Source of the DNA: Deltaproteobacteria bacterium
GTDB taxonomy: Bacteria; Desulfobacterota; Syntrophorhabdia; Syntrophorhabdales; Syntrophorhabdaceae
Assembly: GCA_029777945.1 (NCBI GenBank)
Contig: JAKORG010000004.1
Coordinates: 1 to 64,000 of the forward strand
Direction: 5' to 3'
Length of the DNA stretch: 64,000 bases
Shown here: positions 1 through 64,000 of the stretch, one piece after another
How positions within the stretch are numbered: position 1 is the first letter of the stretch
Layout of the letters: every line of letters starts with the position of its first letter
The notes under the pieces: generated by a model
Database searches by the model: none
Told to the model about the DNA's origin: nothing
The model's input: only the letters and a program-made list of their open reading frames with translations
Translations under genes and position numbers: made by a program

Positions 1-2872
1 CTTTGAAGATGTATTTGTATCCTATTACTGCCTCGTAACCTCTAAATACCTCTGTAGTGATGATAAACCCTTGAGGTACGGGAAATTCGAACGATGAAAG
101 GACCTTTAAAAAATAACCCTTATTGCCTATTAGTATAGGGTTATCAGTATTTTTATCCCTTTTGTTTATAGGTGAAATGGCAAGCTCAGGAATATATCTC
201 ATAACGAGGTTTAAGATCTCTTTATTATTTTTGAATCGCTCCAGTTCTGCTGTTAGGTTTCTTATTATGGTATTTATGAGGTTGTCGAAGAGTTGCAGTC
301 CAAAACCTGACGAGACAAGGGCACGGAGCAAATTTTCTGATTGTTGGTATATTACCTCTTCAGTATTTTGGTGTTGTTCAAACCAGTTCCTTTTTATATC
401 CTTTTCTATAATCTGCCTTATTATGATGGGAAGGTTTATGCCATGGACATCTATGTAGTAGTCGTGGATGATATCCTGAATACCCTTTGAGATGAATTTA
501 AAAATATCCACATACTGGTCTATGGAAAATTGTCTTATCTTTAATGCACTTGTTATGTATTTCGTCTTTTCACTCAAACTCTCCACAGAAATCCCATCAA
601 GCTCAAGTGCCTTTAAATATAGCCATAGGTATTTATTTATCATGATGAGCGTGCTTTTTGTGATGAACTTTAAGTTAAGAGAGGTCGCAAGCCTTTCAAA
701 GAGAATCGTTGCAAGGCTTTCTAAGCGAAATGTAAGCCCCATGGCTTCAAATTTTTCTTCTTTGTAAGTGCCGTACATAGAAGGTATTCCCGCTGCAATA
801 TGTCTCTTGTAATAAATGTTTTCGAATGATTCTGTTTTTTTTGATGAAAGTATCCTTTCCTTCAGGATGGTAAGAAATTCCAGGATAATTACGAGGCTTT
901 TATAATAGTCGCCTTTTTTCATTGACCTTTTTAATTTATTGATGCTTGACAGGGAAAATATACCCGATGATTCTAAGTCTTTGATGAGTTCCACATGATT
1001 TGCATTGTATTTTTTATATAAGAGTTGATAAAATCTTATCATAAGATAGGCCTTTTCCCTATCTTTTTCTGTTACACCCCTTATCTTTTTAAACTTTTTC
1101 TCTGTATCTTCCTTTTCCCATGTGAGAAGTTCTTCTGGGTTATTATTAATGGAAGTCATAACCCATTTGAAAATATTATGCATGCCGTCATAGTATTTCC
1201 CTTCGCATTTGAGCTGGTTGTATATCTCCTCTGGTATAAAATTTTTCAAACCATCCTTAATGCCCGTTGACCAGAATTTGAAGATCTCTTCAATAAAGTT
1301 GACAAGGAGGCTGTTGCTTTCCACATGGGATTGCTTTCTTAAAAAATTTATAAGCTTATCATTTCTATGGGACATCTCATCTACATCTGTAGATATGGCC
1401 CTTAGCTCTCCTTCTGCACCGATTTCTGTAAAAAATATAGGAAACATCCTGAGTAATTGTTTAATAAGATTATAGGCCGGGCCAATGTCTGAATTAAGTA
1501 GTTTTGATATGTCTTTCTGGATGAGGTCTGTGTCTTTTACAAAAACACCGCCGAGCTTAAGGTTAATAATAAGGGCTGATAGCAGTCTTTTTGTCCATCT
1601 CGGCTTCATGGCAATAATTTCTAACCATGACCTTATATTCTTGATATGGGCTGGATTTGCTACCACCTGCCATTCTATTGTTGTTCCCTTTATTTCAGGA
1701 TACTGAAAACCAAAAGAAATGAGTTCATCAATAAATGTATTAACCAATTTATGGTTATTTTGTAGAAAGACTTCTTTTCCCACTGTTGTAATGCAGTCAA
1801 TTATGGCCGCTTTCTGCTCCGTATACGAGGCACTGCCCTTAAGCATATTAAAAAACGCCTTAATAAAGCTGTCCATCTCATCTTGATTTAATTCTTTAAA
1901 TACCCTTCCGAGACTTCTGTTTATTTCGAGGAGTATGTTCGTATATACATCAGACAGGGCGTGAACATTCATCATATTATAGAGAAAATTGAGTTTTATA
2001 TTCTTACCTTTATCTTTTAGTGCCTCAAGTCTTTCAATGGCGTCAGCGGCAAGAAAATATCCGTCTATTATAAGGGAGTGGTCAGGCAAATCAATAAATG
2101 CAGTTATAAATTCATAGAAATCTCCATTGTCGTTTTTTTCGATTTCATCAATTTTTGTAAGCAGGGTTTTTATATAGTCATGGCTTAAAGGATATACAAT
2201 ATTTTTAATCTGGTTTCTTTCTTCTTCAAGCAATTCATTGTTTCCCATGTGCCATAAGAGAGGGTTTGGCTGATTTAACCAGTAAAGATAGGTTTCTCTA
2301 AATACCTCCTGCACAAGCTTTTTAAAATAAGGCGTTGAAATTTCTATTTTTTCCTCCAGTATGGTTTTTAACAGGACTTTTAAACTGCCTGTGGTCTTTT
2401 TAAAAACACTGTTTTCCGATGCTGCAATCTTATAAATGGCCTCTACGGCATCGTTTAAAAAGGTAATATTTCTCTTTTTATGAATCCCGCTTTTTGTAAG
2501 AACAATAAGAAGATATTCGAAAATATACCTCGCAGCAGTCTCTTTTATACCTTCTTGTGGGCATCTTTTTATGATATCAATATAAATTTCAAGGATGGTT
2601 CTTATTGCGCTGGCACCGTCTTTGTGGTTGTTAAAAGTATAAAAATCACCAATGGATATTGTCTTTAGTAGTTTAAGACAGTATTCCCAGTTTACATAGG
2701 GATGGTTTAGTTCTTTTAAAAGTTCTTCTGTTTGTTTTGACAACCCAAAATGCTCCTTTGAAATATCAAGAAGAATACTATACCTTTCAGGTATCTCAAC
2801 AGGCACCGCAGTCCTTTCGAGGTTTACTTCAAGGGCACTGGGATATGTTTTTATGTTCTCTTCTCGTTCCAA
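1..2872 (-). CDS. PEP/pyruvate-binding (PPDK/PEP synthase-like) protein, C-terminus beyond the left edge
   Basis: One open frame runs on the minus strand from a TTG at 2872 to base 1 (957 codons seen). TTG is chosen because a GGAGG Shine-Dalgarno lies 6 nt upstream and an in-frame TGA sits nine codons further up; no ATG is available in between. The first ~900 residues are helix-rich, without a family I recognise. At the left edge the protein reads GNKGYFLKVL then VPQGFIITTE, which is the signature of the ATP-grasp (PPDK_N) nucleotide-binding domain of pyruvate phosphate dikinase and PEP synthase. The phosphohistidine and PEP-binding domains would lie outside the window. A ~900-residue N-terminal extension is much longer than in ordinary PpsA or PpdK, so this is a large multidomain relative and its substrate is unknown. 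It is divergent from the SGNH hydrolase gene. Confidence 0.75.
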   Translation of the reverse strand, partial: MEREENIKTYPSALEVNLERTAVPVEIPERYSILLDISKEHFGLSKQTEELLKELNHPYVNWEYCLKLLKTISIGDFYTFNNHKDGASAIRTILEIYIDIIKRCPQEGIKETAARYIFEYLLIVLTKSGIHKKRNITFLNDAVEAIYKIAASENSVFKKTTGSLKVLLKTILEEKIEISTPYFKKLVQEVFRETYLYWLNQPNPLLWHMGNNELLEEERNQIKNIVYPLSHDYIKTLLTKIDEIEKNDNGDFYEFITAFIDLPDHSLIIDGYFLAADAIERLEALKDKGKNIKLNFLYNMMNVHALSDVYTNILLEINRSLGRVFKELNQDEMDSFIKAFFNMLKGSASYTEQKAAIIDCITTVGKEVFLQNNHKLVNTFIDELISFGFQYPEIKGTTIEWQVVANPAHIKNIRSWLEIIAMKPRWTKRLLSALIINLKLGGVFVKDTDLIQKDISKLLNSDIGPAYNLIKQLLRMFPIFFTEIGAEGELRAISTDVDEMSHRNDKLINFLRKQSHVESNSLLVNFIEEIFKFWSTGIKDGLKNFIPEEIYNQLKCEGKYYDGMHNIFKWVMTSINNNPEELLTWEKEDTEKKFKKIRGVTEKDREKAYLMIRFYQLLYKKYNANHVELIKDLESSGIFSLSSINKLKRSMKKGDYYKSLVIILEFLTILKERILSSKKTESFENIYYKRHIAAGIPSMYGTYKEEKFEAMGLTFRLESLATILFERLATSLNLKFITKSTLIMINKYLWLYLKALELDGISVESLSEKTKYITSALKIRQFSIDQYVDIFKFISKGIQDIIHDYYIDVHGINLPIIIRQIIEKDIKRNWFEQHQNTEEVIYQQSENLLRALVSSGFGLQLFDNLINTIIRNLTAELERFKNNKEILNLVMRYIPELAISPINKRDKNTDNPILIGNKGYFLKVLSSFEFPVPQGFIITTEVFRGYEAVIGYKYIFK

Positions 2873-3032
2873 TGTAAGCCTCCATCTTTCAAATTCTCAT
2901 ATATTATATTACAACAAAATTATTGGGATTATAATTTATTTCTCAGCATTTAATTTTCTGTATTTCGATAAAAGACTTGCTTAATACCACAGTTTATGTA
3001 TATTTGAATAATCTATTACAATAAAAGATCCC

Positions 3033-4268
3033 ATGAAACTTACTATGAAACACATTGTGAAAAGTTCAGCTTTTACCCTGATTCCTCTGGCATTAACATT
3101 TGTAACACTAAATTTTTATGGATTTGTAAAGCCTTTTATACTTGTCCTGCTCCTATTTATCCTCTTTTTTATATATTTAAAAGCAGGGTTTAAAAATGCC
3201 TTTATGTTTTCTGTCACTCTTTTTATTTCCACTATAATTTTAAATTTTTTGGTAGCCCTATTTTTAGAAGATAAAATGTATTATAGACCCTATGAAAAAC
3301 TTTCCGTTTACAATGCGGAATTGGGAAGAAAATTATACAAGAAAAACGCAGACATGATATTTAATATGCCCTTTGGAGACATTAAGGCAGTGGGAAATTT
3401 AAAAGATATTGATTTAGAGCCGAGAAAGATAAGATTTAAAACAGATTCTTTAGGTTTTAGAAATAACGGTAATTATAATGGTGAAAAATATGTAATAGTA
3501 GGGGATTCTTTTGTCGCGGCAAATGGGACAGACCAGGTGGATATCATTACAACGCAACTAAAAAACAAATGGAATAAAAGCGTATATAGCCTGGGATATG
3601 AAGGAGGTATTCCAGAATATGTGAGATACGTATTGTATTTAAAAGGAAAAACAGAAAAAGATTTCAAGGTCTTGATTTTTCTGTTCGAAGGTAATGATTT
3701 TCCAGATTCCATATCAAAAAGACAGATGATTATAAATAAACCGCAACGAAAAATTTTCTATGAAAGGATAAAGGCATTTTTTGAAGAAACAGCATTATAC
3801 AGATATACCTTCAGTCTTATGGCAAGATTTACAAATAAGCACCAAAAGGCAAAATTGTTTTACTTACAAGGCCATAGAATTGGAGAATTTGAAGATTATG
3901 TTAATGCAACTGAGAGAAATTCTTATATACTGCCGGAAAACGCAATCAAAATGCTCTATATTATAAAGAATCGTATAGAACATATATTTTTTATTCCCAC
4001 AAAGTATAGGGTCTATTTTCCCTTTATAGAGAACAAAGATAAAATAGAACTGCCTCACTCTCAATGGAAAGCCACCCAGGACTTGGCCAGGGCATTAGGG
4101 GTGGGATGCACTGATTTGACAGAGATGTTAAGGAAAGAATCGGAAAGGCTTTTAAAGGAAGGTAAATTTACATTCTGGAAGGATGATTCCCACTGGAATG
4201 GATATGGCATAGCCATTGCCGCAAAGGCAGTGAATGATTATATAAATAAAGTTGAAAATGGACATTAA
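3033..4268 (+). CDS. Membrane-anchored SGNH/GDSL hydrolase-like protein
   Basis: 411 residues. The N-terminus holds about three hydrophobic segments (residues ~13-75), followed by an exported catalytic domain. GDSFVA at ~157 is block I of the SGNH fold with the nucleophilic Ser, and DDSHWNGYG near 384 supplies the C-terminal Asp-x-x-His pair; both are arranged as in AlgX/AlgJ-like O-acetyltransferases and related SGNH proteins. It probably transfers or removes acyl groups on an envelope polysaccharide, but the substrate cannot be read from the sequence. No Shine-Dalgarno is evident for the ATG at 3033; a second ATG at 3048 is possible. It stands alone, with no polysaccharide genes next to it. 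Confidence 0.75.
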   Translation: MKLTMKHIVKSSAFTLIPLALTFVTLNFYGFVKPFILVLLLFILFFIYLKAGFKNAFMFSVTLFISTIILNFLVALFLEDKMYYRPYEKLSVYNAELGRKLYKKNADMIFNMPFGDIKAVGNLKDIDLEPRKIRFKTDSLGFRNNGNYNGEKYVIVGDSFVAANGTDQVDIITTQLKNKWNKSVYSLGYEGGIPEYVRYVLYLKGKTEKDFKVLIFLFEGNDFPDSISKRQMIINKPQRKIFYERIKAFFEETALYRYTFSLMARFTNKHQKAKLFYLQGHRIGEFEDYVNATERNSYILPENAIKMLYIIKNRIEHIFFIPTKYRVYFPFIENKDKIELPHSQWKATQDLARALGVGCTDLTEMLRKESERLLKEGKFTFWKDDSHWNGYGIAIAAKAVNDYINKVENGH

Positions 4269-4336
4269 ATATATTGAAAATATAAAGCCTTTTAAACTTC
4301 ATATACGATTACTATTTTAAATGCAGGAGGATTAAA

Positions 4337-5536
4337 ATGTTTACAGATGAACAAATAGAGAGATATGCCGATGTATTGATATGGGGACTCAAGACTGCAA
4401 GGAAAGGGAAATTCAAAAAATACGATATGGTGCTTCTCCAATATGAAAAGCCTGCTATAAGACTTGCAGAAGTATTATATGAAAAGCTTCTGGATATGGG
4501 CATACACCCCATACAGAGGATGGGGATGACCTTTAATATGGAGCATAGCTTTTACAAAATTGGAGATAGAAAACAACTCGTGTTTATTCCACCTGGAGAA
4601 AAGGAACTTTATGAACACATAAATGGAAGAATATTTTTAAGGGCACCAGAATCACTGACACACCTTAAAGATATAGACCCTCAAAAGATAGGGACTGTTC
4701 TTGTTTCGAGGAAATTTTTAAGGGATATCCTCGACGAAAGAGAAAACAAAGGTGTATACAGCTGGACATTATGCACATACCCCACAGAGGAGCTTGCAAG
4801 GCAGGCAAAGGCCACTTTAGAAGAATATACAGAGCAGATTATAAAGGCATGCTATCTTGACAGTGCAAATCCTGTTAAAGCCTGGGATGATATACATAAA
4901 AATGTTAAAGAGATAAAAAAATGGCTTAATAGTCTGAAGATAAAGTATCTTTATATCGAATCAGAAAATATGGATTTGAAGATTACCCCTGGTGAAAAAA
5001 GACAATGGAAAGGTGTATCAGGACATAATATACCGAGCTTTGAGATATTTTTCTCGCCTGACTGGAGGGGCACAGAGGGGACATACTTTGCAAATCTACC
5101 CTCATTCAGGAGTGGTAATTATGTGGAGGATGTGCGCCTTACATTTGAAAAAGGCGTGGCTATTAAGATTGAGGCAAAAACAGGAAAGGAATTCGTGGAG
5201 AAGCAGCTTTCCATGGACAAAGGGGCAAATAAGGTCGGTGAATTTTCCTTAACAGATAAAAGGTTTTCGAGAATAGATAGGTTTATGGCAGATACATTAT
5301 TCGATGAGAATTTTGGTGGTGCTTACGGTAACTGTCATCTTGCAGTAGGTGCATCGTATGCAGATACCTATACAGGTGATACAAAAGAGATGACAAAGGC
5401 TTTAAAAAAGAGGTTAGGCTTTAATGATTCAGCCCTCCATTGGGATTTAGTAAATACAGAAGATAAAACAGTATTAGCCCACCTCACAACAGGTAAAAAA
5501 ATAACAATTTATGAAAAAGGTATGTTTAAATATTAG
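4337..5536 (+). CDS. Aminopeptidase, M29 (AmpS/AmpT/PepS) family
   Basis: 399 residues, the usual length for family M29 cytosolic, co-catalytic-metal aminopeptidases. Family hallmarks are visible: GHNIPSFEIFFSPDW, then GTEGTYFANLPSF and RSGNYV in the middle, and the C-terminal metal-binding stretch GNCHLAVGASYADTY containing the conserved His and Asp ligands. The start is secure: AGGAGG lies just upstream of the ATG. It likely trims N-terminal residues from peptides in the cytoplasm. It is 68 bp downstream of the SGNH gene on the same strand, with no functional link to it, and 53 bp upstream of a secreted cupin. Confidence 0.88.
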   Translation: MFTDEQIERYADVLIWGLKTARKGKFKKYDMVLLQYEKPAIRLAEVLYEKLLDMGIHPIQRMGMTFNMEHSFYKIGDRKQLVFIPPGEKELYEHINGRIFLRAPESLTHLKDIDPQKIGTVLVSRKFLRDILDERENKGVYSWTLCTYPTEELARQAKATLEEYTEQIIKACYLDSANPVKAWDDIHKNVKEIKKWLNSLKIKYLYIESENMDLKITPGEKRQWKGVSGHNIPSFEIFFSPDWRGTEGTYFANLPSFRSGNYVEDVRLTFEKGVAIKIEAKTGKEFVEKQLSMDKGANKVGEFSLTDKRFSRIDRFMADTLFDENFGGAYGNCHLAVGASYADTYTGDTKEMTKALKKRLGFNDSALHWDLVNTEDKTVLAHLTTGKKITIYEKGMFKY

Positions 5537-5589
5537 AAATTTATTAGGGGAAAAAAATAAAAATTAATGAAAATATAAGAGGTTAGACA

Positions 5590-6009
5590 ATGAAAAAGAG
5601 TTTTCCAGTGATTTGTCTTTTTATATTGTGCACAGGTATTTTTTCTTTTGCCGGTGAGGTTGATGTAAGTGTGAATGTTCTGGCAAAGACAGGCCTCTCC
5701 TGGGATGGGAGTTCTTTGCCTGTATACAGGGCACATAAACCGGAGATTACGATTGTGAAGATAACCATACCTCCCGGTGTTATATTGCCAGTGCACAGAC
5801 ATCCTGTGATAAATGCCGGATATATGGTAAGGGGTGAATTGTCTGTATATACTGAGGATGGCAGTAAATTACATTTAAAGGAGGGTGATGCAATAGTAGA
5901 GGTTGTGGATAAATGGCATTACGGAAAAAACGAAGGTAATATACCGGCTACAATCGTTGTTTTTTATGCTGGTTATGAAGGCGAACCTATTACTATCTAC
6001 AAGAAATAA
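5590..6009 (+). CDS. Secreted cupin-domain protein
   Basis: 139 residues with a Sec signal peptide (MKKSFPVICLFILCTG, cleavage near residue 21) followed by one small double-stranded beta-helix. The metal site is visible as PVHRHPVINAGYMVRGEL (His-x-His, then a downstream Gly-rich turn) and a later His in DKWHYGKN. Periplasmic single-domain cupins of this type are mostly uncharacterised; binding of a metal and small molecule is inferred from the fold, and an enzymatic role is not shown. AGAGG lies upstream of the ATG. It converges with the radical SAM gene, leaving only ~20 bp between the stop codons and no clear terminator. Confidence 0.75.
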   Translation: MKKSFPVICLFILCTGIFSFAGEVDVSVNVLAKTGLSWDGSSLPVYRAHKPEITIVKITIPPGVILPVHRHPVINAGYMVRGELSVYTEDGSKLHLKEGDAIVEVVDKWHYGKNEGNIPATIVVFYAGYEGEPITIYKK

Positions 6010-6028
6010 ATTATTTGAAAGTTTGCCC

Positions 6029-7285
6029 CTAAGGCATCAATCGTGACCTTATATACCTCGTTATATGCGCTAATTCATCATCTGACATCGCTGAATAATT
6101 AAGACCATCCCTATCAAGATAAGGAATAAGAAGCCTGTAAATGTCCTCTGTTATGCCACCATATTGACCTATAAAAGAGTTTATCCTGGACGATAGACTG
6201 AATTCGAGTTTTGCCCTACCTGGAAGATTAAGGTATGCATCGATCTGGAAAAGCATCCTCTTTCTATCGTCAGGGAGTTTTCCGTTTACATCGAGTAAAT
6301 TTGTGGCACTGTCACTTACAATTATTGTCTCAGCTTCAGTGTTTTCTACTATGATTCTAATCTCTTTCACAATTTGTTCTTCCTCTGCCTCAAAAAATTC
6401 TCCAGATTCTTTAGCCTTCATAAGGGGTGTGCCTGGAAAAATCTCTAAAGTCCTTATCCTTACATAATCCGGTTTTGACATGGAAAGCACCCTCGATGTC
6501 TCATAGGCATGTTCAAAAGAAAAAGTAGCACCCCCAAGGCCAGGCATGATATAAACAGATGGAGATATGCCTGCCTCTTTTGTTTTCAAACAGCCCTCTA
6601 TATGGTCTTTTGCTGTTTCACCCTTTTTCATAAATTTAAGCACCTTATCACTTCCGCTTTCAATACCAAAGTGCACCCTATTTAGCCCAGCTGCTTTGAA
6701 AACCTTTAAATCATCAATGTCCATCTTTGCTGCAGATTTTGTCCTTCCATATATAGTAAATCGTTCTAAAGTGGGAAAATGCCTTTTAATATAATCTATA
6801 ACCTCTGCAAAAAGATCCGGTTTAACAATGAGTGTATTTGCATCGCCTAAAAAACATGTCTTTCCTCCTGACATTCGCCATGTATAGACATGGAGGAGGC
6901 TATCTTTTAGTGTTGGTTTTTCTTTGAACCATTGAGAAAACCATCTTATCCTTTCGTCTTTCTCTTTATCCAAGGGATTTGATTCTCGGGATTCTTTATT
7001 CTCTTCTATTGAGGCCTCAATCTCTTTATAACCTTCATCTATGGATGTGCCGCTATATAAAATGTTTTCCACGATGAAGTCATCAATGTGTCTTGCCCTT
7101 TCTATGTCTATCTTTATCTCTTCTATAGTTCTTTTTGAGAACTTTGCCCCGAATTTATAAACAGGACAGAAAAGACACCTGTTCCATGCACAATTTCTTG
7201 TGATCCTGAAGGTAAGGCTGTAGTTTTCCGTGGGTGGTCTTATTGAGCAGATTTCAAAGGGTTTTAAATTGGACGGTATGTTTAT
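6029..7285 (-). CDS. Radical SAM protein, apparent AUA start codon
   Basis: The frame upstream of the first GTG (7072) is clearly coding: it contains TRNCAWNRCLFCPVYKFG, a C-x4-C-x2-C iron-sulfur motif of a radical SAM subfamily. The frame is closed by a TAG just upstream of a perfect AGGAGG (7292-7297), yet no ATG, GTG or TTG lies between that Shine-Dalgarno and the cysteine motif. The codon 6 nt after the AGGAGG is ATA at 7285, so I place the start there (418 residues). The core shows GGKTCFLGDANTL, HFGIESGSDKVLKFMKKGET and MPGLGGAT, typical of the radical SAM barrel. Its substrate is unknown. It directly follows the small gene ending at 7287, suggesting translational coupling. A sequencing error altering an ATG is the alternative. 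Confidence 0.7.
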   Translation of the reverse strand: MNIPSNLKPFEICSIRPPTENYSLTFRITRNCAWNRCLFCPVYKFGAKFSKRTIEEIKIDIERARHIDDFIVENILYSGTSIDEGYKEIEASIEENKESRESNPLDKEKDERIRWFSQWFKEKPTLKDSLLHVYTWRMSGGKTCFLGDANTLIVKPDLFAEVIDYIKRHFPTLERFTIYGRTKSAAKMDIDDLKVFKAAGLNRVHFGIESGSDKVLKFMKKGETAKDHIEGCLKTKEAGISPSVYIMPGLGGATFSFEHAYETSRVLSMSKPDYVRIRTLEIFPGTPLMKAKESGEFFEAEEEQIVKEIRIIVENTEAETIIVSDSATNLLDVNGKLPDDRKRMLFQIDAYLNLPGRAKLEFSLSSRINSFIGQYGGITEDIYRLLIPYLDRDGLNYSAMSDDELAHITRYIRSRLMP

Positions 7286-7286
7286 G

Positions 7287-7649
7287 TCAAACCTCCTCGA
7301 CTATATTTATTTTTATTGAATACATGGAAGGCATAGGGGTTAGATGGGGTATCTGTATGTCAAATTCACTTGTCCTTTTACTTTCCAGAAACATGGTCTC
7401 AGCACATTTCTTTATTTCTGTCCTGTGGTCATCGTATAATGAAACAGCGATTTCGATTAGATATTCTTTGGCGTCTTTATTTTCTACTATACCTTTAATC
7501 TTTGCCCAGAAAGGCGCTGCAAGCTGGGCACAGCAGGGCATTGGTGGAAATAAAATCACATGTTTTTTTAATTCAATATGTTCTGGAGCTAAGATATCTA
7601 TAATCTCAAGTCTTTGTTTAAAGAATTTATCTGAAGAGCTGTTTTCCAT
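7287..7649 (-). CDS. Small protein of unknown function, upstream partner of the radical SAM gene
   Basis: 120 residues, no signal peptide or membrane segment, and no family I recognise. A central FPPMPCCAQLAAPFW stretch with a Pro-Cys-Cys motif and a second Cys in IKKCAETMF are the only potentially functional residues visible. Its stop overlaps the region of the AGGAGG and the ATA start of the radical SAM gene, so the two are probably translated together. It could be a partner or a substrate-binding adaptor of the radical SAM enzyme, but that is inference from position only. Confidence 0.6.
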   Translation of the reverse strand: MENSSSDKFFKQRLEIIDILAPEHIELKKHVILFPPMPCCAQLAAPFWAKIKGIVENKDAKEYLIEIAVSLYDDHRTEIKKCAETMFLESKRTSEFDIQIPHLTPMPSMYSIKINIVEEV

Positions 7650-7658
7650 AGGGTTAAC

Positions 7659-8369
7659 TTATTCCTTCTTCAAAATCACCACTTCTATCTTACCTTTTAA
7701 GGTGTCTTTGAATTTCATTGCATCTTCCTCTGTGCCTATGATTGTTCCATAATGCATGGGAATGGCAATCTTTGGTTTTATATCTTCTGCAGCCTGAACT
7801 GCTTCATCTGCTGTCATAACATATTTACCGCTTACAGGCAGTAGCGCTATATCTATTTCTTTAAAGGTTTTCATCTCCGGTATCCTGTCTGTATCCCCTG
7901 CATGATAAATTCTGACCCCATAAACAGTAATAATATATCCAACACCGTCGGCTGATTTCGGGTGATATTGCTTGTCTACATTATATGCAGGAACTGCCTC
8001 AATTTTAATGTTTCCTATATCAAAAACATCACCCCTTTTTATTGTTTTTACAGGGCCTTTTAATTTCTCTGCACACGATTTAGGTGAGATTATTATTGTA
8101 TTTGGACCTGTAAGCATATTTATATCAGCATCAGAACAATGGTCATGGTGACCATGTGTCACAAGAATAATGTCTGCCGTATCCTTTTTTGTTATTTTGA
8201 AAGGGTCAATATAGATATTTTTCTCCCCTGTTATTTTGAATGTATCATGACCGAGCCAGTGGATGTTTTTTAACATATTTTTTACCTTTACTTCATCTGC
8301 ATAGGTGGTGGTTGCAAAAAATAGGAAGGTAAAAAACACAAAAAATGAAAAAATTAAGAATCTTTTCAT
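7659..8369 (-). CDS. Exported metallo-beta-lactamase-fold hydrolase (UlaG-like)
   Basis: The ATG at 8369 is preferred over the in-frame one at 8405 because GGGGG sits 6 nt upstream and it begins a clean signal peptide (MKRFLIFSFFVFFTFLFF, cleavage after TYADE or nearby). The mature domain has WLGHDTFKI, the zinc motif THGHHDHCSDAD (H-x-H-x-D-H), YHAGDTDRIPEM and a C-terminal PMHYG, matching the UlaG-like branch of the metallo-beta-lactamase superfamily. These are metal-dependent hydrolases; the substrate is not predictable. Being exported is unusual for that mostly cytoplasmic branch. It is 10 bp upstream of the 120-residue gene on the same strand. Confidence 0.8.
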   Translation of the reverse strand: MKRFLIFSFFVFFTFLFFATTTYADEVKVKNMLKNIHWLGHDTFKITGEKNIYIDPFKITKKDTADIILVTHGHHDHCSDADINMLTGPNTIIISPKSCAEKLKGPVKTIKRGDVFDIGNIKIEAVPAYNVDKQYHPKSADGVGYIITVYGVRIYHAGDTDRIPEMKTFKEIDIALLPVSGKYVMTADEAVQAAEDIKPKIAIPMHYGTIIGTEEDAMKFKDTLKGKIEVVILKKE

Positions 8370-8460
8370 AAATACCCCCAATTTGATTTTATTTTTATGG
8401 TTCAATTATATCATTTTTTAAAAAAATTTTTAATCTGTTTCTATGTTGTATTTATTAACC

Positions 8461-8489
8461 TTGAGGGTTACAGGTAGTTTTGATAGAAT
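8461..8489 (+). promoter_or_regulatory. Sigma-70-like promoter of the FecCD permease gene
   Basis: TTGAGG (8461-8466) and TAGAAT (8484-8489) are separated by exactly 17 bp, about 57 bp ahead of the permease ATG. No cobalamin riboswitch motif and no Fur-type 19-bp palindrome was recognised in the same 140-bp interval. Confidence 0.45.
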
Positions 8490-8545
8490 AGATTAAGATA
8501 CTCTAATTTTACATTTTTAATAGTTTCGATAAGTTCAATGGATTA

Positions 8546-9514
8546 ATGAATAGAATAAAGATTACATATCTTACATTGTTTTTCCTCCTTTTTTTATCGG
8601 TCTTTATTTCCTTAGGATATGGAAAGGGTTTTTACGAGTTGCTTAAAGGGTTTTCGTGTAGTGAAGACTTTTGTTATGTCTTAAAAAAGATAAGGATACC
8701 AAGAACAATCTTTGCCCTTTTAATCGGCGGCTCGCTAAGTATTTGTGGAGTAACATTTCAATCTATATTAAGGAATAATCTTGCTGAACCCTATACCCTT
8801 GGCATATCAGGTGGGGCATCTTTTGGTATAGCCTTATCTCTTATCTTTGAATTAAACAGTAAAGCAGGGCCTTTTGCAAATCCTGCTATGGGTTTTTTAG
8901 GTGCCATGTGTTCCACATATATCGTTTTTTTACTATCCCGAAAAAGATTCTTTGATCCAAACCAGATAATACTTTTTGGTATTGTGGTAAGCCTTATTTT
9001 CTCTTCCCTTGTTTTTTTCCTCTTTTCTATATCTGACCCTGACAGAATGCACGGTATTATATTGTGGCTCATGGGTGATTTGTCAGGCTTTGAAAGCGAT
9101 TTTATTGTTTTTTATATCCTTATTTTTTTAATACCCGCCTTTTTTTTGTTTTTTTTAAATAAAGAATTAGATGTTCTTTCTTTGGGTTATGAAAAGGCAA
9201 GGTATCTCGGATTAAACCCTGACACTGGATACAGGATTTTTTTTATTATAACCTCTTTGCTTACAGCCTTTTGTGTTTCTGTGGCGGGAATAATACCCTT
9301 TGTGGGGCTTATTGTGCCCCATATATTAAAAATTGTCCTGGGCACGGGAAGCAAACACATACTTTTTACATCTTATCTGGCAGGCGCCTCTTTACTTATT
9401 CTATCGGATACATTTTCGAGGTATGTGTTATATCCATTAGAGTTACCAGTAGGTGTTGTTACAGGTATTTCAGGGGGCACAATTTTACTTTTATTGCTTT
9501 TGAAAAGAAGATGA
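8546..9514 (+). CDS. FecCD-family ABC transporter permease (iron chelate/cobalamin type)
   Basis: 322 residues, normal for the BtuC/FepD/FecCD family, with about ten membrane segments. Family hallmarks: KKIRIPRTIFALLIGGSLSI near residue 45, then NNLAEPYTLGISGGASFG, and the cytoplasmic coupling region VAGIIPFVGLIVPHI that contacts the ATPase. It forms the inner-membrane channel of a metal-chelate or corrinoid importer with the ATPase encoded directly downstream; the stop overlaps that gene's ATG (ATGA). No periplasmic binding protein gene is adjacent, so the substrate stays undefined. Confidence 0.88.
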   Translation: MNRIKITYLTLFFLLFLSVFISLGYGKGFYELLKGFSCSEDFCYVLKKIRIPRTIFALLIGGSLSICGVTFQSILRNNLAEPYTLGISGGASFGIALSLIFELNSKAGPFANPAMGFLGAMCSTYIVFLLSRKRFFDPNQIILFGIVVSLIFSSLVFFLFSISDPDRMHGIILWLMGDLSGFESDFIVFYILIFLIPAFFLFFLNKELDVLSLGYEKARYLGLNPDTGYRIFFIITSLLTAFCVSVAGIIPFVGLIVPHILKIVLGTGSKHILFTSYLAGASLLILSDTFSRYVLYPLELPVGVVTGISGGTILLLLLLKRR

Positions 9515-10305
9515 TAAAGGAAATACTGTTTTCTTTAAAAGATATATCCTTTTCATATAAAGATAAAAAAGTTTTAAGAGGGCTTAATCTTGATATTGAA
9601 AAGGGTGTATTTACAGGGATCATAGGGCCGAATGGTTCTGGAAAAAGCACCCTTATTAGAATAATGGCAGGATTTTTAACACCCGAAGAGGGCACTGTAT
9701 TATTTAAGGGTCAAGATATCAAAAAATATCATGTAAAAGACCTTGCAAGAGACATCGCAGTCCTTCCACAGTCTATGGATGTCTTTTATCCTTATAAAGT
9801 TGAAGACTTTATAGCTATTGCGAGATATCCCCATCTCCAATGGAGTTTTTCAAACGCAAAAAAAGACAGTGATTTTATAGCCTTCATAATGGAAATTATG
9901 GAAATCTCTTATTTAAAGGACAGAAGGATAACTGAATTGTCTCAGGGAGAGGCACAGAGGGTTTTTATAGCACAGTGCATTGTCCAGGATCCTATGGTAA
10001 TTCTTCTCGATGAGCCTGTGAGTCACTTTGATATAAAATATCAGATGAAAACACTTGAAATACTTGATAGTTTTAACAAAGAAGGTATGACCGTTGTAGT
10101 TGTGCTCCACGATTTGAATCTTGCCTCTGAATTCTGTAAAAAAATCGTATTAATATCAGAAGGTGCCATATATAAAGAAGGGGAACCCAATGAGGTCCTT
10201 ACTTATGAAAATATAGAAGACGTTTATAAGACTGTAGTAGTTGTTAAGGAAAACCCCATATCCGGTAAACCCTATATCATCCCCATATCAAAGCGTTATC
10301 TATAA
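9511..10305 (+). CDS. ABC transporter ATP-binding protein (FecE/BtuD type)
   Basis: 264 residues starting at the ATG that overlaps the permease stop; the longer frame back to 9271 lies inside the permease gene and is not used. Walker A is GPNGSGKST, the Q-loop LPQSMD, the signature ELSQGEAQR, Walker B VILLDEP and the switch His VVLHDLN. It powers the FecCD-type permease on the cytoplasmic face. Translational coupling by the ATGA overlap implies equal production of the two subunits. The downstream TonB-dependent receptor suggests that the whole set imports one ligand across both membranes. Confidence 0.9.
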   Translation: MIKEILFSLKDISFSYKDKKVLRGLNLDIEKGVFTGIIGPNGSGKSTLIRIMAGFLTPEEGTVLFKGQDIKKYHVKDLARDIAVLPQSMDVFYPYKVEDFIAIARYPHLQWSFSNAKKDSDFIAFIMEIMEISYLKDRRITELSQGEAQRVFIAQCIVQDPMVILLDEPVSHFDIKYQMKTLEILDSFNKEGMTVVVVLHDLNLASEFCKKIVLISEGAIYKEGEPNEVLTYENIEDVYKTVVVVKENPISGKPYIIPISKRYL

Positions 10306-10395
10306 AAATTACATATTTTTTTCGTGATTTTCATATATTGCTTATGATATAAAAAAACGCCTTTTGTAAAAAAATAAAAAAATAGAGATAGCCTT

Positions 10396-12441
10396 ATGGG
10401 GGTTAGGCACAATTTTTTTAATAATGAATCTTTAAAACGGTCTATATTAATATCATTTTTAAGTGTGTTACTAACTATTTTTCTACAGCATTTTTGTTAT
10501 GGACTAGAAAAAGAAGAAGATCCATTGAGTAAACTGGCAAGATTAAATTTAGAAGACCTGATGAATATAAAGGTGGAAACTGTATACAGCGCCTCTAAGT
10601 TCATTCAAAAAACCACAGAGGCGCCTTCTCATGTGAGCATAATTACATCATCGGATATAAAAAGATACGGGTACAGAAGACTGGCAGATGTAATAAACAG
10701 TGTGTCAGGTTTCTATATATCCCACGATAGAAATTATCATTATCTCGGTGTAAGAGGTTTTTCCCCGCCAGGAGATTGTAACACAAGGATATTGCTTCTT
10801 ATAGATGGGCACAGGATAAATGATAACATTTACAACACAGCATATATTGGTAACGAATTCATCCTCGACGTTGACCTCATTGATAGGATTGAGGTTATAA
10901 GAGGTCCTTCCTCATCTATTTACGGGAGCAATGCCTTTTTAGGCATTATAAACATTATAACAAAAAGGGGCAAAGATATTAATAAGATGGAAATTTCAGC
11001 AGAGGCGGGTAGCTTTGATACATACAAGAATAGGCTCACATTCGGCAGAGAATTTAATAAAAATATGGATGTCCTAATTTCAGCTTCATTTTTTAAAAGT
11101 CATGGACAAAGCCTCTATTATAAAGAATTTGATAATCCTGCTACAAATAACGGATGGGCAGACGGTGCGGATGGGGAAAGATACAACAGTTTCTTTATAA
11201 ATACGAGGTATCGTGATTTTAATCTTCAAGGTGCGTATATAACAAGAGAAAAGATAATACCCACTGCACCATGGGGGACTGAATTCAACACCCATATGAC
11301 AAATACAACTGATACATATGGTTATCTAAATCTTAAGTTTAAAAAAGATGTGGATAAAGATACATCTTTTATATCACGATTGTTCTATAATCATTACTAT
11401 TACGATGGCAACTATCTTTTAAACAGACCGCCTCTTGTGCGCACTAAAGATCAGGCATGGGGTAAATCATGGGGTGCAGAGTTACAATATAACAGAAGAG
11501 TATTCGAGAAACATTTAATTGCTTCTGGTTTTGAATATCAGGATAACTTTCTTCAAAAACAGCGTAACTATGATGAATCACCATATGTAATCTATTTAAA
11601 CGACAGAAGAAATTCTAATCAATGGGGCATCTTTCTACAGGACGAATTTACTGTTTTCGATAATCTTGTCTTAAATGCAGGCATAAGACATGATTATTTT
11701 AAATTTTTTAATGGAAATATAAGCACAAGGGCAGCATTGATATATAAACCCCTTGAAAAGACCGCCTTGAAATTTTTATACGGAGAGGCGTTTCGTGTGC
11801 CAAATATGTATGAACTTTACTATAATGACGGAAATTTAACACAGAAGGCAAATCCAGACCTTGACCCTGAAAAGATAAAAACCTATGAGATCGTGTTAGA
11901 GCAATATTACAAAAACCTTCAATTATCTCTGTCAGGTTTTTATTATAAGGTAAAAAACCTCATAGCACTAACAACCGATGCCTCTGATAGACTTCTTGTT
12001 TTTAGAAATAAAGATGAGGCAGAGGCAAAGGGTATTGAATTTGAGGTGCACGGAAAATGGCAATACAATATTGAGACAAAGCTAAACTATACATTTCAGC
12101 AGGCAACGGATAAAAATACAGGGAGATTACTTGTTAATTCGCCAAGGCATCTCGTAAAATCTAATTTTTTTATCCCTATTATAGAAAATAAGCTTTCAGG
12201 CGGATTAGGATTCGAGTATTCGGGAAAAAGAAAAACCCTTGGAGGCAGATATGCAAGGGGCGCATTAATAACAAATCTAAATCTTTTGAGCCAGAATATT
12301 TTAAAAGGGCTTGAGATTTCAGGCACGATTTACAATATCCTGGATAAAAAATACGGTTTTCCTGCATCCGGTGAACATACCCAGCAGGTCATAGAGCAGG
12401 ATGGGAGGTGCTTCAGATTAAAACTAACTTGTTTATTCTGA
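10396..12441 (+). CDS. TonB-dependent outer-membrane receptor
   Basis: 681 residues: signal peptide (~30 residues), plug domain (KTTEAPSHVSIITSSDIKR, GVRGF, LLLIDGHRIND, RIEVIRGPSSSIYGSNAFLG, NIITKRG) and a C-terminal beta-barrel ending in an aromatic residue (CLF). The segment LARLNLEDLMNIKVETVYSA ahead of the plug resembles the start of receptors often found with YfiR-like proteins. It would bind a scarce ligand at the surface and import it with TonB energy. It follows the FecCD/ATPase genes by 90 bp and overlaps the YfiR-like gene, so it may act in both import and signalling. The ligand cannot be read from the sequence. Confidence 0.88.
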   Translation: MGVRHNFFNNESLKRSILISFLSVLLTIFLQHFCYGLEKEEDPLSKLARLNLEDLMNIKVETVYSASKFIQKTTEAPSHVSIITSSDIKRYGYRRLADVINSVSGFYISHDRNYHYLGVRGFSPPGDCNTRILLLIDGHRINDNIYNTAYIGNEFILDVDLIDRIEVIRGPSSSIYGSNAFLGIINIITKRGKDINKMEISAEAGSFDTYKNRLTFGREFNKNMDVLISASFFKSHGQSLYYKEFDNPATNNGWADGADGERYNSFFINTRYRDFNLQGAYITREKIIPTAPWGTEFNTHMTNTTDTYGYLNLKFKKDVDKDTSFISRLFYNHYYYDGNYLLNRPPLVRTKDQAWGKSWGAELQYNRRVFEKHLIASGFEYQDNFLQKQRNYDESPYVIYLNDRRNSNQWGIFLQDEFTVFDNLVLNAGIRHDYFKFFNGNISTRAALIYKPLEKTALKFLYGEAFRVPNMYELYYNDGNLTQKANPDLDPEKIKTYEIVLEQYYKNLQLSLSGFYYKVKNLIALTTDASDRLLVFRNKDEAEAKGIEFEVHGKWQYNIETKLNYTFQQATDKNTGRLLVNSPRHLVKSNFFIPIIENKLSGGLGFEYSGKRKTLGGRYARGALITNLNLLSQNILKGLEISGTIYNILDKKYGFPASGEHTQQVIEQDGRCFRLKLTCLF

Positions 12442-13001
12442 AATGCAAAAAATACAGACATTTTTTTGTTTTAAAATACTATTTTATTTTGTTTATCTTT
12501 TTATTTTTTTTTGGGGGTCAATTTTGTAGAGCAGATTCTCAAAAATTTGGAGAATATGAGGTCAAGGCTGCATTTATTTATAATTTTGCAAAATTTGTAA
12601 CGTGGCCTGAGGGCCGTTTTAAAGGAGGAAAGAGTACCATTGACCTTTGTGTATACGGTTCCGGGTTCCCTGTAAATGCCTTTGATTATTTTAATGGTAA
12701 AACTGCACAGGGTTATATTTTTAAAACAAAAAGAATAAAAAACCTATCTAATATTGATGGTTGCGATATGCTCTATATAGGGCCATCTGAAAGATATCAA
12801 ATTACACAGATTATAAATACGATAAAAAATATGCCCATATTGACCATAGGAGATACAGAGGGCTTTGCAGAAAAAGGTGTAATAATAAACCTGTATATGG
12901 AAGATGATAAGGTGAGATTTGAGATAAATATAAATGCTTGTAAAAAGGCTGGATTGGTTATAAGTTCCCAGTTACTTAAACTTGCAAGGATTATTCAGTA
13001 A
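12408..13001 (+). CDS. YfiR/DUF4154-like periplasmic protein
   Basis: 197 residues in the longest frame. No ATG fits; I use the GTG at 12408 with AGG seven bases upstream, although a TTG at 12429 is possible, so the start is uncertain. A hydrophobic export segment (~residues 22-40) precedes EYEVKAAFIYNFAKFVTWP, the diagnostic beginning of the YfiR/DUF4154 family, followed by GSGFPVNAFDYF and VIINLYMEDDKVRFEIN. In Pseudomonas, YfiR is a periplasmic repressor of the CHASE8 sensor of YfiN. The next gene here encodes a kinase with a CHASE8-like domain, so the pairing fits. It overlaps the receptor gene by 34 bp. Confidence 0.8.
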   Translation: MLQIKTNLFILKCKKYRHFFVLKYYFILFIFLFFFGGQFCRADSQKFGEYEVKAAFIYNFAKFVTWPEGRFKGGKSTIDLCVYGSGFPVNAFDYFNGKTAQGYIFKTKRIKNLSNIDGCDMLYIGPSERYQITQIINTIKNMPILTIGDTEGFAEKGVIINLYMEDDKVRFEININACKKAGLVISSQLLKLARIIQ

Positions 13002-13008
13002 AAAGACC

Positions 13009-14991
13009 ATGAATATCAATAAGATATGGCATGAACAACCTATTAAAAACAAGTTCATGCTTATAAGCATGTTGATTGTAACATGTTCGTTGTTTTTCGT
13101 TTCCACTGCCTTTTTTGTTAACGAATTTATTGATTTAAGGAATGCATATAAAAAAGAGCTTTTGACAATTTCAAAAACTATATCTAATAGTGTTGTATCC
13201 AGTTTAGTGTTTAACGATAAAAAAACCGCAGAGAAGATTGTTTCAAACCTTTCCTCATTGGAACAAATTATAGGTATAGCAATTTACGATAGTAATAACA
13301 GATTGTTTGCAATGTATAAAAGAAAAAACGGGGATGTTAAATTTGACCCCAAATTTGAGAAAAAATTGGGTTTTAATTTTTTGTTAAAAAGTGTGGAACT
13401 GTCTGAAAGTATATTTTTCGAAGGCCAGTCCATAGGATTTATTTATATCAAGTCTGACCTCAGTAGATTCTACATCAGGATAAAAACCTTAATCCTTACG
13501 ATTATGTCTGTAATTATACTTTCCATTATTTTTAGTTATGTTTTGTTAAATAAATTGCAACCACTAATAATAAATCCCATAGACAGGCTGGCAAATCTCA
13601 TGGATTTGATATCAAGACAGAGGGATTATACAAAAAGGGCTGAAATAACTACAAAAGATGAGATAGGTTACCTTGCCATGGTATTTAACGAGATGCTTGA
13701 TACAATTCAACACCATAGTTTAGAGCTCGAAAGATATCGTAAACACCTGGAAGAACTTGTTAAAAAAAGGACTGAAGAACTGATGGAAAAGAATAAAGAG
13801 CTTATGAATGAATTAAAAGAACGTAAAAAGCTTGAGGAACAACTCGTCCAATCCCAGAAGATGGAGGCAATTGGAACATTAGCGGGAGGTGTGGCCCATG
13901 ACTTCAATAATCTTTTAACCGTTGTTTTAGGTTATGGTGAGTTACTAAAGCAGAAAGTAAAAAATGACGGGGCTTTGAGTAGATATGTGGAACACATCAT
14001 AGTATCTGCTGAAAAAGGAAAGAGGCTTACAGAGGGCCTGCTTGCTTTTAGTAGAAAACAGATGAGCATCCCCAGACCTATTAACTTAAACGAGGTGGTA
14101 AAGGATACACAAAAGATATTAAAGAGACTCATAGGTGAAGATATAGAATTAAATACAACATTATGCGATAAGGATATAATAGTCCTTGCAGATTATGTGC
14201 AGATTGAACAGATACTTATAAATCTCGTAACGAATGCAAGGGATGCCATGCCTAAAGGGGGCGAGATTAAAATTGAGACATCACTTTTTTATATGGATGA
14301 AGGTTTTATATCAAGATACGGTTATGGGGAAAAGGGATACTACGGTGTTTTTAAGGTGGAAGATACAGGTGTTGGTATGGAAAAAAGGGTTATGGAAAGG
14401 ATATTCGAGCCGTTTTTTACAACAAAAGAGGTTGGAAAAGGCACTGGTCTTGGCTTATCCGTTGTATATGGCATAGTAAAACAGAATAAAGGTTTTATAA
14501 GTGTGGAAAGCGAACCCAATAAAGGTAGTGTGTTTACTGTTTTATTACCCATTTTTGAATCAGATGTTTCTGTAAAAGAGGAAGAGGAAAAGGTTGTTAA
14601 AATACCTCTTGAATACGGAAAAGGAGAAACAATTCTTATTGCAGAAGACGATGATTCACTAAGAAGCTTAATAAAGATTGTTCTTGAACAATTCAACTAT
14701 AAGGTAATCGAAGCAATTAACGGAAGGGATGCCATAGAATTGTTTAAAGAGAAAAAAGACGTTATAAATCTCGTGATCTTGGATGTTATAATGCCTAAGG
14801 CAAACGGTAAAGAAGTATACGATACCATAAAGGAAATAAGGCCCAATATACCTGCAATTTTTATAAGTGGCTACACATCTGATTTTTTAAGCAGTAGAGA
14901 TATTGCCATTGAACATTTAGAGTTTATTCAAAAACCCATTCTTCCTACTGATTTAGTTAAAAAGGTCAAAAAGGTATTAGAAAAACAATGA
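13009..14991 (+). CDS. CHASE8-HAMP hybrid histidine kinase with receiver domain
   Basis: About 660 residues from the ATG at 13009 (a TTG at 12982 inside the previous gene is less likely). Order: membrane segment ~15-40; periplasmic CHASE8-like domain ~45-155 ([30 protein letters not shown]); second membrane segment ~160-185; HAMP; coiled coil; HisKA with phospho-acceptor His in GGVAHDFNN (~296); HATPase with [18 protein letters not shown] and [12 protein letters not shown]-terminal receiver with Asp in VILDVIMP (~590). There is no DNA-binding output, so phosphate flow ends in the attached receiver or an unlinked partner. Its position after receptor and YfiR-like genes implies a ligand-sensing pathway. 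Confidence 0.88.
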
Positions 14992-15083
14992 GTTTATCTG
15001 AACGAAGAGCTCATTCCAAAACTCAAAAAACAATTTTCAGTAATCAAAAGTTTTCCTTTAAGGTAAGTGAGGGATATTTGAAT

Positions 15084-15863
15084 TCAGTTGATTTTAGCAC
15101 CGATCTTTTTAGAAAATGACCTTGCTGCATCGGCAACTAAAAAACCGAATTCGTATGCCCTATCAACAGAGAACACACCAAATACGAGTATGGCACCAAT
15201 AGGTTTATTATTTGGACCTATAACGGCACTTGCAATGGTATTGATGCCTGGATTTATCTCGCCCAGTTCAAGGGCAAAACCGTTTTTGCGATATTCCTCT
15301 AATTCTTTAAGCAATTTCTCTTTGTTGTAATTCTCTGGTTTTCCGTAAAAATAAAGTTTTGGACGGCTTAATAATTTCATTAAATCTTCATCGGACATAA
15401 CAGCTGCTATTGCCTTTCCGTGCGCTGCAAAAGTTAGGGGAAATTTTAGACCTACCCTTATCGCTATCCCTATATCCTGTTTGTTTTCTGCCTTTGCAAC
15501 AGTATATACATTATCCTCCATGATTAAATCGAACACAGCTGTTCCACCAGTTTTTTCTGATAGTTCTTCAAGAATCGGTTCAGCAAGCCTTGGAAGGTTT
15601 AGATTATCGAGGACCTTTCTTGAAAGGGAGATAAGGGCAGGACCCAGTGAGTATCCACTGCCAGCTATGTTTCTTGTAATAATTCCGTGTTTTTGCAGTG
15701 TATTTAATATGGAGTAGACCTTACTCTTATTAATGTTGCTCATTTTGCATATTTCTGTCAGGGAAAGATGGGTTGACGATGAAGACTCGAGCAATTTAAG
15801 TATGATGATTGCCTGTTCTACGGCAGGGACAATGTATTTTTCTTCTGGTTTTTTATATTCCAT
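15084..15863 (-). CDS. IclR-family transcriptional regulator
   Basis: 259 residues. An N-terminal winged helix-turn-helix (LTEICKMSNINKSKVYSIL, then LQKHGIITR, residues ~32-70) is followed by the IclR effector domain (~85-255) with GTAVFDLIMEDNVYTVA and FALELGEINPGINTIAS. IclR proteins usually bind a small carboxylic or aromatic effector and act on neighbouring catabolic operons. It stands with a MarR gene on the minus strand, divergent from the flavoprotein/Mo-hydroxylase region, and is the best candidate to read the operator-like repeats at 21357-21390. No terminator was seen between it and the kinase gene that converges on it. Confidence 0.88.
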   Translation of the reverse strand: MEYKKPEEKYIVPAVEQAIIILKLLESSSSTHLSLTEICKMSNINKSKVYSILNTLQKHGIITRNIAGSGYSLGPALISLSRKVLDNLNLPRLAEPILEELSEKTGGTAVFDLIMEDNVYTVAKAENKQDIGIAIRVGLKFPLTFAAHGKAIAAVMSDEDLMKLLSRPKLYFYGKPENYNKEKLLKELEEYRKNGFALELGEINPGINTIASAVIGPNNKPIGAILVFGVFSVDRAYEFGFLVADAARSFSKKIGAKIN

Positions 15864-16015
15864 GGTTTTATTAATAATACTAATTTACTATATATAAAAC
15901 TTATATGCTTTTATTAAGGAAACTGTCAAGGGGATTATTTATAAATGGTTAAGGCATAAATAAGTAATGCATTTATTTTTTTAAAGGTTTTAACTGACAA
16001 GCCTTATGATGTACA

Positions 16016-16477
16016 TTAAGAAATTTTTCTGCAATTTTTTAGCAGCCTTTTTACACTATTTAGAAAAAGACGTTTTTCTTCCTCTGTAAAACCGTTTAAC
16101 ATGGCATGCATGTTTTCTTCCCTTGACTTTTCTATAGCCTCAAGGGTCTTTTTTCCCTTTTCTGTAATCTCAAGTATAGTAACACGTTCGTCATTAGGGT
16201 CAGATTTTCTCAATATAAAACCGTTTTTTTCAAGCCTTTTCGAAATACCTGTGATATTTGCATTTGGAACAAGCATAACCCTGCAAATATTTTTGATTTT
16301 GCACTTTCCATCCGTGGATGCATCAAGGACACGGAGCACATTATATTGAGGAAATGAGATATCGTATTTTCTTAGTATTGAAGATACAATTCTTTTAAAC
16401 GTCTCAGCTGCCCTAACAACAGCCATTAACAGTTTTTCATCAGGTGCCAGATCGGTTTTAAAATTTTTATCAACCAT
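16016..16477 (-). CDS. MarR-family transcriptional regulator
   Basis: 153 residues with the MarR layout: dimerisation helices at both ends, and a central winged helix (CKIKNICRVMLVPNANITGIS, KRLEKNGFILRKSDPNDERV, residues ~60-110), where the D-P-N-D-E-R-V wing is diagnostic. It is divergent from the first flavoprotein gene across a 296-bp interval containing a 12-bp inverted repeat, so local control of that operon and of itself is likely. MarR proteins near aromatic catabolism often respond to phenolic acids or their CoA esters; that is family knowledge and is not visible here. Confidence 0.88.
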   Translation of the reverse strand: MVDKNFKTDLAPDEKLLMAVVRAAETFKRIVSSILRKYDISFPQYNVLRVLDASTDGKCKIKNICRVMLVPNANITGISKRLEKNGFILRKSDPNDERVTILEITEKGKKTLEAIEKSREENMHAMLNGFTEEEKRLFLNSVKRLLKNCRKIS

Positions 16478-16519
16478 GCTTTCCTGCCCTCAAAAAATTA
16501 GTCTGTTTTCAACACAGAT

Positions 16520-16601
16520 TTTCAAATAATTTTTTAATTTATCACATTAAACTCTTCTTTTCCACAAAAAAATAAATGTTTTGATTGTCAATTATTTGAA
16601 A
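16520..16601. repeat. Inverted repeat between the MarR gene and the flavoprotein operon
   Basis: TTTCAAATAATT (16520-16531) and its exact complement AATTATTTGAAA (16590-16601) lie 70 bp apart centre to centre. The right arm sits inside a smaller TCAA-N4-TTGA dyad. A pair of operator sites for the adjacent MarR or the nearby IclR protein is plausible; the AT-rich composition makes chance similarity possible. Confidence 0.35.
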
Positions 16602-16625
16602 TTTAATATATTGATATTTTATATA

Positions 16626-16654
16626 TTGACTTTTTTTTTCATACATGATAGAAA
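16626..16654 (+). promoter_or_regulatory. Putative sigma-70 promoter of the flavoprotein/CCG operon
   Basis: TTGACT (16626-16631) and TAGAAA (16649-16654) are spaced 17 bp. The interval also holds TCATACATGA, a 10-bp dyad that could bind a regulator over the -10 region. The first gene starts ~120 bp downstream behind AAGGAGG. Confidence 0.35.
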
Positions 16655-16773
16655 GACTTAAAATAAGATGGTAAGCGGCGATTTTATGATTTTAAGGTCT
16701 AAACACGCACGCAGATTCTTTTTTAGTTTTGGCTTTTCAAGAGAAATAATCTTTAAAAGGACAAGGAGGTAAA

Positions 16774-18231
16774 ATGCGAATCAAAAACGAACTTGCAAAA
16801 TTTGTGGACAAAGAGTATGTAAGCGACAGTATGGAAGACCGTGTAAAGTATTCACGGGATTTCAGCCTCCTTTCTCCGGGTGTGCCAGATGCAGTTGTGT
16901 GGCCGGCAAACTCAGAGGAGGTCAGTAAGATTGTCAAGTGGTGTAATGAGAAAGAGGTGCCAGTAATTCCAGTAAGCTCAAGGGTGCACTTTTATGGCTG
17001 CACTATTCCAAAAGAAGGGGGCATTGTAGTTGACCTTGCAAGGATGAACAGGATACTTGAAATTGACACAGACAATCGTCTTGTGAGGTTTGAGGCTGGT
17101 GTAACATGGGGTCAACTTATGGAAGAGTTAAAGAAGAAAAACATGAGGGCAATCATGCCTTTAATGCCACCAGCTGAACGTTCTCCCCTTACTGACACAT
17201 TGGAAAGAGAGGTCCCTACAAACGTTGTGTATGATTACGGTGAACCTATGCAATCCATTGAAGTTGTATGGCCGACAGGAGAAATTTTTAGATGTGGCTC
17301 TGCAAGTGTTAATGGTTTTCCCGATTCAAAATCAAGGGGTGCAAACCCATCAGGCCCTGGCATAGATTTTTACAGGTTTGTTCAGGGTGCTCAGGGCACT
17401 ATGGGGATTGTAACGTGGATGAGCTTGAAGATAGAATCCATTCCAAGGATCGATAAGGTCTATTTTGCACCTATCCATGACCTTCCTTATGCAATGGAGT
17501 TTTTGTATAGGATTCTTCCGAGAAGAATTGGTCAAGAGTGTCTCATTTTAAACAATGTTGACCTTACCACAATCATTGCCGAAGATATGTCAGAAGACTT
17601 CGATGAGCTTTGTGCAAAATTGCCACCTTGGACACTTATCTTGGTGATAAGCGGGCTTTTGAGAAGACCGGAAGAAAAGATAGCCTATGAGGAAAACTTT
17701 TTAAACCAGGTTATTAAGAACGAGTTTCCAAAGATGTCCCTTCTGGACAACCTGCCCGGTTTCCCTGGTCTTGGCAAAAAATTAATGCCCATGTTGAGGG
17801 CGCCTTGGCCAGAGGGAAAGACCCACTGGAAACTGCGTCTAAAAGGTGGCTGTCAGAGTATATTCTTTATAACAAGGCCAAATAAGGCATAGAGCTTTGT
17901 GGATATTATGGATTTTGTTGCATCCAAATACGGTTATCCCATAGCAGATATTGGTTGTTATATCCAGCCCATTGAACATAACAGGGCTTGCCAGGTAGAA
18001 TTTGACCTCTTCTACAACCCCGATGATGAAGAAGAAAAGGCAATTATAACAGAGCTTTACAGGGATGCAGCAACAACTATGATGAACGAAGGTGCATTTT
18101 TTACAAGACCATACGGAGAACTTGCTCCCATTATATTCGACAGGGCTGCAAATTATACAATGACGCTGAAAAGGGTTAAAAAGATATTTGATCCAAAAAA
18201 TATCATGAACCCTGGAAATCTGTGCTTCTAA
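16774..18231 (+). pseudogene. VAO/PCMH-type FAD oxidase interrupted by an in-frame amber codon
   Basis: The frame opens at ATG 16774 behind AAGGAGG and runs to a TAG at 17890-17892 (codon 373), then continues in the same frame with fully coding sequence to 18231 (485 residues in all). The N-terminal PP-loop FAD domain (residues ~40-230: VVWPANSEEVSKIVKWCNE, RFEAGVTWGQLM, GAQGTMGIVTWM) and the C-terminal part (KYGYPIADIGCYIQP; FDPKNIMNPG) resemble vanillyl-alcohol oxidase and the PchF subunit of p-cresol methylhydroxylase. The break falls in the substrate domain. A nonsense mutation such as CAG to TAG, a sequencing error, or readthrough could explain it. It heads the operon with the CCG protein 10 bp downstream. 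Expected role: oxidation of a phenolic side chain with electrons passed to Fe-S proteins. Confidence 0.75.
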
Positions 18232-18241
18232 GGAGGAAGAA

Positions 18242-19561
18242 ATGCGAAAAGAAGAAATGTTTGATACGCCAAAAAAGAAGGTAAGTTTGGATGTAACGAA
18301 TCTTGAAAATTTTGTATACGATATGAGCAGGTGCATCAAATGCAAAGGATGCTACTGGGTTGAGCATACATATATGCCAGGCATTAACTTTTCAGTAAGG
18401 TGTCCTTCTAATTTGTGGAATGATTTTGATGCATACGGTGCCTTTGGAAAGATGAGAATAGGCATTGCCATCCAGGAGGGAAGACTGAAATGGACGGACA
18501 AATTATTGGAGATCATTTATGCAGACCCTCTATGCGGTGCCTGTGATGTAGGTTGTAAACGTAATCTTGACCTCGAGATTGAATTGACACTCGAGGCATT
18601 GAGGATTAAGGCTGTAAAAGACGGTGTAGGTCCTATGCCTGCACATAAAAAGATAGCAAAAAATATAGAAACAAAACACAACCAGTTCGGTGCTGTCCAT
18701 GAAAACAGGAAAAAATGGATATCCAAAGACATTAATGTAGCAGAAAAGGCAGATGTACTTTATTTTGTGGGATGCTCTTCCTCCTATGTGAATCAGGGCA
18801 TTGCCAAATCAACTGCAAAGATATTAAATGCCGCAGGCACAGATTTTATGTTGATGGGTGATGAATGGTGTTGCGGTAATACCCTTTATTCAGTGGGTAT
18901 GATAGACGAGGCAAGAGAGATTGCAAAGAGAAATATAGAGGCAGTTAAGGCATCAGGTGCAAAGACATTGCTGGTAAGTTGTGCAGAGTGCTATAGAATG
19001 TGGAAGGTTGATTATCCTAAGATGCTCAACATTGCCACAGCAGACCTCGGTTTTGAGGTTATTCATTTAATAGAATTTGCCGATAAGGCAATTGCAAACA
19101 ATAGCCTGAAACCTAAAAAATCCGTTGACGTTCGTTTTACCTATCACGATGCATGCAGTGTAAGCAGACTGTGTGACCCGTGGACTCCATGGGAAGGTGA
19201 ACGGGGATGGATGGGGACCGTAAGCCCTCGTCTTAAAAGAAGAAGAGGGCAGCAGGGGCTATATTTTCAGGCGAGAAACATACTCAATGCAATACCTGGA
19301 GCAAAATTCGTAGAAATGCCGAGAACGAGAGAAAATGCCCTCTGTTGTGGTGCTGGTAGAGGAACAAAAGAGGCATTTCCTGAACTGGCTCAATTCTCTG
19401 CAAAACAGCGTATTGACGAGGTAAAGTATGTAAGCGCAGAGGTTCTTGTATCTGCATGTCCCTGGTGTAAGACCAATTTCACCCAGGCTATAAAAGAAAA
19501 TGGAGACGGCATAAAGGTCATGGATATTTCAGAATTTATTCTCTCTTCATTGGAAATATAA
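18242..19561 (+). CDS. CCG-domain iron-sulfur protein (GlcF/HdrD-like)
   Basis: 439 residues. An N-terminal 4Fe-4S region (CIKCKGCYW at ~32-40; LCGACDVGCKRN at ~97-108, the sets modified from canonical ferredoxin spacing) is followed by two CCG cysteine-rich domains (WCCGNTLYS with CAEC downstream; LCCGAGRG with CPWCKTN near the C-terminus). This matches the electron-transfer subunit of glycolate-oxidase-like and heterodisulfide-reductase-like complexes. It lies between two flavoprotein genes with ~10-bp gaps and good Shine-Dalgarno sites, so a complex of two FAD subunits plus this Fe-S subunit is likely, feeding electrons to quinone or a thiol carrier. Confidence 0.85.
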   Translation: MRKEEMFDTPKKKVSLDVTNLENFVYDMSRCIKCKGCYWVEHTYMPGINFSVRCPSNLWNDFDAYGAFGKMRIGIAIQEGRLKWTDKLLEIIYADPLCGACDVGCKRNLDLEIELTLEALRIKAVKDGVGPMPAHKKIAKNIETKHNQFGAVHENRKKWISKDINVAEKADVLYFVGCSSSYVNQGIAKSTAKILNAAGTDFMLMGDEWCCGNTLYSVGMIDEAREIAKRNIEAVKASGAKTLLVSCAECYRMWKVDYPKMLNIATADLGFEVIHLIEFADKAIANNSLKPKKSVDVRFTYHDACSVSRLCDPWTPWEGERGWMGTVSPRLKRRRGQQGLYFQARNILNAIPGAKFVEMPRTRENALCCGAGRGTKEAFPELAQFSAKQRIDEVKYVSAEVLVSACPWCKTNFTQAIKENGDGIKVMDISEFILSSLEI

Positions 19562-19572
19562 GGAGGTTGACG

Positions 19573-21187
19573 ATGAGTATTAAGAAAGAGGCTTATAATG
19601 CATTAGAATCGGTGGTGGGAAGTAAATACTTAACAGACGACCCTGCCATATGTGAAGGTTATAGATCAGGTCCAGGCGGTTATGAGAGCGGTTTAGGATA
19701 TGAGAGGGTGATGACAAAAATCCCTGGTGCAGTGATATTGCCGAAGACAACAGAAGAGGTTCAGAGAATCGTTAAGATATGTAATAGATACAAGGTTCCC
19801 TATGTTCCTTACAGCACAGGCTTTTATGGTCCCCGTTCCCATTGCCATGTGGAGAACGAACTACTTGTGGACTTAAAGAGACTAAACCATTTTGAAATTG
19901 ACGAAAAGCACTTTTATGTAGTCGTAGGTTCTGGTGTTATATATTCACCTATACAGCAAGAGGCCATGAATAAAGGCGCTTATGTAGTTATAGGTGGTGG
20001 CGGTGCCCAGGCCTCTGCCATTGCAAATCTCATCGGTGACGGCTGGTCACCTCTGAGCCACAGGATTGGTCTTCCACACAGGAGAATTCTCGGCACCAGA
20101 GCTCGTTTTACCAGATGGTGAGCTTGTAAAGATGGGTTCCCTTGCAGTAGGAGATGACCCGTTCTGGGGTGATGGCATTGGCCCTGATTTAAGAGGTCTT
20201 TTGAGGGGCTATACTGGTCTTAGGGGTTGTCTCGGTATTGTAACAAAGATGGCTATAAAGACCCTTCCGTTTCAGCCTGAACCCCTTGTGCCTACAGGAT
20301 TATCACCCAATACTGGCCTTAAATTACCAGAAAAAAGGGTAAAGTGGATCAATTACCAGCTTCCAAATAAAGAAGCCCAGGTGAAGGCCATGTATGAAAT
20401 AGGCAAGGCTGAAATTGCAGGGGCAGTTACAAAGGTGCCTCTGTTCTGGCGTGCGATTGCAAAAGCCGAGTGTAAAGAAGAATTCTGGGAATTATGGGGC
20501 AAAGAGAGCGAGGAGACCATAAAGAACTTCTTCATAGTCCGTGTCCTTCTAATCGGATATACTTCTGAAGAGCAGATGAAATATGATGAGAATGTCTTAA
20601 ACGACATCATGAAAGAACTCGGTGGAATTCCAAGGCCTACAAAACCCACAGATGAATCGTGGATAAAGAACGCAGATTCAGCAGGCATGTGGCTTATGTG
20701 CGGGTCTTATGTTTCTGTGGATTATGTTATCGAAACACTATCCCAGGCTACAGTTCACGGTGAATACTATGCTGAACTGAAGAAAAAATATACACCACCT
20801 CTAATGCCAGATTATGGAGATCCAGGATGGTTCCAGAGTTTTGAGCTTGGTCATCAGGGCTATTCGGAATTCCTTATTTACTGGGATCAGGATGAAGATA
20901 CAACAGGTGTTGACCATTTCTATCTTGAGACATCAAAGATGAATATAAGGGAACGTTTCTATACATCACTTTTGGGCCCTCACCAGCCACTATATCTGAC
21001 AGGGCCTAAATACGGACCCAACTATCACGAATGGTTATTGAAGATAAAAGACGAATTTGACCCACTCTGGGTATGTCATCCGCCTGTACCTCTTGCCCAT
21101 GATGAATTTGTTGAAAGGGCAGAGTGGATGAAACCCTTGAAGGATTGGGAAACGCCTAAAAAATTTCCCATGCCACAGTGGAAATAA
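19573..21187 (+). pseudogene. Second VAO/GlcD-type FAD oxidase with a frameshift
   Basis: ATG 19573 follows AGGAGG. Reading frame 1 gives the FAD-binding part (VILPKTTEEVQRIVKICNRY, VVVGSGVIYSPIQQ, ASAIANLIGDGW) up to about GLPH at ~20084, then turns into non-coding-like sequence and stops at 20121. Coding continues in the +1 frame from ~20085 (TGEFSAPELVLPDGELV) to 21187 (~537 residues in total). Removing one C at CTTCCACAC, or adding two bases, restores one frame. The C-terminal half (GYTGLRGCLGIVTKMAIK; WDQDEDTTGVDHFYLE) fits the family's substrate domain. It would be the partner of the upstream flavoprotein in a GlcDEF-like complex. Both flavoprotein genes being broken argues for decay or local sequence error. 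Confidence 0.75.
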
Positions 21188-21200
21188 AGAACAGCATAAT

Positions 21201-21243
21201 AAACAGGGGGCAGGTTAATAAGATACCTGCTTTCCCCTTGTTT
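21201..21243 (+). terminator. Hairpin after the flavoprotein/CCG operon
   Basis: GCAGGT (21210-21215) pairs with ACCTGC (21225-21230) and the flanking AAACAGGGG pairs with CCCCTTGTTT with one bulge, giving a long stem just past the stop codon at 21187. The T tract is short, so termination strength is uncertain, but it separates this operon from the next promoter at 21322. Confidence 0.5.
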
Positions 21244-21321
21244 AAAAGATGATGGTTTAGAGGGCTTTGACTTTTGTTTATTATAGAGAACATAAATTTT
21301 CAATGAATTTTAAAAAAGATA

Positions 21322-21351
21322 TTGACAAAAAAATAAAAATTGGATTAAAAT
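21322..21351 (+). promoter_or_regulatory. Sigma-70 promoter of the Mo-hydroxylase operon
   Basis: A consensus TTGACA (21322-21327) and TAAAAT (21346-21351) with an 18-bp spacer. The start site would fall at about 21358, on the first copy of the adjacent 17-bp tandem repeat, an arrangement suited to repression. Confidence 0.55.
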
Positions 21352-21356
21352 TTAAA

Positions 21357-21390
21357 ACAATTTTTCATAATGAACAATTTTTCATAATGA
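21357..21390. repeat. Two tandem 17-bp units containing TTCATAATGAA
   Basis: ACAATTTTTCATAATGA occurs twice head to tail (21357-21373 and 21374-21390). Each unit with its flank holds the near-perfect dyad TTCAT-A-ATGAA. They overlap the expected transcription start of the Mo-hydroxylase operon, so they look like a double operator, with IclR or MarR from this region as candidate ligand-responsive binders. Confidence 0.5.
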
Positions 21391-21442
21391 ACAGAGTTAG
21401 CTTAATGCATTTAATTAACAAAGCTAAAGAGAAGGTGCAAAG

Positions 21443-21715
21443 ATGGCAAAATTAAAAATGTTATGCCCCATTTCTAAAACAGCCTGTATCGATTGCCCAA
21501 TCTACAGAGGAAGACATTTCTATTTATGTTTCTCCAACGGCTATAATGATGCCTTGTTAGAAAAAGATCAATTAAAAGAGTTAAAGTCGAGTATTTTTGG
21601 CAAGAAGGAAAAGGAGGATCTCGGATTTGAGTTTCCAGATGAGATTCTTAAGATCGATTTAAAATGTATTCATAATGTGGAAGATGTTGTTTTTGAAAAA
21701 GAGTTTAAGAAGTAA
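21443..21715 (+). CDS. Small Cys-rich protein heading the Mo-hydroxylase operon
   Basis: 90 residues, no signal peptide. The N-terminal third carries CPISKTACIDCPIYRGRHFYLC, so four cysteines in a C-x7-C-x2-C-x10-C pattern that could hold a metal or an Fe-S cluster, with a basic RGRH patch; one more Cys lies near the C-terminus (LKCIHN). I do not recognise the family. Placed first in the operon, 31 bp before the FAD subunit gene, it may be an assembly factor, an electron carrier or a redox sensor for the molybdenum enzyme. The ATG follows GAAGGTG, a fair ribosome site. Confidence 0.6.
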   Translation: MAKLKMLCPISKTACIDCPIYRGRHFYLCFSNGYNDALLEKDQLKELKSSIFGKKEKEDLGFEFPDEILKIDLKCIHNVEDVVFEKEFKK

Positions 21716-21746
21716 AAAAGTTGTATAAACAAAGAAAGGAGGGCCC

Positions 21747-22616
21747 ATGATTCATGATTTTCATTATCTGAAACCAGGCACACTGAAAGAAGCACTTGCC
21801 ATGTATGCTGAGCACGAGGATTGCAAGGTAATATGTGGCGGCCAGTCCCTGCTTATTGTGATGAGACAGGGAATGATTGCACCTGAGAATCTTCTGGACA
21901 TCAAACATCTCAACGAATTGAACTACATTAAGTTTGATGAAAAGGATGGTCTTAGATTAGGTGCAACAACTACACACAGGGCTATTGAAAAGTCTGAGGT
22001 AATTAAAAAGTATTATCCAGCCCTTGTAGCAATGGAGAACAAATTGGCATCAATTCAGGTGAGGAATTGGGGAACCATAGGTGGAAACCTTGCCCATGCA
22101 GATCCTGCAGGAGACCCGGCGCCGTTGCTTATTGCACTAAAAGCTAACATTAAGGTAGGAAGCGCAAAAGGGGAGAGGGTAATGCCTCTCGATGAATTTT
22201 TTGTTGATTACTTTGAAATAGCTATGGAAAAAGGTGAATTGGTTCTTGAGGTCCATGTCCCAGTTACACAGCCGAAAACAGGGATTGCATATCAAAAATT
22301 TAATTATCTCACCAATGACATGGGTATAGTGGGTGTTGCTGCATCTGTGACCTTAAACGGTGGAAATACTTGTAAAGATGCAAGGGTTGTACTCGGTAAT
22401 GCTGGACCTACACCGAGAAGATCTAAAAAGGCAGAGGAATTTCTTATAGGCAAGGCATTAAATGATGATGTTTTTGCAGAGGCAGGAAAGATAGCTTCAG
22501 AAGATTGCGAACCTGTTGCTGATATTCATGCGTCAGAGGATTTTAGAAGACATGTAATCGGTGTGCTGACAAAGAGGATGTTAAAGAAGGCTTTCGAAGA
22601 GGCTCAGGGTAAATAG
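21747..22616 (+). CDS. FAD-binding (medium) subunit, xanthine dehydrogenase family
   Basis: 289 residues, standard for CoxM/HcrB-like subunits. FAD-site motifs CGGQSLL (~32) and TIGGNLAHADPAGDPAP (~111-127) are intact, and the C-terminal CO_deh_flav_C domain follows (RVVLGNAGPTPRRSKKAE). It lacks the extra [4Fe-4S] loop that marks 4-hydroxybenzoyl-CoA reductase HcrB, which argues against that exact enzyme. It passes electrons from the [2Fe-2S] subunit to the physiological acceptor. The gene has a strong AAAGGAGGG and is followed 15 bp later by the small subunit gene, in the CoxMSL order. Confidence 0.9.
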   Translation: MIHDFHYLKPGTLKEALAMYAEHEDCKVICGGQSLLIVMRQGMIAPENLLDIKHLNELNYIKFDEKDGLRLGATTTHRAIEKSEVIKKYYPALVAMENKLASIQVRNWGTIGGNLAHADPAGDPAPLLIALKANIKVGSAKGERVMPLDEFFVDYFEIAMEKGELVLEVHVPVTQPKTGIAYQKFNYLTNDMGIVGVAASVTLNGGNTCKDARVVLGNAGPTPRRSKKAEEFLIGKALNDDVFAEAGKIASEDCEPVADIHASEDFRRHVIGVLTKRMLKKAFEEAQGK

Positions 22617-22631
22617 GAGGGAGGCTATTAT

Positions 22632-23117
22632 ATGGAAAAGAGATTAATTACTTTAAATGTAAACGGCATTGATTATGAGCTTTATATAAATCCTAAGACA
22701 CTTCTTGTAGAGGCTATAAGAGACCATATCGGTCTTACAGGCACAAAAAGAGGTTGTGACACTGTTTCTTGTGGTGCATGCACTGTTATGATAGATGATA
22801 TGTCAGTAAAATCCTGTTCTATTCTTGCTGTTCAGGCTGAAGGCAAAAAGATAACTACTGTTGAAGGTCTTGAGAAAAATGGTGAATTAAGCCCTATACA
22901 AAAAGCTTTTCTCGATAATGGTTCTTATCAGTGTGGCTTCTGTACCCCTGGCATGCTAATGTCTGCAAGTGCATTTTTGAAAGAAAATGAGGGCAAAGAT
23001 GTTACAGAAGAAGAGATTCGTGAAGGGATTGAAGGAAACATATGCCGCTGCACAGGTTACAACAGTATAGTCAGAGCAATTGAATCAGTTGTTAAAGGCA
23101 ATTATAAGGAGGGCTAA
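22632..23117 (+). CDS. [2Fe-2S] (small) subunit, xanthine dehydrogenase family
   Basis: 161 residues. The N-terminal plant-ferredoxin cluster is ligated by [15 protein letters not shown] (with CSILA just after), and the C-terminal four-helix cluster by [10 protein letters not shown] and [11 protein letters not shown]; all eight ligands are present. It relays electrons from the molybdopterin subunit to the FAD subunit. The ATG at 22632 follows GGAGGGAGG. The gene lies between the medium and large subunit genes with 2-15 bp gaps, implying balanced synthesis of the trimer. Confidence 0.93.
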
Positions 23118-23119
23118 TC

Positions 23120-25450
23120 ATGTCAACAGAGATTAAAGAATTAAAATTTACAACCTTCAAGACCAATATAAAATATTCGGTTATTAATAAAAGAGTCCAT
23201 AACATTGACGGACTTGCAAAGGTAACAGGAAGGGCTACCTACACATTTGACGTAAAACTACCTAATATGCTCTACGGTAAGATCCTAAGAAGCCCGCACC
23301 CCCATGCAAGAATAGTTAATATCGATGCATCAAAGGCACTGGCCATGCCTGGTGTAATTGCAGTGGCAACAGGAAAGGATACACCAGGTGTAAAGCAGGG
23401 TATATGGAGAAGGTATCCTGAACTGTGCGATGAGCAGATTCTTCCTCTCGAAAAGGTAAGATACATTGGAGAACCCGTTGCAGCTGTTGCAGCAGTAACA
23501 GAGGAAATAGCAGAGAAGGCCCTTGAGCTTATTGATGTGGAATATGAGGTTCTACCTCCTGTTTTTCAGCCCCTTGATGCAATAAGAAAAGATGCACCGA
23601 TAATTCATGAAGGCGTTGAGAGAAATATCAATGTCACAAGACATATCGAGTGGGGTGATGTGGATGATGCATTTGCAGAAGCCGAGAAAGACGGGTACAT
23701 AAGAGAAGATTGGTTCAGGACATCAAGCCAGCACCATATGTGCATGGAGACAAGGGCAGCAGTCTCAAGTTTTACACCTGATGGAAAGCTCACCGTATAC
23801 TGCTCGACCCAGTCACCTTATTATATGCAGGCACTGCTTGCAGGTGTCCTTGATATGAGAGAGGGTGACATTAGGGTTATTGCCCACTATGTAGGTGGTG
23901 GATTTGGTGGAAAATTTGAACTCGATGCCGCCATTTTCTGCAGCGCAGTCCTTTCTAAAAAGACCTTTAGACCTGTTAAGATTGTATTTACAAGGGAAGA
24001 AGATTTTATAGCATCTAAGAGAAGAACCCCAATGCATTATTATATAAGAACAGCAATGAAAAAGGATGGAACTTTCCTTGCAAGAGAGGTAAGGGTCTTT
24101 ACAAATGGCGGTGCCTACACAGGTATGGGTGCCACGGCACTGTATCTTACAGGATTCTTCTGTTCCTTCCCATACAAATGGAGAGGCTATCGTTACGATG
24201 GATATAGGGTTTATACAAATACACTTCCTTCAACTGCAATGAGGGGTTTTGGTGCACCTCAGGCAATGTTCTGTTCTGAACAGCAGATAGAGTGGATGTG
24301 TGCTGATTTAGGCCTTGACCCATATGAGGTAAGGAGAAAGAATGCCCATACAGAATGCTATGAGGTGCCGGGTCAGGCGTATATTCAGAGTTGCGGTATG
24401 ACCCAGTGTATAGACAAAATCGAAGCTTGGGCAAAATCAAAAGGTAACTTAGGGCCTAATAGGGCAATCGGCGTATCTGCAGCAGGATTTATGTCCGGTG
24501 GTATCTTCAACTGGTTTGATACACCGTATTCATTCTCATCAGCGGTAGTTGTAATAAACTATGATGGGAAAGTAGACCTCTATGTAGGTTGCCAGGAAAT
24601 AGGACAGGGCTCAAATACTACAATGGCCATTATATGCGCCGAGACATTAGGTGTCAAGATTGAAGATATAAATGTCTACTCCGGTGATACTGCCCATAGC
24701 CCGGCTGATCTCGGTGCATGGGGATCCCGTCAGACCTTAATGGCAGGTAATGCAGTTAAGATGGCAGCGGAAGATGCAAAGAGACAGCTTCTCGAATTTG
24801 CATATGCAGAAATGGGTCTCAATATCGTGTACGATCTGGATATAAAAGATAGATGGGTTCATGTCATTGCAAGGCCAGAGAGGGGCATGAAGTATGAAGA
24901 CCTCGTAAAGAGGGCCATAAGAGGTAAAGATGGTCAGAGAATTATAGGCCGCGGATACTACACACCTCATAGAAAAGGTATGATTTCACCTGCCTATAGC
25001 TATATGATGCAGGCAGTGGATGCTGAAATTGATCCTGAAACAGGAAAGATTACGCTCCACGAAGTTATGACAGCCCATGACTGTGGACAACCTATAAACC
25101 CATTAGGACTTATAGGACAGCTTGAAGGTGCTGCATCCATGGCACTCGGTTTTGGATACCTTGAAGACCAACCTATGGATGAAGGCAAGATTTTAAACCC
25201 CAACCTTGTGGATTACAAGGTTATAAGGGCTACCGAGATGCCAAAGACAGATATGATAGAGATAGATACTTATGAGGCAGAAGGTCCATATGGTGCAAAG
25301 GAGGCAGGTGAGGGTCTAACGAACCCAACCGCAGCAGCCCTTGGAAATGCAATCTTCCATGCCCTTGGACTCCAGATGAAGGAACTTCCTATTACTTCTG
25401 AGAAAATCGTAAATGCATTAAAGGAAAAAAAGGAGAAACAAGGAAAGTAA
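23120..25450 (+). CDS. Molybdopterin-binding (large) subunit, xanthine dehydrogenase family
   Basis: 776 residues, normal for the family. Visible motifs: N-terminal GLAKVTGRATYTFDVKLPN, the Mo-cofactor loop VGGGFGGK (~262), AMRGFGAPQ with the conserved Arg (~374), VGCQEIGQGSNT, and the active-site Glu region GAKEAGEGLTNP near the C-terminus. CODH's active-site Cys loop is absent, so CO is not the substrate. The neighbours (VAO-type flavoproteins, UbiX/LpdD, IclR/MarR) suggest an aromatic aldehyde or a hydroxylated/CoA-linked aromatic, but the substrate is inference. It needs molybdopterin and probably the CoxG-like protein encoded downstream for membrane docking or maturation. Confidence 0.9.
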   Translation: MSTEIKELKFTTFKTNIKYSVINKRVHNIDGLAKVTGRATYTFDVKLPNMLYGKILRSPHPHARIVNIDASKALAMPGVIAVATGKDTPGVKQGIWRRYPELCDEQILPLEKVRYIGEPVAAVAAVTEEIAEKALELIDVEYEVLPPVFQPLDAIRKDAPIIHEGVERNINVTRHIEWGDVDDAFAEAEKDGYIREDWFRTSSQHHMCMETRAAVSSFTPDGKLTVYCSTQSPYYMQALLAGVLDMREGDIRVIAHYVGGGFGGKFELDAAIFCSAVLSKKTFRPVKIVFTREEDFIASKRRTPMHYYIRTAMKKDGTFLAREVRVFTNGGAYTGMGATALYLTGFFCSFPYKWRGYRYDGYRVYTNTLPSTAMRGFGAPQAMFCSEQQIEWMCADLGLDPYEVRRKNAHTECYEVPGQAYIQSCGMTQCIDKIEAWAKSKGNLGPNRAIGVSAAGFMSGGIFNWFDTPYSFSSAVVVINYDGKVDLYVGCQEIGQGSNTTMAIICAETLGVKIEDINVYSGDTAHSPADLGAWGSRQTLMAGNAVKMAAEDAKRQLLEFAYAEMGLNIVYDLDIKDRWVHVIARPERGMKYEDLVKRAIRGKDGQRIIGRGYYTPHRKGMISPAYSYMMQAVDAEIDPETGKITLHEVMTAHDCGQPINPLGLIGQLEGAASMALGFGYLEDQPMDEGKILNPNLVDYKVIRATEMPKTDMIEIDTYEAEGPYGAKEAGEGLTNPTAAALGNAIFHALGLQMKELPITSEKIVNALKEKKEKQGK

Positions 25451-25477
25451 AAATTTTAAAAGAGGAGGTATGAGAAA

Positions 25478-25696
25478 GTGAATTACAAATGCCCTGTGTG
25501 CAAAAAGGAATGGCCGACAAGTTTACAGGTTGCAAGACATATCTTTGGAACAGGCGATAAACCTCATCGTGAATGGGTTGGATCAAAGGGATATTCTTAT
25601 ATCGACCTCCTGTTAGAACAGGTATCTGCTCCGGGAAATAAAAGCTATGAAATTATGTCTAAACTCGTTGAGGAAGAACAGGACAAAATTAAATAA
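25478..25696 (+). CDS. Small zinc-finger-like protein in the Mo-hydroxylase operon
   Basis: 72 residues from a GTG (25478) with AGGAGG nine bases upstream; the earlier ATG at 25470 hits a stop at once. CPVCKKEW at residues 5-12 and two histidines in ARHIFGTGDKPHREW make a C-x2-C-x14-H-x9-H pattern like a C2H2-type zinc site. The rest is a short helical tail. I do not recognise a family. Retention between the large subunit and CoxG-like genes suggests a role with the Mo enzyme (assembly, docking or regulation), inferred from position only. Confidence 0.6.
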   Translation: MNYKCPVCKKEWPTSLQVARHIFGTGDKPHREWVGSKGYSYIDLLLEQVSAPGNKSYEIMSKLVEEEQDKIK

Positions 25697-25725
25697 ATTT
25701 TCAAAGAATACAGGAGGTATATAAG

Positions 25726-26178
25726 ATGATAATTGAAGGTGGATTCAAACTAAAAGCGCCTATTGATAAGCTATTTGATTTTCTTCTAAAGCCTGACACA
25801 ATAATGACATGTCTACCTGGCGCTGAATCAGTTAAATTGCTCGATGAAAATACATATGAGTGTGTGGTAAAACAGAAAGTTGGTCCAATTTCTGCAAAGC
25901 TAAAATTCGTAAACAGACTGACCAAAGTTGAAAGACCGACTCACATTGAGATAGAGGGTGAAGGTGAGGATGTTACGAAACTCGGTCATTTTAAGCAGAA
26001 AAGCATTGTAGACTTAAAGGACATTGGAAACGGCGAAGTAGAGGTTACATATAAGACTGATGTCAGCATAGTGGGTAAGCTTACCATGTTTGGTGACAGG
26101 ATTATGAGAGCGAAGGCCAAAGATACGGAAAAGGAGTTTACAAAAAATTTACAGGAAAAATTAAAATCAATTGCATGA
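25726..26178 (+). CDS. CoxG-like SRPBCC protein
   Basis: 150 residues of the START/SRPBCC fold: GGFKLKAPIDKLFDFLLKPD at the N-terminus, LPGAESVKLLDENTYEC, and a C-terminal amphipathic helix. CoxG proteins (carbon monoxide dehydrogenase subunit G family) accompany molybdenum hydroxylases and help recruit them to the membrane or deliver lipid quinone. Here there is no long C-terminal membrane anchor, so a soluble lipid- or quinone-binding role is possible. AGGAGG precedes the ATG, and the gene ends the operon, 15 bp before a strong terminator. Confidence 0.85.
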   Translation: MIIEGGFKLKAPIDKLFDFLLKPDTIMTCLPGAESVKLLDENTYECVVKQKVGPISAKLKFVNRLTKVERPTHIEIEGEGEDVTKLGHFKQKSIVDLKDIGNGEVEVTYKTDVSIVGKLTMFGDRIMRAKAKDTEKEFTKNLQEKLKSIA

Positions 26179-26191
26179 CATCATGCATTAA

Positions 26192-26222
26192 AAGAGGGGT
26201 TTCAAAACCCCTCTTTTTTTTA
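26192..26222 (+). terminator. Rho-independent terminator of the Mo-hydroxylase operon
   Basis: AGAGGGGTTT pairs with AAACCCCTCT around a very small loop and is followed by nine T residues, a textbook intrinsic terminator directly behind the CoxG-like gene. Confidence 0.9.
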
Positions 26223-26335
26223 TCTTTTTTCCCACCATATTTTTTTCTGTTTTTTCTTAATTATGTTATATTAGTTTTGTGAATTGTAAAAAGCATTACG
26301 TATAAAAAAGCAAAAAATTTAAGAAGCATATAGAC

Positions 26336-26773
26336 ATGTATAATTTATGGATATCTGAAAAGTTGCATAATTTTGAAATCAATGCCCTGGTCATTTTATT
26401 GGAAAAGGATGTGCTTATTGTGATTAGTGGAGGAAGCGAACACATAGGCGCAATTGGCGTGGCTCAACCTCGACAAAGCATAAAGGATAAAGATAAGATA
26501 AGCTCAACAAGCTCTGTCTATACCTTTTTGGGTCATAAAGAAGATATAATAGTAAAAGAAATGTCAGAAGGGCTTTCAAAAGCGCTAAATAAAAAGGTGG
26601 TCGTAGTTGCAGGCATGCACTGGGATGACCTTGGAGAAAAAGAAATCGAAAAGATAATAAATTTGTGTGAAAGGATAAAAGAGAGGATAATAGAGGAGAT
26701 TTTAACATATGAAAAGGATTATAGTAGCCATAACAGGGGCAACAGGGGTAATATACGGGATAAGATTCCTTGA
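26336..26773 (+). CDS. LpdD-like prenylated-flavin chaperone
   Basis: 145 residues. The core (DVLIVISGGSEHIGAIGVA, then KKVVVVAGMHWDDLGEKEIEK) resembles the small LpdD protein found with hydroxybenzoate/gallate decarboxylases, thought to help pass prenyl-FMN to UbiD-type enzymes. The next gene is a UbiX, which supports the assignment. The C-terminal ~22 codons overlap the ubiX start by 65 bp in another frame, an unusually long overlap that implies coupling. No UbiD-type decarboxylase gene is present in the window. The start ATG lacks a clear Shine-Dalgarno. Confidence 0.7.
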   Translation: MYNLWISEKLHNFEINALVILLEKDVLIVISGGSEHIGAIGVAQPRQSIKDKDKISSTSSVYTFLGHKEDIIVKEMSEGLSKALNKKVVVVAGMHWDDLGEKEIEKIINLCERIKERIIEEILTYEKDYSSHNRGNRGNIRDKIP

Positions 26774-27272
26774 AGTATTGAAAGAGCTCAAGGTAGAGAC
26801 ACACCTAATCATCTCAGATGCAGGTAAAAGGAATATTGAGTTAGAAACAAAATACAATGTTAAAGATGTGGAAGGTCTTGCATCGAGGATATACAGAAAT
26901 GACAATCTCGGTGCTTCTATTTCAAGTGGTTCATTTAGAACTGATGGTATGGTGGTTATTCCTTGCACAATAAAGACTCTATCTGGTATTGCTAATTCTT
27001 TTAACAAAAACCTTATTATAAAGGCCTCAGATGCCACATTAAAAGAAAAAAGAAGACTTGTCCTTGTTGTAAGGGAGACACCTCTACATAAAGGACATCT
27101 TGAGCTTATGGCCAAGGTGGCAGATTTGGGGGGAATAATTTTGCCATCAATGCCAGCCTTTTATCATCTGCCTGAAAAAATTGAAGATTTAATAGACTAC
27201 ACTATTGGAAAAATCCTTGATTTATTTCACGTTGAACATGATTTATTAAAAAGATGGCAAGGCATTGAATAA
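26709..27272 (+). CDS. ubiX: UbiX-family flavin prenyltransferase
   Basis: 187 residues, the typical length. KRIIVAITGATGVIYGIRFLE is the N-terminal FMN-binding segment; SSGSFRTDGMVVIPCTIKTLSGIA carries the conserved prenyl-phosphate-site residues, and the C-terminal RETPLHKGHLELMAKV and PAFYHLPEKIEDLIDYTIGKIL are standard. It joins dimethylallyl phosphate to FMN to make prenyl-FMN, the cofactor of UbiD-like (de)carboxylases. GAGGAG lies ~9 bp upstream. Linkage to LpdD and the aromatic-type operons suggests that it serves a catabolic decarboxylase and not, or not only, quinone synthesis. Confidence 0.92.
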   Translation: MKRIIVAITGATGVIYGIRFLEVLKELKVETHLIISDAGKRNIELETKYNVKDVEGLASRIYRNDNLGASISSGSFRTDGMVVIPCTIKTLSGIANSFNKNLIIKASDATLKEKRRLVLVVRETPLHKGHLELMAKVADLGGIILPSMPAFYHLPEKIEDLIDYTIGKILDLFHVEHDLLKRWQGIE

Positions 27273-27335
27273 AATTTCAAAAACATCACTTTTATTGAAA
27301 AATCATGCAAAGTGCCATATAGTTATTTTTAAAAT

Positions 27336-30300
27336 ATGCCCGGACTAAAGCTATATCACGGTAATCGCCTTGAAAAACTTGTAGACAGCCTTGTTTGTGT
27401 TATAAAAACACCCCTTTCTTCACCGTTTAAGACAGAGATAATTGTTGTTCAGAGCAAAGGAATGGAGAGATGGCTCTCTATAAAACTTGCCGAGAGTTTT
27501 GGGATATGGGCAAATTGTGCATTTCCTTTTTTAGATAACTTTGTAGGAGAATTGTTTAAATGTGTGTTAAAAGAAGCCCATGATACGGAATTTTTTTCAC
27601 CGCAGGTTATGTCATGGCGCATCATGGATATACTTAAAACATTAAAAGAAAAACCCGAATTCGAACAGATTAAGCACTATATCGATGAAGATGAAAGTCA
27701 GTTAAAAACATTTCAACTCTCAGAGCAGATTGCCAATGTTTTTGATAGTTACACTGTGTATCGACCTGAGATGGTCTATAAATGGAATGTTAAAAACAAT
27801 ACTGGATGGCAAGAGATCCTCTGGCATCATTTAATAAAAGGGCATGAAGATAAAAATAGGGTGTTTATTTTATATAAATTTTTAAGGGAGTTAGAAAGAA
27901 ACCTCTTTAACGATGAAAAAGAACTACCGGAGAGGATATCGATATTTGGAATATCTTCGCTTCCTGATTATTATCTGAATGTTATAAAGGCTATTTCCCG
28001 CTTAATAGATGTGCACATATTCTTTTTGAACCCCACATATAAATTTTGGGGTGATATTGTGCCTGAAAGGATTATAAAAAAAATAGGCGCCATCGGTAGT
28101 TATTTTGAAACAGGAAATCCTCTTCTGGCATCTATGGGAAAGATGGGAAGAGATTTCTTTAATGCAATAATAGAATGTGCAGATGAGGAATATGATATAT
28201 TCGATGAGCCTGAGCCCCAAAATCTTTTGACTGCAATACAATACGATATTTATCATCTCTTGGAGAGGGGAAAGGATATTGAAAAAACATTGATTTCCAG
28301 TGAAGATATATCAATCCAGGTGCACTCGTGTCATTCGCCTTTAAGAGAGATTGAGGTCTTACACAATAACCTGTTATTCCTCTTTGAAAGATATGATGAC
28401 CTTAAACCTAAGGATATCCTTGTTATGACCCCTGACATAGAGGCATATGCACCTTTTATATCAGCAGTTTTTGAGGGCCAGGAAGAGGGGAAAGAAAGGA
28501 TTCCCTATTCCATATCAGACAGGAAGACCTCAGGGGAGAGCCCTGTGGTGAATTTATTTTTAAAGATATTGGCCCTTTTAAAAAGCCGTTTTTATGCCTC
28601 TGATGTAATGGATATTTTAGATGATATACTACTAAAGGAAAAATTCAAGCTCAATGAAGGTGATATACAGGCAATTTTTAACTGGATTAACGATACAAAT
28701 ATAAGATGGGGTATAGATGAAAATCACAGGGAGGCATTCGATATCCCAGGTTTTAAAGAAAATAGCTGGCGTGCAGGTATTGAAAGACTGCTACTCGGCT
28801 ATGCCATGTTTACTAAAGATGGTGAACCATTCAATGGTATTCTACCTTATAATGAAATGGAAGGTGATTATGTTGATACTCTGGAAAAACTCCTTAATTT
28901 TCTTTACCCTCTATTCGATTTTTCAAATAAGATTTCAGGGCAAAGGCCCCTTGATGAATGGGCAGACCTTTTGCACAGTATCCTCGACACCTTTATCATA
29001 ATGAACGATGAAACAGAGAGACACATTCAGTTTATACGAGAAACAATTCAACATCTAAAAAAATTAAAACTATCCTATGGTATAGAAAGCCCCGTGTCTT
29101 TTCATGTGATTCTCCATTATTTAAAGGGCAGGCTCAACATAAGGGAATATAAAACAGGTTTTATCACAGGAGGCGTTACATTTTGCGAGATGCTTCCCAT
29201 GAGAAGTATCCCTTTTAAGGTAATTGCCCTTATAGGCATGAATAACGATACATATCCAAGGGAATCAAGACCCTTAGGGTTTGACCTTATTGCAAAAAAT
29301 CCGAGAAGGGGAGATCGCTCATTAAGGGATGAAGATAGATATATATTTTTAGAGGCAATCATTTCAGCAAGGCTTTGCCTTTATATAAGCTATATAGGCC
29401 AGAGCATAAAAGATAACAGTGAGATCCCCCCTTCAGTTGTTATTAGTAAACTCCTTGATTATATCGAAAAAGGTTTCTATCATCCTGAAAAGCGGCCCAT
29501 TGAGATTATATTAAAGAGACACCCCCTTCAGCCTTTTAATCCAAGGTATTTTCAAAAGGATAGCCTTATCTATAATTATTCAAAAGAAGATTATGAAACA
29601 GTAAAGAATAGGCTTGAGAAAAAATATATACCGTCACCGTTTATAATCACACCCTTGAAGGATACATCTTCAGGAATTAAACACATAACCAATTCAGAGC
29701 TTAAGAGATTTTTCCGACATCCTGTTAAATATTTTTTCAACAATAGATTGGGTATATTTCTGGACGAAATTAGCCTTACAGTGAAAGACGATGAGCCTAT
29801 GGAACTGGATACTCTCGATGAATTTAATATAAAGCAGAGGTTGATAGAACATCTTGTATCATTTAAGGGCCTTGATAAAATAAAAAAGACTATATCATTA
29901 GAGGGCATACTTCCCCCTGGTTCACAGAAAAAGGTCTTCTTTGATGATGTTAGTTTAAAGGTAGAGGATTTTTTCAAAGATATCCAAGTGTTCTTAAAGG
30001 ATAAAAAAGAGCCAATGGACTTTAAAGTGGAAGTTAACAATTTTCATGTTAGTGTAAGGCTTGAAGAAATATACAGTTATGGCCTTATAAGATACAGGAC
30101 ATCCAAAGACATAAAGGCAAGATACCTTATCGATTTGTGGATTGACCATCTGTTCTTTAATCTTTTTGCCGAAAACAGCTCTTTATTCCTGTCTATGGAA
30201 AAAAAGTATATCTTTAAGCCAGTTGATAATGCCAGAGAGTTAATAACAAGGCTACTTATGGTTTATGATGAAGGGTTAAAATCACCGATAAAACTTTTTC

Positions 30301-30527
30301 CTGAAACTTCTTATACTTATGCAAAACAATTGAAAAAAAAGGGGGAGCATATTTATGCCATAGAATCTGCGAGGGATAAGTGGGACAAAAATGATTTCCT
30401 TAACATTGAGTCTATAGACCCATATTATCAGGTATGTTTTAAAGGTGTAGACCCATTAGACGATGATTTCATCCACCTTTCAAAGGAAGTATTCGGACCT
30501 TTGGTTGAGGACATTATAAATGAATAG
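27336..30527 (+). CDS. recC: Exodeoxyribonuclease V subunit RecC
   Basis: 1063 residues, close to E. coli RecC. It opens with the family motif YHGNRLEKLVDSL and VQSKGMERWLSIKLAE, has the degenerate helicase core (no Walker A Lys) including FGISSLPDYYLNV and IALIGMNNDTYPRE with a nearby D-E-D-R-Y, and a nuclease-like C-terminal fold. RecC recognises Chi and splits the DNA strands in the RecBCD machine. The recB ATG overlaps its last codons by 8 bp. No Shine-Dalgarno is obvious for the start at 27336. recC-recB-recD lie in order with overlaps or 1-bp gaps. Confidence 0.92.
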   Translation: MPGLKLYHGNRLEKLVDSLVCVIKTPLSSPFKTEIIVVQSKGMERWLSIKLAESFGIWANCAFPFLDNFVGELFKCVLKEAHDTEFFSPQVMSWRIMDILKTLKEKPEFEQIKHYIDEDESQLKTFQLSEQIANVFDSYTVYRPEMVYKWNVKNNTGWQEILWHHLIKGHEDKNRVFILYKFLRELERNLFNDEKELPERISIFGISSLPDYYLNVIKAISRLIDVHIFFLNPTYKFWGDIVPERIIKKIGAIGSYFETGNPLLASMGKMGRDFFNAIIECADEEYDIFDEPEPQNLLTAIQYDIYHLLERGKDIEKTLISSEDISIQVHSCHSPLREIEVLHNNLLFLFERYDDLKPKDILVMTPDIEAYAPFISAVFEGQEEGKERIPYSISDRKTSGESPVVNLFLKILALLKSRFYASDVMDILDDILLKEKFKLNEGDIQAIFNWINDTNIRWGIDENHREAFDIPGFKENSWRAGIERLLLGYAMFTKDGEPFNGILPYNEMEGDYVDTLEKLLNFLYPLFDFSNKISGQRPLDEWADLLHSILDTFIIMNDETERHIQFIRETIQHLKKLKLSYGIESPVSFHVILHYLKGRLNIREYKTGFITGGVTFCEMLPMRSIPFKVIALIGMNNDTYPRESRPLGFDLIAKNPRRGDRSLRDEDRYIFLEAIISARLCLYISYIGQSIKDNSEIPPSVVISKLLDYIEKGFYHPEKRPIEIILKRHPLQPFNPRYFQKDSLIYNYSKEDYETVKNRLEKKYIPSPFIITPLKDTSSGIKHITNSELKRFFRHPVKYFFNNRLGIFLDEISLTVKDDEPMELDTLDEFNIKQRLIEHLVSFKGLDKIKKTISLEGILPPGSQKKVFFDDVSLKVEDFFKDIQVFLKDKKEPMDFKVEVNNFHVSVRLEEIYSYGLIRYRTSKDIKARYLIDLWIDHLFFNLFAENSSLFLSMEKKYIFKPVDNARELITRLLMVYDEGLKSPIKLFPETSYTYAKQLKKKGEHIYAIESARDKWDKNDFLNIESIDPYYQVCFKGVDPLDDDFIHLSKEVFGPLVEDIINE

Positions 30528-33500
30528 TAAAAGGAATAACATGGAAGTTTTTGACCCTATGGAAACCCCATTATACGGATTAACAGGCTTATATCTTGTA
30601 GAGGCAAGTGCAGGAACAGGAAAGACCTATACCATCTCAAGCCTATTTTTAAGATTGCTTTTAGAATTTAATTTAAATATAGATGATATACTCGTTATCA
30701 CCTTTACAAATGCTGCAACAAATGACCTTAAGGAGAGAATCAGGGCAAGAATAAAAGATGGAATAAATGCATTTATGGAAGGGGATTCTAAAGATGGATT
30801 TCTAAAAAAACTCATTGATAAGACCACTGATAAAAATCATGCCATAGGTGTTCTTACAGATGCTATAAAAAGCTTTGACATGGCATCAATTTTTACAATC
30901 CACGGCTTCTGCATGAGGGTTTTAAAACAATTTGCCTTTGAAAGTGGCTCTCTTTTCGATACTGAATTGTCTGAGGAGAATGATGAAATTTTATGGGAAA
31001 TTGTAAAGGATTTCTGGAGAAGACATATTTTTAATGAATCGAGGTTTTTTCTAAATTATGGATTGAAAAAGCTAAGCACTAATGACCTTTACAGGCTCGG
31101 TAAAAAGACGATTATAAATCCTTCTGCCTTTATAATAGAGGTCGAATCGAATTTGGATAAAGGCTATTTTGAAATTGAACTGAAAAAGTTCGAATTAGAA
31201 TGTATTGAGCTATTTGAGAGGCTTTCTTCCCAGTGGGGGGAACTAAAAAGATCAATACTTGATTTTTTTGAAAGTATCAAATCGCCAAAGGGAAAAAGGC
31301 AAAAGATTGAAAAATTTAAGGAAAGTTTAGAAGAAATAGATAAATATTTTAAATCAGGTTATCTTCTTCCAATGCCGAAAAAAATTAAAAATCCTTTTTC
31401 AGATGATTTTCTAAAAGATGAAAATGAAAGTAGCTTAACCAGTATAAATAACTTTTTTGTTTTACTGGAACCTTTCATGGAAAAAATAGAAAACCTTTCT
31501 GTTTTTTATGACAGAAAGCTCTCTTTTTTAAAAAAAATGTTTCTCGATTATTTAAAAAAAGAACTGGACAAAAGAAAACAAATCCTAAATACCCGTTCCT
31601 TTGATGACCTTCTTATCGATGTGCACAGGGCAATATCTGGCTTTTATGGAAAAGCCCTTAAAGAAGAAATAAGTAAAAAATACAGGGCAATACTTATCGA
31701 TGAATTTCAGGATACAGATCCCCTTCAATATGAAATAATAAGACACATTTATCACACAGGGAAGACCGTTGTATTTATCATTGGAGATCCTAAACAATCC
31801 ATATATGGTTTTAGGGGTGCAGATGTATTTTCTTATATAAAGGCAGCCAATGATGCAAATGGACGCTGGACCCTTGAATTTAACTATAGGTCTTCCAAAA
31901 GGCTTATAAAGGCAGTAAATACACTTTTCGAAAATGTGAAAAATCCTTTTATATTCAGGGAACTTGACTTTAAACCAGTTAAGGCAGCAGAGACAGACAA
32001 TCAGGGTGATTTAATAGTAAAGGGGAAAACGGATCCATCACCTTTAAAGATATGGTTTTTAGAAAACAAAGAGAAAAAACCCATAAAGGTGAACGATGCA
32101 ATAGATAGAATATCAAAGGCAGTTGCGCAGGAGATTGTAAGTTTATTGTATATGGGAGAAAAAAAAGAGGCTCTAATCGATAACAAACCAATAACAGCAA
32201 AGGATATAGCGGTGATTGTAAGAAAAAACGAGGAGGCAAGTAAGATACAAGATGCCCTAAATAGAGTAGGCATACCAGGGGTTATATATACTACAGATAG
32301 TGTGTTTTCAAGCGATGAGGCAAAGGAGATACTTAGGATCATCTCTGCTATAAACGAGCCGAACGATGAATCAAAGGTAAAAAGTGCCCTTGCAACAGAG
32401 ATAATGGGTTATACTGGTGATGGACTTTTGGAAATCATGGAAGACGAAAAAAAGTGGAATAATTGTTTAGAAAAATTCGAATCTTACAGGAATCTATGGT
32501 TATTTTCAGGTTTTATAACAATGGCAAGGTCTTTCATCTCCAGTGAAAGGGTAAAAAGCAGGCTTATATCAATGGAAAACGGGGAGAGAAAGCTAACAAA
32601 TGTTTTACATATTATTGAACTCATACACAGGGCGTGCACCGAGCATAAGTTAAACATAGAGGGCGCTTTGAAATGGCTCAACAAAAAGATAGAGAGGGAA
32701 CAGGGCTCAAAATCAGAAGAATATCAGATGAGGCTTGAGACCGATGAAGAGGCAGTGAAGATTTTAACGATTCATAGGAGTAAGGGCCTCGAATTTCCAA
32801 TTGTGTTCTGCCCCTTTAACTGGAGGAAGACAGGGTCAAACAGTAATCAAATAACAGTGTTTCACGATGAAAAAAATAATTACTCTTTAACGATTGATAT
32901 TCGTCCAAATCCCGATGAATCATCGAAAAAGCACATGGAGATAGAAGAACTCGCAGAAGACATCAGGTTACTCTATGTTTCTTTAACGAGGGCAAAAAAG
33001 AGATGTTATCTTGTATGGGGCAGGATTAACAAAGCAGACGATTCTGGACTTGCCTATGTTATTTATTCTCCTTCTGAAAACAATAAAGACTTTTTCATAG
33101 AAGGGCATCATGGAAAAAATCTAACCGATGAAGGTGTAAAATCTATTTTAAACAGTCTTGTTGAAAGGTCTTTTGGCACCATTGAGGTTATACCTATGCC
33201 TGAATATGATGGAAAAATGTATATACCCATGTCCACCAAAGTCGAATTTTTAAATCCTAAAACATTTAAAGGTACCATTGATAAAACGTGGGGAGTTGTA
33301 AGTTTTTCATCCCTCGTATCAAAAAGGCCTCAATCTGCAGAACTGGCAGACAGGGATGAAGACATTATGCATCATCTTTTGCCTTTTCCAAAACCTGTTG
33401 GGAAAAAAGATATATTTAACTTTCCTTATGGCACAAAGGCAGGGCTTTTTATCCATGATGTCCTTGAACATTTAGATTTTTCTTTAAAAGACTATGAAGG

Positions 33501-34146
33501 TTTTTTAAGGCTTATTGATGAAAAACTATGGCAGTATGGTTTTGAGAAAGATTGGCTTGGTGTAATCTCAGAAAAACTTAAGGAATTATTTAATAAGATT
33601 CTAAAATCAAACCATGATACCTTTACCTTATCGATAGTGGATAATAAAAAAAGATTAAGTGAACTGGAGTTTTATCTTCCCATAAACATGATTGATGCCA
33701 GCGGATTAGGAGAAATCTTTGATAAATATAGGCCTTTTTCCAGTAGTTTGGATTTAAAAGCACTTATCAAAGCCCTTGGATTTACCGCTATGTGTGGTAT
33801 GATGAGGGGGTTTATAGACATGGTATTTGAGCATAATGGCAGATACTATATTGTAGATTGGAAGTCAAATTTTCTTGGTGATAGAATTGAGGATTATGAC
33901 ATAGAAAATATCAAAAAAGTGATGTTAGAGGAGTATTATTTTCTCCAGTATCACCTTTATACCCTTGCTTTACATAGGTTTTTATCCTTTAAAAAAAGGG
34001 ATTATGCCTATGAAAAACATTTCGGTGGAATTTTTTATATTTTTATCCGCGGCATAACCTACAACGCAGACCAAAACGGTATATTTTTCGATCTACCTGA
34101 AAAAACCGTTATTGAAGAATTAGAAAATTATTTAACGGTGCATTGA
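30520..34146 (+). CDS. recB: Exodeoxyribonuclease V subunit RecB
   Basis: 1208 residues. UvrD-type helicase motifs are complete: Walker A ASAGTGKTYT (~29-38), Ia VITFTNAATNDLKERI, II LIDEFQDTDPLQ, III GDPKQSIYGFRGAD, IV LEFNYRSS, V ILTIHRSKGLEF and VI LLYVSLTRAKK. The C-terminal nuclease domain follows with GLFIHDVLEH, then GFIDMVFEHNGRYYIVDWKS carrying the catalytic Asp, Asp and Lys. It is the slow 3'-5' helicase plus the nuclease of RecBCD for double-strand-break repair. A second in-frame ATG at 30541 is an alternative start. Confidence 0.95.
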   Translation: MNSKRNNMEVFDPMETPLYGLTGLYLVEASAGTGKTYTISSLFLRLLLEFNLNIDDILVITFTNAATNDLKERIRARIKDGINAFMEGDSKDGFLKKLIDKTTDKNHAIGVLTDAIKSFDMASIFTIHGFCMRVLKQFAFESGSLFDTELSEENDEILWEIVKDFWRRHIFNESRFFLNYGLKKLSTNDLYRLGKKTIINPSAFIIEVESNLDKGYFEIELKKFELECIELFERLSSQWGELKRSILDFFESIKSPKGKRQKIEKFKESLEEIDKYFKSGYLLPMPKKIKNPFSDDFLKDENESSLTSINNFFVLLEPFMEKIENLSVFYDRKLSFLKKMFLDYLKKELDKRKQILNTRSFDDLLIDVHRAISGFYGKALKEEISKKYRAILIDEFQDTDPLQYEIIRHIYHTGKTVVFIIGDPKQSIYGFRGADVFSYIKAANDANGRWTLEFNYRSSKRLIKAVNTLFENVKNPFIFRELDFKPVKAAETDNQGDLIVKGKTDPSPLKIWFLENKEKKPIKVNDAIDRISKAVAQEIVSLLYMGEKKEALIDNKPITAKDIAVIVRKNEEASKIQDALNRVGIPGVIYTTDSVFSSDEAKEILRIISAINEPNDESKVKSALATEIMGYTGDGLLEIMEDEKKWNNCLEKFESYRNLWLFSGFITMARSFISSERVKSRLISMENGERKLTNVLHIIELIHRACTEHKLNIEGALKWLNKKIEREQGSKSEEYQMRLETDEEAVKILTIHRSKGLEFPIVFCPFNWRKTGSNSNQITVFHDEKNNYSLTIDIRPNPDESSKKHMEIEELAEDIRLLYVSLTRAKKRCYLVWGRINKADDSGLAYVIYSPSENNKDFFIEGHHGKNLTDEGVKSILNSLVERSFGTIEVIPMPEYDGKMYIPMSTKVEFLNPKTFKGTIDKTWGVVSFSSLVSKRPQSAELADRDEDIMHHLLPFPKPVGKKDIFNFPYGTKAGLFIHDVLEHLDFSLKDYEGFLRLIDEKLWQYGFEKDWLGVISEKLKELFNKILKSNHDTFTLSIVDNKKRLSELEFYLPINMIDASGLGEIFDKYRPFSSSLDLKALIKALGFTAMCGMMRGFIDMVFEHNGRYYIVDWKSNFLGDRIEDYDIENIKKVMLEEYYFLQYHLYTLALHRFLSFKKRDYAYEKHFGGIFYIFIRGITYNADQNGIFFDLPEKTVIEELENYLTVH

Positions 34147-34147
34147 A

Positions 34148-35917
34148 ATGTTCGATACGAATAATATGCCTTTTAAAGGCATTCAAAAGTATTTTGCAGA
34201 TTTTATGGTTTCTTTATCAGATAATCTACGGGAAAGAGAAAAATATCATCTATGGCTTGCCTCAATCCTTTTAGTTGATTTTGTAAAAAAAGGTCATATC
34301 TGTATTGATCTTAAAGATTTTGCAGAAAGAGAGTTTACCATAGATGAAGATGGGACATCCTTTTCCATCAAGTGCCCTTCTTTAGAAACATGGATAGATG
34401 CATTAAAAAAGGCAGAAGTAGTAGGCACATCAGATGAATTTAGGCCTTTGATACTAAGGAACGAAAGAATGCTTTACCTTAATCGATATTGGCAGTACGA
34501 AAAAGTTTTTGTTGCAAAGATGTTACAAAAAATAAGTTTAAAACCTGCCAAATTGGATAATTCCTTAATAATGCCCATTATAAACAGACTATTTCCTGAA
34601 ACAGATGAGGATGATAAAGATATGCAGAAGATGGCGGCAATAAATGCAGTGGAAAACAATTTTCTCGTCATCTCCGGTGGACCTGGAACAGGTAAGACAT
34701 TTACCATTTCAAAGATACTTGCCCTATTAATAGAGGCAGGTTCAGGGAATCTATCCATAGCCCTTGCAGCACCCACAGGAAAGGCAGCGGCAAGACTCAA
34801 GGCAATGATAAAAGATTTAAAGATGAAAATAGATTGTCCAGAATATGTAAGGGCAAATATGCCTGAAGAGGTTTATACCATACACAGGCTACTGGGATTA
34901 TCATATAGAACAAGGAGATTTGAGTTTAATGAAAAAAATCCCCTTCCATATGATGTTGTTATAGTTGATGAAGGATCTATGGTTGACTTGCCCCTTATGT
35001 CAAAATTATTGGAGGCAATAAAAGATAGCACAAAGATCATCCTCGTAGGTGATAAGGACCAGCTTTCATCTGTGGAGCCTGGTGCTGTATTTGGTGAACT
35101 CTGTGAGACAATTCAGGATATGCCAAACATGATAGTAATATTAAAGAAAAATTTCCGTTTTGGCAGAGATAGTGGAATCAATAGATTGGCGGAACTTATA
35201 AAAGAAGGTAATGGTCATGAGGCAATGCATCTTATAAAGGAAGGAAGACTGGAAAATATAAGCTGGCGTGAAGTGGAATCCCAAAGTCATCTAAGATTGA
35301 TGATAGAAAATTATATTGTTGAACGTTATACTTCTTTTTTTGACGCATCCAGCAGTATTGAAGAGGCCTTTTTACATTTCGATAAGTTTCATGTGCTGTG
35401 CGCATTAAGACACGGTCCTTTTGGCATTCTCGCCATAAACGACCTTATAGAAAAGGCATTATCAGATAAAAAGATTATCAGGGCCTTTAAAAAATGGTAT
35501 AGGGGAAAGCCCATTATGATAACTGCAAACGATTACTCACTGAAATTGTTTAACGGAGATACAGGTATTATCTTTGAAGACCCTGAAAATAGTGATTTTT
35601 TAAAGATTTTTTTTAAAACAGAAGAAGGGTTAAAAAAGATTGCGCCACAAAGGATTGCTGATTTTGAAACAGCTTACGCCATAACTGTGCACAAAAGCCA
35701 GGGTTCAGAATTCGATGATATTGTTTTTATTCTTTCTGACACATCTTCTGAGATCTTTACACGGGAATTAATATACACTGCTATCACAAGGGCAAAAAGA
35801 AGCATTGAGATTTGGGGCAATGAGCAGTTATTTATAGAGGCCATTAAAAAAAGAATAGAGAGGAAATCAGGGATAAAGGATGCGTTCCTGCAAAATAAGA
35901 AAACCTGTGATTTTTAA
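34148..35917 (+). CDS. recD: Exodeoxyribonuclease V subunit RecD
   Basis: 589 residues, standard for RecD of a RecBCD complex (shorter than RecD2). Superfamily 1B motifs: Walker A SGGPGTGKTFT (~178), Ia AAPTGKAAARLK, motif II VVIVDEGSMVDLPL, III LVGDKDQLSSVEPGAVFGEL, and the C-terminal ITVHKSQGSEFDDIVFIL with TAITRAKRSIEIWG. It is the fast 5'-3' helicase of the complex. It starts 1 bp after the recB stop. No terminator separates it from the convergent ThiF-like gene 8 bp downstream. Confidence 0.95.
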   Translation: MFDTNNMPFKGIQKYFADFMVSLSDNLREREKYHLWLASILLVDFVKKGHICIDLKDFAEREFTIDEDGTSFSIKCPSLETWIDALKKAEVVGTSDEFRPLILRNERMLYLNRYWQYEKVFVAKMLQKISLKPAKLDNSLIMPIINRLFPETDEDDKDMQKMAAINAVENNFLVISGGPGTGKTFTISKILALLIEAGSGNLSIALAAPTGKAAARLKAMIKDLKMKIDCPEYVRANMPEEVYTIHRLLGLSYRTRRFEFNEKNPLPYDVVIVDEGSMVDLPLMSKLLEAIKDSTKIILVGDKDQLSSVEPGAVFGELCETIQDMPNMIVILKKNFRFGRDSGINRLAELIKEGNGHEAMHLIKEGRLENISWREVESQSHLRLMIENYIVERYTSFFDASSSIEEAFLHFDKFHVLCALRHGPFGILAINDLIEKALSDKKIIRAFKKWYRGKPIMITANDYSLKLFNGDTGIIFEDPENSDFLKIFFKTEEGLKKIAPQRIADFETAYAITVHKSQGSEFDDIVFILSDTSSEIFTRELIYTAITRAKRSIEIWGNEQLFIEAIKKRIERKSGIKDAFLQNKKTCDF

Positions 35918-35925
35918 AATTAACC

Positions 35926-36672
35926 CTAAATTTTTTTGCCACATGTGGGACATTCTGGGTTTTTTTCTATAATTAGTTCTTTGAACTCCATATCCATACC
36001 TGAGAAATAAAGTAACCTTCCCTTTAATGTGCCTTCAATGCCCAGTATTATTTTTATTGCTTCCATAGCCTGAATAGATGCAATAACACCTGGTGCAGGG
36101 CCTATAACTCCAACTGTTTCTGTCTTTTTTACGTCCTTTGGAAATATGCAATCAAAACAGGCCGTGTCAGGGGGTATAAAGGTGGTAACCATACCATTAA
36201 AACTATCTACACCCCCATAAATAAATGGGATGGATCTGGCAATGGATATTTTATTAAGTATCTTTCTTGTTTTTATATTATCAGTGGCATCGACTATAAT
36301 ATGGGCATCACCTATAAGGTCGAAAGCATTTGTTTCGTTCAATTCTGTTGTTATAGCCTCTATATTACAATGGGGATTAAGTTTTTTTAGTTTATAAAGC
36401 CCGGAAACTGTCTTTTCTTTGCCCAAATCATCAGTCCAGTGGATAATCTGGCGGTTAAGATTTGAGATATCCACCACATCTTTGTCTATGATCTTTATAC
36501 TACCAATGCCTGCTGCAACGAGATATTGAGAGGATATAGAACCGAGACCCCCAAAGCCTGCAATGAAAATCTTTGATTTTTTTAGTTTTTTCTGTCCATT
36601 TTTACTAATTGCAGGTATAATTATCTGCCTCTTATATCTTTCCAATTCTTTTTTTGATAAAACCACATTCAT
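35926..36672 (-). CDS. ThiF/MoeB/HesA-family adenylyltransferase
   Basis: 248 residues of the E1-like fold. GFGGLGSISSQYLVAAGIG (~36-55) is the nucleotide-binding loop, followed by DKDVVDISNLNRQI, DATDNIKTRK, a structural zinc site made of CFDC and CPTC near the C-terminus, and the substrate loop PAPGVIASIQAMEAIK. Such enzymes adenylate the C-terminal Gly of a ubiquitin-like sulfur carrier (MoaD or ThiS). No rhodanese domain is attached and no carrier gene is adjacent. A molybdopterin role would fit the Mo-hydroxylase in this genome, but ThiF is equally possible. Confidence 0.88.
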   Translation of the reverse strand: MNVVLSKKELERYKRQIIIPAISKNGQKKLKKSKIFIAGFGGLGSISSQYLVAAGIGSIKIIDKDVVDISNLNRQIIHWTDDLGKEKTVSGLYKLKKLNPHCNIEAITTELNETNAFDLIGDAHIIVDATDNIKTRKILNKISIARSIPFIYGGVDSFNGMVTTFIPPDTACFDCIFPKDVKKTETVGVIGPAPGVIASIQAMEAIKIILGIEGTLKGRLLYFSGMDMEFKELIIEKNPECPTCGKKI

Positions 36673-36849
36673 TTATCTACCTTATTCGTAAGAATTCGTA
36701 AGAATTTTAACAAAATAGAATTATAAATCAAAGAGAAATTCATTACATTATTTCATTGCTTACAAACGATTTTTTTTGTAATATAACGACACCGTAATTT
36801 TTTATTATAAAAAGATACAGGAAAATTAATTCTAAAAAAGGAGAGTCTC

Positions 36850-36942
36850 ATGGGAAGTGTTTTAAAGTGGCGGAGAAAAAAAATTAGAAAACACAAATAT
36901 AAAAAACTTAGAAGAAGAACAAGATACCAGAGAAGAAAATAA
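36850..36942 (+). CDS. Small basic AURKAIP1/COX24-domain protein (30 residues)
   Basis: ATG 36850 follows AAGGAG by 7 bp and encodes a 30-residue, very basic peptide beginning MGSVLKWRRKKIRKHKYKK and ending in RYQRRK. The K-W-R-R-K-K-x-R-K-H-K-Y-K-K pattern is that of bacterial AURKAIP1/COX24-domain proteins, related to the mitochondrial small-subunit ribosomal protein mS38. It is probably a ribosome-associated peptide. It lies alone upstream of the phosphofructokinase gene and is easily missed because of its size. Confidence 0.75.
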   Translation: MGSVLKWRRKKIRKHKYKKLRRRTRYQRRK

Positions 36943-36971
36943 AAAAGTAAGTTTTGAAGAGAGGGGTTATT

Positions 36972-38222
36972 ATGAACAAAGGTCTTATAGGAATTGTGGT
37001 AGGAGGAGGGCCAGCCCCTGGCATTAACGGTGTAATAAGCTCGGCTGCTATTGAGGCCATAAACCATGGCAAAAAAGTAGTAGGAATTGTAGGTGGTTTT
37101 AAGCCTCTTCTTGAAGGGGATACAAAAAGCGTCCTTCCCCTTACCATAGACCTTGTCTCCCGTCTCCATACAACAGGCGGTTCAATACTCAGAACATCCC
37201 GGGACGCACCTAATTATGTAAAAAAGAATTTTAAGACCTTGATGGCAACACTCAAAAAGATAGGCATAACAGACCTAATAACAATTGGGGGTGAAGGCAC
37301 CCTCTTTATGGCAAAGTGGATAGAACAGGAGGCAAGGGGTGCGATAAACGTTGTCCACACTCCAAAAACAATAGACAATGATATTCCGTTGCCAGGTGGT
37401 TTTTCTACATTTGGTTACCAAACAGCAAGGCATGTAGGCGTAGAAATAGTAAAAAATATTATGGAAGATTCAAGGACCATGGGTAGATGGTATTTTATAA
37501 CCACAATGGGTCGCTATACAGGTCATCTCGCTTTGGGTATTGGAAAGGCAGCAGGGGCAACGATTACCTTGATCCCTGAAGAATTTATGGAAAAAAGATT
37601 ATCTTTTAAAAAGGCTGCCGATATTTTGACAGGCTCTATAATAAAGAGATTGTCCATGGGCCGGGACCATGGCGTTGCCATTATAGCAGAAGGCATAGCA
37701 GAGAAATTTGACATAGATGAATTGGGTAGATACGAAGACCTTGAGACAAACGAAAAGGGTGGTATTAGATTGTCCGATATACTTTTAGGAAGGGTGCTTA
37801 AAAATTTTGTTATAGAAACACTGAGGTCCTTTGGTATTAATGTCACCATTGTTGATAAAAATATAGGTTATGAATTGAGGGCAGCAGAGCCCATACCTTT
37901 TGACATCGAATACACGAGAAATTTAGGTTACGGTGCCATCCATTTTCTTTTAAGGGGTGGAACAGGTGCAGTAATTGCATTTTATGAAGGAAATATAAGA
38001 CCCATTCCTTTTGTAGAGTTATTCGATTATAACACGGGCAAGGCAAAGGTGAGATATGTGGATATGACATCTAAGTCTTATGAGGTAGCTAGAAATTATA
38101 TGATAAGGCTTGAAAAGGAAGACTTTGAACCGGAAAGATTAAAAGAGATTGCCCGAGTAACAAACCTTTCACCAAAGGCATTTAAAGAGAGGTTTTATTA
38201 TCTCTTTGAATCAAAGGAATAG
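36972..38222 (+). CDS. 6-phosphofructokinase
   Basis: 416 residues from the ATG at 36972, which has GAGAGGGG just upstream; the in-frame TTG at 36954 is less likely. Motifs: GIVVGGGPAPGINGVI (phosphoryl-donor loop), GGSILRTSRDAPNYV, TIGGEGTLFMA, HTPKTIDNDI with the catalytic Asp, and TMGRYTGHLALG. Donor-specificity positions are mixed: Gly in G-G-E-G-T (ATP type) but Lys in P-K-T-I-D-N-D (found in PPi enzymes and in long ATP enzymes such as plant PFK). ATP use is my preference, with PPi not excluded. It performs the committed step of glycolysis in the cytoplasm. Confidence 0.85.
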   Translation: MNKGLIGIVVGGGPAPGINGVISSAAIEAINHGKKVVGIVGGFKPLLEGDTKSVLPLTIDLVSRLHTTGGSILRTSRDAPNYVKKNFKTLMATLKKIGITDLITIGGEGTLFMAKWIEQEARGAINVVHTPKTIDNDIPLPGGFSTFGYQTARHVGVEIVKNIMEDSRTMGRWYFITTMGRYTGHLALGIGKAAGATITLIPEEFMEKRLSFKKAADILTGSIIKRLSMGRDHGVAIIAEGIAEKFDIDELGRYEDLETNEKGGIRLSDILLGRVLKNFVIETLRSFGINVTIVDKNIGYELRAAEPIPFDIEYTRNLGYGAIHFLLRGGTGAVIAFYEGNIRPIPFVELFDYNTGKAKVRYVDMTSKSYEVARNYMIRLEKEDFEPERLKEIARVTNLSPKAFKERFYYLFESKE

Positions 38223-38225
38223 TTT

Positions 38226-39542
38226 TTACTGACCATCGTCCGTTCTTCCATGTCTTTCAAATGGGATAAAAAGGATTTTTATCCTTTTTTTATCAATGCC
38301 TAATATGCCGGAGAGTAATTCAAAACCTATTCCATCTAAATCTTTTTTAATTTCCAGTAAAAAGGCAAAGCGTGTTTTCCATGTATTTTCGGTTTCCTCT
38401 TTAGTGAATAGACCGTATAAAAGATTGTTTGTGACTTTATCACCTGTTTTTTTTCTTTGAAAAAGGGTAATGAGTGGTTTTAAAATTATATCTATCCCTT
38501 CGTGTCTAAAGGGCAGTATTGAAGGAAAATAGAAATTGTGATCATCGCCAGTGTTTCTATATTCAAAAAAAGGCCATATATTTAAAAAAGTGGCTTTTTC
38601 TTCTTCCATATATCGGTTTAATATAAAATAAGACCTGTTAATATATTTTCTTTCACCTAAAAACCACTCAGAATCTCTATATATGGGCCATAGTATTGAA
38701 TACTTCACATCTTTTTCATTTTTTTCATAGTTAAATAAAGGGAAAAAGCCAAATCCTTCTCTATCCTCACCTTCTATTTTTTTGAATATTGGCCATATTA
38801 TGTCTGTTTGGGTTTTATATTCTGTTTTACTTATCGTATATAATGGCCACATAATGGATTTAAACTTGCTTTTTTTCGATTCAGCATCCATGTAAAAAGG
38901 TAATGCATAGAATGAACGGAAAGGGTCATCGGTATTTAGACCCCGCTCGATTTTAAAAAACACAGGCCACAGAAAAAACCCCGAATTACTGACACCTTCT
39001 ATCTCTCTAAACCCGAATACAGGCCAGAACTTCATGCCCTTTTCTTTGCCGGAGTAGATAGTAAAAAATGGCCAAAGGATATTTGTTTTTTTTGCGTCTT
39101 TTATCTCTGAATAACTGTATAAAGGCCACAGAAAAAACCCCATTTCATCTTTATTGAATCTGTCATAGAGCTTTCCGTATACAGGAAACATACCGAAGTA
39201 GCTACCTTTTTTTGATTCTCCCCAGAAAAAAGGAAAAAAAGCGGTATTTCCAGTATCATCTCCACTTTTTCTTACATAAAATGGAATAAAATAGGACATG
39301 TCCTTTGTGCTTTTGCCTAAAGGAAAAAGATATCTGTATATACCCTCTTCTTTAGAATCATAGGAAAATAGGATGGGTCTAACCGCTACAGTAGTTTTTC
39401 CTTCATCCTTTTTATAGGAAAAAAGTGGGCCTATGAAGTTTTTTTCTCCATCGAGTTCCCATAACAAAGGCCAGAGCGACCAGGCAACAGATGGAATAGA
39501 AAAAGCTATAATAAATATGGTGATTAATAATATCCGTCTCAA
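38226..39542 (-). CDS. Secreted Trp-Pro repeat protein at the end of the mla operon
   Basis: 438 residues with a signal peptide (MRRILLITIFIIAFSIPSVAWS). The mature chain is built from about a dozen loosely repeated units of 25-35 residues centred on an aromatic-(L/F/I)-W-P-(hydrophobic)-(F/Y) core: for example GFFLWPLYSY, NILWPFFTIY, KFWPVFGF, GFFLWPVFFK, SIMWPLYTI, DIIWPIFKK and SILWPIYRD. This alternation suggests short beta-strand pairs, perhaps a surface- or outer-membrane-associated barrel. I do not recognise a named family. The stop-start overlap with mlaD links it to lipid transport; MlaA and MlaC genes are absent, so it could replace an outer-membrane component. That role is inference. 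Confidence 0.7.
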   Translation of the reverse strand: MRRILLITIFIIAFSIPSVAWSLWPLLWELDGEKNFIGPLFSYKKDEGKTTVAVRPILFSYDSKEEGIYRYLFPLGKSTKDMSYFIPFYVRKSGDDTGNTAFFPFFWGESKKGSYFGMFPVYGKLYDRFNKDEMGFFLWPLYSYSEIKDAKKTNILWPFFTIYSGKEKGMKFWPVFGFREIEGVSNSGFFLWPVFFKIERGLNTDDPFRSFYALPFYMDAESKKSKFKSIMWPLYTISKTEYKTQTDIIWPIFKKIEGEDREGFGFFPLFNYEKNEKDVKYSILWPIYRDSEWFLGERKYINRSYFILNRYMEEEKATFLNIWPFFEYRNTGDDHNFYFPSILPFRHEGIDIILKPLITLFQRKKTGDKVTNNLLYGLFTKEETENTWKTRFAFLLEIKKDLDGIGFELLSGILGIDKKRIKILFIPFERHGRTDDGQ

Positions 39543-40543
39543 AATATAAAACTGAAAATAGTTCCAAGTATTGAAATAGGTGTCATCTCCGATAGACCAT
39601 CAGCGCCCTTCTGAAGCTTTTTCATAGCCTTTTCTGTCTCTATATAAAGACTTTCGTCCTTTGCAAGCTTTCCTAATGTTCCATCTCCTTTTTTAATACC
39701 ATCTGTGAGGTCTTTTAAATTCTTCACCGTATCTTTTGCATCGTTGTAGAGGGAATCATCCTTTACAAGCTTTCCCAACAAACCCTTTCCCTCTTCAATA
39801 TCCTTTGAAATTGACTTTAATGCACCCATGGTTTCCTTTGCATCCATATAAAGTCTGTCATCCTTAACGAGCATGCCCAGTGAACCTTTGCCTGCCTCCA
39901 CATCATTAACTATTTTTTTTAAACCCTTTAATGTGTCATCTGCATTGGTTATCATACTGTTTATGCTTTGTTTGTTTTCTTTGATTATATCTTTAAATTC
40001 CACTGTTATGGTCTGAATATTTTCGATACTTTTTTTGATACTTGTTTTTTCTTTATCACCTAACAATCCTTGAAACTCTCCTATGGTATTGCCGAATTTT
40101 TTTGCTGCCGTGCTTACCTCTGAAAACATTTCATCAAAATCAGGGGCGGCTTTCACATTTTTTATCATCTCTCCCTTTGCCAGTATCTTTTTATCATTAC
40201 CGGGGATGATTTCAAGGTATTTATCACCGAGGACACCTTGGGTTTTAATGGCTATGGTGCTGTCTGAAGGTATCTGGACCCCTTCTTTAATGATTAAAGT
40301 AACAAGGGCTTTAAAATTATCGAGTTTTACTTTTTTTACCCTCCCTATTTCAACACCTGCTATTAAAACAGGAGATTTTGGATCAATACCGTTTGCATTT
40401 TCAAGATAAACCTGAAGTTCATAGCCCTTTTCGCTTAAAATACCAAATTTAGAAATCTTGAATGACATATAAAAGAGTATTATAAAACCGATTAAAACAA
40501 CTATGCCCACTTTTAATTCAGGTGAGAGTCTATTTATTTTCAT
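39539..40543 (-). CDS. mlaD: MlaD-family MCE-domain substrate-binding protein
   Basis: 334 residues: one N-terminal membrane helix (~14-29), a single MCE domain (~37-115: YELQVYLENANGIDPKSPVLI, IAIKTQGVLGDKYLEII), then a long helical C-terminal part. That part contains three related units around GKGSLGMLVKDDRLYMDAK, GKGLLGKLVKDDSLYNDAK and GDGTLGKLAKDESLYIETE, spaced ~38-40 residues, a repeat common in longer Mla/Mce proteins. It would form the periplasmic hexameric lipid tunnel on the MlaFE transporter. Overlaps of 4 bp with mlaF upstream and with the downstream repeat protein indicate one transcript. Confidence 0.88.
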   Translation of the reverse strand: MKINRLSPELKVGIVVLIGFIILFYMSFKISKFGILSEKGYELQVYLENANGIDPKSPVLIAGVEIGRVKKVKLDNFKALVTLIIKEGVQIPSDSTIAIKTQGVLGDKYLEIIPGNDKKILAKGEMIKNVKAAPDFDEMFSEVSTAAKKFGNTIGEFQGLLGDKEKTSIKKSIENIQTITVEFKDIIKENKQSINSMITNADDTLKGLKKIVNDVEAGKGSLGMLVKDDRLYMDAKETMGALKSISKDIEEGKGLLGKLVKDDSLYNDAKDTVKNLKDLTDGIKKGDGTLGKLAKDESLYIETEKAMKKLQKGADGLSEMTPISILGTIFSFIF

Positions 40544-41307
40544 AAAACACCTCCTACAAATCCTGGAATACCTGTTGCTTTTAAAAATTCTTTTACCTCT
40601 TCATTTTCGCTTTTTTTCACATTCTCTGGAGTCCCGTATTCTATAATCTTTCCGTTATAGAGCATGGCAACCTTATGGGCTATTCTAAACATACCGAGTA
40701 TATCATGGCTTATAATAACGTATGTTTTTTTAAATCTTTCCTGGGTCTCTTTAATTAAATCGAGTATGGTAAGGGATATTATTGGGTCAAGGGCGCTTGT
40801 TGGCTCATCAAAAAGTATGATATCAGGATCGTTTATCAATGCCCTGGCCAATCCTACCCTTTTTTTCATGCCCCCTGATAGTTCAGAAGGCATTTTATAG
40901 CCAAATCCTGAAAGACCGACATTTTTTAATTTTTCTTCTGCTAGCCTGATTATTTCTTTTTCTGGAAGTTTTGTGTGTTCCCTCAGTGGAAAGGCCACAT
41001 TATCTATCACATTCATGGAATCAAAAAGGGCTGCTTCCTGAAAAAGCATACCGAATTTTTTTCTCACTTCGTTTAGTTCTCTCTCTTTTAGTTTTGTTAT
41101 GTCCACACCGTCTATCCATATCTCCCCCATATCTGGTTTAAGTAAACTAATAAGGTGTTTCATAAGCACACTTTTACCACCACCACTTTTGCCTATGATA
41201 ACGGTAATCTCCCCATGCTTTATCTCAAGGTTTATACCATTGAGCACATTCTGGCTGCCGAAATTTTTATATAGGTCAACGATCTTTATTGCTGTATCTT
41301 TGTCCAT
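40540..41307 (-). CDS. mlaF: MlaF-type ABC ATPase (phospholipid transport)
   Basis: 255 residues. Walker A is the Mla-type GKSGGGKSVLMKHL, the Q-loop LFQEAALFDSM, the signature ELSGGMKKRVGLARAL, Walker B DIILFDEPTSALDP and the switch His VIISHDILG. The S-G-G-M-K-K-R signature is characteristic of MlaF. With MlaE and MlaD it moves phospholipids between inner and outer membranes. It lies 12 bp after mlaE and overlaps mlaD by 4 bp. Confidence 0.93.
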   Translation of the reverse strand: MDKDTAIKIVDLYKNFGSQNVLNGINLEIKHGEITVIIGKSGGGKSVLMKHLISLLKPDMGEIWIDGVDITKLKERELNEVRKKFGMLFQEAALFDSMNVIDNVAFPLREHTKLPEKEIIRLAEEKLKNVGLSGFGYKMPSELSGGMKKRVGLARALINDPDIILFDEPTSALDPIISLTILDLIKETQERFKKTYVIISHDILGMFRIAHKVAMLYNGKIIEYGTPENVKKSENEEVKEFLKATGIPGFVGGVL

Positions 41308-41319
41308 AATTATTAGAAA

Positions 41320-42096
41320 CTAAAACATCAGCGAAGTAAGTATATAATCGGCAACAAGAATAGAAACACTGGCTATAACCACAGATTCTGTTGTTGATCT
41401 TCCAACACCTTCAGCACCACCGGCTGTATAAAATCCCTTATAACATGCCACAACACTTAGAATTATACCAAAGCACGCTGACTTAATAAGTCCATCGTAT
41501 ATATCTTCTAAGTCAACATATTTAATCATTTTATTTATAAATGCCCCCTCGTTTATCCCGAGTAGCTTGACCCCTACGAGCCAGCCACCTACAATTCCCA
41601 CAAAATCAGAGATAATGGTAAGCACAGGCAACATAAAAAAAGAGGCTATTACCCTTGGCGTCACAAGATACTTAATGGGGTTTAAGGCCATAACGATTAA
41701 GGCATCTATCTGTTCTGTAACCCTCATTGTTCCTAATTCTGCAGCTATTGCAGAACCTGCCCTGCCTGTCACCATGAGACTTGTAAGCACAGGACCTAAC
41801 TCTCTTGTCATGCTAAGTGCTACAGTTGCGCCTACAAGCCCTTCTGCCCCGAATTTTCTAAATCCATAGTATGTCTGGATGGCAAGGACCATACCTGTAA
41901 ATGTTCCTGTGATAAGGACAACGCCAAGGGATTTTACACCAATAAACTCCATCTGTTTAAATATGTAGTTGAGTTTCCAGGGCCTTCTAAAGGCATAGAA
42001 TATGCTACTAAAAAACATAAGTGCCATGCCACCCAACTGTCTTAATACGCTTGTTGCCGGGTGATAAATCCTGTCAAGACTAAAAAGGTTAATCAA
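41320..42096 (-). CDS. mlaE: MlaE-family ABC permease (phospholipid transport)
   Basis: 258 residues, five or six membrane segments. The family signature is clear: VVLITGTFTGMVLAIQTYYG, then LGPVLTSLMVTGRAGSAIAAE, LGTMRVTEQIDALIVMALNP and YLVTPRVIASF. A C-terminal AEGVGRSTTESVV motif completes it. It is the inner-membrane core on which MlaF and MlaD assemble. It overlaps alr by 8 bp at its start, so peptidoglycan, tetrapyrrole and lipid-transport genes share a transcript. Confidence 0.93.
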   Translation of the reverse strand: MINLFSLDRIYHPATSVLRQLGGMALMFFSSIFYAFRRPWKLNYIFKQMEFIGVKSLGVVLITGTFTGMVLAIQTYYGFRKFGAEGLVGATVALSMTRELGPVLTSLMVTGRAGSAIAAELGTMRVTEQIDALIVMALNPIKYLVTPRVIASFFMLPVLTIISDFVGIVGGWLVGVKLLGINEGAFINKMIKYVDLEDIYDGLIKSACFGIILSVVACYKGFYTAGGAEGVGRSTTESVVIASVSILVADYILTSLMF

Positions 42097-43219
42097 TATA
42101 ACACCTCTTTATTTTTTTTGATAATCTGCACAAAACTTCATAGGGTATTGTTCCCTCAAGCCCTGCTATCTCATCAGCCGTTATGGAATCATTGGCTCCA
42201 TATCCCATAAGCACAACCTCATCTCCCACCTTTACATCCGGGCAGTCGGTGATGTCTATTAAAATCCAGTCCATACAGACCCTTCCTACAATACAACATC
42301 TTTTATCATTAATCAATACATTACCTTTATTGGAAAGGGCCCTTGGGTATCCATCGGAATAACCTAAAGGCACATATGCTATCCTCGTTTTTCTTTGGGT
42401 TAAAAAGGTCCTTCCATAACTTAAAAAATTTTTTTCAGAAAAGTCTCTGATTAAGGCAATCTTTGAGGTCAACTGCATTGCCTGTTTTAATTTAACTTTG
42501 TTCTTTAAAGACGTATCTGGATAAGAACCGTAGAGGCTTATGCCAAGCCTTACCATATTAAAATGGGCCTCAGGATAATTTATAATTCCACCGCTATTGG
42601 CCATGTGGATATAAATCGGTTCTATTTTATTATGTTTTAAAAATTCGAGGACGTCTTTGAATTTTTTTATCTGATTTAATCCGTATTCATCCCTTGTTTC
42701 AGAAGCTGAAAAATGGGTCATAACACCTTCTATGTGGATATTATCTATATTTTTCAACGTTTCTATAATATATTGTCCCTCATGGGGCATAAAACCCAGT
42801 CTTCCCATACCTGTATCAAACTTAATATGGATTTTAAGAGGTGTTTTAAATTTGTCATGTCCATCTGCAATCCTTTTTAATGTATATGGGTCGTATACAA
42901 CGGGTGTGAGATTATATTCGAGAAATGACATGGGGTCATCCCATGGTAATATGCCGCTCATTATAAGAAGTGGAGTTTGAATACCGTTTTTCCTCAGATT
43001 TACAGCCTCATCCACAGTAGCCACACCAAAGTACTCAACACCAATTGAGTTTAGTCTTTGTGCGACCCTTACTGCGCCATGACCGTATGCATCGGCCTTT
43101 ATTACACAGAGTATTTTTACATGTTCCGGTAGTAATGATTTAATTGCCCTGTAGTTATATTCGAGGAAACCGAGATTTATATAAAGGACGGCCCTTTGGG
43201 AATTTTCTATCTTATCCAT
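42089..43219 (-). CDS. alr: Alanine racemase
   Basis: 376 residues. The PLP lysine lies in CVIKADAYGHGAV (~36-48), the fold-type III barrel continues with VEYFGVATVDEAVNLRKNGI, FDTGMGRLGF, IEGVMTHFSASE and VRLGISLYGSYP, and the C-terminal beta domain brings the catalytic Tyr (YVPLGYSDGYPRALS) and RVCMDWILID. It converts L-alanine to D-alanine for peptidoglycan in the cytoplasm. Both ends overlap neighbouring genes (hemL by 8 bp, mlaE by 8 bp). Confidence 0.95.
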   Translation of the reverse strand: MDKIENSQRAVLYINLGFLEYNYRAIKSLLPEHVKILCVIKADAYGHGAVRVAQRLNSIGVEYFGVATVDEAVNLRKNGIQTPLLIMSGILPWDDPMSFLEYNLTPVVYDPYTLKRIADGHDKFKTPLKIHIKFDTGMGRLGFMPHEGQYIIETLKNIDNIHIEGVMTHFSASETRDEYGLNQIKKFKDVLEFLKHNKIEPIYIHMANSGGIINYPEAHFNMVRLGISLYGSYPDTSLKNKVKLKQAMQLTSKIALIRDFSEKNFLSYGRTFLTQRKTRIAYVPLGYSDGYPRALSNKGNVLINDKRCCIVGRVCMDWILIDITDCPDVKVGDEVVLMGYGANDSITADEIAGLEGTIPYEVLCRLSKKIKRCYID

Positions 43220-44504
43220 GGCTTAATCTTTTAAATACCTTTTTAAATGCATCTATGGTCTTTATAAGTTCATCTTCTTTATGGTTTAGGCTTAAAAAGG
43301 ATGCCTCAAATGGACTTGGGGCAAAAAAAATACCTTCTTCTAACATGAGCTTAAAAAACCGTTCGTATAATTGTCTATCCGATTTTATTGCCCCTGCGTA
43401 ATTATGGATGTCTGTGTCTGCGAAGAAGCCTGTCCACATACCAGTTATTTTATTAATCCTATAAGGAATACCGTATGAATTTGCTAAATCTAAAATCTCT
43501 TTTTCAAGGGTTGTCGAGTATTCATACATCTGTTTATAGATGGATTGATTTTTTTTAAGGTAATCAAGGGTATATATACCTGCCCTCACGGCAACAGGAT
43601 TACCGGAAAGGGTGCCTGCCTGATACACATCACCTGTAGGTGCCAAAATGTCCATAATATCTTTTCTTCCACCAAAGGCACCTATGGGAAAACCACCGCC
43701 AATAATCTTACCAAGGCATGTTATATCGGGCTTTATGTTGTATATATGTTGGGCACCACCGTAGATAAGTCTAAAACCTGTTATCACTTCGTCAAATATA
43801 AGGAGAATCTCGTTTTCCCTGCACATACTCTCCAGATCTTTAAGAAATGTTTCTTCAGGCAAAATCACGCCCATATTCCCCATAACAGGTTCGATTATAA
43901 CACAGGCAATATTTTTATTATTTTTTATTATCCTATGCACGCTTTCAATACTATTGAAATCGGCTATATAGGTATGTTTTGCATAGTCGGCTATTATGCC
44001 TTTACTGTCTGGTATTCCGAATGTGACTAAACCTGAGCCTGCCTTTACAAGCAGGGCATCAACGTGCCCATGATAGCAACCTATGAATTTTATAATACCT
44101 TCCTTACCTGTATAACCCCTTGCAAGCCTTATGGCACTCATGGTTGCCTCTGTGCCTGAACTCGTTAACCGAACCATATCTATTGAAGGAAATGCCTCTA
44201 CTATCCTTTCTGCAAGCTCAATTTCGTATCTATGGCATGCACCAAAGCTCGTGCCAACTGATATAGCCTTACTTACCTCTTCTATCAACCCTGGATGGGC
44301 ATGTCCAAGGATGATTGCACCCCAGGACAAAACATAGTCAAGATATCTAAATCCGTCTTCGTCAACGAGGTATGCCCCATCCGCACTTTTTACATAAAAA
44401 GGGGTATTGTTTACTGATTTAAAGGCCCTTACAGGACTGTTTACCCCTCCTGGTATCACCTTTTTTGCCCTTTCGTATAGATGATTAGATTTTTCCCTAT
44501 TCAT
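43212..44504 (-). CDS. hemL: Glutamate-1-semialdehyde 2,1-aminomutase
   Basis: 430 residues, full length. Motifs: VIPGGVNSPVRAFKSV at the N-terminus, YVLSWGAIILGHAHP, TSSGTEATMSAIRLARG, CYHGHVDALLVKAGSG, IFDEVITGFRL and the PLP lysine in CLGKIIGGGFPIGAFGG, then PTGDVYQAGTLSGNPVA. It makes 5-aminolevulinate by the C5 pathway. The upstream AhbB-like gene suggests that heme is made through siroheme in this organism. Overlaps with both neighbours show operon organisation. Confidence 0.96.
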   Translation of the reverse strand: MNREKSNHLYERAKKVIPGGVNSPVRAFKSVNNTPFYVKSADGAYLVDEDGFRYLDYVLSWGAIILGHAHPGLIEEVSKAISVGTSFGACHRYEIELAERIVEAFPSIDMVRLTSSGTEATMSAIRLARGYTGKEGIIKFIGCYHGHVDALLVKAGSGLVTFGIPDSKGIIADYAKHTYIADFNSIESVHRIIKNNKNIACVIIEPVMGNMGVILPEETFLKDLESMCRENEILLIFDEVITGFRLIYGGAQHIYNIKPDITCLGKIIGGGFPIGAFGGRKDIMDILAPTGDVYQAGTLSGNPVAVRAGIYTLDYLKKNQSIYKQMYEYSTTLEKEILDLANSYGIPYRINKITGMWTGFFADTDIHNYAGAIKSDRQLYERFFKLMLEEGIFFAPSPFEASFLSLNHKEDELIKTIDAFKKVFKRLSHG

Positions 44505-44967
44505 TTGTTACCTTCACAGAAGTTTTTTTGAATTCCCTTTTACTGAAAAGGATCTTGAAATCATTTATACCTGTGTGTTTGGATATGCGGTCAACTATAT
44601 CAAAACATTCTTTTTTGCTTTTTCCGTGAATCATCGTATAAAGATTATATTTCCAGTAGCCACCTGTGTCCCTTTCATAACAATGGCTTACCTCTGGAAA
44701 CAATGACATTTTCTTTCCCATTTCATCAACATCTTTTTCATTAACGCTCCAGACCACCATGGCGTTATGTGTATAAGAGACATTTCTGTGATAAAGCACT
44801 GCCGCTACCCTTCTTATGGTGCCTGCCTTTATTAAGGCCTTCAACTTTTCTATTAAATCATCTGTGTCCATACACGAGTTTTTTGCCAGCTCATCGTATG
44901 GTACTATGGTCAGAGGAAAGTCTTCAGGTATTTTTTTTAAAAATTCTCTATCTGCTTTTTTATCCAT
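44497..44967 (-). CDS. ahbB: Siroheme decarboxylase subunit-like protein (AhbB, Lrp/AsnC fold)
   Basis: 156 residues from the ATG at 44967 (the in-frame TTG at 45003 adds 12 unlikely residues). An N-terminal helix-turn-helix-like segment (DFPLTIVPYDELAKNSCM, DTDDLIEKLKALIKAGTIRR) is followed by the heme-binding half VAAVLYHRNVSYTHNAMVVW, with His residues and SHCYERD, and then YWKYNLYTMIHGK. These are the marks of AhbA/AhbB, the paired Lrp-like enzymes that decarboxylate siroheme to didecarboxysiroheme. Only one partner is here; AhbA should be elsewhere. An Lrp regulator is the less likely alternative. Confidence 0.78.
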   Translation of the reverse strand: MDKKADREFLKKIPEDFPLTIVPYDELAKNSCMDTDDLIEKLKALIKAGTIRRVAAVLYHRNVSYTHNAMVVWSVNEKDVDEMGKKMSLFPEVSHCYERDTGGYWKYNLYTMIHGKSKKECFDIVDRISKHTGINDFKILFSKREFKKTSVKVTNE

Positions 44968-45116
44968 AGCCTCTATTTTACATACATGGGATGGCCTTTT
45001 CAAATGAAAACCAAATTTTTTAACCTAAAAAAGGAAATTCAAAAAATCCTTTACTTTGAGCCTTGTATATGTATATTCTTAACTTCGAGAAAGAAAGCTT
45101 GTTTTAGGAGTAGAAA

Positions 45117-46280
45117 ATGGTAAAGGCATCATCAAGAATTGAAAAGATTCCACCATATCTTTTTGCAAGGATTGATAAGAAAAAGGAAGAGGCAAGAAAA
45201 AAGGGTATTGATCTTATCGATTTTAGCATTGGAGACCCCGATATCCCTACGCCGGCTAATATTATTGAAAAAATGAAAGATGCCGTAGAGAACTCACGGA
45301 ATCATAGATACCCAAGTTATGAAGGTATGTATGCATTCAGAAAGGCTGTGGCAGATTGGTATAAAAAGCGGTTTTCTGTAAAGTTAGATCCTGACACAGA
45401 GGTAGTAACACTGATAGGTTCAAAAGAAGGCATAGCACATATGCCATGGGCATATGTGGATAGCGGTGATGTGGTGCTTGTTCCATCGCCAGGTTATCCT
45501 GTGTATAAAATATCTACACTTCTCGCAGGTGGTATACCCTTTATTATGCCTCTAAAAGAAGAGAATAACTTTCTTCCTGACCTCGATAGGATTCCGAAGG
45601 ATGTCTTTAAAAGGGCCAAACTCCTTTTTATCAACTATCCCAATAATCCCACCGGTGCCCACGGAGACGATGATTTTTTTAAAAAGGTCATCCATGTTGC
45701 AAAAGAATACGATATCCTTGTATGCCATGATGCAGCCTATAGTGAAATTGCATATGAAGGATATAAGCCTAAAAGCTTTCTCGAATTTGACCCGGAAAAG
45801 AAATATTCCATTGAATTCCATTCCCTTTCAAAAACCTATTGCATGACAGGATGGAGAATAGGTTTTGCAGTAGGCAACAGAGATGCCATATACAATCTTG
45901 GAAAATTAAAGACAAACATAGATTCCGGTGTATTCCAGGCAATCCAGCAAGCAGGGATAGAAGCACTAACTGGCGATCAGACGAGTCTTGAGGAATTGAA
46001 AAAGAGATTCCAGAAAAGAAGGGATATGGTAATAAATGGGCTTACATCACTGGGCATAAAGGTGCGAAAACCCCTTGCTACTTTTTATATATGGGCAAAA
46101 GTCCCTAAAAAATATACATCAGAAGAATTCTGTGAAAGGCTTATTGAAAAAACAGGTATTGTGGTAACACCAGGGAATGGTTTTGGGGAAGAAGGGGAAG
46201 GGTATTTCAGGATATCTCTCACAATAAATGAAAAAAAGATAAAAGAAGCAATGAAGAGGCTTGCATCCTTTAAGTTTTAG
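45117..46280 (+). CDS. dapL: LL-diaminopimelate aminotransferase-type class I aminotransferase
   Basis: 387 residues. [17 protein letters not shown] near residue 38, [46 protein letters not shown], the PLP lysine in [19 protein letters not shown], and [10 protein letters not shown] are typical of the DapL group. The enzyme converts tetrahydrodipicolinate directly to LL-diaminopimelate for lysine and peptidoglycan, using glutamate. A related aminotransferase of other specificity cannot be excluded without alignment. It is monocistronic and divergent from the ahbB operon across ~150 bp. Confidence 0.82.
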
Positions 46281-46300
46281 GCATTGGAATACTGTTAAGA

Positions 46301-46960
46301 TTAAATATCCTTTAAAATATCTTCGGTGATTTTTACTGTAGACAGAGAAGTTCGAATAAAGAGCTGCGCAAAATAGTATGCACTTAATATCAAAACATAG
46401 TATGTAAGGATGCTGAACATAACAAAACCAATGAAATAGGGTATCCTTAAAATTGTTAAATAAAAAATACCTAATAAAAACAAAACACCTATGTAGCCTG
46501 CAATATACTGTATAAGGACCTCTTTTATTGCCATCAGTATATTTTCGAACTCAAGGGCTTTTTTAAAATCCATTTTCTCAGCAAAAAGTGCAAAGGCAAA
46601 GGGCATAAAAAAAGAAAAGATAAACATGGCAACAAAGCCGAGAAAGGTAATTATGCGACCAAAAAAGGCCGTAAAAGGGTGAAGGGCTGTAAGGAAAAAG
46701 CCAAAGGAAAATAGAAAAAAAGGCACTGCTTCGTATAGTATAAACAAAAATACCTGCTTTAAACCTTCAATCCATATTTCACCTTTTTTATCCCATGTGG
46801 GCAGACCCATACCACCGGACATCATGGTCCTTATTGTCCTTGATAGATAACCTACAGAAAAAAAATCGAGAAAGGGGATAAAAAAAATCAGTCCTGCTAT
46901 TAACCATCTTTTTATAAAGCGGGAGTTTAAAGTGAATTGAATAAAGGGATAGAGTTCCAC
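46301..46960 (-). CDS. DUF4013-like multi-pass membrane protein
   Basis: 219 residues, about six hydrophobic segments separated by short polar loops. The start FIQFTLNSRFIKRWLIAGLI, the SVGYLSRTIRTMMSGG motif and LPTWDKKGEIWIEGLK are features of DUF4013 membrane proteins of unknown function. It is the last gene of the purF-like to SDR operon (6-bp gap after the SDR gene) and converges with dapL. No enzymatic residues can be singled out. Confidence 0.7.
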   Translation of the reverse strand: MELYPFIQFTLNSRFIKRWLIAGLIFFIPFLDFFSVGYLSRTIRTMMSGGMGLPTWDKKGEIWIEGLKQVFLFILYEAVPFFLFSFGFFLTALHPFTAFFGRIITFLGFVAMFIFSFFMPFAFALFAEKMDFKKALEFENILMAIKEVLIQYIAGYIGVLFLLGIFYLTILRIPYFIGFVMFSILTYYVLILSAYYFAQLFIRTSLSTVKITEDILKDI

Positions 46961-46966
46961 TTACTT

Positions 46967-47752
46967 TTACTTTCCTTTCATTATGAAATCCAAAAGGGAT
47001 TCTTGGTTATAACCTGTCATGCCGCCATCTATTGTAATGGTTTCTCCATTTATATATCTTGCGTTGTCTGAGGCGAGAAATAGGATTAAAGATATTAATT
47101 CATTAACCTCTCCCATCCTTTCTATGGGTGTTCTTTTTGAGAGAAAATTAACGAATACCTCTTTTTTTATAAGCCCTTCGTTCATTCCACCTTTTATAAA
47201 ACCCGGCGCCACTGCACATGCCGTAACATTGTATTTTGACCACTCATGGGCAATAGAACGGGTCATAATCATAAGTGCAGATTTGCTTATAGAATAGGGC
47301 AAAAACCCCTTTTCACCGAAAAATCCCACCTGAGATGCGATGCTTATGATCCTTCCTGATTTTTGTTCTATCATCTTTTTCCCGAATATCTGGGTTGTAT
47401 AAAAGGTTCCTTTAAGATTTACATCAATGACCCTGTCAAAGTCTTCTTTTTTTATCTTTTCTGCGGGCATGAGCTGATTTACAATGCCTGCATTGTTTAT
47501 CAATATGTCTATCTTCGACCATTCACTGTAAACCTTGTCTGCAATATGATTCATCTTTTCGTAATCGGAAATATCGGCCTCAAAGGCAAGGATATTTTTC
47601 CCCCTGAATTCGTCTTCGAATTTTGCCACTGCCTCTTTATTTCTGCCATTTACTGCCACCTTTGCCCCTTCATCGAGAAAGGCCTTTGCCATTGCCTTTC
47701 CAAGGCCTTTTGTGCCCCCTGTTATAAAAACGACTTTTTCACTAAACATCAT
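46967..47752 (-). CDS. SDR-family oxidoreductase (FabG-like)
   Basis: 261 residues. A classical short-chain dehydrogenase: TGGTKGLGKAMAKAF is the NAD(P) loop, AVNGRNKEAV favours NADPH, NNAGIV, the catalytic Ser in IISIASQVG with Tyr and Lys in YSISKSA, and the C-terminal INGETITIDGGMTGY. It reduces or oxidises a carbonyl or alcohol in the cytoplasm; substrate unknown. It overlaps the photoproduct-lyase-like gene by 4 bp. Confidence 0.88.
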   Translation of the reverse strand: MMFSEKVVFITGGTKGLGKAMAKAFLDEGAKVAVNGRNKEAVAKFEDEFRGKNILAFEADISDYEKMNHIADKVYSEWSKIDILINNAGIVNQLMPAEKIKKEDFDRVIDVNLKGTFYTTQIFGKKMIEQKSGRIISIASQVGFFGEKGFLPYSISKSALMIMTRSIAHEWSKYNVTACAVAPGFIKGGMNEGLIKKEVFVNFLSKRTPIERMGEVNELISLILFLASDNARYINGETITIDGGMTGYNQESLLDFIMKGK

Positions 47753-48696
47753 ATCATACCTCCATAAAGATATTTTATCCTTTTGTCGAAAAGTGTGATA
47801 AGGTCTTCACTTTTGTTTATATTTATACCAAAGGATTCTTTCCACACATCTTTTCTTTCCATACAAAGGTATATAAAAAGATTTTCATTTTTGTTTTTTA
47901 ACAAATCATAGAGGGTTTTGTAAACTCTTATCCTTTCACCTTTGATGTATCTGTATTTTCCATCCTCACCTTTTGTAAATTCACTGAATAATAGGTTTTT
48001 TCTTTTTTCCTGAATGAAAACATCCATCATTTTTGCAGGAAACCTTAATAGACCTAAGCTTATCCAGATTATTCTATCAAGGTCTAATATCCTTCCTATA
48101 TCTTCTATTAACCAATAGTAATCGTGTTCAAAACCTTCATATATGATTATAGGGTCTAAGTGTAACCCTACAAAACAACCTGAATCCTGTGCCTTTTTGA
48201 GCGCCTTTAGTCTTTTGTATAACGGGCTTGTCCTTTTCTCCTCCTTATCTATTATATTTTGCGGTGCAAGGGAAAAAGAAATCACAGTATAAGGATTTAA
48301 AAAGGGTTTTAAATGTTCGATCTGTGCCCATTTTGATTTAAGCTCGAATATTGCCTTTTTTTTCTCACCAAAATATTCTATTAAAGGTCTATTCAAATTG
48401 TATCTTCTATCAAGGGCTAAACTGTCGGATAATTCACCTGTTCCAAACCTTAATATGTGGTTATGTTCTTTTTCTATTAAATCATCGACCTCCGCAATTA
48501 TGCTCTTTACATTTAGATTTATTTTAATCTTTTCTTCTTTAATATAGTGCTTTAAGATGCAATAAGAGCACGAAAGTATGCATCCTTCAATGAGGTCTAT
48601 ATTTTTGTAACCACAGCATATGTGATTCTTTGTTCCAGGGCAATCTCTTACAAAATTTCCCTTTTTATTCAGGAATTCTATTTTTTGTAAGCCCAA
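47749..48696 (-). CDS. Spore photoproduct lyase-like radical SAM protein
   Basis: 315 residues. The radical SAM cluster is CILSCSYC (Cys39, 43, 46), preceded by CPGTKNHICCGYKNI and followed by YCILKHYI, then LRFGTGELSDSLALD and LHLDPIIIYEGFEHDYY, which resemble SplB-type DNA photoproduct lyases widespread in non-spore-forming Desulfobacterota. A cytoplasmic DNA-repair role is family inference; a different substrate is possible. The start overlaps the ParB-like gene by 32 bp, an unusually long overlap. Confidence 0.75.
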   Translation of the reverse strand: MGLQKIEFLNKKGNFVRDCPGTKNHICCGYKNIDLIEGCILSCSYCILKHYIKEEKIKINLNVKSIIAEVDDLIEKEHNHILRFGTGELSDSLALDRRYNLNRPLIEYFGEKKKAIFELKSKWAQIEHLKPFLNPYTVISFSLAPQNIIDKEEKRTSPLYKRLKALKKAQDSGCFVGLHLDPIIIYEGFEHDYYWLIEDIGRILDLDRIIWISLGLLRFPAKMMDVFIQEKRKNLLFSEFTKGEDGKYRYIKGERIRVYKTLYDLLKNKNENLFIYLCMERKDVWKESFGININKSEDLITLFDKRIKYLYGGMI

Positions 48697-49597
48697 AAAT
48701 TGCCTCCATGTCTTTTGATTTTAAGGGCTCTATTAAGCTTTTTAAAGCACCTTCAAGTTCTGAAGTGTCCTTTGCCTTAATCATAATATCAATATACTCT
48801 TTTTCAAAGAAAGGGTCTATCTTTATATTCACATTATTTGGTAGCTTAAAATCACGGACGAGATTTTTAAACTCTTCTTCAAGTTTTTTTATGCCAGGAT
48901 TTATGCGTTTTTTTAACATCTCCTTTATTTCGTAAGGACTATTTAGGGCATTTAGTTCTTCATAAGGCAAATCATCTGTTTTTATTTTGATTAAGGTCAG
49001 CATCTGGAGTATTTCTCTCAAAAGGCTTTCTGTAAAATGGATTTTTCCTGTTAAATTCATAATCCTTTCTCTGTCTTCAGGCTCGAACCAGAGTAAATAA
49101 TCTACATTTTTTAAAGAAACATTATGCTCTACAATATAGTCTTTTAACATCTCTTCACTGTTTGCGATTTTAATCATCTTTCTTACGATATTTTCGTGCC
49201 TACCCATTCCTATCTGTTCCATAATATCGTATATTTCTTCCATAGAAAAACCAAAGTTTAAAGCCATATTAATGGAATGTGCCTTTTCTACTAAATTCAT
49301 TTCTCTAAAAAGATTTTCATTTATAGATATTATACAGGCCTCAATATCGGTAATATCAAAAATGACACAGGGAACTCTTTCCATGCCAAGATTAATTGCA
49401 GATTTTAGCCTTTTAAAACCTGAGACCACAACAAAAGGGGACTGGTTTTTGACTATTAGGGGTTGAATAATGCCTATTTTTTTTATCGATGCCGTAAGTC
49501 TTTCATTATAATCAGGATAGGATATGCAAAAACTCCTGTCATTTATGTTAATCTCTTCGATAGACACCATTTTAAGGTTAAATTGTTTTCTATACAT
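48665..49597 (-). CDS. ParB N-terminal-domain protein
   Basis: 310 residues. An N-terminal ParB/Spo0J-type domain (~10-100: LTASIKKIGIIQPLIVKNQ, then VVSGFKRLKSAINLGMERV and the arginine/asparagine motif ISINENLFREMNLVEKA) precedes a central helix-turn-helix-like segment and a helical C-terminus. No ParA gene is adjacent, so chromosome partition is unlikely; such stand-alone proteins probably bind a nucleotide and DNA. It sits between the DUF523/DUF1722 and photoproduct-lyase-like genes with overlaps on both sides. Confidence 0.78.
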   Translation of the reverse strand: MYRKQFNLKMVSIEEININDRSFCISYPDYNERLTASIKKIGIIQPLIVKNQSPFVVVSGFKRLKSAINLGMERVPCVIFDITDIEACIISINENLFREMNLVEKAHSINMALNFGFSMEEIYDIMEQIGMGRHENIVRKMIKIANSEEMLKDYIVEHNVSLKNVDYLLWFEPEDRERIMNLTGKIHFTESLLREILQMLTLIKIKTDDLPYEELNALNSPYEIKEMLKKRINPGIKKLEEEFKNLVRDFKLPNNVNIKIDPFFEKEYIDIMIKAKDTSELEGALKSLIEPLKSKDMEAIFGLTKNRIPE

Positions 49598-50531
49598 GGT
49601 TTCTCAACATAAGTTCAAGGGGATGGGGATTTAGATAAACCTGCCTTTTAAGGTATTGCTTATTGTATTTTTTTACATAATGATTGAGAAGCACAACAGG
49701 CACTATCAAGGGAATCAGTCCATTACTATAATTTTCTATAATACCTGTGAGTTCTTCCTTTTCTTCTCTGGAAAGGTCTTTTTTAAAATAACCCATAATA
49801 TGGTAAAGACAGTTTGTGTTCTTTTTTTTCGTTGCTATTAATTTTAAGCCCTCCATCATGATGTTTATATATTTTTGCACATCTTTTTCATGATCATTAA
49901 TATTTGCAACAATTTTCCCTAATTCTCTTAAGTGTTTTGGACTATGTGCCATTATCAGGTATTTATGGTCTGTGTGAAAATCAATAAGGCCTTTGATCTT
50001 GTCCTTGTTTTTTAAAAAATACTTCCATCTTTTATACGAAAAGACTCTTTCTATAAAATTTTCTCTTATCACAGGATTGTTTAATCGTCCCTCATCTTCT
50101 ACTGGTAAAAGGGGAAATCGTTTCATAAAAGTAGCTGCAAATATACCCACCCCCTTTTTTTCAGGTATTCCTCTTTGTGAGTATACCTTTACACCTTGCA
50201 TGCCTGAACTTGGCGATTTACTTTTAAAAATAAAACCGCATAGATCTTCCTTTTCCAGTTCATCGAGCCTTTTTTCTGACCATTTAAGCATTTTATCCGT
50301 ATGGTCTATACCTGTTTTTATAGTAACAAGCCTTGGATTTTCCGGTGATCCTATAAGTCTCATTGCCTCCCTTGGCACAGGTAGCCCACATTCTACTTCA
50401 GGACAGACAGACACATATTCGAAGTATTTACCCAGTGTATCTGTTATATACCTGTCCTGCTTGTGTCCACCGTCATATCTAACCTTTTTACCTAAAAGGC
50501 AACTGCTGATACCTACCTTTATCTTTTCCAT
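49590..50531 (-). CDS. DUF523-DUF1722 protein (TudS/YbgA-like)
   Basis: 313 residues. The N-terminal DUF523 half (~1-140) has KVGISSCLLGKKVRYDGGHK with Cys11 and VCPEVECGLPVPRE with Cys48; the family's third cluster Cys in S-P-S-C-G is Ser here (KSKSPSSGM, Ser109), while Cys98 precedes it. The C-terminal DUF1722 half (~185-305) resembles YbgA. Characterised DUF523 proteins such as thiouracil desulfurase TudS use a [4Fe-4S] cluster to remove sulfur; with one ligand changed, activity is uncertain. The gene overlaps the ParB-like gene by 8 bp and follows the PurF homologue by 34 bp. Confidence 0.82.
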   Translation of the reverse strand: MEKIKVGISSCLLGKKVRYDGGHKQDRYITDTLGKYFEYVSVCPEVECGLPVPREAMRLIGSPENPRLVTIKTGIDHTDKMLKWSEKRLDELEKEDLCGFIFKSKSPSSGMQGVKVYSQRGIPEKKGVGIFAATFMKRFPLLPVEDEGRLNNPVIRENFIERVFSYKRWKYFLKNKDKIKGLIDFHTDHKYLIMAHSPKHLRELGKIVANINDHEKDVQKYINIMMEGLKLIATKKKNTNCLYHIMGYFKKDLSREEKEELTGIIENYSNGLIPLIVPVVLLNHYVKKYNKQYLKRQVYLNPHPLELMLRNHV

Positions 50532-50565
50532 TTATCTTCTGTATCTAATACTTTCTATGGGACTA

Positions 50566-51960
50566 TCATTCTTCATATCCCAGCCAGCAGTGAAGGCATA
50601 GCTTTTCCCTCGGTATGCCTATGGCATTTACCATATCATCTATTCTCTGGTATCTCAAGGTTGTGGCTCCGAGTTCATTTGCAATCCATTCCACCATTTT
50701 TTTATATTTTTTTGAATCTTCATCAAGGTATTCTTCGATATTATTAAAATCCCTACCCTCTATGTCCCAGATGGCCCTTCTTGCAATAAGTTCTTCTGTA
50801 GACCTCGTAGATAAGGCAAATCTGCATGGAAACATAAGTGGTGGGCATGCTGGTCTTATATGTATCTCCTTTGCACCTGATTCCCATAATTTCTTCAAAG
50901 TATAATTTTTAAGCTGTGTCCCCCTGACAATCGAATCCTCGCAAAGAATAATTCTATTTCCTTCTATAATTTCTTTGACAGGTATGAGCTTCATTTTTGC
51001 AACGAGGTCTCTTATTTCCTGAGCCGGTGGAGTATAGCTCCTGCCATAGCCTGGTGTATATTTTACAAGGGGCCTGCGATATGGAATGCCAGATTCCATA
51101 GCATAACCTATGGCATGACCCATACCTGAATCAGGCACACCAGCCACAAGATCTGCCTTGACATTATCTCTTTTTGCAAGGAGTCTTCCACTTCTTTCAC
51201 GGACTATCTCAACATTTATTCCTTCATAACTTGAGGCAGGATAACCTGTATATATCCATAGAAATGCACAAATCTGATTTTTATCTTTACCTTTAAATTT
51301 TTCTTCCAAGCCGTCTTTCCCTATAAAGACAATCTCACCAGGTTCAATGAATTTTTTAATTTTATACCCGAGATTAAGAAAAGAGCAGGTTTCATTTGCA
51401 ACAGCATAACCTTCATCGTTTTCACCTATAATAAGGGGTAACCTTCCAAAGCGATCCCTTGCCGCATATATCCCGTCTTTTGTCATCAATAGCATAGTTG
51501 CTGAGCCTTTTATTTTATCGTAGACACTTTCGATGCCTTCTATTATTGTGTTTTTATGGGTTATAATCTTTGCAATCAGTTCAACAGAGTTGAAACCTCC
51601 ACTTGACATTTCGCTGAATGTTTCTCCGCTTTCAAGTAATTCTTGGGCAAGCTTATCTGTATTCTCAACGAGGCCTGCAGATGCGATGGCAAATGTCCCA
51701 AATTTTGAACTTATAATCAGAGGCTGGGGGTCTTTATCACTTATAACCCCTATGCCTATATTCCCTTCCATCTCTTTATATTCTTCAAAAAACTTTGATT
51801 TAAACTGTGATTTACTAATATCGTGAATGTGGCGATGGAGTTTTTTACCGTAAACAGCCATGCCCCCATATTCAGTCCCCATATGAGAATGATAGTCTGT
51901 GCCGTATAGTAAATCAGATGTGCAGTCTTTTTTTGAAACAACGCCGAATATACCGCTCAT
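50566..51960 (-). CDS. PurF homologue with degenerate glutaminase site
   Basis: 464 residues, an amidophosphoribosyltransferase by overall sequence. It starts MSGIFGVVSKK, so the catalytic Cys after Met is Ser (codon AGC). The Arg of the usual G-H-x-R-Y motif is lost (GIGVISDKD), H-N-G-N is replaced by ASAGL, and S-D-S-E by FNSVE: the class II glutaminase site is gone at every key position. The phosphoribosyltransferase half keeps CEDSIVRGTQ and PDSGMGHAIGYA, and the cluster-type cysteines (RPACPPLMFPC; LCLHCW) remain. It may add free ammonia or another amine to PRPP, or be regulatory. It heads the operon, so a true purF should exist elsewhere. Confidence 0.85.
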   Translation of the reverse strand: MSGIFGVVSKKDCTSDLLYGTDYHSHMGTEYGGMAVYGKKLHRHIHDISKSQFKSKFFEEYKEMEGNIGIGVISDKDPQPLIISSKFGTFAIASAGLVENTDKLAQELLESGETFSEMSSGGFNSVELIAKIITHKNTIIEGIESVYDKIKGSATMLLMTKDGIYAARDRFGRLPLIIGENDEGYAVANETCSFLNLGYKIKKFIEPGEIVFIGKDGLEEKFKGKDKNQICAFLWIYTGYPASSYEGINVEIVRERSGRLLAKRDNVKADLVAGVPDSGMGHAIGYAMESGIPYRRPLVKYTPGYGRSYTPPAQEIRDLVAKMKLIPVKEIIEGNRIILCEDSIVRGTQLKNYTLKKLWESGAKEIHIRPACPPLMFPCRFALSTRSTEELIARRAIWDIEGRDFNNIEEYLDEDSKKYKKMVEWIANELGATTLRYQRIDDMVNAIGIPREKLCLHCWLGYEE

Positions 51961-52101
51961 TAATCCTCCTTATGGTGTGCCGAATTAAAAATCTAAATAT
52001 AATACAACCTATTTTGGATTTTCTCCACAATAAATTAATCCCTTTATTGCAACTGCACCTTTTTTATGTTAATTTTTAAAAACTATTTTCAAGAGATTGC
52101 C

Positions 52102-53781
52102 ATGGAAACTAATGTTAATCAACCTATAGATTTTATTCGAGAAATTATAGAGGAAGATATAAAAACAAATAAAAATAGTGGAAGGGTGGCAACCCGTTTC
52201 CCACCAGAACCAAATGGTTATCTTCACATTGGTCATGCAAAATCAATCTGTCTTAATTTTGGGATAGCAGCCCAATATAAAGGCACATGCAATCTAAGGA
52301 TGGATGACACAGACCCTGCTGGTGAAACAATGGAGTATGTAGAATCTATTATAAATGATGTTAAATGGCTCGGATTTGACTGGGAGGATAGGCTTTTTTT
52401 TGCCTCCGATTATTTTGAAAGATTATATGATTTTGCAGAAGAGCTTATAAAAAAGGGAAAGGCCTATGTGTGCGACCTGTCGCCAGATGAGATAAGAGAA
52501 TACAGGAGGACACTCACAGAGCCAGGTAAGGAGAGTCCATATCGCAATAGGACTGTAGAGGAAAATTTAGACCTCTTTCGGCGCATGAAGTCCGGTGAAT
52601 TCGCCGATGGAAGTCGAGTGCTCAGGGCAAAAATAGATATGGCATCTTCGAATATTCTCATGAGGGATCCTGTATTGTACAGGATAAAAAGGACCCCCCA
52701 TTACAGAACAGGCAAAAAATGGGTAATATATCCTATGTACGATTTTGCCCATTGTCTTTCAGATGCCATTGAAGGTATAACCCATTCCATTTGCACCTTG
52801 GAATTTGAAAATAACCGTCCTTTATACGATTGGATCGTAAATGAGCTTATAGAAGGTGAAAAACCAAGACAGATTGAATTTGCAAGGCTTAATTTAAGCT
52901 ATACAATTTTGAGTAAGAGAAGACTCATTGAACTTGTTGAAAAGGGTTATGTGGCGGGCTGGGATGATCCCAGGATGCCAACAATTGCAGGCATGCGGAG
53001 AAGGGGGTATACCCCAGAAGCTATAAAGACATTCTGTAATAAAATAGGCGTTGCAAAAAAGGATAATCTTGTAGATATTGCTTTGCTTGAGGCATGTGTT
53101 AGAGATGATTTAAATGAGAATGCACCGAGGGCCATGTGTGTATTACAACCTTTAAAGGTAATTATTGATAATTATCCTGAAGGTCAGACCAAGGAAATAG
53201 AATGTCCAAACCATCCTAAGAATCCATCTTTAGGTAAAAGAAAGGTCCCCTTTTCAAAAGTGTTATATATTGAAAGAGACGATTTTAGCGAGAATCCTCC
53301 AAAAAAATATAAAAGGTTGAGTCCAGACAAAGAGGTAAGACTCAGAAACGCATATGTAATAAAATTTTCACATCTTATAAAGGATGGTGCCACAGGCGAG
53401 ATAAAGGAAATACACTGCACATATGATCCTGCTACTAAAGACGGACCCTCTTTGGATGGCAAAAAAGTGGAAGGCGTTATTCATTGGGTAGCAGCATCCC
53501 ATGCAATACCTATTGAGGTAAGACTTTACGATAGATTATTTACTGTAGAAGACCCTGCTTCAAAAGGAGATGATTACTTAAATTATATAAACCCCGATTC
53601 ACTCAAAATCCTCTATCCTTGCTTTGCAGAACACAATCTAAAAGATGCTCTGCCTGGTGCCAGATTCCAGTTTGAGAGGATAGGGTATTTTTCATTAGAC
53701 CCAAAGGACTCTACCAAAGAAAGACCTGTTTTTAATCGGATCGTGTCGTTGAAAGATACATGGTCGAAGTTAGCTAAATAG
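52102..53781 (+). CDS. glnS: Glutaminyl-tRNA synthetase
   Basis: 559 residues from the ATG at 52102 (the frame also opens at 52066, but conserved sequence begins at [14 protein letters not shown]). Class I signatures: [14 protein letters not shown] and the KMSKS-equivalent YTILSKRRL; GlnRS-specific [48 protein letters not shown]. The C-terminal anticodon-binding beta-barrels are present. It charges tRNA-Gln directly, so the organism need not rely on the GatCAB route. It is divergent from the PurF-like gene. Confidence 0.95.
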
Positions 53782-53797
53782 ATATTGATAAATGAAA

Positions 53798-53829
53798 AGG
53801 CTGTGAGGTCAGAAAAAACCCCACAGCTA
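53798..53829 (-). terminator. Hairpin downstream of the heptaheme cytochrome gene
   Basis: GCTGTG-A-GG (53800-53808) pairs with CC-C-CACAGC (53819-53827) with one mismatch and lies between two convergent genes. Read on the minus strand it is followed by TTTTC, a weak T tract, so it most likely ends the cytochrome transcript. Confidence 0.45.
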
Positions 53830-53864
53830 TGATATATCAAGGGCATTTATGCCCGATATTGCTT

Positions 53865-54593
53865 TTACCCTCCAGGGATTTTCATCTTAAAGTTTCCATG
53901 GCAGCCAAGGCAGTAAACTGTTGATGCCTTGTGGCTGTGGTGGCAGACAGTGCATGCTATGTCTCCAAGATGCGATTTGTGGGGATTCCTGTCAGGAAAG
54001 TCCTTTGGTTCACTTCTTTTCTGCAGGTCCTCAAGGGGGCCATGACAAATAAGGCAACGGTCGTTTTCTACTGTATCCCCTGTTAAAGGCAGTTTTTTAT
54101 CATGACATGAACTACACATAATATCAACCTTACTGTGGGTGGCATCTATGTTCTTTGACTGTGCCCATGATATGAATATGTTTTTTATGTTTTCTAATTC
54201 ATCCTTTTTTAACCTGCCAAAAGAGACTCCAGATTTATAGAGACCGAATCTATTGTTGGCGTGGGTATGACAAATCATGCAGTCAGCACCCTTTCCTTCT
54301 TTTATATGTGCCCTATGGATAGTACTTGCATATGGTTTTGGCTCTGCCTTTATGGACATATCAGGTCTATGACATGTATTACACGATGCTATAGTGTCAC
54401 CAGTTACAGGTTTGTGATTCTTTGGAAGGACATTTGATATCTTATCGTGACAGCTAAGGCAGGAGACATTTTTAGAAGGTGCCTTTGCCTTTTGTTTTTT
54501 TGCCTGGGCAAAAACATCCCCTTTTGTAAAAGCCAATGTAATAGCAAATAAAATCACAAAAATAAAACTAAATAACAATAAAGGCTTTTTCAT
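53865..54593 (-). CDS. Periplasmic seven-heme c-type cytochrome
   Basis: 242 residues with a signal peptide (first ~30 residues). Seven C-x-x-C-H heme sites are present: CLSCH, CNTCH, CMICH, CSSCH, CLICH, CTVCH and CLGCH, plus scattered His residues for the sixth ligands, as in multiheme cytochromes that feed flavocytochrome reductases. It is 53 bp downstream of the Tat-exported flavoprotein gene and beyond a hairpin terminator, so it is probably the electron donor to that flavoprotein in the periplasm but made at a lower level. The family cannot be narrowed beyond the NapC/NrfH-independent small multiheme group. Confidence 0.88.
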   Translation of the reverse strand: MKKPLLLFSFIFVILFAITLAFTKGDVFAQAKKQKAKAPSKNVSCLSCHDKISNVLPKNHKPVTGDTIASCNTCHRPDMSIKAEPKPYASTIHRAHIKEGKGADCMICHTHANNRFGLYKSGVSFGRLKKDELENIKNIFISWAQSKNIDATHSKVDIMCSSCHDKKLPLTGDTVENDRCLICHGPLEDLQKRSEPKDFPDRNPHKSHLGDIACTVCHHSHKASTVYCLGCHGNFKMKIPGG

Positions 54594-54612
54594 ACAACAA
54601 CTCCCAAAAATT

Positions 54613-54642
54613 AAAAAAAGGGGTCAATAAGACCCCTTTTTT
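54613..54642 (-). terminator. Intrinsic terminator between flavoprotein and cytochrome genes
   Basis: GGGGTC (54620-54625) pairs with GACCCC (54631-54636) around a 5-nt loop, flanked by A7 and T6, so it reads as a terminator on both strands. It lies between two co-directional genes 53 bp apart, implying partial termination ahead of the cytochrome. Confidence 0.8.
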
Positions 54643-54646
54643 GTTT

Positions 54647-56200
54647 TTATGCCTTTTCCTGGGCTGCATTGATACCGGCTATACGGCCGTGAACAACACA
54701 GTCGGGAATTGCATTACTGCCAAGCCTGTTTGAACCGTGGACACCCCCTGTTACCTCACCTGCTGCATAGAATTTCGGTATCACCTTGCCCCATATGTCT
54801 ATTACCTGCGCCTTCTCGTTTATCCTTATACCGCCCATGGTGTGATGGACTGCAGGCCACTGGGCCACTGCATAAAAAGGACCTTTTTCAAGGGGTATCA
54901 TTGCCTTTGTAATAGGTTTATTAAAATCAGGGTCTTTTCCGTCTTTTAGATACTGATTGTGTTTTTTTACTGTCTCCACAAGGTTATTTACAGGCATTTT
55001 TAGTTTTTGTGCAAGCTCTTCTATTGTGTTAGCCTTTATAAAACGACCCTTTGCAATGCCTTTTTCTATCTCCTCCATGGTTCCGCCCATCTTTGTTACC
55101 ATTTCTTCATTAAAAATGGAATAGGTAGGCTTCTGACCTAATTTAATCTGCGCCATGGAACAGACATCCCTTCTTTCAAGTTCATTTACAAACCTCTTAC
55201 CGTTTTTGTCAACATATATAAGACCATATCCCACGCCGTTGAATGGATAGACAGCAGGGTTATCAAGGATACCGGTTTCTGGTTCTGCAAAGGGATATAA
55301 TTGTATAAAGGCCATATGAAGGGTATCAGCACCTATGGCCTGGGCAAACCTGATGCACTCACCCGTTGCACCGGGGTGGTTTGTGCTGTTATATTCTGGC
55401 ACAACAGATGGATTAAATGCCTGACGCATCTTGATGTCCCTGCTAAAACCACCTGATGCCAGAACTAATGCCTTTTTTATCTTTATGTTTCTTTTTCCTT
55501 TTGGTGTCTTTACCTCAACGCCTAAGATAGGCCCTTCTGTATCCTTTCTCCAAATCCATGTAATCTCATTATTTAGTCTTATCTTGGCACCGTATTTCTC
55601 GGCAATCTTTCTAAGTGGTTCTGTAAAGCCCCTGCCAACACCTTCTGCAACGGTATGGGTCCTGTATGCACTGTGGCCGCCTGCCCTTGTTAGGGCCTCA
55701 CGGAGTTTACACCCACCTTCTTCTATCATCCAGTTAAGGGCATCTGCTGAACCTTCTGTTAAGTTTTTGACCAGGACAGGTATATTGTAATAATCTCCGC
55801 CTTTTAATGTGTCATCAAAGTGCTGTTTTGGGCTGTCATTACCGAGATTTAATTTTTGCCTCAGATGGAGTTTACTGTCCCATGCTGCATAAACACCACC
55901 ATTTATAATGGAGTTTCCACCGTATGTGGGCATCTTCTCTAATATCACAACCTTGGCGCCCCTTTTGCCTGCCTCACTGGCTGCTGCAAGCCCGGCAAAT
56001 CCTGAACCTACAACTACCACATCAATCTCTTCATCCCATTTTTTTGGCAGGGTTTTCGCTGCAGCTTCAGCATCCTTTTTGGTTAGATCCAGGGCAAGAC
56101 CCGTTGCAGCGGCAAGCATACCTGCACTTACTCCTGCCTTTAGAAAACCCCTACGGGTAATCTTATTTGGCATGTCTTTAATTTCATCCTTTTTTGCCAT
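54647..56200 (-). CDS. Tat-exported flavocytochrome-type fumarate reductase-like flavoprotein
   Basis: 517 residues from the ATG at 56200, chosen because AAGGAGG lies 6 bp upstream and the product begins with a Tat signal (ITRRGFLKAGVSAGMLAAAT). FAD binding: VVVVGSGFAGLAAASEAGKRG and VILEKMPTYGGNS. The substrate domain has the family residues in LGSNAIPDCVVHGRIAG, HHTMGGIRINEKAQV and FYAAGEVTGGVHGSNR. This is the flavin subunit of periplasmic fumarate, urocanate or methacrylate-type reductases; the electron donor is probably the neighbouring cytochrome. The frame continues upstream without a stop to 56566 (see separate entry). A sigma-54 promoter precedes it. Confidence 0.88.
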   Translation of the reverse strand: MAKKDEIKDMPNKITRRGFLKAGVSAGMLAAATGLALDLTKKDAEAAAKTLPKKWDEEIDVVVVGSGFAGLAAASEAGKRGAKVVILEKMPTYGGNSIINGGVYAAWDSKLHLRQKLNLGNDSPKQHFDDTLKGGDYYNIPVLVKNLTEGSADALNWMIEEGGCKLREALTRAGGHSAYRTHTVAEGVGRGFTEPLRKIAEKYGAKIRLNNEITWIWRKDTEGPILGVEVKTPKGKRNIKIKKALVLASGGFSRDIKMRQAFNPSVVPEYNSTNHPGATGECIRFAQAIGADTLHMAFIQLYPFAEPETGILDNPAVYPFNGVGYGLIYVDKNGKRFVNELERRDVCSMAQIKLGQKPTYSIFNEEMVTKMGGTMEEIEKGIAKGRFIKANTIEELAQKLKMPVNNLVETVKKHNQYLKDGKDPDFNKPITKAMIPLEKGPFYAVAQWPAVHHTMGGIRINEKAQVIDIWGKVIPKFYAAGEVTGGVHGSNRLGSNAIPDCVVHGRIAGINAAQEKA

Positions 56201-56566
56201 TGTTTCCTCCTTATTTACATTATTTTTAAAATCTGGGTAGTTTTTTGTATCTTCAGAAGTATCACCTTTGTTATATTCCATATCCCCAATAGTTGTCTCC
56301 TCAACCCACATGGTATGGTTTATGAGGCCAATCCTCTGTAGTCCCTCAATGATATAGTAAGACAGGGGGCTACCTAAAGTGATGTTGATATCTTCTTTCC
56401 AGTAGAGGTGGATGATATAATCCAAAGGAACTAAACTGTTTTTATAGAATTCAAATCTTACAAGACCCCCATATTGTTCTAAATTGTTAAATACGCCATC
56501 GAGAAAAGACTTTAACTCTTTTTCCTTGTTCAAATTTACCCTGACCTTTATGCACTCGAGATACAT
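56201..56566 (-). other. In-frame coding-like extension upstream of the Tat flavoprotein start
   Basis: 122 codons open in the same frame as the flavoprotein, from an ATG at 56566 (MYLECIKVRVNLNKEKEL) to the internal Shine-Dalgarno and ATG at 56200. The composition is coding-like and resembles a small dimeric alpha/beta-barrel domain (KVRVNLNKEKELKSFLDG, YIIHLYWKEDINI), with a polar linker near the end. The ATG at 56566 has no Shine-Dalgarno and lies only about 4 nt from the expected sigma-54 start site. Either two proteins are made from one frame or a stop codon between two genes was lost. The function is unknown. Confidence 0.6.
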
Positions 56567-56580
56567 TTCAATCTTTAATT

Positions 56581-56596
56581 AGCAAATGTTATGCCA
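56581..56596 (-). promoter_or_regulatory. Sigma-54 (-24/-12) promoter of the flavoprotein-cytochrome operon
   Basis: On the minus strand TGGCATAACATTTGCT matches TGGCAYR-N4-TTGCW at every defined position, with the GG and GC dinucleotides at correct spacing. The start site should lie near 56570. The divergent gene encodes a sigma-54-dependent activator, supporting a real promoter. Confidence 0.8.
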
Positions 56597-56644
56597 AATT
56601 TTTTTTCAACAATATTAAAGAGTTACAATGATAAGATGATGAAA

Positions 56645-56682
56645 CTGACAAATTTTACAGAAAAAACTGTTAAATTTTTCAG
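56645..56682. promoter_or_regulatory. Paired 16-bp dyads, candidate activator-binding sites
   Basis: CTGACAAATTTTACAG (56645-56660) and CTGTTAAATTTTTCAG (56667-56682) share CTG-N2-AAATTTT-N-CAG and are each dyad-symmetric; an A6 spacer sets their centres 22 bp apart, two helical turns. They lie 75-112 bp upstream of the sigma-54 start site, ideal for an enhancer-binding activator, and just ahead of the activator's own gene. Confidence 0.65.
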
Positions 56683-56702
56683 TTTAATTGTATATCTATT
56701 AT

Positions 56703-58262
56703 ATGTTGCAGGGCTTAAATATAGATAAAGGGCACTTTTTTAGAGAACTGACCATCAGGATATGTAGTAGCCTCGATATAGCAAAGGCGCTTCACAGTTG
56801 TTTTTTGTTTTTAAAGGATATCATGCCCGTTGAAAAACTTGTCCTTATTACCTATGAAAGTAAGATTGGCACCATAAACATAGAGGCTATAGCTGATTAT
56901 GAAAAAGGATACAGCAGGGATATAAAGGTCCCCATCCCAACACAACTCCAGCATGAACTTGAGATAGTAAAGGATCTTCAAAGGATAAGGTACATAAAAG
57001 ATATATCTAAAGACCCATTTATTTTTGGTATTGCAGACATACTTGGTTTTATAGATTTACAGGCAATTGTTACCCATTTTATCCTTGAAGGAAGATATAT
57101 GGGTGCATTTATAATAGTTTTAAAAACCCCTATTCAAGATTTTACTAATTATCTGGAATTATTAGAGTCCATTAATGAACCTGTAGCAATAGCATTAAAT
57201 AATTGCAAGCAATTCAAAGAGCTGTTAATGCTAAAGGATGCCTTATCAGAAGAGAGAAACTACCTCAGAAACGAATTGAAAAAGGCAGCTAAAATCGAAT
57301 TAATAGGGGCAGATTTTGGGCTAAGAAAGGTAATGGAGAGGGTAAATCAGGTGGCGCGCCTTACGAGCCCTGTTTTAATTTACGGTGAGACAGGCACAGG
57401 AAAGGAGATTATATCCCAAATCATACACAACCTCTCTCCAAGGTCAGACGGTCCGTTTATTAAATTAAACTGCGGTGCCATACCTGATACACTTATAGAC
57501 AGTGAGCTCTTTGGCCATGAGAAAGGTGCATTCACAGGGGCAATATCGCAGAAAAAGGGCAGATTTGAAAGGGCAGACAAGGGCACAATCTTTCTTGATG
57601 AGATAAGTGAGTTGCCTCCAAACGCCCAGGTAAGGTTGCTTAGAGTCTTGCAGGAAAAGGAGTTTGAGAGGGTAGGGGGCACGCACCCTATAAAAGTCGA
57701 TGTAAGGATAATATCTGCTACAAATAGAGACCTCAATGAGCTTGTTAAAAAAGGTTTATTTAGAGAAGACCTATATTTTAGATTAAATGTCTTCCCTATC
57801 CACATCCCACCCCTTAGAGAGAGAAAGGGTGATATACCAGCACTCGTTCATCATTTTATAGTGAAAAAATTCAAAGAGATGGCCCTTCCAGATATACCTG
57901 TCTTAGAAAAGGGTGCTATAGAGACACTTTTAGAATACGATTGGCCTGGAAATGTAAGGGAATTAGAAAATGTTGTAGAAAGGGCAATAATACTATCCAA
58001 GGGTAGACCCATTGATTTTAAAGATATATTAAAGACAGGCAGTGAATCAAAGAAACAACTATCTGATTTTAATGCAAACATATTTCCAACCCTTGAAGAA
58101 GTAGAAAAAGAACACATAATAACGGCACTAAAGGCAGCAAAGGGCAAAGTGGAGGGCAAAGATGGTGCAGCAAATCTTCTTGGTATAAATCCAGGTACAT
58201 TAAGACACAGGATGAGAAAGCTCTCAATCCCCTTTGGTAGAAAGGCGCCTAATCAGGAGTAA
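56703..58262 (+). CDS. Sigma-54-dependent transcriptional activator with GAF domain
   Basis: 519 residues from the ATG at 56703 (a TTG at 56688 is also in frame; neither has a clear Shine-Dalgarno). The N-terminal ~190 residues form a GAF-like sensor, with no receiver domain. The AAA+ core has Walker A GETGTGKE (~228), the sigma-54 loop GAFTGA (~276), Walker B GTIFLDEISELPP and the arginine-finger region. The C-terminal Fis-type helix-turn-helix is GAANLLGINPGTLRHRMRKL. A small-molecule ligand is therefore likely to control it directly. It is divergent from the flavoprotein gene, whose sigma-54 promoter and paired dyads lie in between. Confidence 0.93.
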   Translation: MLQGLNIDKGHFFRELTIRICSSLDIAKALHSCFLFLKDIMPVEKLVLITYESKIGTINIEAIADYEKGYSRDIKVPIPTQLQHELEIVKDLQRIRYIKDISKDPFIFGIADILGFIDLQAIVTHFILEGRYMGAFIIVLKTPIQDFTNYLELLESINEPVAIALNNCKQFKELLMLKDALSEERNYLRNELKKAAKIELIGADFGLRKVMERVNQVARLTSPVLIYGETGTGKEIISQIIHNLSPRSDGPFIKLNCGAIPDTLIDSELFGHEKGAFTGAISQKKGRFERADKGTIFLDEISELPPNAQVRLLRVLQEKEFERVGGTHPIKVDVRIISATNRDLNELVKKGLFREDLYFRLNVFPIHIPPLRERKGDIPALVHHFIVKKFKEMALPDIPVLEKGAIETLLEYDWPGNVRELENVVERAIILSKGRPIDFKDILKTGSESKKQLSDFNANIFPTLEEVEKEHIITALKAAKGKVEGKDGAANLLGINPGTLRHRMRKLSIPFGRKAPNQE

Positions 58263-58570
58263 CCTCTTTTATAAAATAGTATAGGCTTATAGAGGTTTAT
58301 CTATTGCACACCAAAATTGTTGTCTTGAAATAAATTCGCTTTTCATATAGACTATTGCAATTTTAAACAGTCTTTTATCTTGCCTGTTTTTCTATGTAAT
58401 AGCATATGAAGATTAAGGCAGATTAAGTTAGTTTTATTTTTTCAGATACTAAACATGAATGGGATAACCAACTTAAGAACCGGCATTTAAAATGCGATAA
58501 AATATAAAAGCAAATTAACTCATTTTAGTATAAAAGGAGTTAGAAAGGTTTTTTTAAGAGATAGACAAAA
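58263..58570. other. 308-bp intergenic region ahead of the multi-PAS kinase gene
   Basis: No open frame of interest and no RNA gene signature. It holds an AACCTCT/AGAGGTT inverted pair just after the activator stop, with no T tract, and AT-rich sequence that could carry a promoter for the kinase. A GG-N10-GC pair at 58482-58495 fits sigma-54 spacing but not sequence. I see no convincing regulatory site. Confidence 0.4.
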
Positions 58571-61372
58571 ATGAAAAATAGAATACCAGGCCATATTAAT
58601 GAACTCATTTTAGATAATGTTAGATTCGGGTTGTCTCTTATAACCCCTGATGGTAGATTAATTGCTATAAATAAAACCCTTGCAAAGATATTTCGGTTTG
58701 AATCTCCCCAAGAGATGGTTGATTCCATTAAATCCATAGACAATGATTCGTATTTTGACCCTGAAGAAATTAAAACATGTTTGAAACTTATAGGGGAAAA
58801 AGGCAAATTAGATAATTTCAAATTAAAGGCAAAAAGGAAAGACAAAACCTTGTGTTGGCTTTCTGTAAATTCAAGGGCTATAAGAGATGAAAAGGAAAAG
58901 GCCATCTATATTGTAAGCACCTTTGAAAAGATTGAAGATTTGATAAGTGTTGAGAAAAAAGACGGAATAAACGATTTAATATATCAAATTTTACTCGATT
59001 TATATCAGATGTTAGGTGAACCCCTTGAAAAGATTATATCCTTTGTTGCTGAAAAATGTATGGATATTACAGAAAGTAAGACTGCATACATTGGTTTTAT
59101 CAATGAAGATGGTTTTTTAAAACACATCGTATTGCTTCCAAAGGATACATGCAGGCAGTGCAATGTGAAAGAAAGAATATCTGGACTTAATATAAAAACA
59201 GGTGGGTTATGGGCAGAGGCGGCAAGAAAAAAGCAATCATTCATTATAAACGATTATGACTCACCGGATTTATCAAAGAGAGGCATGCCTGAAGGTCATA
59301 TAAGGATAAAGAGATTTATGAGCATTCCTGTTGTATACAGGGATAGGGTTGTACTACTGGGATGTTTTGCAAATAAGGAAGAGCCTTATGATGAAAAAGA
59401 CGAAGCCCATGCAAGACTTTTGATGCAAGGTCTTTGGAACTTTTTTGAAATGGAAAATATGCAGAAAAACCTCCGGGAGAGTGAATTGCGATACAGGAGC
59501 CTTTTTGAGAATGCAAATGATGGCATCTTTCTTTTAAAAGAAGATAGATTCATTGACTGCAATTCAAAGGCGCTTGAGATTTTTAAATGTAAAAAAGAGG
59601 ATATTATTGGAAAAACACCTTATGAATTTTCTCCTCCCAAACAGCCAGATGGTAAAAATTCAAATGAGAAGGCAATTGAAAAGATTAAGGAGGCATTAAA
59701 AGGAAATCCCCAATACTTTGAATGGGTCCATAGAACCTTTGACGGAGAGGATTTTTATACAGAGGTAAGTTTAAACGCTTTAAAAATAGGCAAAGAAACT
59801 TTTGTTCAGGCAATAGTAAGGGATATAACAGAGCGTAAAAAAGCCGAGACACAGCTTATGTATGAAAGGGAGAGATATTCTTTCCTCGTAGACAGGGTGC
59901 CCTACGGGATGGTTCTCATAGACGAAACAGGAAAGTTTTTATATGTAAACAAGGAATGGGTAGCGCTTTTTGGTTATACCCTGGATGAGATACCAGATGG
60001 AATATCTTGGTTAAAAAAGGCATACCCTGATGATGATTACAGAAAGATGGTTATAGAGACCTGGAAACAAGATATGAAAGACATCCAGATAGGTAAAAAG
60101 GTTCCAAGGATATTTAATGTGACATGTAAAGACGGAAGCATTAAGGTTATTAATTTCAATACGGTACTTGTGGAATACAATCTAATAATAACCACTGCAT
60201 TTGATATAACTGACTATAAACGAACGGAAGAGCAGTTTTTACAGGCCCAGAAGATGGAGGCAATAGGACGTCTTGCCGGTGGTGTTGCCCATGACTTCAA
60301 CAATATGCTCACAGTTATACTGGGCCATGCAAATCTCGGTATGCTCGAGTTAGACCTTGGCCATCCATTATATCAGAGGTTCAAAGAGATAAAAAAGGCT
60401 GGTGAGCGTTCCTCTGAACTTACAAAGAACCTTCTTGCCTTTGCAAGGAAACAGACCATTGACCCCAAGGTGCTAAATTTAAATAGTGCTATTAAAGATA
60501 TGCTAAAGATGCTTATGCGGTTAATAGGTGAAAACATAGAACTAAAATGGATACCAGGAAAAGACCTGTGGCAGACAAAGTTTGACCCTGTTCAGCTTAC
60601 CCAGGTGGTGATGAATCTTGTAGTCAATGCAAAGGATGCAATCGCCGATGTGGGCAGGATCACAATAGAAACCAAAAATATAATATTAGACGAAGCTTAT
60701 TGCAAGAATCATTTAGGCTTTTATCCTGGCGAATATGTAATGCTTGCCATAAGTGACAATGGCATTGGTATGACAAAGGACATTTTGGAACATATATTTG
60801 AACCCTTTTATACTACAAAGGAGAAAGAAAAGGGTTCTGGCCTCGGTTTATCCACTGTTTACGGTATTGTGAAGCAGAATAACGGATTTATAAATGCATA
60901 CAGCGAACCTAAAAAGGGCACCACATTTAAGATTTATCTGCCCCGTTATGTAGGGAAAGAAGAGGTGCATATTATAGCAGAAACAGAGGCATATCCTCAA
61001 AGTAAAGGGGAGACAATCCTTATTGTGGAAGATGAAAAAGATGTGCTCGAACTATGCGTATCCATGCTTGAAGAATTGGGATATAGGGTTATATCAGCCT
61101 CAACCCCTTTTGAGGCCATAAATAAGTTTAAAATGCACAAGGATGAAATAGACTTACTGATAACAGATGTGATTATGCCGGAGATGAACGGTAAAGAGCT
61201 TTCAAAGATGTTATTAAGCATCAAGCCTGACCTTAAATGCATTTTCATGTCAGGATATACGAATAATGCCATCATTCACAATGGTATAATTGAGAGCGGG
61301 ATAAGCTATCTCCAGAAACCTTTTACGCTCCACGAGTTATCCTCAAAGGTTAGAGAGACCATAGAAAAATAA
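58571..61372 (+). CDS. PAS-GAF-PAS-PAS hybrid histidine kinase with receiver domain
   Basis: 933 residues, no membrane segment, so a cytoplasmic sensor. Order: PAS (~8-110), GAF (~135-300, with TCRQCNVKERISGL carrying a C-x2-C pair), PAS (~308-425), PAS (~435-555), HisKA with His in GGVAHDFNN (~572), HATPase (NLVVNAKDAI, ISDNGIGMT, GSGLGLSTVYGIVKQ) and receiver with Asp in LITDVIMPEMNG (~862). The kinase-receiver half closely resembles that of the CHASE8 kinase at 13009. No response regulator with an output domain is adjacent; the sigma-54 activator upstream has no receiver, so a direct phosphorelay to it is not evident. Confidence 0.9.
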   Translation: MKNRIPGHINELILDNVRFGLSLITPDGRLIAINKTLAKIFRFESPQEMVDSIKSIDNDSYFDPEEIKTCLKLIGEKGKLDNFKLKAKRKDKTLCWLSVNSRAIRDEKEKAIYIVSTFEKIEDLISVEKKDGINDLIYQILLDLYQMLGEPLEKIISFVAEKCMDITESKTAYIGFINEDGFLKHIVLLPKDTCRQCNVKERISGLNIKTGGLWAEAARKKQSFIINDYDSPDLSKRGMPEGHIRIKRFMSIPVVYRDRVVLLGCFANKEEPYDEKDEAHARLLMQGLWNFFEMENMQKNLRESELRYRSLFENANDGIFLLKEDRFIDCNSKALEIFKCKKEDIIGKTPYEFSPPKQPDGKNSNEKAIEKIKEALKGNPQYFEWVHRTFDGEDFYTEVSLNALKIGKETFVQAIVRDITERKKAETQLMYERERYSFLVDRVPYGMVLIDETGKFLYVNKEWVALFGYTLDEIPDGISWLKKAYPDDDYRKMVIETWKQDMKDIQIGKKVPRIFNVTCKDGSIKVINFNTVLVEYNLIITTAFDITDYKRTEEQFLQAQKMEAIGRLAGGVAHDFNNMLTVILGHANLGMLELDLGHPLYQRFKEIKKAGERSSELTKNLLAFARKQTIDPKVLNLNSAIKDMLKMLMRLIGENIELKWIPGKDLWQTKFDPVQLTQVVMNLVVNAKDAIADVGRITIETKNIILDEAYCKNHLGFYPGEYVMLAISDNGIGMTKDILEHIFEPFYTTKEKEKGSGLGLSTVYGIVKQNNGFINAYSEPKKGTTFKIYLPRYVGKEEVHIIAETEAYPQSKGETILIVEDEKDVLELCVSMLEELGYRVISASTPFEAINKFKMHKDEIDLLITDVIMPEMNGKELSKMLLSIKPDLKCIFMSGYTNNAIIHNGIIESGISYLQKPFTLHELSSKVRETIEK

Positions 61373-61388
61373 AATATTAATTTTTTTA

Positions 61389-61416
61389 TTGACACCAATC
61401 TATTTTTGTATTTAAT
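61389..61416 (+). promoter_or_regulatory. Promoter of the aroFBD operon
   Basis: A consensus TTGACA (61389-61394) and TTTAAT (61411-61416) with a 16-bp spacer. The start site would be near 61423, giving a leader transcript of ~150 nt before the terminator. Confidence 0.6.
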
Positions 61417-61451
61417 TTAATACAATGGAACTTAATCACATATATCAAGAT

Positions 61452-61532
61452 ATGAATCTGAAAATCAATAACAACACAATCAATTATGGTTACTGGTATT
61501 TTTATGTATTTTTGCACCCGTGGTCTATGTGA
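61452..61532 (+). CDS. Aromatic-amino-acid leader peptide (26 residues)
   Basis: A short frame from ATG 61452 (an alternative ATG at 61425 is in frame) ends in TGA at 61530-61532 and encodes NYGYWYFYVFLHPWSM at its C-terminus: four Tyr, two Trp and two Phe in 16 residues. It has no strong Shine-Dalgarno. The codons (61485-61511) stand directly before the antiterminator arm, so ribosome stalling when Tyr, Phe or Trp tRNA is scarce would favour read-through into aroF. Confidence 0.75.
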   Translation: MNLKINNNTINYGYWYFYVFLHPWSM

Positions 61533-61587
61533 CCATCAGGAGGTCTATTAAAAGGCCATGGGTGCAAAACCCATGGCCTTTTTTATT
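61514..61587 (+). terminator. aroF attenuator: mutually exclusive antiterminator and terminator
   Basis: GCACCCGTGGTC (61514-61525) can pair over 12 bp (two G-U) with GGCCATGGGTGC (61554-61565); the same segment otherwise forms the terminator AAGGCCATGGGT (61552-61563) with ACCCATGGCCTT (61569-61580), followed by a T tract. ATGGTTAC (61486-61493) and GTGACCAT (61529-61536) give a protector hairpin. This is the complete classical attenuation set. Confidence 0.85.
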
Positions 61588-61609
61588 TTGATTTTTTCGG
61601 AGGCAGGCC

Positions 61610-62425
61610 ATGAGAGACATAAAATTGGCGGCAATAAAAAAGGAGGATTCAAAAACCATAATTTATGTAGATGATGTGGCAATAGGAAACGGTTTTTGCG
61701 TAATAGCCGGTCCTTGTTCTGTAGAAAACGAAAAACAGACCATAGAAACTGCCATTGCAGTTAAAAAGGCAGGGGCAGATATGTTAAGGGGCGGTGCCTT
61801 TAAGCCGAGAACATCACCTTATGCCTTTCAGGGTCTCGGACTTATGGGTTTAAAGATATTGAAAAAGGCAAAAGCTGAGACTGGTCTCCCCATCGTGACA
61901 GAAGTAATAGATACAAGGGATGTGCCCTGGGTGAGTGAATATGCCGATGTATTACAGATTGGCGCAAGGAATATGCAAAATTTTTCCCTTCTTAAAGAGG
62001 TGGGCAAGGCAAGAAAACCGGTGCTGCTAAAAAGGGGTATGAATTCTACTATTGAGGAATGGCTATATTGTGCAGAATACATATTAAACGAGGGTAACCC
62101 AGAGGTTATTCTCTGTGAGAGGGGTATTAGAACCTTTGAGACATATACAAGAAATACCCTCGATATTAGCTCTGTCCCTTGCCTTAAAGGATTAACCCAT
62201 CTACCGGTAATAGTCGACCCATCCCATGCATCGGGCATGGCAAACCTTGTGCCATATCTGTCATATGCAGCAGTTGCAGCAGGGGCTGATGGTCTGATTG
62301 TTGAGGTCCATATAAAACCAGAGGATGCCATCTGTGACAAAAATCAGACCTTAAATACAGTAGAATTTGCACGAATGATGAAAAAGATTCGTAGCCTTTA
62401 TGCCTTTATTGAGGAAAATCAATGA
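61610..62425 (+). CDS. aroF: 3-deoxy-7-phosphoheptulonate synthase, type I-beta (DAHP synthase)
   Basis: 271 residues. Catalytic motifs of the I-beta class: [50 protein letters not shown] and [12 protein letters not shown]. It condenses PEP and erythrose 4-phosphate to open the shikimate pathway. The N-terminal ferredoxin-like regulatory domain of Thermotoga-type enzymes and any chorismate mutase domain are absent, so allosteric feedback by aromatic amino acids is not expected; control falls to the attenuator just upstream. The start follows GGAGGCAGGCC. The stop overlaps aroB by 4 bp (ATGA). Confidence 0.95.
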
Positions 62426-63456
62426 GAAAGATAATGCTTTTAACTAAAAATAAGACCTCCACTATTTTTGTGGGTGCTGATATGGATATTGTCTTTGAGC
62501 TCTGCAACAAAGCACAAGCCGTTGTTATTACAGATAAAAATGTAGACCTGTTGTATGGAGATAGGTTTAAAGGTGTAAAAAAGGTCATATTAGATTGTGG
62601 TGAATCACATAAGACTTTAAATACAGTGCAGTATGTTTATGACAATCTTCTTAAATTCGGATGTGAGAGAAATAATACAGTAATTATCGGTATTGGTGGT
62701 GGTTTGGTTTGTGATATTGCTGGCTTTGTAGCATCTACATTTTTAAGGGGACTTTCTTTTGGCTTTGTGGCAACAACCCTTCTTGCCCAGGTGGATGCTG
62801 CTATAGGTGGAAAGAATGGGGTGAATTTTAACGGTTATAAAAATATGGTGGGCACTATAAATCAGCCTGATTTTATAATCTGTGACTTTTCAACATTGAA
62901 GACACTTCCAGCCCATGAATTATCAAATGGTATGGCAGAACTCATAAAACATGCTGTAATAGGTGATAGAGAGTTATTTTATGAAATAGAAAAAGAAAAG
63001 AAGGCTTTTTTAGATTTAGACTTACACCGTATTGAACCTCTCATAGTCAAATCAATGAAAATAAAGGTAGATATCGTAACAAGGGACGAAACTGAAAGGC
63101 ACGAAAGGAGAAAACTAAACTTTGGTCATACCTATGGTCATGCAATTGAATCACAGTTTGGTTTAAGTCACGGCGAAGCAGTAAGTATAGGCATGATGCT
63201 CGAGACAAATCTATCCATATCAAGGGGGCTTTTGGAAAAAGAGGCATTAAAACGTATAAAAGAACTTCTTAACTACTTTGGTTTGCCCACAGAAATGGGC
63301 AGAATTAATAGACATATCCTTATGGATGCCATAACAAAGGACAAAAAGAAGGATGGCAATGAAATTTATTCTGTTTTGATAAAGGGTATAGGAAATGCCG
63401 TTATAGAAAAGGTAAGCATTAAAGAGATAAGGGGGGTGCTATATGATATGCATTAG
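62422..63456 (+). CDS. aroB: 3-dehydroquinate synthase
   Basis: 344 residues. NAD and metal-site motifs: [57 protein letters not shown] and [13 protein letters not shown] with the zinc His residues, then [11 protein letters not shown]. It converts DAHP to 3-dehydroquinate. It overlaps aroF by 4 bp and aroD by 14 bp, so translation of the three is coupled. Confidence 0.96.
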
Positions 63457-64000
63457 TCTTGATGAAAGATGGGATTTAAATTTTTTAAAATCCCTTAACA
63501 ACATTGAATTTGCAGAGATAAGGATGGATAGGATGGACTTAACAGAGACAGATATTAAAGAGATCTTTTCCCAGCCAAAAAAACTGATTGCCACGTGCAG
63601 ACCAGGATACTTAAGCGAAAATAAAAGATTATCTTATCTTTTAAATGCCATAGAGGCAGGCTCATCTTTTGTAGATATTGAATTAGAATCTGATTCAAGA
63701 ATTAAAAAATCGGTGATTGATTTAGCCCGTAAAAAAGGATGCACAATCATTATCTCATACCACGATTACAATAAAACGCCTTCACAGGATGCCCTAAATG
63801 GGATTGTAAGGTTATGTTTGATAGAAGGTGCTCATATTGCAAAGGTAGCGTGCAAGATAAATTCTGTATCCGATGCAGCAAGACTTTTAGGCATCTTAGG
63901 AAATAAGGACTTTGAGAATAGATTAATTGTTGTTGGGATGGGCGAAAAGGGAAGGCTTGTAAGGGCAATTGCATCGTTTTTCGGGGGGGTATTTACATAT
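63443..64000 (+). CDS. aroD: 3-dehydroquinate dehydratase, type I, cut by the right edge
   Basis: The frame begins [16 protein letters not shown] at ATG 63443 behind GGGGGGTG, overlapping the end of aroB by 14 bp, and remains open to the last base (186 codons seen). Type I residues are visible: EIRMDRMD at the N-terminus, VDIELESDS, the catalytic His in IISYHDYNKTP and the Schiff-base Lys in AKVACKINSV, then VVGMGEKGRLVRAI. It dehydrates 3-dehydroquinate to dehydroshikimate. Whether shikimate dehydrogenase is fused downstream cannot be seen. Confidence 0.93.
   Translation, partial: MICISLDERWDLNFLKSLNNIEFAEIRMDRMDLTETDIKEIFSQPKKLIATCRPGYLSENKRLSYLLNAIEAGSSFVDIELESDSRIKKSVIDLARKKGCTIIISYHDYNKTPSQDALNGIVRLCLIEGAHIAKVACKINSVSDAARLLGILGNKDFENRLIVVGMGEKGRLVRAIASFFGGVFTY

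Follow-up and report, generated by a model that had tools for sequence, protein, structure and literature searches.

The region between a GAF-type sigma-54 activator gene and a divergent flavoprotein operon probably constitutes a one-target, NorR-like sigma-54 switch, in which three activator dimers would form a hexamer, fire the operon and repress the activator gene. Within about 140 bp, the region holds a −24/−12 promoter and an array of 16-bp dyads (S1, S2 and S3), the spacing of which recurs in related genomes. The window (the whole 64,000-nt stretch of DNA analyzed) belongs to a genome of 2.4 Mb in 102 contigs with Syntrophorhabdaceae MAGs as nearest relatives; the host is an anaerobe and probably syntrophic. 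Coordinates are collected in Table 1.

Table 1 Features of the divergent region and its flanking genes (window coordinates).
Feature	Position	Strand	Basis or remark
Multihaem c-type cytochrome	53865..54593	-	PF14537, PF14522; Mrd-Mcc-like gene order
Tat-dependent flavocytochrome-c-type flavoprotein (fumarate/urocanate/methacrylate reductase superfamily)	54647..56200	-	TIGR01813
ABM-like (dimeric alpha/beta barrel) domain and disordered linker, 121 aa	56204..56566	-	N-terminal part of 639-aa ORF
Internal Shine-Dalgarno AAGGAGG	56206..56212	-	before internal ATG 56198-56200
Predicted sigma-54 transcription start	56569..56571, ~56570	-	placed from the −12 position
Sigma-54 −24/−12 promoter TGGCATAACATTTGCT	56581..56596	-	genome-wide count against control; same place in relatives
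Putative operator S1 CTGACAAATTTTACAG	56645..56660	.	centre 70 bp upstream of −12 C
Putative operator S2 CTGTTAAATTTTTCAG	56667..56682	.	22 bp from S1; left half is putative activator −35
Putative activator −35 CTGTTA	56667-56672	+	coincides with S2 left half
Putative activator sigma-70 −10 TATATC	56691..56696	+	18 bp after CTGTTA; TATAAC in relatives
Putative, degenerate operator S3 CTATTATATGTTGCAG	56696..56711	.	29 bp from S2, over activator start codon; same position in L062-L064
GAF - AAA+ (GAFTGA) - Fis-type HTH sigma-54 activator	56703..58262	+	profile matches, fold, translation

Promoter and dyads in the window

The perfect match to TGGCAYR-N4-TTGCW claimed in an earlier note on this DNA is present on the minus strand as TGGCATA-ACAT-TTGCT. 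Across the 2.4-Mb genome the pattern was matched 18 times, compared to 0 times for a reversed-pattern control, and many of these matches lie directly 5′ of recognizable genes, among them genes for flagella and nitrogen metabolism, as judged from translations. The GG and GC elements of the box, together with RpoN encoded in the host genome, mark it as a predicted sigma-54-dependent promoter. A chance origin of the box, with transcription of the operon from a different promoter, is hardly credible: the few strict matches among the 18 that fall within ORFs would favor such an explanation, whereas the empty control argues against it, as does the persistence of the box at the corresponding place in almost every orthologous region although the flanks have diverged.

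Two 16-bp CTG-N10-CAG dyads offset by 22 bp were found as had been described. S1 and S2 are each 6/8 palindromic and are identical to each other at 13 of 16 positions. Relative to the predicted start at ~56570, their centres would lie at approximately −83 (S1) and −105 (S2). A genome-wide search for CTGNNAAATTTTNCAG returned S1 and S2 as the sole two matches, so the pair occurs once, and a genome scan for the dyad pair allowing up to three mismatches found no further targets of the activator. No dyad pairs within 40 bp of each other appeared in 60 simulated 64-kb Markov windows.

The two sites thus stood, while the count of two did not: relatives add a third, degenerate dyad, S3, most of which lies beyond 56567-56702, the interval covered by the earlier note. 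S3 is clearly weaker than S1 and S2 in the window, and the three-site score there exceeds that of shuffles only moderately (z ~3); the S3 call rests on relatives.

Conserved spacing across relatives

In three close relatives (L062/L043, L063/L042 and L064/L044), both dyads were found at 22-bp spacing and at equal distance to the activator, with the promoter kept; dyad spacing and promoter position are unchanged throughout the four closest genomes. S3 lies at exactly +29 from S2 in all four nearest genomes (4/4) and reappears at +28/29 in five further loci (L080, L131, L088, L129 and L132), where the site is strong or even nearly identical. In most Syntrophorhabdus-type loci it takes the form of a 16-bp CTATCG(C/T)ATACGATAG palindrome. 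These occurrences weigh against the explanation that only S1 and S2 are operators, with two bound dimers, a hexamer completed from solution in an NtrC-like manner, and S3 a chance or vestigial similarity. The weakness of S3 in the window beside the closely matching S1 and S2, and the activator start codon inside it, are what such an explanation would expect, and we regard it as unlikely.

The three-site reading was assessed by a triple scan in which 16-bp dyads were scored, each of the two spacings was allowed to vary between 17 and 40 bp, and the best-scoring triple was taken. The best triple fell at 21-23 / 28-29 bp in 24 of 28 activator/ABM regions, and in 41 of 76 activator-family loci compared to 2 of 276 random stretches of those loci and 3 of 380 shuffles; about half of the family loci were without the exact triple. 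Among 42 triple-bearing loci, 35 had a sigma-54 score of at least 13, and in 27 of these 35 the S1 centre was 70-75 bp from the −12 C. Triple and S1-to-−12 distance occurred jointly in 27/76 loci but in 0/380 shuffled regions. The recurring array is therefore S1-22-S2-28/29-S3, with S1 ~72 bp from the −12 element, in agreement with the earlier claim that the dyads sit at an activating distance. It was found in Syntrophorhabdaceae, Desulfobacterales and an Ignavibacteria MAG, although the independent lineages number fewer than 27, given that approximately nine of the loci come from closely related, Syntrophorhabdus-type genomes. Since the scoring scheme was built after the first loci had been inspected, the family-wide counts and their controls carry the argument, not individual z-scores. 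In a group of loci without an adjacent ABM gene (L066-L071, L082, L085, L086 and L090), two good outer dyads often stood ~50 bp from each other and the site between them was weak or shifted, an arrangement that is possibly a variant of the three-site array.

With the spacing fixed, the operator letters vary widely (CTG..CAG, TTGTC..GACAA, TTGCG..CGCAA and TTGTT..AACAA). Operator divergence correlated with that of the activator (r = 0.46 for the HTH and 0.57 for the rest of the protein), with partial correlations of 0.24 and 0.45, respectively. Co-variation of HTH and operator was consequently set aside as proof of binding, being weak once overall divergence is allowed for. That the operator follows the HTH no better than the rest of the activator could be taken to mean that another regulator binds the dyads. 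We consider this very improbable, as the array tracks the activator family across classes and changing cargo genes, the length and symmetry of the dyads suit a Fis-type HTH dimer, and the activator is the sole member of its GAF family found in the genome. The adjacent activator is thus the likely protein bound at S1-S3.

Activation from sigma-54 enhancers is, by the textbook, flexible in position, and the enhancer of NtrC can work even at a distance of kilobases. The geometry seen here stays near base-exact across great evolutionary distance as the letters of the binding sites drift, a pattern that points towards a phased assembly. With less than even confidence, we put forward a more specific idea: that the array is a rigid, one-piece enhancer, fixed across classes while operators and cargo change, whose phased assembly would both fire the target and shut the activator gene, and in which the co-conserved ABM-like protein would partner the GAF domain, either in ligand handling or in feedback.

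The activator and the divergent operon

The activator was matched by PF00158 (sigma-54 AAA+ domain, E = 5e-72), PF25601 (lid) and PF02954 (Fis-type HTH), and its translation contains GAFTGA, which places it among NtrC/NorR-class EBPs. Pfam gave no match for the N-terminal 195 residues themselves. GAF_2 was matched in 5 of 13 aligned family members, and the AlphaFold2 model of this part (pLDDT 86) matches GAF structures, including the sigma-54 regulator domain 3k2n. The profile matches in relatives and the predicted fold support its assignment as a GAF domain, as the earlier note had proposed for the divergent activator. Just downstream, at 58571-61372 (+), lies a gene for a hybrid PAS/GAF histidine kinase with a receiver domain.

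Upstream of the activator, the putative −35 and −10 elements are weak matches. Two relatives (L063 and L064) carry CTGTCA-N18-TATAAC where the window has CTGTTA-N18-TATATC, and the offset of the −10 from S3 is constant in most Syntrophorhabdaceae loci. S2 overlaps the putative −35 and S3 the −10/start, so binding should shut the activator promoter. Conservation in relatives backs the autoregulation suggested earlier, which we hold to be likely. The predicted activator transcription start is the A of the ATG at 56703, where there is no Shine-Dalgarno sequence; a match of at least 4/6 was present at 35 of 51 long ORFs in the window. On the other side, the predicted sigma-54 start precedes the ABM start codon by ~4 nt in the window and 2-4 nt in the four genomes with a fused gene. 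Because the predicted starts lie so close to the start codons (2-4 nt for ABM and 0 nt for the activator), both divergent messages may be near-leaderless.

The promoter had been described as driving a flavoprotein. A predicted sigma-54 promoter does stand there; the ORF behind it starts with an ABM-like domain, which is joined in frame to the flavoprotein, and a multihaem cytochrome follows. The divergent ORF (54647-56566, minus strand) encodes 639 aa from the ATG at 56566, and the ABM-like domain occupies its first ~92 residues. The AF2 core of this domain (pLDDT >90) adopts a ferredoxin-like alpha/beta dimeric-barrel fold and retrieved LsrG with Foldseek (E = 7.9e-7). The ABM model PF03992 gave matches in 2 of 13 members (best E = 8.7e-5) and none for the window protein.

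The flavoprotein scored 435 bits with TIGR01813 (cut-off 285), and its best solved relative is urocanate reductase. An Fcc3-type fumarate reductase was rejected, as the substrate-binding His (Fcc3 His364/365) is replaced by Tyr (QLYPF), as in urocanate reductase. Judging from gene content and order, the multihaem cytochrome is the likely electron donor of the flavoprotein. The linker between ABM-like domain and flavoprotein is unconserved in sequence; its frame is open in 4/4 fused genomes (two genera), and the Shine-Dalgarno sequence before the internal ATG is likewise kept in 4/4. A naive independence estimate of ~1e-6 for open linker plus Shine-Dalgarno is overstated because the four genomes share ancestry. 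The simplest reading suggests two products from the ORF, a fused form and a Tat-exported flavoprotein.

The ABM-like gene adjoins the divergent activator in approximately thirty fetched loci, with a sigma-54 box 5′ of it in nearly all, and is fused to a flavoprotein in only four genomes. Elsewhere it mostly stands alone, followed by varying genes (functions judged by eye from sequence starts). In Syntrophorhabdus-type loci L048-L058, Rex- and NuoE/NuoF-like electron-transfer genes (again by eye) follow the ABM gene in place of the flavocytochrome. In the bacterium PL23a_bin.76 MAG (L114), the ABM-like domain lies inside a 497-codon stop-free frame, possibly a second, independent extension of the domain.

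Proposed working and comparison with known systems

In the working that we propose, three GAF-AAA+-HTH activator dimers would occupy S1, S2 and S3. Since three dimers amount to one AAA+ hexamer, six protomers would be brought together. The GAF domain would sense a signal and the hexamer would contact the sigma-54 polymerase waiting ~72 bp away, upon which the promoter would fire the ABM-flavoprotein-cytochrome operon, with a periplasmic reductase as the presumed output. Activator on S2 would cover its own −35 and on S3 its own −10/start, so that its level would stay low. The spacing rule offers a means of predicting operators and targets for many uncharacterized activators in syntrophic and in sulfate-reducing bacteria, and the ABM-like protein is flagged as an unstudied, frequent companion of the activator family. 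Literature searches on sigma-54 with flavocytochrome c, or on ABM-type monooxygenases with sigma-54 in syntrophs, returned nothing relevant.

The closest parallel is NorR/norVW of E. coli. Both systems combine a one-component GAF-AAA+-HTH activator, a divergent operon and a sigma-54 promoter, read here from sequence. Three inverted-repeat sites lie between the genes in norVW (PMC2941729, PMC1274295), as do three dyads in the present region, and in both the outer site adjoins the regulator start. NorR, itself of the GAF type, requires all three sites, which scaffold its oligomer/hexamer (PMC2941729). In the E. coli sequence itself, we measured 75 bp from the nearest NorR site to the −12, and spacings of 21 and 24 bp between the sites. 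The systems differ in spacing (24/21 for NorR and 22/28-29 here), in operator (GTCA-N3-TGAC-like compared to CTG-N10-CAG) and in cargo. The activator was rejected as a NorR: it scored 330 bits with the NorR equivalog model (cut-off 476), and most positions of the non-haem iron ligands of the NorR GAF domain, which we take to be D99, H111, C113 and D131, hold other residues in an approximate alignment of distant GAF domains. With the score below cut-off and most of these ligands missing, the present system appears NorR-like in its working yet is not NorR.

Other systems share parts of the arrangement. In the Desulfovibrio sigma-54 regulome, the closest published account from this broad group, one-component activators are divergent from their targets and most sites are within 100 nt; DVU3142/ohcBAC and other one-component EBPs there share an EBP gene divergent from the sigma-54 promoter of a periplasmic cytochrome system, while the ohcBAC operon differs from the present one, and a fixed three-site geometry or an ABM partner was not found in the available part of that account (PMC4641369). 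In GcsR/gcs2 of P. aeruginosa, likewise, a sigma-54 promoter is preceded by three palindromic EBP sites in tandem, with a TyrR-like regulator and different input domain and cargo (PMC4894688). The Mrd-Mcc methacrylate system of Geobacter sulfurreducens AM-1 shares a Tat-exported flavoprotein followed by a separate multihaem cytochrome, and the flavoprotein has 526 aa there and 517 aa in the window when counted from its internal ATG; the available part of its description, unlike the present locus, features no ABM domain (PMC4427408). The type of circuit is thus known, and what is new is that the three sites of the enhancer keep a conserved, rigid spacing and go together with a GAF activator family and an ABM-like companion.
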